From NCBI GenBank assembly GCA_021205375.1, contig JAJPXR010000220.1, forward strand, positions 5,589 through 39,145: DNA of 33,557 nt, read 5' to 3'. The position numbers and the translations under genes were made by a program. The notes beneath the pieces are model-generated. The model saw only the letters and a program-made list of their open reading frames with translations, was not told where the DNA came from and did not search any database. The stretch is from Clostridiales bacterium. GTDB taxonomy: Bacteria; Bacillota; Clostridia; Oscillospirales; Oscillospiraceae. Shown here piece by piece: positions 1 to 33,557 of the stretch; position 1 is the first letter of the stretch, and each line of letters opens with the position of its first letter.

Positions 1-115
1 CCCCACCCCCACCCCTCCCCCCCCCCCCGCCCCCACACCAACCGCCCACGCCCCGCCCCCCCCCCGCCCGCCGCCCCACGCCCCCCCCCGGCGGCCCCCG
101 CCCCGCCCCCGCCTC
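1..115. other. C-rich low-complexity contig edge
   Basis: The stretch is almost pure C with scattered G and A, and normal base composition begins abruptly near base 115. It has no open frame of natural composition and no structured repeat unit. It is best read as a sequencing or assembly artefact at a contig end (poly-G reads seen as their complement would look like this), not biology. That cause is an inference. Confidence 0.75.
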
Positions 116-182
116 ACGGCTGAACCATGAATGGAAAAATAAGCAATATAATCAAGACACCTTGCAGCAGACACAGCACCTC

Positions 183-211
183 TTGCACACGACTCCTTTT
201 TACACTATAAT
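183..211 (+). promoter_or_regulatory. SigA-type promoter of the TIR-NACHT-TPR gene
   Basis: A TTGCAC -35 box (183-188) and a perfect TATAAT -10 box (206-211) are separated by 17 bases. The expected start of transcription is about 30 bases before the GAGGTGAT ribosome site of the gene starting at 252. Confidence 0.7.
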
Positions 212-251
212 AATATCACTTCAACTTCCAAACTCTGTGAGGTGATCGACA

Positions 252-2609
252 ATGCCTGCCCCCACCGGCTGCCCCTTCTGCCATTCGAGCAATATTGGGA
301 TTGGCTCTGAAAAAGGCCACTGCTTCTCCTGTAACCAAGATTTCCCCCTAACCGAACAGGAAACCGAAAAGGCAACGAACCCCCTGCGGCTGTTTCTCAG
401 TTACGGCCACACGGAGCACCCCATCTGCCGGATGGTCGCCGCCGCGCTGACCCAGCGGGGCCACGACGTCTGGTTCGACAAGGACAAGCTCCACGAGGGG
501 CAGAACTGGCGAAAAGAGATTGCCGAGGGGCTGGAGAAAAGCAACGGCGTGGTGGCCTGTATCTCCGACCACTACGTGCGGCCTCGCAGTGTCTGCCTGG
601 ACGAGCTGAACATCGCCATCGGCGTGACCCGGGGCGAACACGTCCTCACCGTTCTGCTGGGGGACGAGAGCATCGTTCCCGCCTCCCTCTGCTACAACCA
701 GTGGCTGGATATGCATGACTGGGAGGACCGGATGAAGGGCGACCCAGCGGCGTTCGAGCAGTGGTTCCAGGCCAATATGCGCAAGCTGTTCGCCGCTTTG
801 GAGACGGAGGACAACCGAACCTTTTCCGGGGCCATCCAGACGTTACAGGAAAAGCTACAGGTCTCCCCCAACACCAGCCGTCAGAGCAGTCTGCTGAAAA
901 AGCCCTTCGTGGGGCGGCAATGGCTGACGAATCAGGTGGTGGCGTGGCTGGACGACCCGAAGGGCGAACGCCTCTGTTTCCTCAGCGGGGACCCCGGCGT
1001 GGGCAAGAGCGCCTTCGCCGCCAACTTCACCCACTATAACCCCCGGGTGGCGGCGGCGCTGTTCTGCTGGGCCGGAGAGAACCGATTCAACGACCCCCGC
1101 GCCGTCCTAAAAATGCTGGCGTTCCTGCTGGCCTGCCGCATCCCGGACTACCGTCGCCGTCTGCTGGCACGGCTGGACGGGGAGGACCGGCTGGGCGAGT
1201 ACAACGAGCGGGAGCTGTTTCGCGTTCTGCTGGAGGAGCCGATGCACGGCTTGATCGACGGCGAGCGGGAAACCCTCTGCATCGTCATCGACGGGCTGGA
1301 CGAGGCCGGCACCGCCGAGGAAAACTTGCTGGCGGAGACGCTGGGACGCTATATGCCCCTGCTTCCCCCGTGGCTCCGGGTGCTGGTGACGGGCCGCCCG
1401 GTGGCGGCGGTGACGCAGTCCCTGGGCAGCGGCAGGCAGATGCCGCTGGATGGCCGGAGCCAGGAAAACCTGGCGGATGTGCGACAATACTTCGAGGAGA
1501 CCCTGCGGGACCGCTGCGCCGAAACCCCGAATTGGCAGGCGTCGCTGGATGAGCTGACCCGCCGTTCCCACGGCATCTTCCTCTATGCCGAGCTGGTGTG
1601 TCAGGGCATTTTGGCGGGGAAACTGGCCCTGACCGACTGGGACAAGTTCCCGGACGGCTTGCAGGACGCCTTCACCCGCTGGTTTCAGTGGTTTTTCCCG
1701 GACAAGCGGGCGTTTGAGGCCCAGTTCGCGCTGCCCCTGGGGGCGCTCTGCGCGGTGGCGGAGCCGCTGCCCCTGGAGGAGCTGCGCCGGGTCTTTGGCT
1801 GGAACGAGAGCCAGCTCCACCGGTTCCTCCGCCGCATCGACGTGCTGCTGAACCACGGCGAGAGCGTCTTTGGCAAGGAGACGGTCACTCTGTCCCACAA
1901 ATACATTGGCGAGTGGCTGACTGACCCCCATCTCAACAGCCTGTACTTCGTCTCTGTCAACGACGCGAAGGAGGCCATGGCCGGGGCGTTCTATGACCGG
2001 TTCCAAAAAGACCCGAAGGAGCTGACCGAGTTTGAGTCCCTGCACCTGTGTGAGCTGCTATTGGATTGCGGCAAAGCTGCGGAGTGGTTTGAGGCTGTGT
2101 TCAGCGGCAATCTTTGCTGGAACATCATTAACGCCGGGGACTACTGCCAGGAGTGGGGCCACTTGGACGAGGCCATGAAGTGTTATCGTTGCGCCCTGTC
2201 CGTCACGGAGCAGGGAAAGCGCATCTTTGAAAGTTTGGAGATGTTGCGGAATTACAGCGCGTGTGCCGAACGCATTGGCGAATTGGAACGAACGGCAGGC
2301 AACCGTGGAGCGGCTCTTGACTGGTACAAGAAATCTCTGGATATCCGGGAGCGGCTGGCGGAGACCTGTGACACACCGCTGTACCAGATGGATCTGAACG
2401 TCAGCTATGAGAAACTGGGCAATTTGGCGCGAGAGGACGGGGACTGGCTGACGGCCCGGGAGTGGTACGAAAAAGGACTGGACATTACGGAGCAGCTGGC
2501 GAAATCCCGAGGCATACCGGAGGACTGGCGGGATCTGAGCGTCAGCTATGAAAATATGGGCAACCTGGCGCAGGAGGAAGGCGAACGGCAGGCGGCCAGG
2601 AACTGGTAG
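252..2609 (+). CDS. Zinc-ribbon/TIR/NACHT/TPR NLR-like protein, N-terminal part (ends at an in-frame TAG)
   Basis: The protein has 785 residues up to an amber codon. Domains in order: a CxxC...CxxC zinc ribbon (C7, C10, C24, C27); a TIR domain (about 45-160) opening with LFLSYGH and carrying the CLDEL motif whose E118 sits where TIR NADases have their catalytic glutamate; a NACHT/STAND ATPase with Walker A GDPGVGKS (246-253) and Walker B ending at D347 followed by GLDE; then TPR helices from about 640. By family knowledge, such proteins sense a trigger through the repeats, oligomerise through NACHT and degrade NAD+ or make a nucleotide signal through TIR; bacterial NLR-like proteins of this kind are antiphage. 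The start is set by GAGGTGAT just before the ATG and by the promoter at 183-211. The frame continues unchanged to 4352, so this is the front of a 1366-codon gene. Domain calls are confident; the defence role is inferred. Confidence 0.85.
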   Translation: MPAPTGCPFCHSSNIGIGSEKGHCFSCNQDFPLTEQETEKATNPLRLFLSYGHTEHPICRMVAAALTQRGHDVWFDKDKLHEGQNWRKEIAEGLEKSNGVVACISDHYVRPRSVCLDELNIAIGVTRGEHVLTVLLGDESIVPASLCYNQWLDMHDWEDRMKGDPAAFEQWFQANMRKLFAALETEDNRTFSGAIQTLQEKLQVSPNTSRQSSLLKKPFVGRQWLTNQVVAWLDDPKGERLCFLSGDPGVGKSAFAANFTHYNPRVAAALFCWAGENRFNDPRAVLKMLAFLLACRIPDYRRRLLARLDGEDRLGEYNERELFRVLLEEPMHGLIDGERETLCIVIDGLDEAGTAEENLLAETLGRYMPLLPPWLRVLVTGRPVAAVTQSLGSGRQMPLDGRSQENLADVRQYFEETLRDRCAETPNWQASLDELTRRSHGIFLYAELVCQGILAGKLALTDWDKFPDGLQDAFTRWFQWFFPDKRAFEAQFALPLGALCAVAEPLPLEELRRVFGWNESQLHRFLRRIDVLLNHGESVFGKETVTLSHKYIGEWLTDPHLNSLYFVSVNDAKEAMAGAFYDRFQKDPKELTEFESLHLCELLLDCGKAAEWFEAVFSGNLCWNIINAGDYCQEWGHLDEAMKCYRCALSVTEQGKRIFESLEMLRNYSACAERIGELERTAGNRGAALDWYKKSLDIRERLAETCDTPLYQMDLNVSYEKLGNLAREDGDWLTAREWYEKGLDITEQLAKSRGIPEDWRDLSVSYENMGNLAQEEGERQAARNW

Positions 2610-4335
2610 GAGAAATACAATTATAAACATCTGAGGCTGGTGAAGGACCGGGGTACACCGCAGGACCAGCAGGATTTGAACTTCATCTATAACAAGCTGG
2701 CATATCTGGCATGGGATGACAAAGACTGGAAGGCAGCCCGGGACTGCTACGAGAAAGCTTTGGACATTGCGGAACAGATGGCAACGACCCGCAATGTCCC
2801 GAGCGACTGGGGAGATCTGTGCATCAGCTATAACAGCCTTGGCAACCTGGCGCGGGAGGAAGGGGATCGGCAGACGGCGTGGAACTGGTGTGAGAAAGCC
2901 CTGGAAATTGCAGAACGGCTGGTAAATACCAGGAAATCGATCGAGGATTACGACTATTTGGCAATCACGCTCCTTAGCCTGGCACATATCTCCGCATCAG
3001 AGCAGGAGTGTAAACGCCTGGCGCAGCGCGGCCTCGCTATTTCAGATAAACTGTATAAGCAAACTGGGCTGCCAAAGTTCCAGAAATATTTTGATGATTT
3101 CAACAAAATATACGGTCGTGCTGAAAGCGGCGCCTATGACCAGAAGGGCGATGCAGCGTTGGAACGCGGAGATTGGCAGGCGGCGCAGGGCTGGTACGAG
3201 AAAGCCCTGGAGGTTCGGAAACAACAGGAAAAGGCTTGCAGTACATCAGAGAATCAACGGAACCTGCGCGTTAGCTATTTTAAACTGGGCATAGTATCAC
3301 AAGAGGCCAGAGACGTGCAGACAGCGCAATTCTGGTATGAAAAATCGCTGGACAATGCGGAGCGGCTGGCGGAAAACAGTGGTACGTATGAAGATTATCA
3401 TGATTTGATTGTCAGCCTCTGGGGACTGTCAGGTGTGTGTTCCCCTGAACAGGAGCAGGTGCGTATGGCGCAGCGTGCCCTTTCCATTGCAGAAACACTG
3501 TATAAACAAAACGGAGAACCCAGGTATCAGTCGCTGGCTGAAAAGGCCCACGAGATGTTGGATGCCCTTTTAAACAGCGTTCACGCAGTGAGCGTCAACT
3601 ATGACCAACAGGGCGATTCGGCGCTGGAACGCGGAGACCGGCAGACGGCCCGGGAGTGGTACGAGAAAGCCATAGGAATCTGGGAGCAGCTGGCAGAAAT
3701 GCGTGGCACGCCGGAGGATTGGCAGAACCTGATCGTCGGCTATCACAAACTGGGCGATCTGGTGAAGAAGGACGGCGCCCTACAGGCGGCCCGGGGCTGG
3801 TACGAGAAATCCGTGGACGTCCAAACGCGGCTGGCGGAGACCCAGGGCGACTTAGACGACTGGTGGAACCTGAGCGTCAGCGATGAGAAGCTGGGCGACC
3901 TGGCACTGGAGGATGAAAACTGGCAGACAGCCCAGGACTGGCACAGGAAAGCCCTGGCAATTCGGGAACAACTGGTGAAAGCCCGGGGTGCGCTGGAGGA
4001 CTGGCGGGGCCTGAGCATCAGCTATGAGCGGCTGGGACATTTGGCGTGGGAGAACGGAGACCGGAATGGGTGCCGGGAGTGGCACGAAAAATCACTGCCC
4101 ATTGTTGAACAACTGGCAAAGTCCAGTGGTACTATTAAAGCATACGACAATTTGACAGCTACGCTTTACATACTTGCCATTGCCTCTGACGCACAGCAGG
4201 AGCGACGGAACTATGCGCAGCGCGGCTGCTCCATTGCAGAAACCCTGTACAAGCAAACTGGGGACCCCAGGTATCAGTCGTTTATGGATGGGTTCCACAA
4301 GATACTGAAACCCAAGCGCCGTGGATTCTTTGGCA
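2290..4335 (+). repeat. Tandem TPR-coding repeats with a higher-order module
   Basis: A unit of roughly 120-150 bases recurs through the gene. Three longer landmarks share a special ending in which an AQRG or AQRA helix leads to LYKQ and then a short (Y)Q segment. They lie near 2958-3110, 3405-3575 and 4150-4320, so groups of TPRs appear to have been duplicated as blocks. Confidence 0.7.
2607..2609 (+). other. In-frame amber codon inside a TPR repeat
   Basis: The codon before is TGG and the one after is GAG, giving NW-stop-EK. Neighbouring repeats read WYEK at the same place, so one change from a Tyr codon (TAC or TAT) to TAG explains it. The downstream repeat aligns to its neighbours without a gap and in the same frame. 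Confidence 0.9.
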
Positions 4336-4352
4336 GCTTTTTCACTCTTTGA
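2640..4352 (+). pseudogene. C-terminal TPR part of the NLR-like protein, downstream of the amber codon
   Basis: This is 570 codons of tandem TPR-like repeats, in the same frame as the TIR-NACHT gene. Many units follow the pattern G-D-x-QtA-x-x-WYEK-aLdI-x-E-qLa, then a short loop with GTpeDW and a second helix with vSYekLGdLA. Such arrays are usually the ligand-sensing part of NLR-like proteins. The first possible start after the stop is the GTG at 2640. It has only a poorly spaced GAGG in front, so independent translation is doubtful. The open frame has not decayed over 1.7 kb, so the stop is recent, suppressed or a base error. It could be annotated as a separate TPR protein, but I regard it as the back half of one gene. 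It ends with TGA before a shared terminator. Confidence 0.75.
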
Positions 4353-4385
4353 AATGCACGTTAAATCACCCAAAAACGCAAAACC

Positions 4386-4411
4386 AGGGCCTGCGCCGCC
4401 GCGCAGGCCCT
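4386..4411. terminator. Bidirectional intrinsic terminator between convergent genes
   Basis: A perfect 11-bp stem (4386-4396 with 4401-4411) closes a CGCC loop. The minus-strand tail reads GGTTTTGCGTTTTT and the plus-strand tail begins TTTCCC. It can therefore end the TPR gene on plus and, more strongly, the RyR operon on minus. Confidence 0.75.
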
Positions 4412-4440
4412 TTCCCATTCCAATGCACTTGAAACGCGGC

Positions 4441-5010
4441 TCACCCTTCTCCCTCCGGCCCACAGAGCCGGTAGTTTTCCTCAAACTGGGGGCGGGCCAC
4501 AAAGTTGAAGCTGATGTCCGTAATTTGCCCCGCCGCGTCCCGCTGGGTCGTATACAACACCAGTGTGGCATCCCGGGCCGCGCTGAGGGGCGCGCCCCAC
4601 AGGTGGGCGTTGAAGTACCGCGCCGGGTCATTGGGGTTCAGCACCAGCCGTCCCGTCTCCAGCAAAAATTGCACTTCGGGGCAAAGCTCCTCGTCCGCCT
4701 GCCAGATGGCCACCGGGCGGCTGCGCTGTTGGTAGTCGTCCCCGGCGATGTGGCGGTGGTTCGCCAGGAAAAACGCCCGGTCGTTGGGGTAGGGGTAGTG
4801 GCGGCCCTCCACCGTGTCCACCTTGAAGTAGTCGCCGGGGTGGGCCAGCTCCCCCGCGCCGGAGGCCGCCTCCTGGCTAAACAGCTCATAGAGGCCGTCG
4901 GGCCGCAGACGAATGGCCCCCTCCCGGAGCAGGTTCTGCTCCATGGCGCTGTGTTCGCCCAGACAGTAGGCTTTTACAGTTTTGTCCGTCTTTTTGATTG
5001 CGTATCTCAT
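4441..5010 (-). CDS. PGDYG-like hypothetical protein, second gene of the RyR operon
   Basis: The 189-residue soluble protein has no signal peptide or membrane segment. Its middle has a PGDYFKVD motif followed about 10 residues later by a YPYPNDRAFFLANH segment. This resembles the small PGDYG-type domain (a GDY/GDW motif, then YP, F and Y) found in bacterial and phage proteins of unknown function; the match is by eye only. The C-terminal half, rich in aromatic and charged residues, is not recognised. AAGGAGT precedes the ATG. It lies 53 bases downstream of the RyR gene on the same strand with no terminator between, so the two are probably co-transcribed and may act together. No enzymatic residues could be assigned. 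Confidence 0.65.
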   Translation of the reverse strand: MRYAIKKTDKTVKAYCLGEHSAMEQNLLREGAIRLRPDGLYELFSQEAASGAGELAHPGDYFKVDTVEGRHYPYPNDRAFFLANHRHIAGDDYQQRSRPVAIWQADEELCPEVQFLLETGRLVLNPNDPARYFNAHLWGAPLSAARDATLVLYTTQRDAAGQITDISFNFVARPQFEENYRLCGPEGEG

Positions 5011-5063
5011 GGGTTACTCCTTGTAAGAAGGCCATGGTGAAAACCATGCCGTGTTTTCCAGGC

Positions 5064-6938
5064 TCAGGACGTCACAATGCGAGTATCCTTTCCTTTGTCA
5101 TCCTCGCCCAGTTCGTCGTAGTGGACCAGGAGGGGATGTACCTTCGCCAGGTCGTCTCTCGGCTCACCGAAAACGTATCCCTCCGAGCGCATATAGACAT
5201 TCCACCGCTTGTGTTCCAACTCCGCCAGGTGTTGTTTTTCCTCCGGCGACATCTCTTTTTCCGTTTTGCCCGCCCCCGGTATGCCGCGGGTGATCCGCGC
5301 TTTTTCGTGGATCGCGCTGGCGATGGAGGAGCGGTAATTGTATTCGTAATTCCGGAACGTCTCTTCCAGCTTCTTCTTTTCTAACGCCGCTAGTTCCGCT
5401 TTTTTTCGCTTCTCTTCTTCTGACTCCATTTCTTCCGAGGGCCCTTCTTCCGAATCCGACTGCTTCCCATACCTGAAATGGATATTGAGGGCCTTCTCCC
5501 GCAACTCGGAGTTGAGGACGGTGTTCTCGCTCCAGGCGGAGTCCAAATCGCCGATGAAGTCGATTTCGTACGCTTGCCCCTGGAAGTTTTTCAGCCCGTG
5601 CAGGGCGTTCTTTTTTTCGCCGCTCTGGACAATGGCCTTGATTTTGGGGGTGTTGTGGCTGCGCGCAAACAACATGCGCAGATAGGCAGCGGTCTCGATG
5701 TTTTTGGCGTCGTCCCCCAGGGCGACGAACACCCAGGTCGTGTCGCTTAGCTGGCTGATCGCGTCGGCAAACGCCTGTGAGCCGACGGCAACTCCCGGAT
5801 GGATGGTGATGCGGTACTCCGCCTCCCCCGGACGGAAAACGCCGTTGTATTGGTCGGACAGCAGTTCCGGACACTGGACCCGCAGCGTTTCCTCTGCCAG
5901 CGGGTCCTGGTCAAAGGCGGTGATTTGCAGGTGATAGCCGTCCATCTGGCAGAACCAGCTCAGGGCTTTGAGCAGATTGCTTCCGCACCGGCCCAGGCCA
6001 ACCAGCACCACCGAAATCAGCTTGCCGTTCTCTGTCTCCCTGGCGGTGGTGAAAAGCTCGTCCCCGCTGTCGTAGAGAAACCGGTCGATGAGGGAGCGGT
6101 CCGGGTCTATCCTGCGGACCTCCACGGTTCCCTTCTCGGCGGAGGAGAGCAGGAGTTCCCCCTCCAGATTCGTGGACTGTACATATAAGTGTGTATTTTC
6201 CCGTTTTTTGTACCGATTGAGCAGCGACAGCGCCTGTGTGGTGTTTTTGCCCTCGTCCTCGCTCAGGAGGAAAAAGTACAGCGCCTTCTTTTTGCTGTGG
6301 AACTCGTACGCTATGGCGCAAATATCCCGCTTCAGCAAAATCATTTTGTTCCGGCGGGCCTCCTCCGCCAAGGCGAGGTTTTCTTCTGGCCCCTGGTCAG
6401 AAACGCCTGTAAAGACCACCACTCTTTTTTCGTTCTTGTTGAGGAGGTCTTTCGCCAGCGTCAGCGACCTTGGGTTCAGCTCAGAGAAAACATACAGCTT
6501 CCGGTTGCGTCCGGCCAGCAAATGGAGCATGGCGAAAATATTTTGAAACAGGGAGAGGACTAAGCTAAAGGTCAGGAGCGGTGCAGCCACAAACAGGATG
6601 GCGATATAGACCGTGTATGCGTTATAAAGGAACCCGCATGTACGGGGGACCTGCTCCGTCAGGAAGGTATAATCCCCGTTTAAGAAGAACAGACAGAGGG
6701 TGTGGTAAATCGACAGGAAAATCGACTTGAAGATGCACAGCGGCTCCGCAGAGAGCGCTTCCCAGTAGACGGGGAAAAGCAGGACGGACGCAGAGCAAAA
6801 TACGGTTGCAATCAGGATATAAAGCGGGGTGAGCAGTTTTGTCATCGCGTTTTTCTGTTTCGAACGCCTGAACGCGCTCACCAGACCGACGACCAAAAGG
6901 ACGGCCGATATGGAAAAACATACTTGGAACCGGAACAT
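5064..6938 (-). CDS. Membrane protein with two TrkA-like Rossmann domains and a C-terminal RyR domain
   Basis: The 624-residue protein begins at the ATG at 6938, chosen because AAAGGGGA lies at good distance; an ATG 14 codons upstream lacks a site. About four membrane helices fill residues 3-22, 33-57, 66-87 and 105-130. A first Rossmann-like region follows (about 146-290). A second starts with VVLVGLGRCGSNLL, a GxGxxG dinucleotide-binding loop near 314, and has an acidic residue ending the next strand (TAFDQDP), as in TrkA-N/RCK domains. A charged linker with coiled-coil character (490-530) leads to a RyR domain (about 565-620) with HKRWNVYM, GYVFGEPRDD and HPLLVHYDEL, the signature of ryanodine-receptor repeats also found in bacteria. 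Bacterial RyR domains have been proposed as nucleotide-derived ligand sensors in conflict systems. No potassium-channel selectivity filter is evident. Role inferred: ligand-gated membrane effector or sensor. Confidence 0.8.
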   Translation of the reverse strand: MFRFQVCFSISAVLLVVGLVSAFRRSKQKNAMTKLLTPLYILIATVFCSASVLLFPVYWEALSAEPLCIFKSIFLSIYHTLCLFFLNGDYTFLTEQVPRTCGFLYNAYTVYIAILFVAAPLLTFSLVLSLFQNIFAMLHLLAGRNRKLYVFSELNPRSLTLAKDLLNKNEKRVVVFTGVSDQGPEENLALAEEARRNKMILLKRDICAIAYEFHSKKKALYFFLLSEDEGKNTTQALSLLNRYKKRENTHLYVQSTNLEGELLLSSAEKGTVEVRRIDPDRSLIDRFLYDSGDELFTTARETENGKLISVVLVGLGRCGSNLLKALSWFCQMDGYHLQITAFDQDPLAEETLRVQCPELLSDQYNGVFRPGEAEYRITIHPGVAVGSQAFADAISQLSDTTWVFVALGDDAKNIETAAYLRMLFARSHNTPKIKAIVQSGEKKNALHGLKNFQGQAYEIDFIGDLDSAWSENTVLNSELREKALNIHFRYGKQSDSEEGPSEEMESEEEKRKKAELAALEKKKLEETFRNYEYNYRSSIASAIHEKARITRGIPGAGKTEKEMSPEEKQHLAELEHKRWNVYMRSEGYVFGEPRDDLAKVHPLLVHYDELGEDDKGKDTRIVTS

Positions 6939-7012
6939 TTCTCTGTCCCCTTTCGCACCCATTTTTTGCGCCCGGAGCAATGGCGCTCATGCAGGATTTG
7001 CCGCTTCGATTT

Positions 7013-7041
7013 ATTCTACCACATTTGCCTGCCGATTGCAC
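7013..7041 (-). promoter_or_regulatory. Candidate extended -10 promoter of the RyR operon
   Basis: On the minus strand TGG-TAGAAT forms an extended -10 (box 7013-7018). A weak -35 GTGCAA lies 17 bases upstream (7036-7041). The position, about 75 bases before the RyR start, is suitable, but the -35 match is poor. Confidence 0.4.
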
Positions 7042-7129
7042 CGCTTATTTCTGTTCGACAGCACATTTGATTACAGCGTGCCGTACCGGCATCGGCAACA
7101 ACAGCGTGTCAAATCGTTATCTGTCGCGC

Positions 7130-7176
7130 AAAAACAGGGCAAGGTCAGGCGACCCATTTCCGGGTACCTGACCTTG
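7130..7176 (-). terminator. Intrinsic terminator of the glycan operon
   Basis: A perfect 10-bp stem (7140-7149 with 7167-7176) with a possible inner ACCC/GGGT pairing is followed on the minus strand by GCCCTG and then TTTTTG (7130-7134). It lies about 120 bases beyond the flippase stop. The 7177-7293 stretch between them holds only a short palindrome (7235-7250) and no gene. Confidence 0.7.
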
Positions 7177-7293
7177 TCTTGTTCGGGGCGGGTTACCAGT
7201 CGCAAAGAAGACGTTTTTTCATCTGCCTTTGCCTCGGCCTATGTAGGCCGGAGCCTGCTATTAGATGATTCATCTTTCACGTGTGCAACTATT

Positions 7294-8733
7294 TTATTTC
7301 CTTATCTTTTTCATTACCATGTCAATTCCTTCAAACAGCATACTGTCTCTTGTGATGAGCAGTTCCAGCGCATACACAGCAACGCCCACCGCTATCTGAA
7401 TAAGCAGCACCTTGACGCCCTTCCCCAAAACAGTACCAATGAAGTAAACGACAGCGCCCATGATCCCGCCGCAAATGAAATATTTGATCGCCGGCAGGAA
7501 GCACTTGCAAAGATTCATCTGTTTTCTGATCAAAAATGCCTGAACGACCAAAACCGAAAGCTCCGCACATACGGTAGCAATCGACGCACCGATGGCGTCA
7601 AACCGCACAATCAGGACCCAGTTCAGCACAAAGTTGACCACGGCCCCTGTGAAAACAGAGATCGTATAATATTTTTCCTGCTTCGTGGGGAGAAGATACT
7701 GCTTCCCGATCACGTTGCTCATTGCAATGAAGATCAGAATTGGCGATATGACGACCATCAGCACCGCAACTTCATCGTAACCCGGTCCGAAGAAAATCGG
7801 CACAAATGTCTTTGCCACGCCGCAGATGCCAAAGAGGATCGCAAAACCAAGCATGAAAACAAAGTGAAACGCTTTCTTGATGCTCTTTTCGATCACATCC
7901 ATTTTTCCCTGCGCGAACGCATAGGACATTGCCGGGAGCATCACCGTGCCCAGAGAAGTGACAAGCATCAGCGCCACTTTGATGATTTTTGACGCCTGCG
8001 TATAATAGCCGACCTCATCGATATTGGAAGCGAATACACCCAGCATCGTTTTGTCCAGCACAGTGTATACTTCTGTCGCAAGCTGCGGCAGGAATAAAAT
8101 AAGCGACGGTTTCAAATGCCGGAGGACGTCACGGGGATGGATAGCAACCTTCACCAGGTACTTTGGAAGCGATATCCACAAGCTGATATTTCCAATAAAA
8201 ATCGGAAGCGTCAAACACATGGTATAAATCAGCACATCTTCCGACGACTTCACGAATAAAAAGACTGCAACGATTCCAGCCAGCTTTATGATCGTGTTTC
8301 GAATGACGGTTACCTTGAAATTTTCCAGTCCCATAAAAAACCAGGAAACATCAAAGGCTGTGGCGATGATTTCAATCATCAGGATCTGATAGACAGATTT
8401 ATACTCTGTACCAAGTCCAAATATAAGGAAATAAATCAGAGCAAATAGGAATACGCCTGCACAGCGCAGCAATGTGACCTGCCAGAACACCTCAGAACGC
8501 TTTTTCTGATCGTCTCTCGCAAAGGCGATTTCCCGCTGTCCGTAAATCGTCGTACCGACTGCGCCGGCAAGCATGAAATAGGTGGCAATAGACTGCGCGT
8601 AGCTGTAAATGCCAATGCCCGTAGCGCCCAGAACGCGGGAGACATATGGCGTCGTGATCAGTGGCGCGATCAGCGCCAGGACCTGGTAGGATGTGTTATA
8701 GATGTAGTTTTTTATGACGCTTGGCTTTTTCAT
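7294..8733 (-). CDS. wzx: Wzx-type polysaccharide flippase
   Basis: The 479-residue protein is hydrophobic throughout, with about 12-14 membrane helices. It has the start typical of the polysaccharide-transport MOP/MATE superfamily: a short basic N-terminus, then NYIYNTSYQVLALIAPLITTPYVSRVLGATGIGIYSYA (the family's TPYVSRVLG region). The role is to flip lipid-linked repeat units across the membrane for polymerisation. It is the last gene of the operon. Its ATG overlaps the TGA of the polymerase fragment (ATGA), which argues for translational coupling; only a weak AAGGG precedes it. Length is normal for the family and nothing looks broken. The exact glycan substrate cannot be told from sequence. 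Confidence 0.9.
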   Translation of the reverse strand: MKKPSVIKNYIYNTSYQVLALIAPLITTPYVSRVLGATGIGIYSYAQSIATYFMLAGAVGTTIYGQREIAFARDDQKKRSEVFWQVTLLRCAGVFLFALIYFLIFGLGTEYKSVYQILMIEIIATAFDVSWFFMGLENFKVTVIRNTIIKLAGIVAVFLFVKSSEDVLIYTMCLTLPIFIGNISLWISLPKYLVKVAIHPRDVLRHLKPSLILFLPQLATEVYTVLDKTMLGVFASNIDEVGYYTQASKIIKVALMLVTSLGTVMLPAMSYAFAQGKMDVIEKSIKKAFHFVFMLGFAILFGICGVAKTFVPIFFGPGYDEVAVLMVVISPILIFIAMSNVIGKQYLLPTKQEKYYTISVFTGAVVNFVLNWVLIVRFDAIGASIATVCAELSVLVVQAFLIRKQMNLCKCFLPAIKYFICGGIMGAVVYFIGTVLGKGVKVLLIQIAVGVAVYALELLITRDSMLFEGIDMVMKKIRK

Positions 8734-9140
8734 TGTAAGACCCTTCGCTTTTTTCTACTCCGTTGCAGGGACGAGTTCCTATTGGATAACAGGTAAATCC
8801 CTAAAATAATTACAAATGGATTGTACGCAATATCAATAAGGTACTGATTTATAATACTGGACACCGCAATCAGCACGATTATTATCGACAATTTGAGTTT
8901 TTTTTCCAATGTCACTTTTCTTGCAATATAGGTGTATGCAATCAGCATGATCGCAAATAAAATAACACCGTAAATCATAATAATCTGCAAATAGGATGAA
9001 TCAATATAAGTTGTTCCTATCTTCGTATCATAATCATAAATTTTGTACCCGTTCCCCTGCATTTTGATGGATTGACCGAACAGAGTAAATCCATACATGT
9101 CAATCACCTTTTTACCAATTTTCAGACGATTACTAAACAA
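8730..9140 (-). pseudogene. wzy: Wzy-like polymerase, C-terminal part after an in-frame TAG
   Basis: This is 136 codons in the same frame as the upstream part. It contains an FSNRLKIG...YGFTLFGQ stretch, typical of the periplasmic loop before the last helices of O-antigen/EPS polymerases, followed by three membrane segments and a basic tail. The nearest possible start after the stop is a TTG directly behind it with no ribosome site, so separate translation is unlikely. It overlaps the flippase start by 4 bases. It is AT-rich compared with its neighbours, as wzy genes often are. Confidence 0.7.
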
Positions 9141-9953
9141 CTATTCATCAAGCAAAACCCAGAAATGGCTTGAGCTAGAATACAAATAAGTGATCCCCAC
9201 AGAAAAAATGCCGCAAACCAACGTAACCCATTGCGTCGCAAAGGCAAACCGTTTACTTTGAAAAATTTTTCTCTTGTAATCATACAAAAGGAACAAAATT
9301 AACGTTGCTAAAATCATCAGCTCCGAAAGTCTCGCATTACAGTATCTATCTAAAAAAGCTATGATGAAAATATGAATAATAACATCCAATAACTTCATCT
9401 TATGCTTTCTAATATAATGGTACGCGAGAATCAAAAAGAACACATGCGCTGCAAAATCCGTAGAATAAACGATTCCAAAAGAATAACGGACAGTTCCTGT
9501 ACTTGGCCGCACCGTCGAATAATTGACGATAATTCCTGACAAACTACAGAACATTGCAATTAAAAGATAAATTGTGCCTAAAATCAAATATGTCTTAACA
9601 ATTTTTTTATCATCCACACCACGGCAACCCACGGCAAGCAAAATAAAATCCAAAAGCGTTGCCGTGCTGCTCGAAAATATGGAAATTGCAGCGAACCCCA
9701 CCAAAAGCGCAATCACAGATAATTGCTTAATGTTATAACGGTCAAGAAATGCACATTTGACGAAAATCAGGATGACAGAGAAAACTCGCACCACATTAAG
9801 GAGCGATGAGATATTCATTACCCCCTTAAAGGTGGTTGTGTTATAAAAATCACACGTAAAAAGCAGGAAAAATGCCAAAAAATATGTCACATCTTTCGCT
9901 CTCAGGGACAAAGAGATTTTCCAAGCCGAGGGCTTTCTAACTGAAATTTCCAT
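9141..9953 (-). CDS. wzy: Wzy-like oligosaccharide repeat polymerase, N-terminal part (ends at an in-frame TAG)
   Basis: The 270-residue hydrophobic protein has about 8 membrane helices and a soluble loop. The start is placed at the ATG at 9953 because AGGTGA lies six bases upstream; a TTG two codons earlier is less likely. Position in the operon (between a glycosyltransferase and a Wzx), topology and the downstream in-frame segment identify a Wzy-type polymerase, which joins lipid-linked repeat units outside the membrane; the family has little sequence conservation. The intact frame (8730-9953) would give 407 residues, a normal size. TAG at 9141-9143 falls within ...LLDE-stop-LFSNR. As written, the loop and last helices would be missing and the product probably inactive. 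Confidence 0.75.
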   Translation of the reverse strand: MEISVRKPSAWKISLSLRAKDVTYFLAFFLLFTCDFYNTTTFKGVMNISSLLNVVRVFSVILIFVKCAFLDRYNIKQLSVIALLVGFAAISIFSSSTATLLDFILLAVGCRGVDDKKIVKTYLILGTIYLLIAMFCSLSGIIVNYSTVRPSTGTVRYSFGIVYSTDFAAHVFFLILAYHYIRKHKMKLLDVIIHIFIIAFLDRYCNARLSELMILATLILFLLYDYKRKIFQSKRFAFATQWVTLVCGIFSVGITYLYSSSSHFWVLLDE

Positions 9954-10065
9954 GCTCAATCACCTACTATCAAATCGCCAAAGCAAACTATATCTATATC
10001 TCTGTTGATTTTTCCCCGCAATTTGCCTTTCGGTTTTCTGATTTTAAGGATCATATTCTCACACT

Positions 10066-11112
10066 CTATCTGAATCTCATCTTCAGCTTGGCATAAAGCT
10101 CCAATCCGAACAAAAACTTCGCCTTCATACAAACAGCGGAATACTTATGCTGGTCCTCCAGGTATTTGATCTCGCAGTTCCTGATGGCCGATGAAAACGG
10201 CTCTTCCCCCAGCGTTTTTTTCAGCTCCGCATACCGTTCCGACCTGGTTTTCGGATTCTTGGGATTGAAAAAGTATTTGCTCAACTGGGATGTCAAAAAC
10301 GCCACCTCTCGGTTGGCTTCCGCAACCACAAAGGTGTGGTCTTTTCCGGTCTCTGCAATAAACCTTCGCACAAGTTCACTGTTTCGTTTCAGGATGTCCA
10401 CGGAGACCGGTTTAAACGCATGGGTCAGCGAAGACCCAACAATGCGGTAATTGTACGTATGTTCATCGTTGTAATAAAACTTTTTAACGTGGTTCAGAAG
10501 ATATAAGCTGTAAACGCCATCGTCAAACACGCCCTTGGCGTAGGGGTCAAACCGGATGTGGTTGTCCTTGATGATGGACAGCTTGACAAATTTGCCCCAC
10601 GGCGCGGCATATCCGTTCGAAAGGCCCTTCACATAGTAAGGGCTGAATTTATGGCAGAGGACATATTTTTGAATGCTCTGGATCGTCTCTGGGTCGTCTG
10701 TAAAAAAGATTTGTGAAAACTGGTGAAGGCGTTTCTGATAAGTATCCGCCATAATGACGCAATCGGACATGATGCAATCCGCACCGGTCTGCTCCGCATC
10801 GCGCATCAGCTTCTCACAGGCGTCCAATTCGATCCAGTCATCGGAATCGACAAAATACGCCCACTCGCCGCTTGCGGCGTCAATGCCCGTATTTCGTGCC
10901 TCAGAAACACCGGCGTTCTTCTTGTGGATGACCGTTACCCTTGCGTCCTTCGCCGCGTATTCATCACAAATCTGAGGACAGTTGTCCGGTGAACCGTCAT
11001 CGACCAGGATCAACTCGAAATCCGTGTAGGTCTGTCCAAGGATACTATCCACACACTGATGAATGTATTTTTCTACGCCGTAAACCGGAACGATAAAGCT
11101 GATTTTTGGCAT
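10066..11112 (-). CDS. GT2-family glycosyltransferase
   Basis: The 348-residue protein starts at the ATG at 11112, which has GAAGGAGT in front and begins MPKISFIVPVYG as GT-A family 2 enzymes do. Visible motifs are ILVDDGSPDN (sugar-nucleotide binding), KKNAGVSEARNTGID, and the metal-binding DSDD. It should move a sugar from a nucleotide donor onto the lipid-linked acceptor at the inner face of the membrane. It is the only glycosyltransferase of the operon besides the initiating transferase, so the repeat unit is either very short or partly built by genes elsewhere. It ends with TAG followed by 112 gene-free, AT-rich bases before wzy. Confidence 0.88.
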   Translation of the reverse strand: MPKISFIVPVYGVEKYIHQCVDSILGQTYTDFELILVDDGSPDNCPQICDEYAAKDARVTVIHKKNAGVSEARNTGIDAASGEWAYFVDSDDWIELDACEKLMRDAEQTGADCIMSDCVIMADTYQKRLHQFSQIFFTDDPETIQSIQKYVLCHKFSPYYVKGLSNGYAAPWGKFVKLSIIKDNHIRFDPYAKGVFDDGVYSLYLLNHVKKFYYNDEHTYNYRIVGSSLTHAFKPVSVDILKRNSELVRRFIAETGKDHTFVVAEANREVAFLTSQLSKYFFNPKNPKTRSERYAELKKTLGEEPFSSAIRNCEIKYLEDQHKYSAVCMKAKFLFGLELYAKLKMRFR

Positions 11113-11212
11113 CTTGTTAGACTCCTTCAATTGTTTTTTGCCCGTCATTGCAATGGGATCACATACCGCTCTCCCATCAGGGTTTGATCGAAACCCGACT
11201 GTAAAAGCAGCC

Positions 11213-12121
11213 TCAGCCCTTTTTGCAAACGAACTGTACGGTATCCTTCACAATATCGGCGAAGGAATGAGGCGGCTTCCACCCCAGATCCTGATACAAA
11301 AGGCTGCTGTCCATCCCCGCGTTCAGGGCATGTTTTTCATCTGGCTGCACCAGGATATCAACCTTTTTCCCTGTGACCTTTTCGGCCTCGTCCCGGACGA
11401 GGGCAGCCATCTCTGTAATGCCGGTCTGCCCGTCCGGTCCAAGGTTGTAGACGGGCTTCCAGGAATCTGGAGCCTTCTGCAAAAGAAACGTGATCGCCTG
11501 GGCGGCATCTCTGACATCCAGGAAGGAAAACTTTTGCGTTCCCCCGACAATGGAGAGGTTCTCCCCGGCCAAAGCGCTGCAAACGAATTTATAGAGCACA
11601 TTTTGGGGGACTGTATCCGTCGGTCCCATCAGCGAGGCCAGCCTCAGGCTGCAACCAGCCGTTGCGCCCTTGGAAAAATGGACCGCCTGCCGCAGCAATT
11701 CCTCTGCGCCGCACTTTGCCAGCGCATAAAGATACCCCGGCGCCAGCTCCGAATCCTCCGCCCCCAGCATGGCTTTTTCACTTCCATACACAGACTGGGA
11801 AGAGAGATTCAAAATCCCGGCGGCTCTGTTTTCCACAGCGGCCTGAAACAGCCGCCTTGAAAAATCAAGGCTTTGCGCCAGGCCAACGCCTACGGACTTG
11901 CGGCAGAACGCCCCATGGATGATGATGCAGTTCTCGTCGATCACGCCATGGCTGTTCAGCAGGTCCTCGTTGGAGAGAATACGGACATCGCGCCCTCGAA
12001 AAAGCGCCTCCGCCTTCGCTGGCGCAGAGGTCAACGCATAAATTTCATACCCGCTGCCTTCCAGTTGCCTGACCAATTCTCTGCCCAAGTATCCGGTCGC
12101 TCCGGTAATGACTATCTTCAT
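11213..12121 (-). CDS. NAD(P)-dependent sugar epimerase/dehydratase
   Basis: The 302-residue short-chain dehydrogenase of the extended type has the N-terminal GATGYLGRE loop for NAD(P), an SSQSVYG strand, and the YALAK (YxxxK) catalytic pair in the middle. It probably epimerises, dehydrates or reduces a nucleotide sugar needed by the operon. The reaction cannot be fixed from sequence. AGGAGT precedes the ATG. It sits between the GT2 and the three ATP-grasp genes, on the same strand with short gaps. Confidence 0.85.
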   Translation of the reverse strand: MKIVITGATGYLGRELVRQLEGSGYEIYALTSAPAKAEALFRGRDVRILSNEDLLNSHGVIDENCIIIHGAFCRKSVGVGLAQSLDFSRRLFQAAVENRAAGILNLSSQSVYGSEKAMLGAEDSELAPGYLYALAKCGAEELLRQAVHFSKGATAGCSLRLASLMGPTDTVPQNVLYKFVCSALAGENLSIVGGTQKFSFLDVRDAAQAITFLLQKAPDSWKPVYNLGPDGQTGITEMAALVRDEAEKVTGKKVDILVQPDEKHALNAGMDSSLLYQDLGWKPPHSFADIVKDTVQFVCKKG

Positions 12122-12165
12122 GAAACTTTACTCCTGATACATTTTGGATTCTTTGTAAAACCGAT

Positions 12166-13470
12166 TTATTGCCCCCGATGAGCAAAAAGTCTCTCCGGCT
12201 CCATCTTGACCACCATGTTTTCTCCCTTATCGTTCAAAACCGTGATGTGCTCATTTAAATAGGCAATATCCTCTGCCATCTGTTCCCGGCTGTCACACAT
12301 CATGACAAAGCGGATCATCAGTTGCCGGAGCGTATCCCCATTTGGCGTTTCTGTCCCAACCGGATACCGGCTCTCATACTCGATGACACTCGGCGTATGG
12401 TTTACAGCTTGTTCCAGGCCCTCAATCATCCCTACTTTGCCGCCTTTCGCCACAAAGGACACAATGCCACAGCATTTCCCCTTCATATAAGGGTCCTCTT
12501 TCTCCGGGCAGAAGGTGACGCTCTTCCCAAGCAGGGCGTGTTCCACAAGCACGTGCATATAATTCACGCCGTTCGTTCTCGCCAAAAAGCGATATGGGGC
12601 CTCTCCCGCCGAGCGCAGCCCCGCCTCAAAAATGTGAAATCCAGTTTCCGGGTCATACATCCCCTGAATGAACAGCACACCGTTTTTCATCCCCAGGCTC
12701 CTGCACAGGCGGAGCATGGGTTCATTCACTTGCTCCATAAAAGCGTCCAGGAACAGGGATGGAAACACACGTGCGGCGGGGATCGTTGTTACGTTTCCTT
12801 CATGAACAGCCACGGGATAACGGTTATCCATGCAGGACAGCGTCGGCACTCCGTTGCTTACCGTATAATGCGCGGTAAACTCTTCGCCCTTTACAAACTC
12901 TTCGACGATGATTTTTCCGCAATTGGAATGGGAAAAGGAATCTCCTTCCGCCTCCGTCAACTCATCCTCATTCATGCAGATATGTACCCCGGCAGATGTG
13001 GAAGCGTCCACCGGTTTGATGACAGCGGGATATTGGATGGTCTCTAAAACCGATTCCGGCAGCTTCTCCCCTGTAAAATAGGTATGCGGACACGGCACGC
13101 CGTTTTCTTCACAAAGTCTGCGGAACTGGTCTTTGCTCTCTACGCTATCCCACTGTTCTTTCGTACAATAAAATGAAAGACCATATTTTTCGGAGAGCGC
13201 CATCGCGTTCAGCAGATTAAATTCGCTGATGCCTGCCAGAACCCCGTCAACATGTTTTTCTTCGATGAGCTTGCTCAACGCCTCCAAATCGGCTGTGCTG
13301 ATCAGGACCGCCTCATCTGCGACCCGCTTGGCAGCCGAACGCTCTGGCGGATAGTAATCCGCCACTATTACATGTGCGCCATTCTCCCTCGCATATTGGA
13401 CAATATCAGTCGCTCCTACGTTGGAGCCGAGGACCAACAAGGTTTTCCCCTGAAAAAGCTGATTATCCAT
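12166..13470 (-). CDS. ATP-grasp carboxylate-amine ligase-like protein, third of three
   Basis: The 434-residue protein has an N-terminal pre-ATP-grasp domain (LLVLGSNVGATDI, then IVADYYPPERS). The ATP-grasp core follows with AVIKPVDASTSAGV (nucleotide-binding lysine and loop), IIVEEFVKGEEF and, near the end of the core, the IFEAGLRSAGEAP segment. Family members activate a carboxylate as acyl-phosphate and join it to an amine. It is the most divergent of the three neighbours, with a longer C-terminal part. AGGAGT precedes the ATG. The substrate is unknown; its place in a glycan operon suggests amide-linked decoration of an amino sugar, which is inference. Confidence 0.8.
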   Translation of the reverse strand: MDNQLFQGKTLLVLGSNVGATDIVQYARENGAHVIVADYYPPERSAAKRVADEAVLISTADLEALSKLIEEKHVDGVLAGISEFNLLNAMALSEKYGLSFYCTKEQWDSVESKDQFRRLCEENGVPCPHTYFTGEKLPESVLETIQYPAVIKPVDASTSAGVHICMNEDELTEAEGDSFSHSNCGKIIVEEFVKGEEFTAHYTVSNGVPTLSCMDNRYPVAVHEGNVTTIPAARVFPSLFLDAFMEQVNEPMLRLCRSLGMKNGVLFIQGMYDPETGFHIFEAGLRSAGEAPYRFLARTNGVNYMHVLVEHALLGKSVTFCPEKEDPYMKGKCCGIVSFVAKGGKVGMIEGLEQAVNHTPSVIEYESRYPVGTETPNGDTLRQLMIRFVMMCDSREQMAEDIAYLNEHITVLNDKGENMVVKMEPERLFAHRGQ

Positions 13471-13518
13471 TCAGAATTACTCCTATTTTCTTTTCTAATA
13501 CGATAAAATGCCTTGCTT

Positions 13519-14715
13519 TTACTGAACCACAACCTGTATGTGGTCATATATATGGTTCACGGTCTCATTCATTTCATCTTGATTATCAAACCTAAGCACC
13601 AATGTCCCAATCGCAAAATTTGCCGCTGTGAATACATGAACTTCCTCTCCCGCTTTAACCCACAGATCCGTCTGATATAAATGAGGACGCAGCTTTTCAT
13701 CTGTCAGAAGTCTAACAAACTTGCCATTCTTATCGCTGTGCAAAACGATCTCCGCCCAGAATCCATCATACACGGGATCGGTCATAGGCATCACTTCGTC
13801 TCCAACTGCCGCACGAACAGCATTCTTGATTAATTCCTGTCCTGTTGCGTATTCCAGCACTTCTGCCAGACGGTTGCCACCGCCTCTTGGCGAACACTCC
13901 ATTATATACGGCTTCCCATTTGCTCCTTGCCGGGCCTCAATGTTATAAATTGAGGTTTTCAGATTCAAGAGCTTTATCAATCTCTGGATCTCGCTGCGGA
14001 GGGTATCCTGGATTTCCTGCGGCATTTCACAGGGCCATGTGTATGCGCATGGCGCATAAGGATTTTCAGCATTCAAATCAAACTTCTGGTTATTAAACGA
14101 TGCAAACACCAACTCGCCATCTATGCTAAAGCTATCTGTATCCGTCGAATCGCCTTGCTTTTCAATAAACTCTTCAACAATAAACTCGCTAGAAAGGGAA
14201 TATTCCAAGGCATTTACGATTGCACCTTTCAAGGCATTTGGATCATCTACTCTAGTGACGCCTTTACTCCCGGCAGAATCTGTAGGCTTAACGATAACTG
14301 GCCAACTAAAATCATAGGCCTCTTTCAGGGCTTCCTCCAGGGATGTATATCCTTTTGCTTTTGGGACGTTAAACCCATTTTCGGTCAGAAAATTTCGGAA
14401 CAATGCTTTATTTTGCATGATTCTTACTGACTCATACGGATTTGTCGGAAGTCCGAGCTTCTCCGCGACATAAGCTGCGGTCACGACACCGGGATCACAT
14501 GCAAATGACATAATCCCGTTCACCTGTAACTCCTGCGCTAAAACCAGAACCGCTTCCTTATCAATGATGCTGACATTATGATACTCGTCCGAATATTTAT
14601 GCGCATAATTATCAGGCAAATAGTCACAGGTAATCGTGTAATACCCCAACTCATGCGCTGCTTTTATCACCGGCCGAAGATATCTTGATCCGCCAAGTAA
14701 CAGCACTTTTTTCAT
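13519..14715 (-). CDS. ATP-grasp ligase-like protein, second of three
   Basis: The 398-residue protein starts at the ATG at 14715, chosen because GGAGG lies eight bases before it; an ATG five codons upstream would overlap that site. It opens MKKVLLLGGSRYLRPVIKAA, then has YDFSWPVIVKPTDSAGSKGV (ATP loop), FIVEEFIEKQ and the metal-binding region IMECSPRGGGNRLAE. This is the carbamoyl-phosphate-synthase/D-Ala-D-Ala-ligase-like ATP-grasp fold. It is clearly a paralogue of the next gene upstream, with shared opening, spacing and core motifs, so the pair arose by duplication. Partner substrates may differ. Cytosolic; substrate unknown. Confidence 0.83.
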   Translation of the reverse strand: MKKVLLLGGSRYLRPVIKAAHELGYYTITCDYLPDNYAHKYSDEYHNVSIIDKEAVLVLAQELQVNGIMSFACDPGVVTAAYVAEKLGLPTNPYESVRIMQNKALFRNFLTENGFNVPKAKGYTSLEEALKEAYDFSWPVIVKPTDSAGSKGVTRVDDPNALKGAIVNALEYSLSSEFIVEEFIEKQGDSTDTDSFSIDGELVFASFNNQKFDLNAENPYAPCAYTWPCEMPQEIQDTLRSEIQRLIKLLNLKTSIYNIEARQGANGKPYIMECSPRGGGNRLAEVLEYATGQELIKNAVRAAVGDEVMPMTDPVYDGFWAEIVLHSDKNGKFVRLLTDEKLRPHLYQTDLWVKAGEEVHVFTAANFAIGTLVLRFDNQDEMNETVNHIYDHIQVVVQ

Positions 14716-14772
14716 GCCGCGCACCTCCATTCATAAGAATAGAGGTCTTCGATCAATGGGGTAGCGGCAATA

Positions 14773-15996
14773 TCAACGATAACTAGGAGCAGTACCCCCC
14801 CCCTGGACAATTTTCACATCTATAGATTGATTTATATTCTCCAGCATAAAATCCATTTCCTCCTGATTTTTGAACTTCAAGAAAATAATTCCGATCGCCT
14901 TGGCTGCATTGTCGAAGTATTCTACAGGGTCGCCCGGCTTCTTGTACACACATTCTTTCACGATATGTTCTTTCAGCTCTTCCGAATACTCGATTCCTTC
15001 GAAAGCGCCATTTTCCGCTGTGTGTAGATTGTGGGTGGCATAATACAACGTCCCTTTGGTTTCCTGGATGTCGATTGGCATCCCCATAGCAACGCGCACC
15101 GACATCTCAACCACATCCGTGTCAAATATCATACCCAGCAGATCGGGGATCATGTTCCCGCCGCTCCTGGGGCCAATGTCGATGGGCCACACTCTGTCAT
15201 TTTGATCGACGACCAACTCCACGTTCATCGGACCGGACACAATGCCGAGCTTATCGACCATCCTCTGCAAAGTGTCTTTCACATGTTCCGTATCCACTTC
15301 GCTTAACAGCAAAGGATAACTTTTCCCTACCGGGACCAATGGATTCACACGGTTGTCCCTGTGGCAGTTCATAAGGCCCCATTGGATCACCTTTCCCTCA
15401 TATACAAAGATGTCTCCGCCGATCAGGTACTTATGCTTCTTTTCAATATACTCTTCCACGATCAGGCGATGGGTTCTTGAAAAGGAAAATGCAAATTCCG
15501 CTGCCTGCGACAACCCGTCCCAACTGTGAAGCACGGTTGCTCCCTTGCTCCCGGAAGAGTCAACAGGCTTTACAATGACCGGAAGGCGATAGCGGCAGAT
15601 GTCCTTCTCAATTTCCTGCTGCGCTGCATAGCCGTTCGACACTGGCGCACAAAAGCCGTTTTCCTGCAAAAATCGCCGGAACTTATCCTTATTACACAGG
15701 ATTTGAACAGATTCATACGGATTCCCCGGCAGTCCCAGCTTCTCCGCCACATACGCGGCGGTGGGCGCCGCCGGGTCGGAGGCGTAGGCAAGGACGCCGT
15801 CGATTTTTTCCTTTTCTGCCACTTTCAAAACGGCTTCCTTGTCCGTCGTGCTGACCAGATAAAAGCGGTCCGCCGCGTACTGCCCCGGATTATCCGTGAG
15901 ATAATCACAGAGTACCGTGTAAAAGCCCAGTCTCTTTGCGGTCTCGATTGCAATGACCTGCTGCGCAGACCCGCCGAGTAACAGTATCTTTTTCAT
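14773..15996 (-). CDS. ATP-grasp ligase-like protein, first of three
   Basis: The 407-residue protein begins MKKILLLGGSAQQVIAIETA. It carries RLPVIVKPVDSSGSKGAT (ATP loop), LIVEEYIEKKHKYL and the metal-binding DIGPRSGGN segment, so all core ATP-grasp elements are present. It is a close relative of the gene at 13519-14715. Its start overlaps the stop of the sugar transferase gene (ATGA), with GGAGAAAAGTGA before the ATG, so the two are translationally coupled. It should make an acyl-phosphate-dependent amide or peptide bond; the amine acceptor might be the amino sugar made by the aminotransferase two genes upstream. Confidence 0.83.
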   Translation of the reverse strand: MKKILLLGGSAQQVIAIETAKRLGFYTVLCDYLTDNPGQYAADRFYLVSTTDKEAVLKVAEKEKIDGVLAYASDPAAPTAAYVAEKLGLPGNPYESVQILCNKDKFRRFLQENGFCAPVSNGYAAQQEIEKDICRYRLPVIVKPVDSSGSKGATVLHSWDGLSQAAEFAFSFSRTHRLIVEEYIEKKHKYLIGGDIFVYEGKVIQWGLMNCHRDNRVNPLVPVGKSYPLLLSEVDTEHVKDTLQRMVDKLGIVSGPMNVELVVDQNDRVWPIDIGPRSGGNMIPDLLGMIFDTDVVEMSVRVAMGMPIDIQETKGTLYYATHNLHTAENGAFEGIEYSEELKEHIVKECVYKKPGDPVEYFDNAAKAIGIIFLKFKNQEEMDFMLENINQSIDVKIVQGGGTAPSYR

Positions 15997-16847
15997 TCAC
16001 TTTTCTCCATGCCTAGTTCCGCAAAGGCCCGGTCAATATACTTCTGCTCGACCCCGTCCAGGTTTATGACCCGGCCACAGGTGTCGTACCCCATAAACGT
16101 CCCGATTTTGACATTGGCTCTGGCAGAAGCATTCTTTCGGTTGAGCGCAAATTGCACCAGGCGAACCATCATCTTACAGTCGGTCAGAAAACTGACATGC
16201 TCGATGTACCAAACGTCGTTATCCAGCTTTTCCTGCCATGTCCACACGTGGTCAATGGCCTCATGCGGCGGACACTCCAAACCGGGCCTTACGGAGAGCC
16301 GCGCCTTGTGCCTGGCATTATATCGGCCAAGGTATTCCGGCGGCAATGGCCGCGGCCCGATCAGGCTCATGTCGCCCTTCAACACAGACCAGAAATTCAA
16401 CAGCTCGTCCAGGGAAGTTTTCCGAACGAACCTGCCCCATTTTGTCACACGCTGGCCAGGCGGGAGCAGTTCTCCCTTTTCATCCACTTCATTCGTCATG
16501 TTGCGGAACTTGACGATTTTAAACGGTTTCCCGTTTCTTCCGGTCCGCTCCTGTAGGAAAAACAGCGGCCTTCCCACGTCAAAGAAGGTAACGATCCCAA
16601 TGACAAAATTAATCGGCAGCGTGACGATCACAGCAAGCAGCGAAACGATAATATCGATCAGCCTTTTTATGTATTTGGAATAAATGCCTTGCCTTGGATG
16701 GACTTTTTCCAGCTTTGCATTTATTTCCGGGAGGCGCTCCTCCGCAAGCCAATCTGCGATTTGCCAGCGCATCGCTTTGGTCAGCTCTGCCCTGTCGTGG
16801 TGTGGCGTCTCTGTTACGGCAGTCGGCCCCATTCCTTCTGTTTCCAT
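15993..16847 (-). CDS. Initiating sugar-phosphate transferase (bacterial sugar transferase family)
   Basis: The 284-residue protein has an N-terminal extension of about 55 residues, one membrane segment (LIDIIVSLLAVIVTLPINFV region) and the phosphoglycosyl-transferase core: PLFFLQERTG, FKIVKFRNM, TSLDELLNFWSVLKGDMSLIGPRPL. By family knowledge it moves sugar-1-phosphate from a nucleotide sugar to undecaprenyl phosphate and starts the repeat unit at the membrane. A C-terminal part of about 90 residues beyond the usual core (from about 200, with paired aromatic residues and DVWYIEHVSFLTDCK) is seen in the PglC/WecA-unrelated EPS subgroup. GGAGGATAA precedes the ATG. It is the second gene of the operon. 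Confidence 0.88.
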   Translation of the reverse strand: METEGMGPTAVTETPHHDRAELTKAMRWQIADWLAEERLPEINAKLEKVHPRQGIYSKYIKRLIDIIVSLLAVIVTLPINFVIGIVTFFDVGRPLFFLQERTGRNGKPFKIVKFRNMTNEVDEKGELLPPGQRVTKWGRFVRKTSLDELLNFWSVLKGDMSLIGPRPLPPEYLGRYNARHKARLSVRPGLECPPHEAIDHVWTWQEKLDNDVWYIEHVSFLTDCKMMVRLVQFALNRKNASARANVKIGTFMGYDTCGRVINLDGVEQKYIDRAFAELGMEKSE

Positions 16848-16866
16848 TTGCTTATCCTCCGAAAAA

Positions 16867-17970
16867 TCACTTGCGCAAAATCAGATCGCAAATCCGCTCA
16901 ACCTCATCCAGCTCCAAATCGGCATACATCGGCAGGCACAGGATGTTCATGGAGACGTTGTGCGCCACCGGTGTTTTCTGGAGCTTGAATCTGCCGGCAT
17001 AGCACTCCAGCTCGTTTGTGGCCGGGAAGAAATACCGCCTTGCGTGGATGTCATGCCGCATCAAACGGTCGTAAATATCATCTCTGCTCTTGCCAAACAT
17101 CCTCGGATCAACGTAAATCGGATAATAAGCGTAATTAGGAACGACGCCCTCTCTCAGTTTCATCAGACGGATACCGGGAACCGCTCCCAGCCGCTCATCG
17201 TATTTCTCCGCAACCGCCTTCCGCTTTGCAATGTTTTCGTCAACGTGCCGCAGGTTGCAAATGCCCATCGCAGCGCGGAACTCATCCATCTTCGCGTTGC
17301 CGCCGATGCCGGTCACGCGGTCCTCCCCGTGGATGCCAAAATTTTTCAGTTCGTGGAGGCGGACACGATAGTCGCTGTCGCTGAACGAGATTGCCCCGCC
17401 CTCGATGGTGTTGAACACCTTGGTCGCGTGGAAGCTGAACATGCACATATCGCCAAAATTGCCCACGCCGACGCCCTTGTACGTAGTCCCAAAGGCGTGC
17501 GCGCCGTCGTAGAAGACCTTTAGGCCGTGCCGGTCCGCGATCTCCTGAATGGCTTCCACATCACACAGGTTCCCATAGACATGCACCGGCATGATGGCCA
17601 CCGTCCTGGGCGTGATTAAATCTTCAATTTTTGAGACGTCGATGGTATAATCTCGCGGGTCGATATCACAAAAGACAGGGACAAGGTTCTTTCTCACGAT
17701 TGCATGGGTCGTCGAAACAAAGGTGTAAGGTGTGGTGATCACCTCTGACCCAGCCGGAAAGTCAAACGTTTGCAGGCCCATTTCCAGAGCCAAATGTCCG
17801 TTGGCAAACAGGGAAAGCTGCGGCACGTCAAGGTAGTCCATCAACTGGTGCTGGAGCTTCTTATAGACCGGCCCCATGTTCGTCATTCGTTTCGACTCGA
17901 AAATAGGCTTGATTTCTTCAATATATTCCTCCATCGAGGCAATCGAAGACTGCGTGACAAAAGTACTCAT
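16867..17970 (-). CDS. DegT/DnrJ/EryC1-family sugar aminotransferase
   Basis: The 367-residue PLP enzyme carries DGAHAFGT (cofactor-binding aspartate) and SFHATKVFNTIEGG, whose lysine should form the Schiff base with PLP. The family transfers an amino group from glutamate or glutamine to a keto-sugar nucleotide, giving for example 4-amino-4,6-dideoxy sugars. It is the first gene of the glycan operon, with GGAGGAAG before the ATG and a consensus promoter about 150 bases upstream. No 4,6-dehydratase is present beside it; the keto-sugar may come from the epimerase/dehydratase at 11213-12121 or from elsewhere. The product amino sugar is a natural acceptor for ATP-grasp ligases, an inference. Confidence 0.88.
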   Translation of the reverse strand: MSTFVTQSSIASMEEYIEEIKPIFESKRMTNMGPVYKKLQHQLMDYLDVPQLSLFANGHLALEMGLQTFDFPAGSEVITTPYTFVSTTHAIVRKNLVPVFCDIDPRDYTIDVSKIEDLITPRTVAIMPVHVYGNLCDVEAIQEIADRHGLKVFYDGAHAFGTTYKGVGVGNFGDMCMFSFHATKVFNTIEGGAISFSDSDYRVRLHELKNFGIHGEDRVTGIGGNAKMDEFRAAMGICNLRHVDENIAKRKAVAEKYDERLGAVPGIRLMKLREGVVPNYAYYPIYVDPRMFGKSRDDIYDRLMRHDIHARRYFFPATNELECYAGRFKLQKTPVAHNVSMNILCLPMYADLELDEVERICDLILRK

Positions 17971-18116
17971 TTCTCTCTTCCTCCTGCGCTTTCTACATTA
18001 CCTCCCCCGAAAGGGGGGGAAGTCGTAGTTATTCCAGTTCTTCATGATAGCTGTGCTTTGACGCTCCCTCCATGGGCGTGAAGGGAATCGTGAGCGAGGA
18101 TGGGCCTCACCCGGAC
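17971..18116 (-). promoter_or_regulatory. Structured 5' leader of the glycan operon
   Basis: About 145 bases separate the expected transcription start from the first gene. They contain a CCCCC-GAAA-GGGGG hairpin (18004-18017) close to the ribosome site and an imperfect hairpin around 18060-18100. A long leader suits control by processive antitermination or translation, common for polysaccharide operons, but no known element was recognised. Confidence 0.4.
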
Positions 18117-18122
18117 TCATGC

Positions 18123-18151
18123 ATTGTACCCCTATCGGCTTGTAATGTCAA
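18123..18151 (-). promoter_or_regulatory. Consensus SigA promoter of the glycan operon
   Basis: On the minus strand a perfect TTGACA (18146-18151) and TACAAT (18123-18128) are separated by exactly 17 bases. This is one of the best promoter matches in the window and points at the aminotransferase gene. Confidence 0.85.
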
Positions 18152-18344
18152 TCGACAGATTTGCCATTTTTACACATCGAAGGATGGGGCATTTAGGGGA
18201 AATAAGCAACGGGAGAATCGAGAGCCAAAGGTGAAATTTGTTTACTTCCATTGACGCCAGCGAATGGCAACACCGCACAATTGTAAAGAAACCCTACGCG
18301 GTTTGCCGTATTTGCCAAATGGCGTTTTTCCCTGATGCAGCAAA

Positions 18345-18422
18345 ATGCGACACATGTTGTAAATTGTTGCTTGATGATTAGCACTGAAAGTGATAGAGTG
18401 ACAATGCAACGGATGTCGTGCA
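18345..18422 (+). promoter_or_regulatory. Promoter/operator block, copy 1
   Basis: TTGATG (18371-18376) and TAGAGT (18394-18399) with 17-base spacing form a candidate promoter. It is flanked by two 14-base imperfect dyads, GCGACACATGTTGT (18347-18360) and GCAACGGATGTCGT (18406-18419), which look like versions of one site (RCRAC-nnn-TGTCGY) in opposite orientations. The downstream one would cover the transcription start. Confidence 0.6.
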
Positions 18423-18510
18423 ACAGGTGATGTCCGCATCGACCTGCCCCGCAGAACGGGAAAAATAGGCTTTAACACCGCAGCTTTCCGTTCAAAATGC
18501 GGAGAAAATC

Positions 18511-18588
18511 ATGCGACACATGTTGTGATTTGGTGCTTGATGATTAGCAGAAAACGTGGTAGAGTGACAATACGACGAATGTCGTACA
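18511..18588 (+). promoter_or_regulatory. Promoter/operator block, copy 2 (direct repeat of copy 1)
   Basis: This is a direct repeat of 18345-18422 at a 166-base offset, about 85% identical by eye. TTGATG (18537-18542), 17 bases and TAGAGT (18560-18565) are conserved exactly. So are both dyads: GCGACACATGTTGT (18513-18526) and ACGACGAATGTCGT (18572-18585). It lies directly upstream of the exporter genes. The 18152-18344 stretch before the two blocks shows no gene. Confidence 0.65.
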
Positions 18589-18642
18589 CAGAATCTGATA
18601 GGATTCAGGCAACACATTCATTCAGTGACAGGAGGAATTTCT

Positions 18643-20439
18643 ATGATTCATATTTTCAGTAATATGAAGACAAAAGACCGGTGGCTGGCACTTTTATGCG
18701 TGCTGCTGGTCTGTGGTCAGGTGTACTTCGACCTGCGTCTGCCGGACTACACGGCAGAGATCACGGTGCTCATCAGCAGCGAGGTCACGGATTTGTCGCA
18801 ATACTTCGTTGCAGGTGGAAATATGTTGGGCTGTGCCCTGTGTAGCGCCCTGTTGACGGTGGTGGTCGGCTATCTGGCGGCCATGATCGCAGCGGACTTC
18901 TCCTTTGATGTCCGGGCGAAGCTGTTCAACAAGGTCGCGGCTATGGGCAGCGGTGAGATCAAGCAGTTCTCCACTGCCAGCCTGATCACCCGTACCACCA
19001 ACGACATCACCCAGATTCAGATGATCATCGCTATGGGCCTGCAAATGATGCTCCGCGCCCCCATCATGGCGATTTGGGCCATCATTAAAATTGTCGGCAA
19101 GAGCTGGCAGCTCTCCGCAGTGGTGGCCGCTGCCGTGGTCATTGTGGTAAGTGCAATGGTCATCCTGCTGGCGATCATGATTCCCAAGTTCCGCATTGTC
19201 CAGCGGCAAATTGATGATGTGAACCGCCTCACAGACGAGAATCTGAGCGGCATCCGGGTCGTCCGGGCCTTCAATGCCGAACAGTATCAGGAGGACAAAT
19301 TCGAAACGGCCAACAACAACCTGATGCGGACCCAGTTGTTCACCGGCAGGGGAATGGCGGTGCTTTCTCCCATTATGATGTTCGTTCAGAGCAGTGTGAG
19401 CGTCGCCATCTATTATGTGGGCGCCTGGCTCATCAACGCCATCAACATCCCTCTGAACGGCACCACGGAGGAAATCATGGCTGCCGCCTCTGAGCGCTCG
19501 GTGATGCTGGGCGAGGTCGTTTCCTTTAGCTCCTACGCTCTGTATGTCATCATGTCCTTTGTCATGCTGCTGATGATCTTCATGATGCTGCCTCGTGCGC
19601 AGGTGTCCGCGAACCGTATCAACGAGGTCATCGACTGCGACATCGCCGTGCGGGAGGGGACGGAGACGACCGCTGAGGAAACCGGGAGCATCGAATTCCG
19701 GGACGTGTCCTTCCATTACCCCGACGCCTCTGAGGACTGCCTGAAGCACATCTCCTTCTCGGCAAAGAAGGGCGAAACCGTGGCCTTTATCGGCGCCACC
19801 GGTTCCGGCAAGTCCACTCTGGCCGGTCTCGTCGCAAGGCTCTATGATGCGACAGACGGAACCGTTTTGCTGGACGGCAAGGACGTTTCCAGCTACAGTT
19901 TTGAGACCCTTTACGACAAAATCGGCTACATTCCCCAGAAGGCGACGCTGTTTGCCAACACCGTGGAGGGCAACGTCACCTTCGGCAAGAGTGGGCACAC
20001 GCTGACAGACGCCGACGTGGACGACGCCCTGGACATCGCCCAGGCCACAGAGTTCGTTCAGACGATGGACGGCGGAAAGGACGGCTGGATCGCCCAGAGC
20101 GGCTCCAACGTCTCCGGCGGCCAGAAGCAGCGGCTGTCGATTGCAAGAGCCATCGCCAGAAAGCCGGAAATCCTGATTTTCGACGACTCCTTCTCGGCGC
20201 TGGACTACAAGACCGACCGCATTTTGCGGCAGCGAATTAAGACAGATTTGCAGGGGACGACCTGCCTGATCGTGGCGCAGCGCATCGGCACCATCCGCAA
20301 TGCGGACAAGATCGTGGTGCTGGACAACGGCGCAGTCGCCGGGATCGGTACCCACGAGGAATTGATGGAGACCTGCCCTGTCTACCAGCAGATCGCCCTG
20401 TCGCAGCTCTCAGAAGAAGAGCTTGCGGCGAATGCGTAA
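18643..20439 (+). CDS. ABC exporter half-transporter with degenerate ATP site (heterodimer subunit 1)
   Basis: The 598-residue protein starts at the ATG at 18643, which has GGAGGAATTTCT in front; an upstream GTG has no site. An N-terminal six-helix exporter domain is followed by an ATPase domain with Walker A GATGSGKST (from residue 384) and signature VSGGQKQR. Walker B is followed by D instead of catalytic E (IFDDSFSALD), and the switch histidine is replaced by Q (IVAQR). These two changes are the mark of the non-catalytic subunit of heterodimeric exporters of the YheI/YheH, LmrCD and TM287/288 type, which expel drugs or peptides. The partner follows 15 bases later. No regulator gene lies beside it, but the duplicated operator block upstream implies tight control. 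Confidence 0.9.
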   Translation: MIHIFSNMKTKDRWLALLCVLLVCGQVYFDLRLPDYTAEITVLISSEVTDLSQYFVAGGNMLGCALCSALLTVVVGYLAAMIAADFSFDVRAKLFNKVAAMGSGEIKQFSTASLITRTTNDITQIQMIIAMGLQMMLRAPIMAIWAIIKIVGKSWQLSAVVAAAVVIVVSAMVILLAIMIPKFRIVQRQIDDVNRLTDENLSGIRVVRAFNAEQYQEDKFETANNNLMRTQLFTGRGMAVLSPIMMFVQSSVSVAIYYVGAWLINAINIPLNGTTEEIMAAASERSVMLGEVVSFSSYALYVIMSFVMLLMIFMMLPRAQVSANRINEVIDCDIAVREGTETTAEETGSIEFRDVSFHYPDASEDCLKHISFSAKKGETVAFIGATGSGKSTLAGLVARLYDATDGTVLLDGKDVSSYSFETLYDKIGYIPQKATLFANTVEGNVTFGKSGHTLTDADVDDALDIAQATEFVQTMDGGKDGWIAQSGSNVSGGQKQRLSIARAIARKPEILIFDDSFSALDYKTDRILRQRIKTDLQGTTCLIVAQRIGTIRNADKIVVLDNGAVAGIGTHEELMETCPVYQQIALSQLSEEELAANA

Positions 20440-20454
20440 GGAGGTGCGTCTATT

Positions 20455-22308
20455 ATGGCAGAAAACAATCAAAACAGACCTTCCGCCCGAACTGGCGCTC
20501 CCATGAGAAGAGGCCCGATGGGTCGCGGTCCTATGGGCGGCGGAGGCGGCAAAGCGAAGGATATGAAGGGCGCGCTGCTGAGCCTGCTTTCCTATTGCAG
20601 AAGTCAGGTGGGCATCATCGTTCTGGCGCTGGTGCTGGCAGCCGTTGGCGCAGTCTTTACCATCATTGGCCCGAACCAACTCAGTCGGCTGACAGATTAT
20701 ATTTATGATGGCCTTTCCAGTGAAATTGATATGGCTGGCGTCCGAAGCGTGGCGCTGTTGCTGCTGGGCATCTATCTGGCCAGCGCAGTCTGTAGCTTTG
20801 TCCAGCACTTCATCATGCAGACCGTGACCCAGCGGACGGCCAAACGGCTCCGCGGGGACATCGACACCAAAATCAACCGTCTGCCGCTGAAATTCTTCTC
20901 CGGCAACGCCGCAGGCGACGTGCTCTCCCGTATGACCAACGATGTGGATATGATCGGGCAGGCTATGTCCAACAGCCTTTCCAACCTGGTCACGGCAGTC
21001 GCACAGTTTATCGGCTGTCTCATCATGATGTACTACACAGACTGGGTGCTGGCGACCACCACGGTTCTGGCAACCCTCATCGGCCTGGTGCTGATGGTGG
21101 TCATCATGAGCCACTCCCAGAAATACTTCAACGCTCGTCAGGAAAGCCTGGGCACCCTGAATGGCTACATCGAGGAAATGTACGCAGGCCACGACGTCAT
21201 CCGCATCCTGAACGCAGAGGACGAGGTGCGGGATACCTTCTCCTCCCTGAACCAGGCGGTCAAGACTGCAAACTTCCGCTCCCAGTTCCTGTCCGGTCTG
21301 ATGCAGCCCCTGATGACCTTCGTCGGCAACCTGGGCTATGTGTCGGTCTGTGTGGTCGGCGCCTGGCAGATCATCAACGGCAACATCACCTTTGGCGTCA
21401 TCACCGCGTTCCTGATTTACACCCGTCTGTTCGAGTCCCCGCTGCGGCAAATCTCTCAGGCCATGACCCAGGTGCAGTCCTGCGCGGCCGCGTCCGAGCG
21501 TGTCTTTGAGTTCCTGGCCGAGGATGAGATGGAAGACGAGTCCGACAAGGTGCAGCGCATTGAGAACGTCCACGGCGAGGTGGAGTTCCGCCATGTGAAG
21601 TTCGCCTATCCCAACGCGCCGGAGAAGGAAATCATCCACGATTTCAGCGTCAAGGTGCAGCCGGGGCAAAAGGTGGCCATCGTCGGCCCCACCGGCGCAG
21701 GCAAGACCACCATGGTCAATCTGCTGATGCGGTTCTTTGAGCCGACGGGCGGCACGATTCTGATTGACGGCGTCCCGACCACCGACATTCCCAGAAGCAA
21801 CGTTCACAGCCAGTTCGGCATGGTCTTGCAGGACACATGGCTGTTCGAGGGGACGGTTCGGGAGAACCTGCTCTACAACACCGAAGGCGCTACAGAGGAG
21901 CAGATGATTGAGGCCTGCAAGGCCTGCGGCATCCACAACTTTATTCAGGCGCTGCCCAAGGGCTATGACACCGTCCTGACTGACAACACCTCCATCTCCG
22001 CCGGGCAGAAGCAGCTGATGACCATCGCCAGAGCCATGATTCAGAACAGCCCCATGCTGATTTTGGACGAGGCCACCTCCAGCGTAGACACCAAGACCGA
22101 AATGCTGACCCAGCAGGCCATGGATAAGCTGACGAACAAGCGCACCAGCTTCGTCATCGCCCACCGGCTGTCCACCATCAAAAACGCCGACATCATCCTG
22201 GTCATGCGGGACGGCGACATCGTGGAGCAGGGCAACCACGAGGAGCTGTTGAAGCAAAACGGCTTCTATGCGGAGCTGTATAACAGCCAGTTCGAGGAAG
22301 CGTCCTGA
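20455..22308 (+). CDS. ABC exporter half-transporter with catalytic ATP site (heterodimer subunit 2)
   Basis: The 617-residue protein has a flexible Gly/Arg-rich N-terminus (RRGPMGRGPMGGGGG), six membrane helices and an ATPase domain with GPTGAGKTT, LILDEATSSVD (intact catalytic glutamate) and IAHRLSTI (intact switch histidine). Its signature is ISAGQ rather than LSGGQ. In heterodimers this altered signature faces the degenerate Walker motifs of the partner, so the two proteins complement each other exactly as expected for one inactive and one active ATP site. GGAGGTGCG precedes the ATG, and the operon ends at a terminator 60 bases downstream. Likely multidrug or peptide exporter; substrate unknown. 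Confidence 0.92.
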   Translation: MAENNQNRPSARTGAPMRRGPMGRGPMGGGGGKAKDMKGALLSLLSYCRSQVGIIVLALVLAAVGAVFTIIGPNQLSRLTDYIYDGLSSEIDMAGVRSVALLLLGIYLASAVCSFVQHFIMQTVTQRTAKRLRGDIDTKINRLPLKFFSGNAAGDVLSRMTNDVDMIGQAMSNSLSNLVTAVAQFIGCLIMMYYTDWVLATTTVLATLIGLVLMVVIMSHSQKYFNARQESLGTLNGYIEEMYAGHDVIRILNAEDEVRDTFSSLNQAVKTANFRSQFLSGLMQPLMTFVGNLGYVSVCVVGAWQIINGNITFGVITAFLIYTRLFESPLRQISQAMTQVQSCAAASERVFEFLAEDEMEDESDKVQRIENVHGEVEFRHVKFAYPNAPEKEIIHDFSVKVQPGQKVAIVGPTGAGKTTMVNLLMRFFEPTGGTILIDGVPTTDIPRSNVHSQFGMVLQDTWLFEGTVRENLLYNTEGATEEQMIEACKACGIHNFIQALPKGYDTVLTDNTSISAGQKQLMTIARAMIQNSPMLILDEATSSVDTKTEMLTQQAMDKLTNKRTSFVIAHRLSTIKNADIILVMRDGDIVEQGNHEELLKQNGFYAELYNSQFEEAS

Positions 22309-22325
22309 CAGAATACCGAAAGGGA

Positions 22326-22359
22326 GGGGCAACGCCCCGAAGTGTCGCTTGACGGCAAA
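22326..22359 (+). repeat. Dispersed short repeat, copy A
   Basis: A GGGGC-AAC-GCCCC hairpin (22326-22338) is followed by a 21-base core (22339-22359, GAAGTGTCGCTTGACGGCAA plus A) that recurs with one difference at 32916-32936. The core can fold as TGTCG-CTTGA-CGGCA. Confidence 0.55.
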
Positions 22360-22369
22360 CCTTAGTTTG

Positions 22370-22420
22370 AACGAAAAAACTGCCGACTCTGAGTTATCTT
22401 CGGAGCCGGCAGTTTTCGTT
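22370..22420 (+). terminator. Intrinsic terminator of the ABC exporter operon
   Basis: AACGAAAA(AA)CTGCCG (22370-22385) pairs with CGGCAGTTTTCGTT (22407-22420), with a partly paired loop and the T-run on the 3' arm. It sits about 60 bases past the second exporter stop. Confidence 0.8.
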
Positions 22421-22484
22421 GCTCAGTCTGAGCAGTCAAACCGGAATTTGAGACAGGCATAGGGTCGAAATGCCGCGCTGTCGC

Positions 22485-22519
22485 AAAAAAAATGGCCTTT
22501 GCCCTGGGGCAAAGACCAT
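22485..22519 (-). terminator. Intrinsic terminator of the opp operon
   Basis: A stem of about 13 bp with one mismatch (22492-22504 with 22507-22519) closes a two-base loop and is followed on the minus strand by eight T residues (22485-22492). It lies about 40 bases past the last gene of the opp operon and faces the exporter operon terminator. Confidence 0.88.
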
Positions 22520-22561
22520 CTTAGGAACTTTTTTATTGACTGTCGGACAAGTCCGCTTCGG

Positions 22562-22855
22562 TCATGTCCAGGCCATCACCATCAGCAAAATCAGCAGACC
22601 CAGGCCCACCACGTACACCAGACCGATGCACAGGGCGGCGCCCAGCGCGCCCAGCACATAGCTCCGCCGCTCCCGGGGGGACATAGACTGCTCTTCCCAG
22701 GGCCGCTCCTTCGTTGGAGGCTGGTCGGGTCGCCGCTCCCGGCGGAGCGAAGAGGGCAGATGCCCGAACAGGGAGGGACGGGTGACATCGCTCATATCTG
22801 CGATGGTGCGGCCGTCGTCCACGCCCTCCCAGAAGCCGCTTTTCCGCCTGCTCAT
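22562..22855 (-). CDS. Small single-span membrane protein, last gene of the opp operon
   Basis: The 97-residue protein has a basic, proline-rich soluble N-terminal part and one strongly hydrophobic segment at the C-terminus (about 67-94, [21 protein letters not shown]). Its ATG overlaps the TGA of oppF (ATGA) and it is followed directly by the operon terminator, so it is co-translated with the importer. I do not recognise a family. Membrane anchoring and operon position suggest an accessory factor of the transporter, but this is a guess. Confidence 0.7.
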
Positions 22856-24000
22856 TCGTCGTAAAGGTGGCAGACCACAAAGTGGCCCGGCTCGACCTCC
22901 CGCTGGATGGGAGCCTCCCGCTTACACCGCTCCGTGCAGTTGGCGCAGCGGGTGTGGAACTTGCAGCCGGAGGGGGGATTGGCGGGAGAGGGGATGGAAC
23001 CTTCCAGCACGATCCGGTTCATTTTCACAGTGGGGTCAGGGATGGGAATGGCGGAAAACAGCGCCCTGGTGTAGGGGTGCAGGGGGTTGCGGAAGATATC
23101 CTCCGTGTCGCCGTACTCCACCAGATTGCCCAGGTACATGACGCCCACGGAATCGGAGATGTGCTCCACCACGGACAGGTCGTGGGAGATGAACAGATAG
23201 GTCAGTTGACGCTCCTCCTGGAGCTTTTTCAGCAGGTTGATGATCTGCGCCTGAATGGACACATCCAGGGCGGAGACCGGCTCGTCGCAGACCACGAACT
23301 CCGGGTTCAGCGCCAGGGCGCGGGCGATACAGATACGCTGCCGCTGGCCGCCGGAGAACTCATGGGGATACCGGTCCTTGTGGAAGGGCTGGAGGCCGCA
23401 CTCGTCCATGACCTGGTCGATGTAGTCGTCGAACTGGTCCTTTGGCACCAGGTTATGTTCCCGGACGGCCTCGCCGATGATCTCGCTGACGGGCATCCGG
23501 GGGGACAGGCTGGAGAAGGGGTCCTGGAAGATGATCTGCATCTTGGTCCGCATGGGCCGCATCTCCTGGGGGGACAAGTCGTAGACCTCCTGGCCGTTGA
23601 AGAGGACCTGACCGCCGGTCTTTGGCCCGGCCAGCCGGAGGATGGTCCGCCCGGTGGTGGTCTTGCCGCAGCCGGACTCCCCCACCAGACCCATGGTGGT
23701 GCCCCGCTTCAGGTTGAAGGTGACGCCGTCCACGGCCTTGACGTGGCCTACCACGTGGGAGACCATGCCGCCCTTGATGGGGAAATATTTTTTCAGGTTG
23801 TTGACCATCAGGATGTACTGAGGGTCGTAGACCACCGGCTCATAGTCCGGTTCCCTGTCGTTCTTCAGGTCGCCCGGCTGCTGGGAAATGCCCTCTGAAA
23901 CGCGCTCTACTCGCTTCTCATGCTCCTCCTGCATCCGGTTCGGGTCTTTTTCGGGATGATTCCGGCCAGCACCCTGGCCCAGACCGCTCCATATTGCCAT
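22852..24000 (-). CDS. oppF: Oligopeptide ABC transporter ATPase OppF
   Basis: The 382-residue ATPase has Walker [13 protein letters not shown], signature LSGGQ-type ([15 protein letters not shown]), Walker [12 protein letters not shown] and switch [11 protein letters not shown]. The C-terminal oligopeptide-transporter region carries a cysteine cluster ([14 protein letters not shown]). It is about 50 residues longer than usual at the N-terminus, with a charged tail before the first strand. With OppD it powers peptide import through OppB/OppC from the cytoplasmic face. Its ATG overlaps the oppD stop by one base (TAATG). Confidence 0.92.
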
Positions 24001-25154
24001 TACGCCTCGCCTCCCTCTTTTTTGTCATAATAGCGATAACAACTGACCTTGTGGGTGGGGGACAGACTGATCTCGCAGGGATAGGCCCCGTTGCAGCCCT
24101 CTACGCACATCTCGCAGCGGTCCTTGAAGTAGCAGTAGTCAGGCATATTGATGGGGTTGGGGACCTTGCCGGGGATGGAATACAGCTCGTCCACCTGCTT
24201 GCCCACCACGGGCTTGGAGGCCATCAGGCCGATGGTGTAGGGGTGGGCAGGATGGGCGAAAATCTCCTCGGCGGTGCCCTTTTCCACGATGCGCCCGGAA
24301 TACATGACCACCACGTAGTCTGCCATCTCCGCAATGACGCCCAGGTCGTGGGTGATGAACATGATGGAGGAGTTGATTTTGTCCTTCAAATGCCGCAGCA
24401 GGTCGAGGATCTGGGCCTGAATGGTCACATCCAGGGCGGTGGTCGGCTCGTCCGCGATGATGACCTTGGGGTTGCAGGCCAGGGCCATGGCGATCATGAC
24501 ACGCTGGCGCATACCGCCGGACAGCTCGTGGGGATACATCTTGTATACGCCCTCGCTGTTGGCGATGCCCACCATTTCCAGCAGCTCAATGGCACGGGCC
24601 TTGACATTCTCTTTGCTCATCCCGTTGCCGTCGTGGAGGGCAATGACCTCGTCCAACTGGGCGCCGATCTTAAAGACCGGGTTCAGGGAGGTCATCGGCT
24701 CCTGAAAAATCATGGAAATATAGTTGCCCCGGAGCGGCTGCATCTTTTCCTCTGGGGTCTTGGCGATGTCGTAAGCCTTGTCCCCCAGGTTCAGGCGAAT
24801 TTCGCCCTCCACGATTTGGCCCTGGGGCCGCTGGAGGAGCTGCATCAGGGACAGGCTGGTCACCGACTTGCCGCAGCCGGACTCGCCTACGATGCCCACT
24901 GTCTTGCCGATGGGGACCTCAAACGTGACGCCGTCCACGCTCTTGACGGTGCCCGCATCCGTGAAAAAGCAGGTGTGCAGGTTGTCGAACTCTACCGCGT
25001 TGGCGGGGTCGTGCATGGTGGTCAGATATTCGGACTCGGGAACGTGCTTGCGCTTGCGCTTTTTCTCCAGCTCCTGGGTGATTTTCCGGTTTTCCTTGGA
25101 GATGCGCCGGGATTCTTTCGCAGAAAGATAGCCTTCCGCTTGCTTTTTTGCCAT
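24000..25154 (-). CDS. oppD: Oligopeptide ABC transporter ATPase OppD
   Basis: The 384-residue ATPase has Walker [13 protein letters not shown], signature [15 protein letters not shown], Walker [13 protein letters not shown] and switch [11 protein letters not shown]. The C-terminal Cys motif ([14 protein letters not shown]) is typical of OppD/DppD. A lysine/arginine-rich N-terminal extension of about 45 residues precedes the ATPase domain. It is the partner of OppF, starts 15 bases after oppC, and is placed as in standard opp operons. Confidence 0.92.
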
Positions 25155-25169
25155 TCTCGTCTACCTCCC

Positions 25170-26735
25170 TTAGCGTTTCATCTTGGGGTCAAATGCGTCC
25201 CGCAGACCGTCGCCCACAAAGTTGAAGCCCAGCACGGTGATGAGCAGGCAGACGCCCGCCGGGATCCAGATGAACCAGTAATTGGTCATCACATAGGTGC
25301 TGTTGACATCGTTGATGATGTTACCCCAGGAGGCGAAGGGGAACTTGACGCCCAGGCCCAGGAAGGACAGGGTGGCCTCGGTGATAATGGTGCTGCCCAG
25401 CATCATGGTGCAGGAGACGATGAGCTGAGGCATGACGTTGGGGATCAGGTGCCGGAAGATCCGGCGGGAGGTACGGATACCGCAGGCTTCGGTGGCCATC
25501 ATGAACTCCTGTTCCCGGAGGGAGAGGATCTGTCCCCGGACCAGCCGGGCGATGGAGGGCCAGCTCAGGAAGCCCAGCAGCAGCATCAGGAAGAGCATCC
25601 GGATCTGGGGGTCCACGTTCATGGCGTCCATGGCCGCGCCCAGAATGATCATCAGCGGAGTGGAGGGGATGCAGTAGAACACATCCACGATGCGCATGAT
25701 CAGGTTGTCCACCCAGCCGCCGAAATACCCGGAGAGACCGCCCAGCAGGATGCCCAGCACCCCGGCGATCAAAACCACGATGAAGCCAATGACCAAGGAC
25801 ACCCGTCCTCCGTACATCAGGCGGGTCAGCATATCCATGCCGTTCCGGTCGGTCCCCAGCCAGTGGGCCATGGAGGGAGAAGCGTAGGCGTCGTATACGT
25901 AGGTCTCCGTCTCCTGGTTGACCGTCCAACTGTTGGTGTAAGGCTCATACTCCACCTCGTAGCTGTAGGTCTCCCCGTCGCTGCCGGTAAAGACGAACTC
26001 GCTCTCGTCGTTCTCGATGCACGCCTGGAGTTCTTCCTTGAAGAGCCGGCTGAGGGTGTCGCTGCTCTCTGTGGCGGTGACCACAAAGCGGCTGATATAG
26101 CCCAAAATCGCCCCGTCCTGGCCGATATTGCCGTCCTCGTCCATGGTATAGGTCGCGCCGTCGGCCTCAAAGGTGGTCTCGCCCGCGAAATAGGCCAGCA
26201 GCGCCTGATACTTGACGTTGAAGCTCAGGGAGCCGCTCTCCACGCTGATGATGTCCTTGGAGGCCATCGCCACCAGCACACCGTTTGAGTAGACCGAATA
26301 GAAGGCGTCGCCTTCGCACACGGCATCGTAGGTGACGTCCTTGTAATCGAAGCTGAAATCCTCTGTACCGTCGGTCTTGTTGTAGCCCAGCAGGAAATAG
26401 GCCTGGACCGTGGTGCTGAACTCCTGACCGTCCGCCACCGTATAGCGGAAATCGTCGTTCTGGACGACACCGGCGTACTGCTTGGTCTGGAGCTGGTAGG
26501 TGTAGAACTGCTGGTTCTCGTCGTAGGGGCTAAACCAGCCGCCCACGAAGGAGAACAGGAACATGGCAATCAGCATGATCAGGCCCACCATCGCCAGCCG
26601 GTTCCGGAAGAACCGCTTGGCGACCATAGCGCCGGGGGTCAGCACCTTGACCCGGCGGTCATCGTTCAGGGAGTACTGCTCCTCCTGAGGGGGAGGGGCT
26701 GCGTTTTTACGTTCTTCTCTCTTGTTTTCGCTCAT
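25170..26735 (-). CDS. oppC: Oligopeptide ABC transporter permease OppC with a large extracytoplasmic insert
   Basis: The 521-residue protein starts at the ATG at 26735, which has GGAGGAGGAAACC in front; the frame extends upstream but without a site. It is about 200 residues longer than ordinary OppC (~300). The N-terminus is cytoplasmic, and TM1 lies at 47-65. An acidic, aromatic and glycine-rich segment follows (about 71-290), then the familiar HWLGTDRNGMDMLTRLMYGGRVSL motif. The five-helix permease core has the EAA loop (EACGIRTSRRIFRHLIPN). The insert is on the outer side, where the binding protein docks. It reads through in frame with no decay, so it is a real domain, not an assembly join. 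Confidence 0.92.
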   Translation of the reverse strand: MSENKREERKNAAPPPQEEQYSLNDDRRVKVLTPGAMVAKRFFRNRLAMVGLIMLIAMFLFSFVGGWFSPYDENQQFYTYQLQTKQYAGVVQNDDFRYTVADGQEFSTTVQAYFLLGYNKTDGTEDFSFDYKDVTYDAVCEGDAFYSVYSNGVLVAMASKDIISVESGSLSFNVKYQALLAYFAGETTFEADGATYTMDEDGNIGQDGAILGYISRFVVTATESSDTLSRLFKEELQACIENDESEFVFTGSDGETYSYEVEYEPYTNSWTVNQETETYVYDAYASPSMAHWLGTDRNGMDMLTRLMYGGRVSLVIGFIVVLIAGVLGILLGGLSGYFGGWVDNLIMRIVDVFYCIPSTPLMIILGAAMDAMNVDPQIRMLFLMLLLGFLSWPSIARLVRGQILSLREQEFMMATEACGIRTSRRIFRHLIPNVMPQLIVSCTMMLGSTIITEATLSFLGLGVKFPFASWGNIINDVNSTYVMTNYWFIWIPAGVCLLITVLGFNFVGDGLRDAFDPKMKR

Positions 26736-26752
26736 GGTTTCCTCCTCCTCTC

Positions 26753-27754
26753 CTATGCCGACACGCGGACCCGGGGATCGACCAGGCCATACACAATGTC
26801 GGTCAGCAGATTGCAGGCCAGCGTCAAAACCGCCAGGAAACACATATAGAACATGCTGAAGGGAATATCACCGGCCACCATCGCCTGATAGGAGGTGTAG
26901 CCAATGCCTGGGATGGAAAACAGCGTCTCGGTGATCAGCGCGCCGGAGAACAGGCCGGGTAGGGAGCCGCCGATAATGGTCACCAGGGGGATCATGGTGT
27001 TCCGGAAGGCGTGCTTGTAGATGACCTTCCCCTCAGGCAGACCCTTGGCCCGGGCCGTGCGGATGTAGTCGGCACTCAGGACCTCCAGCATATTGGTGCG
27101 GGTATAACGCATCAGGGAGCCGATGGAGATAATGACCAGCGTTGCGATGGGCAGCACCAGATGATAGGCCATATCGCAGAACTGCCCCCAGGGACCCAAC
27201 TGGGCAAAGTTGCGGCCCACCAGACCGGTCAGGTCAAACCAGCCCAGCTTGACAGAGAACACCAGCTTGAGCAGCGCCGCAAAGAAAAACGTGGGCAGGG
27301 ACATACCGATCAGGGCGATGGTGGTGATGGCGTAATCCACCCGGGAATACTGCCGGACGGCGGCGATGACGCCCAGCGGGATGGCAATGACCAGCTCCAG
27401 CAGGAAGGAGATACCGGCCATAACCACGGAGACGCCGATGACCTCGGCAAACTTCTCGGTGACGGGGACAGTGAACTTCCAACTGTCGCCAAACTGGCCC
27501 CGGATCGCCTGGCTGCACCAGCTCAGGAAGCCGGGGATGATCCCCTTGTCCAGACCGTACTGGGCGTTGAGCTGCTCCAGCCACTCTTCGTAGCTCTTGG
27601 AGCCGGGGGCGGTGGCCCGCTGCTGCGCCATGGACTGCACATAGGAGGTGGGCAGGCAGCGCATCATCGCGTAAATGATGAAGGCCACCAGAAACAGGAT
27701 CACAACAGACAACAGGATCCGTTTGATGATGTATTTGGACATACTTTGCTGCAT
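26753..27754 (-). CDS. oppB: Oligopeptide ABC transporter permease OppB
   Basis: The 333-residue permease begins with a basic stretch and TM1 (YIIKRILLSVVILFLVAFII). It carries the EAA loop (RTARAKGLPEGKVIYKHAFRN) and ends with LVDPRVRVSA as OppB/DppB proteins do. It forms the channel with OppC. GGGG-rich ribosome site at good distance before the ATG at 27754. It stops with TAG at its natural family end, showing that TAG is a working stop codon here. It is separated from oppA by 265 bases that hold a terminator and hairpins. Confidence 0.92.
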   Translation of the reverse strand: MQQSMSKYIIKRILLSVVILFLVAFIIYAMMRCLPTSYVQSMAQQRATAPGSKSYEEWLEQLNAQYGLDKGIIPGFLSWCSQAIRGQFGDSWKFTVPVTEKFAEVIGVSVVMAGISFLLELVIAIPLGVIAAVRQYSRVDYAITTIALIGMSLPTFFFAALLKLVFSVKLGWFDLTGLVGRNFAQLGPWGQFCDMAYHLVLPIATLVIISIGSLMRYTRTNMLEVLSADYIRTARAKGLPEGKVIYKHAFRNTMIPLVTIIGGSLPGLFSGALITETLFSIPGIGYTSYQAMVAGDIPFSMFYMCFLAVLTLACNLLTDIVYGLVDPRVRVSA

Positions 27755-27828
27755 AAACGTTTTCCCCTTTCCTTTCTATTTTTCGCGGACCGGGGATGTC
27801 CGCAGGCGTTGTATCGCCTTGTTACGCT

Positions 27829-27892
27829 AAAAAAATCTACAAACGCAAGGGAGTCGTTCCAAGGCGCTGGAGCGGCTCCTTTGCGCTTGTAG
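27829..27892 (-). terminator. Strong intrinsic terminator between oppA and oppB
   Basis: A 17-bp stem (27876-27892 with 27837-27853) with one G-T wobble and one A-C mismatch is followed on the minus strand by seven T residues (27829-27835). It lies between oppA and oppB in the direction of transcription. It must therefore leak, be antiterminated, or act as an attenuator for the oppBCDF genes. Two further small hairpins lie before oppB (near 27784-27802 and 27805-27818). Confidence 0.85.
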
Positions 27893-27903
27893 TCCGCACG
27901 TTT

Positions 27904-27933
27904 GTTATATCATTTGTCATATAAAATGAACAA
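27904..27933 (-). promoter_or_regulatory. Candidate internal promoter before oppB
   Basis: On the minus strand TTGTTC (27928-27933) and TATAAC (27904-27909) are 18 bases apart within an AT-rich patch. Transcription would start just before the terminator hairpin at 27892, making that hairpin part of the oppB leader. Confidence 0.45.
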
Positions 27934-27939
27934 TGGCGA

Positions 27940-27991
27940 CCGGGCCGGAGCCCGGCCGCCCACGTCTCCCGGCCTATTCAGGGGCCGGGAG
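27940..27991 (-). other. Two GC-rich hairpins after the oppA stop
   Basis: CTCCCGGCC/GGCCGGGAG (27966-27991, loop of eight) and CCGGGC/GCCCGG (near 27940-27956) lie just beyond the oppA stop. Neither has a T-run, so they may protect the 3' end of the oppA message rather than stop transcription. Confidence 0.5.
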
Positions 27992-28019
27992 AAATCGCTT
28001 GTCAAACAGGGTCAGTCGC

Positions 28020-30287
28020 TCAGTTCATCTCGATGAGCTCGACCTCAGACATCCAGCTCCAGTAAGGCGTCATATCAGACGTGACGGTGTCGGTGTTGAC
28101 CCGCTCGGTGGAGACCAGGTAGTTTTCGCTGCGCTGGTAGACGGGGATCTCAACGCCCCAATCCAGGATGATCTCCATGGCGCTCTTGTACAGCGTCTTG
28201 CGGAAGGTCTGGTCGGTGGACTGGCGGGCGGTCATGATCAGCTCGTCCAGGTCTGCATCGTTGATGGCGTAGTAGTTGGTGGAACCCGCGCTGTGATAGA
28301 GCTGATACATGTCGGGGTCGGTGGAAGCCTGCCATGCGGCGACCCACATATCGGCCTCGCCGGACTGGTAAGCGGCGTACAGCTCAGAAGCGTCGGCGTG
28401 GTCGTTGATGGTCAGGGTGATACCGATGGTGGCCAGAGCGTCAGCGGCGTTGCTCAGCAGCAGGAAGGAGGGGTGGTCACCGGTGCCGGAACCGCCGATG
28501 TGGACGGTGTAGGTCAGGGAAGCACCCTCAGGAGCGGCGGTGACAACGCCGTCCTCCACGGTGTAACCGGCGGCGGCGAAGTAGCCCAGAGCGGCGTCCA
28601 GAGCGGCGGCATACTTGTCGTCCACGCTCATGTCATCGGTATAGATGCTGTTGCCGTCCACGTCCACGGAATAGGCCACCTGATAGCCGTCGTCCGTGAC
28701 CTGGGGGGCTGCCCAGCTTGTGCTGGAAATGGGATAGTTGATGACGGAAGCGGTCTCGCCGTAGTAGGAGTCGATGGACTCGTCACGGTAGACGGAGAAA
28801 ACAGTGGCGAACGCCTTGCGCAGCGCCTTGGAAGCATCGGAAGAGGCGTCGTCGCCCACCTTCACGTTGTCCGCGCAGATACCGATGTAGCCATAGCCGC
28901 GGAAATCGTACAGATAAGTGGTGATGACATCACCGACCAGCTCGCCGTTGGAGTTGTAGGTGGTGATCTCGTCTGCCCGCTCAGCAGAATAGGCGGGGTC
29001 GGCGATGTCCACAGTGCCGGTGACGATGCCGGAGATCTTGTCGTCCTCAGAGGTGATCTCCATGAAGTTCAGATACTGGGTAGCAGGCTCGCCCTTGAAG
29101 TAATAGGGGTTGGCCTCCATGTAGACCACGCCGTTGGAATACTCGTTGAAGATGTAGGGACCGGCGCCCATGGGAGCGGGGGTCTTATCCTTGATGCTGC
29201 TCAGGTCGCCCTTGGTGAAGCCGAAGGAGTGGCCGTCGTAGTCATACAGGCTCTCGTCCCCGTAGTAAGCCAGCGGGGTGATGGGCAGGGACAACTGATA
29301 GATGAAGGTGGCGTCCAGCTCGGTGGTGATAACGTCCATGCTGTAGTCGCCGGTGCGGACGATGCCGGAAACGTAGTCGGCGGACTCGCCGGTCTCGATG
29401 CCGATGGAGTAGGCGTCATAGTCCTCCATCAGGTCGAACAGGGAGGTGTAAGCAGCCTCAGTGTCGGACAGAGTGGCGTAGTCGCCTGCATAGCTCTCCA
29501 CCAGCAGGTTCCAGAAGTCCTCGGCGGTGGCGTCCGCAGCCAGGCCCTCAAAGCCCCAAGCGGCGGCGGCTGTGGCAACGTCGCCCTCCTCAGCAACGCC
29601 TGCGTCCACGCAGTAGTCCACGATCTCCTGGGCGAAGGCGGTGCCTGCCTGGGTCAGGTCGGCCCAGAAAGCGGTCTGGGTCTCTTCATCCCAATAGGTG
29701 AAGTCGGTGTTGTCCTGACCGGCTGCGGCCAGCAGGTCGAACAGGGTGCTCATGCCGCTGCGGTAGGCGTCCAGGCCCTCGATGGGGCAGGAATACAGCG
29801 TGGTGGAGCCGTCATAGGTGGGATCCAGGAACACATACATGGCGAAGATCACGTCGTCGATGTCGGCATAGGTGCCGTCGGAGAACTGGATGTCGTCCCG
29901 CATGGTCACGCTGTAGGTGACGGTGCCGTCGTCGTTCTCGGTGACAACGATGTCAGAGGTGCCATAGTAAGTGTAGTCGGTGCCGTTGTAGGAGAGATTA
30001 TAGCCCTCGATGCCGCTGAGGACAGGCTCGCCCACGCGGTCGGTGTACATCAGGAACGCCTGGGTCATCTCCTCCACGTTGACGTCGTCCACGCTGGCGG
30101 CGAAGAACGGAGAGAACTTCTGTTCCAGACCGGTCACGCTGGCCACCAGAGTGTCGCTGTCCTCCTCGGTGGTGGCGGCACTGCTGTCGGTGGATGTGTC
30201 AGCGCTGCTGCTGCCGCCGCAGGCGGCCAGGGACAGGACCATCGCCAGCGCCAGGATCAGCGCAAGCAGTTTCTTGGCTTGTTTCAT
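28020..30287 (-). CDS. oppA: Oligopeptide ABC transporter substrate-binding lipoprotein OppA
   Basis: The 755-residue SBP_bac_5-type protein starts at the ATG at 30287 with AGGAGGAAGC in front; the frame extends 44 codons upstream without a site. A lipoprotein signal peptide has the lipobox LAAC with C23, followed by a Gly/Ser/Thr linker ([13 protein letters not shown]). The body has the family motifs ([16 protein letters not shown] early, [23 protein letters not shown] late). It should bind peptides outside the cell and deliver them to OppBC. It is about 200 residues longer than a typical OppA, mainly in an acidic middle region, which parallels the enlarged OppC. It is the first gene of the operon with its own consensus promoter and structured leader. 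Confidence 0.92.
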
Positions 30288-30335
30288 TTTGCTTCCTCCT
30301 TGTTTTTTCCCAGTCTCCGCCACCGAAAGGACATT

Positions 30336-30380
30336 CTCTGTTCCGTGTGCAACACGGAACAGAGCGGGAGCGCTCCCGCT
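30336..30380 (-). promoter_or_regulatory. Two perfect hairpins in the oppA leader
   Basis: A perfect 13-bp stem with a three-base loop (30336-30348 with 30352-30364) adjoins an 18-base perfect palindrome (30363-30380). A third, weaker CGCC/GGCG-GGCC structure lies at about 30381-30408. No T-run follows, so this is not a plain terminator. It may be a regulatory or stabilising leader; no known riboswitch was recognised. Confidence 0.6.
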
Positions 30381-30422
30381 CGCCTTGCGGCCAGTTCTCC
30401 GGCCGGCGATACTGTTCATTTT

Positions 30423-30451
30423 ATAATAGTCTTTTTATGATAGCTTGTCAA
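30423..30451 (-). promoter_or_regulatory. Consensus SigA promoter of the opp operon
   Basis: On the minus strand a perfect TTGACA (30446-30451) and TATTAT (30423-30428) are 17 bases apart in AT-rich surroundings. It lies in the short gap after the preceding membrane protein gene and gives a leader of about 130 bases to oppA. Confidence 0.85.
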
Positions 30452-30490
30452 TTTCATAATTCAAAATTTTCGGATGTTCCAAAAACTTTC

Positions 30491-31033
30491 TTAAATTTCC
30501 CCAATTTTCTCCCATCGCATGTTTGAAAGCGCCCTTCTCGCGGTGAGAATGCCTGAAAATGCCAGGATTTCCAGGCAGAGCAGCCCCAAAACAGGAAGCA
30601 ACGCTTCGCCGCCGCCCGCGAGGAACACATCCAGCAGCTCCCCCAGGACGGTCAGGGCGGTCCCGACGGCGGCGACAATCGCCCGCCGGGGAATGCTGCC
30701 CACCGTCTCCTCATAGACATAGGCCCGGAGGGGGTCGCCGCCTGTGACCAGGCGGCCAATGCCCCAGCCCATGCTGACAGAGGCCACCATCTGGACCACA
30801 TAGGGGAGGATGACGTAGGCGCGCTGCTGCATCCCGGTGCCGGGGATGCAGCCCGCGGCGACAGTGGCGGCGAAGGACGCCGCCCAGAGAACGGCCAGCC
30901 CCGCCATGGCCCGGCGGCGGCTTTTGCCCCCGTCCTGATAAGCGTAATGGTCCCCGGTGTAGACATACTCTCCGCTGGCGGTCCGGTGGAACTCGTCCGT
31001 ATGGGCGTTGACGCCCCACTTGCGCCCCGCCAT
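30491..31033 (-). CDS. Integral membrane protein of unknown function, coupled to the M3 peptidase
   Basis: The 180-residue protein has a soluble polar N-terminus (about 40 residues, with repeated Tyr and His) and four membrane segments. Its ATG shares one base with the peptidase stop (TGATG), so the two are translated together. I do not recognise the family. No catalytic motif is visible. No terminator separates it from the opp promoter, so some transcription may run on into opp. Confidence 0.75.
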   Translation of the reverse strand: MAGRKWGVNAHTDEFHRTASGEYVYTGDHYAYQDGGKSRRRAMAGLAVLWAASFAATVAAGCIPGTGMQQRAYVILPYVVQMVASVSMGWGIGRLVTGGDPLRAYVYEETVGSIPRRAIVAAVGTALTVLGELLDVFLAGGGEALLPVLGLLCLEILAFSGILTARRALSNMRWEKIGEI

Positions 31034-32736
31034 CAGGCAATGCCCGTCAGGTCAAAGTTCGCCAGCCATTCCCTTGCGGCCTGACAAACCTCCCGGAGGC
31101 AGCTCTCCTCAAAGGGACTCTTCAATCCGGCGTTTTTCAGCAGGTCAGTGAAGGTGGCGGAACCGCCCTGGCTGGTGTAGGCCATATAGTGCTGCCAGGC
31201 GTCGGGCAAATTCTTTTGGATCATGGCCCAAAACTCCAGAGAGACCGTCTGGGCCAGGCAGTAGTCGATGTAGTAGAAGGGAGACGAGTAGATGTGATGC
31301 TTCAACTGCCAGTGCTCTCCCTCGCTGTAGAAGGGGATCTCGCCGTCCAGCCGCATCCAGGGCATATAGGTCCCCATCAGCTCCTTCCAGACCCCGTGGC
31401 GCTGGGCGGGCGTCAGGTCGGGCTGCTCGTAGACGATGTGCTGGAAGTGGTCCACCATCGTCCCATAGGGGATGAAGGTCAGCGCGCCGGACAGGTGGCT
31501 GTAATAGAACTTCCGGGTGTCCTCCCCAAAGAAGCCCTCGGCCCAGGGCCAGGCGAAGAACTCCATAGACATGGAGTGGACCTCGCAGGCCTCCATGCTG
31601 GGCCAGCGGGAGGACAGGGGGACCCGCTTCCGGTTGAGGTACTCGGCAAAGGCGTGGCCCGCCTCGTGAGTGACCACCTCCACATCTCCCTGGGTGCCGT
31701 TGAAGTTGGCGAAGATGAAGGGGACCTCATAGTCCGGCAGGCTGGTGCAGTAGCCGCCGCCGGCCTTGCCCTCGGTGCTGAGCACATCCAGCAGTTCGCC
31801 GTCCAACATGACGCGGAAAAATTCGCTGGTTTCCGGGCTTAATTCATCGTAAAACTTCTTCCCCTGGGCCAGGATGTCCTCCGCCGACCCCTGGGGCCGG
31901 GGATTGCCGGAGCGGAACTCCAGGGCGTTGTCCGCAAAGCTCATGGGGTATTCCTTCCCCAGCCGTTTGGCCTGCTCCCGATAGATGCTGTCCGCCACAG
32001 GGACCAGATACTTCACCACGGCGGCCCGGAACTGCTCCACGTCCTCCTTGGTGTAGCAGTTGCGGCCCATGCGGTAGTAACCCAGGGTGGTATACCCCTC
32101 GTACCCCAGCTTTTTGCCCATCGTGTCCCGCAGGTGGACCAACTGGTCATAGATGCTGTCCATGCGGTCCTGGTGGTCCTTGTACCACTGGCCCTCCGCT
32201 TTCCACGCGGCCAGACGGCGCTCGTCGTCCGGGTCGCTCTTGAAGGGGGTCATCTGGCTCAGGGTGTACACCCCGCCCTCAAAGGGGACTTGGGCGGAGG
32301 CCAGCAGCTTCTCGTATTCCTGGGTCAGGTCGTTCTCCTGCTGGAGTTCGGGGACGATCTCCGGTGAAAAGGCTTTCAGCTCCAGCTCCGCGTTGGTGAA
32401 CATCAGCTCGCCGTACTCCCTGGCAAAGTCGGCCCGGAAGGGGCTGGCCAGCAGCGCCAGCGTCCACTCCTGGCTGACCGCCTGGAGTTCCGGCGTAGCG
32501 GCGTTCCAGAATTTAGATTCTTCGTCGTAGAACCCATCCCGCGTGTCGATGGAATGGCGGATGCTGGCCAGCGTCGCCTGGGTGTTGATGTGTTTTTCCA
32601 GTTCCTGTTCCTCCAGGAACACCTGTCGGGCTGTCTCGTAGTCCGCCGCGCTTTGCAGCCGCTCGGTCAGAGCGGTCTGCTGGTTTTTCAGCGCCTCCAG
32701 GTCCGGGCGCTCGTACTTCATCTCAGAAAATTTCAA
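31033..32736 (-). CDS. pepF: M3-family oligoendopeptidase (PepF-like)
   Basis: The 567-residue cytosolic zinc peptidase has the HEAGH (HExxH) zinc site in VVTHEAGHAFAEYL and a downstream glutamate region (SMEACEVHSMSMEF) as in M3 enzymes. It should cut short peptides, for example those brought in by the neighbouring opp importer. The start is set at TTG 32736: GGAGG lies eight bases before it, and the resulting MKFSEMKYERPD matches the usual beginning of clostridial M3 oligoendopeptidases. A GTG five codons upstream would overlap that site. It is the first gene of a two-gene operon with the membrane protein. Confidence 0.9.
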   Translation of the reverse strand: MKFSEMKYERPDLEALKNQQTALTERLQSAADYETARQVFLEEQELEKHINTQATLASIRHSIDTRDGFYDEESKFWNAATPELQAVSQEWTLALLASPFRADFAREYGELMFTNAELELKAFSPEIVPELQQENDLTQEYEKLLASAQVPFEGGVYTLSQMTPFKSDPDDERRLAAWKAEGQWYKDHQDRMDSIYDQLVHLRDTMGKKLGYEGYTTLGYYRMGRNCYTKEDVEQFRAAVVKYLVPVADSIYREQAKRLGKEYPMSFADNALEFRSGNPRPQGSAEDILAQGKKFYDELSPETSEFFRVMLDGELLDVLSTEGKAGGGYCTSLPDYEVPFIFANFNGTQGDVEVVTHEAGHAFAEYLNRKRVPLSSRWPSMEACEVHSMSMEFFAWPWAEGFFGEDTRKFYYSHLSGALTFIPYGTMVDHFQHIVYEQPDLTPAQRHGVWKELMGTYMPWMRLDGEIPFYSEGEHWQLKHHIYSSPFYYIDYCLAQTVSLEFWAMIQKNLPDAWQHYMAYTSQGGSATFTDLLKNAGLKSPFEESCLREVCQAAREWLANFDLTGIA

Positions 32737-32797
32737 GTTGCGTTCCTCCACAGTATTCTGCCGCCGCGCCGACGGCGTATTGCGAATGATAAAGGGA

Positions 32798-32826
32798 ATT
32801 ATACTTCACTTCCCGACATTTTGCAA
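32798..32826 (-). promoter_or_regulatory. SigA-type promoter of the peptidase operon
   Basis: On the minus strand TTGCAA (32821-32826) and a perfect TATAAT (32798-32803) are 17 bases apart, about 65 bases upstream of the peptidase start. Confidence 0.75.
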
Positions 32827-32910
32827 CCCCTTGGGGTCTCCGCTGAAGCCTCCCCGCTGGGAATTTCCTTCGGTCACAACAGAAGCGGGTTCGGTGGAGA
32901 CAGGCAGGGA

Positions 32911-32936
32911 GGCACGAAGTGCCGCTTGACGGCAAA
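32911..32936 (+). repeat. Dispersed short repeat, copy B
   Basis: The core at 32916-32936 matches 22339-22359 except for one C/T. Here the core also forms GGCAC-GAA-GTGCC (32911-32923), or alternatively TGCCG-CTTGA-CGGCA. It lies in the intergenic region between the peptidase and the response regulator, which otherwise holds only promoters. Confidence 0.55.
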
Positions 32937-32969
32937 TGTCGATTTTCTCCGGGAAGTTGGCAAAAGCTA

Positions 32970-32999
32970 TTCCCAATCGCGCACATAATATGATATACT
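32970..32999 (+). promoter_or_regulatory. Candidate extended -10 promoter of the response regulator
   Basis: TGA-TATACT forms an extended -10 (box 32994-32999). TTCCCA at 32970-32975 is a weak -35 at 18 bases. The start codon of the regulator lies about 50 bases downstream. Confidence 0.5.
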
Positions 33000-33047
33000 A
33001 TTAAAAATCGTGTTTTCGGCAGAAAAAAACAGAAAGGACCGGGCGCT

Positions 33048-33557
33048 ATGAGTCAATATTCAATTTTGCTTGTGGACGATGAGGAAGATGTGCTCCGGGT
33101 CATTTTGCGCAAATTGGACTGGGAGAACCTAGGCTTTTCTATCGTTGGCTATGCAAAAAATGGAAGGGAAGCGCTAGAGCTGGCAGAGGATCTGCAGCCC
33201 GATGTGGTGATGACTGACATCAAAATGCCCTACATGGACGGGCTGGAGATGGGCCGCCGAATAAAGGAGATCTGTCCCCAGGTCAAAATCGTCATTTTTT
33301 CCGGTTTTGACCGGTTCGAGTATGCCCAGGAGGCCATCAAGCTGGAGGTGGAGGAGTATATTCTCAAGCCCATCGACGCCGACAAGCTGCGCAGCGTGTT
33401 CCTGCGCCTGCGGGAAAAACTGGACCGGGAGCGGGCCGAAAAAAGGGACATTGACAAGCTGCACCAGTACTATATGGAAAGCCTGCCGGTGCTACAGGAA
33501 AATTTTTGGTTCTATAATAAATGTTGGGGTCAGGTAAAGCACCTGGCCCCAAATTCA
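33048..33557 (+). CDS. YesN/AraC-type response regulator, N-terminal part, interrupted near the window end
   Basis: The frame opens at ATG 33048 (AGAAAGGACC upstream) and runs off the window. A complete receiver domain is seen: D10-D11 acidic pocket, D57 in VVMTDIKMP as phosphate acceptor, and EYILKPID with the conserved lysine. It is followed by a charged helix and LHQYYMESLPVLQENF, the usual linker start in two-component regulators that continue into an AraC-type DNA-binding domain. After ENF (about 33507) the sequence stops resembling the family and matches an element edge, so the DNA-binding half is missing from this sequence. Its target and sensor kinase are not in the window. Confidence 0.8.
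   Translation, partial: MSQYSILLVDDEEDVLRVILRKLDWENLGFSIVGYAKNGREALELAEDLQPDVVMTDIKMPYMDGLEMGRRIKEICPQVKIVIFSGFDRFEYAQEAIKLEVEEYILKPIDADKLRSVFLRLREKLDRERAEKRDIDKLHQYYMESLPVLQENFWFYNKCWGQVKHLAPNS
33508..33557. mobile_element. Possible insertion-sequence end at the contig edge
   Basis: From 33508 the sequence (GGTTCTATAATAAATGTTGG...) departs from the regulator family. It has the look of an ISL3-type terminal repeat following an AT-rich AAAATTTTT target. A hairpin GGGGTCAGGT/ACCTGGCCCC (33525-33551 region) follows. Contigs often break at multi-copy elements. No transposase is visible, so this is tentative. Confidence 0.4.

Follow-up and report, generated by a model that had tools for sequence, protein, structure and literature searches.

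The closest described proteins belong to the clan of bacterial polysaccharide polymerases and O-antigen ligases (Wzy; PF04932; BP-Pol families), whose members have many helices, one large loop, a conserved Arg and Asp, and a wzx neighbour in a glycan cluster (PMC10920833). The roles proposed in the ligase/SEDS/polymerase clan are binding of the lipid diphosphate for conserved Arg residues and activation of the acceptor for a conserved acidic residue or His (PMC10920833). Disrupted polymerase genes are known. P. aeruginosa wzy mutants, including one with a premature stop, have one-unit O-antigen and are resistant to phage (PMC7065532), and in E. coli ST131 wzy genes are split by frameshift (PMC7382476).

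The window, which is the whole stretch of 33,557 nucleotides analysed here, contains a Wzy-type gene from a Clostridia draft genome. It resembles the members of the clan in all four features, but a TAG codon interrupts it ahead of both the second Arg and the Asp, and its match to Wzy_C is below the curated cut-off. As in the P. aeruginosa premature-stop strain PAO1w-1 and in ST131, the polymerase gene is disrupted and the remaining cluster is kept. While those two are Gram-negative LPS systems with measured phenotypes, the present case is a Clostridia capsule-type cluster known from sequence alone. It is most likely an ordinary recent nonsense (loss-of-function) allele of wzy and not a new mechanism. 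Probably, one recent nonsense change interrupts wzy, and no other Wzy-type polymerase gene was recognised in this genome.

The wzy frame and its internal stop codon

When 31 other genomes of the genus were searched, one was found to have a homologue of the whole wzy frame. This is Clostridiales MAG MI.B2_1, referred to as the sister (contig JAJQEV010000051.1, wzy at L007:8007-9215). The features on which the comparison depends are as follows.

7294 to 8733, minus strand: wzx flippase, intact (PF01943, 110 bits; 89% amino acid identity to the sister over 479/479 residues)
8730 to 9140, minus strand: downstream part of wzy, 136 codons and the natural TGA (constrained; 77% amino acid identity to the sister)
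9000 to 9002, minus strand: invariant Asp in an alignment of 10 homologues, residue 320 of the read-through frame, equal to D313 of the sister; absent from the truncated product
9126 to 9128, minus strand: invariant Arg in the same alignment, residue 278 of the read-through frame, equal to R271 of the sister; absent from the truncated product
9141 to 9143, minus strand: in-frame TAG, codon 273 of wzy (a sense codon in the sister, no indel)
9144 to 9959, minus strand: upstream part of wzy, 272 codons from the TTG at 9959 (66% amino acid identity to the sister, dN/dS 0.117)
10066 to 11148, minus strand: family 2 glycosyltransferase, intact (PF00535, 128 bits; 92% amino acid identity to the sister)
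15993 to 16847, minus strand: initiating sugar-phosphate transferase (Bac_transf), intact (PF02397, 165 bits; 87% amino acid identity to the sister)

An earlier sequence-only reading of this DNA had noticed a TAG between LLDE and LFSNRLKIG, after which the frame continues to a natural C-terminus overlapping wzx by 4 bases. Both observations hold. The frame has 409 codons and, read from 9959 to 8730, exactly two stops: the TAG at codon 273 (minus-strand context WVLLDE-TAG-LFSNRLKIGKK), which is the sole internal stop, and the natural TGA at codon 410. The latter ends at 8730 while the ATG of wzx is at 8733, and the two genes share 4 bases. An in-frame ATG exists two codons inside the TTG start. 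The open frame after the TAG is not due to chance, because under a first-order Markov model with local composition 136 codons stay open in only 0.035% of trials. The gene (window 8730-9959) is also the AT-rich low point of the window, with about 37% GC compared to 50-63% across most other DNA of the window. Low GC is common in polymerase and flippase genes.

Homologues of the wzy gene

The sister gene is uninterrupted, encodes 402 amino acids, and is 70% identical to the wzy product described here. The alignment between the two is free of gaps across the TAG and along almost the entire downstream part, and the sister has a sense codon where the TAG is found. The two loci, which come from the same genus, are alike in the GT2-wzy-wzx gene order, the 4-base overlap with wzx, and the lack of any indel around the stop. 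They differ in that the sister gene has no internal stop and the cluster departs elsewhere, at window 12134-14828.

Across the family (301 genomes), ten more homologous places were found (22-27% identical), all of them open throughout. L008-L010 and those of the ten places whose ORFs were read out (L013, L015-L018, and L020) encode single proteins of about 380-420 residues, with one of 628. The sequence-only reading had named a polymerase normally encoded as two proteins as an outcome that would refute it. This was rejected, as every homologue found is one open frame. Since both the same-genus homologue and the ten distant ones are uninterrupted, the wzy family is not normally made of two proteins. 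The gene has what characterises a nonsense pseudogene, a premature stop where the frame of its relatives is uninterrupted.

Within the cluster, Wzx, the glycosyltransferase, an epimerase, one ATP-grasp enzyme, the initiating transferase, and an aminotransferase are full length and match the sister. Three ATP-grasp ligase-like genes exist in a row at window 12166-15996 (minus strand) in this Wzx/Wzy-type cluster. For window 12134-14828, which covers two ATP-grasp genes, only short pieces match the DNA of the sister well. At the corresponding place the sister has one ATP-grasp gene and an unrelated gene of 322 amino acids, and the flanks are well conserved. Judged by this comparison, window 12134-14828 is a swapped cassette.

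Identity of the gene product

The gene had been taken for a Wzy-like polymerase, and this assignment appears correct from its position (initiating transferase ... GT2-wzy-wzx), a weak similarity to Wzy_C, and a membrane topology with a large loop. It is found in a glycan cluster together with Wzx (PF01943), GT2, and Bac_transf genes in the same orientation. From hydropathy, the product has 8-9 helices and one loop of 66 residues. The features of a polymerase, i.e., many membrane helices, one large loop, and the invariant Arg and Asp, are present. The Pfam Wzy_C profile (PF04932) gives a match to residues 209-338 if the two halves are read as one, but none with either half alone. This match is weak (23.2 bits, E-value 6.6e-5) compared to the curated cut-off of 31.7. 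With a Wzy_C score below the Pfam cut-off, assignment of the polymerase role depends in part on where the gene is located.

The intact sister Wzy has no Pfam match at E-value 0.001, and no match was obtained with Wzy in a PDB profile search. Structure prediction from four sequences gave a pLDDT of 45 and a PDB fold search of that model returned nothing significant; both were left unused. No other Wzy_C or EpsG genes were found in the genome, and two further polymerase profiles found nothing, with weak controls. As the genome is 95% complete, a second polymerase could be absent from the draft.

Constraint downstream of the TAG and age of the stop

Compared to the sister, dN/dS is 0.117 before the TAG and 0.148 past it (bootstrap 0.077-0.268). 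These ratios are rough because parts of wzy are close to saturation at synonymous sites. In the first 60 codons past the TAG, dN/dS is 0.057 and amino acid identity to the sister is 90%. No frameshift has accumulated downstream. Judged by these ratios, selection has acted on the region past the TAG during all or the larger part of the time since the split from the sister lineage. From this constraint it follows that the stop is either very recent, an artefact, or without effect. Constraint of this strength fits an error or functional readthrough as well as it fits a recent mutation.

It is rather unlikely, but deserves some weight, that the TAG is a consensus error or a minority variant in a fragmented draft, and that wzy is intact in the living organism. 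The draft consists of 262 contigs (2.48 Mb), and it is the one genome of the species. Full constraint past the TAG with no second lesion is also what is expected for a gene intact in life. However, random errors should strike conserved genes more often, and in the 111 gene places that this genome and the sister have in common, wzy alone of the otherwise intact genes is interrupted by a stop in its middle. Moreover, the other interrupted genes seen are accessory, and some have deletions or replaced ends that are impossible by base error.

These shared places come from a comparison of about 716 kb of the genome with about 1.2 Mb of the sister. A scan for interrupted frames using composition only was too noisy, and this comparison was used instead, together with a trained codon model. 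A stop was found within the alignment at 8 of the 111 places. By inspection, six of these have the stop at the start codon or ahead of it, and the other two are a GNAT remnant and wzy. A TGA flagged in a short-chain dehydrogenase (L155) was dismissed since it is located upstream of the start codon. Base errors look rare in this assembly because, apart from wzy, no otherwise intact gene at these places has a mid-gene stop. As single-base damage to conserved genes is rare, random error is argued against moderately.

Possible readthrough or restart

Another possibility is that the TAG is read through or suppressed (by a suppressor tRNA, pyrrolysine, or programmed readthrough) and full-length Wzy is made. 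Besides the constraint past the TAG, this would be consistent with the in-frame TAG of another gene in the window, which encodes a TIR-NACHT-TPR protein, and with the incomplete tRNA set of the draft. Several observations make it very improbable. RF1 is present (508 bits), and no PylS above its cut-off was found in the genome. The RNA after the TAG has no unusual structure (z -0.5). Interruptions are not confined to TAG, as HsdR has a TAA. Among the tRNAs found in the incomplete draft set none has a CTA anticodon; this last point is weak because the set is incomplete.

There are 14 TAG-ended genes with a reciprocal best match in the sister, and 12 of them stop where the sister gene does (within 15 residues). 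The sister uses TGA or TAA in 8 of the 14. The two exceptions are wzy and the GNAT remnant. By these comparisons, TAG is a normal stop in this genome. Genome-wide recoding of TAG and pyrrolysine were rejected on the presence of RF1, the gene ends, and the absence of PylS above its cut-off. A further idea, that the lineage keeps amber-interrupted alleles (wzy and TIR-NACHT-TPR) expressed at a low level via a suppressor tRNA missing from the draft, as bet-hedging in surface and defence, is held to be extremely improbable. Phase variation by repeat slippage or inversion was rejected, as positions 8900-9400 have no direct repeat and only one imperfect inverted pair of 11 bases.

Alternatively, Wzy could work as two polypeptides, the downstream half being restarted after the TAG and the pieces assembling in the membrane. 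A possible TTG start exists immediately after the TAG, and an in-frame ATG about 15 codons past it has an AAAGGTG-like sequence in front. However, this ATG and the sequence before it are plain coding sequence in the sister gene, which is intact. All wzy homologues are single proteins, and the cut falls within the large loop and the Wzy_C region rather than between domains. We regard the two-polypeptide arrangement as having very little chance of being correct.

Predicted truncated product and its expected consequence

The reading preferred here remains a recent nonsense allele. The TAG is located 16 residues into the 66-residue hydrophilic loop, before the last two membrane helices as predicted from hydropathy, and the invariant Arg (R271 of the sister) is five residues past the stop. 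Translation would halt at codon 273 and give a membrane protein of 272 amino acids. By analogy with the clan, the Arg and Asp after the TAG may be the equivalents of its conserved Arg and acidic residues. The truncated protein would have neither the second conserved Arg, the expected binding site for the lipid diphosphate, nor the conserved Asp, which is expected to activate the acceptor. The last two helices and the greater part of the large outer loop would be missing as well, and polymerisation would not take place. Because all of these parts are gone, the 272-residue product should be inactive.

With the transferases and Wzx intact, repeat units would still be synthesised and flipped. They would then be attached singly, for which three LCP transferases in the genome are available, or pile up on the lipid carrier. 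The LCP family is known for attaching glycans to the Gram-positive cell wall. The likeliest state of the glycan is thus predicted to be single-unit attachment or lipid-linked accumulation. In the sequence-only reading, loss of the polymerase was expected to switch the surface from polymer to single units and to change phage receptors and immune exposure. A changed glycan and altered phage-receptor or immune exposure are plausible, the effects on glycan and phage by analogy with the described P. aeruginosa mutants.

If the stop is real, it adds a natural example, from an uncultured lineage of Clostridia, to the cases of polymerase loss in a surface-glycan cluster. The strain would then be predicted to have surface glycans of single units and possibly a change in phage adsorption. 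Glycan types inferred from draft genomes need checking for interrupted genes.

Other interrupted genes

The TIR-NACHT(NPHP3_N)-TPR gene (window 252-4352, plus strand) has its in-frame TAG at 2607-2609 and stops at codon 786. Past the TAG, its frame continues for about 580 more codons with the same TPR array, and a homologue from the same genus (G001, L197) is uninterrupted at this position. Near this gene, a protein of 638 amino acids is encoded at window 5064-6980 (minus strand). It has weak TrkA_N and RyR matches below the curated cut-offs, and no defence family matched it in the profile search.

Elsewhere in the genome, the type I restriction subunit HsdR (L074, contig C21, 5663-8815, plus strand) has one in-frame TAA at 7016, with HSDR_N, SWI2_SNF2, and domain 3 found on both sides of or across it. 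A short gene in L183 (contig C251, about 4533-4545, minus strand) has a frameshift and is one frame in the sister. The GNAT-like remnant (L169, contig C36, 8160-8639, plus strand) has its 5' part swapped for unrelated DNA and contains in-frame TAGs; it is 81% identical to the intact gene of the sister. A UDP-galactopyranose mutase remnant (L184, contig C252, 10731-11384, plus strand) has an in-frame TAG, and its middle is apparently missing. Therefore, another surface-glycan gene has decayed in this genome.
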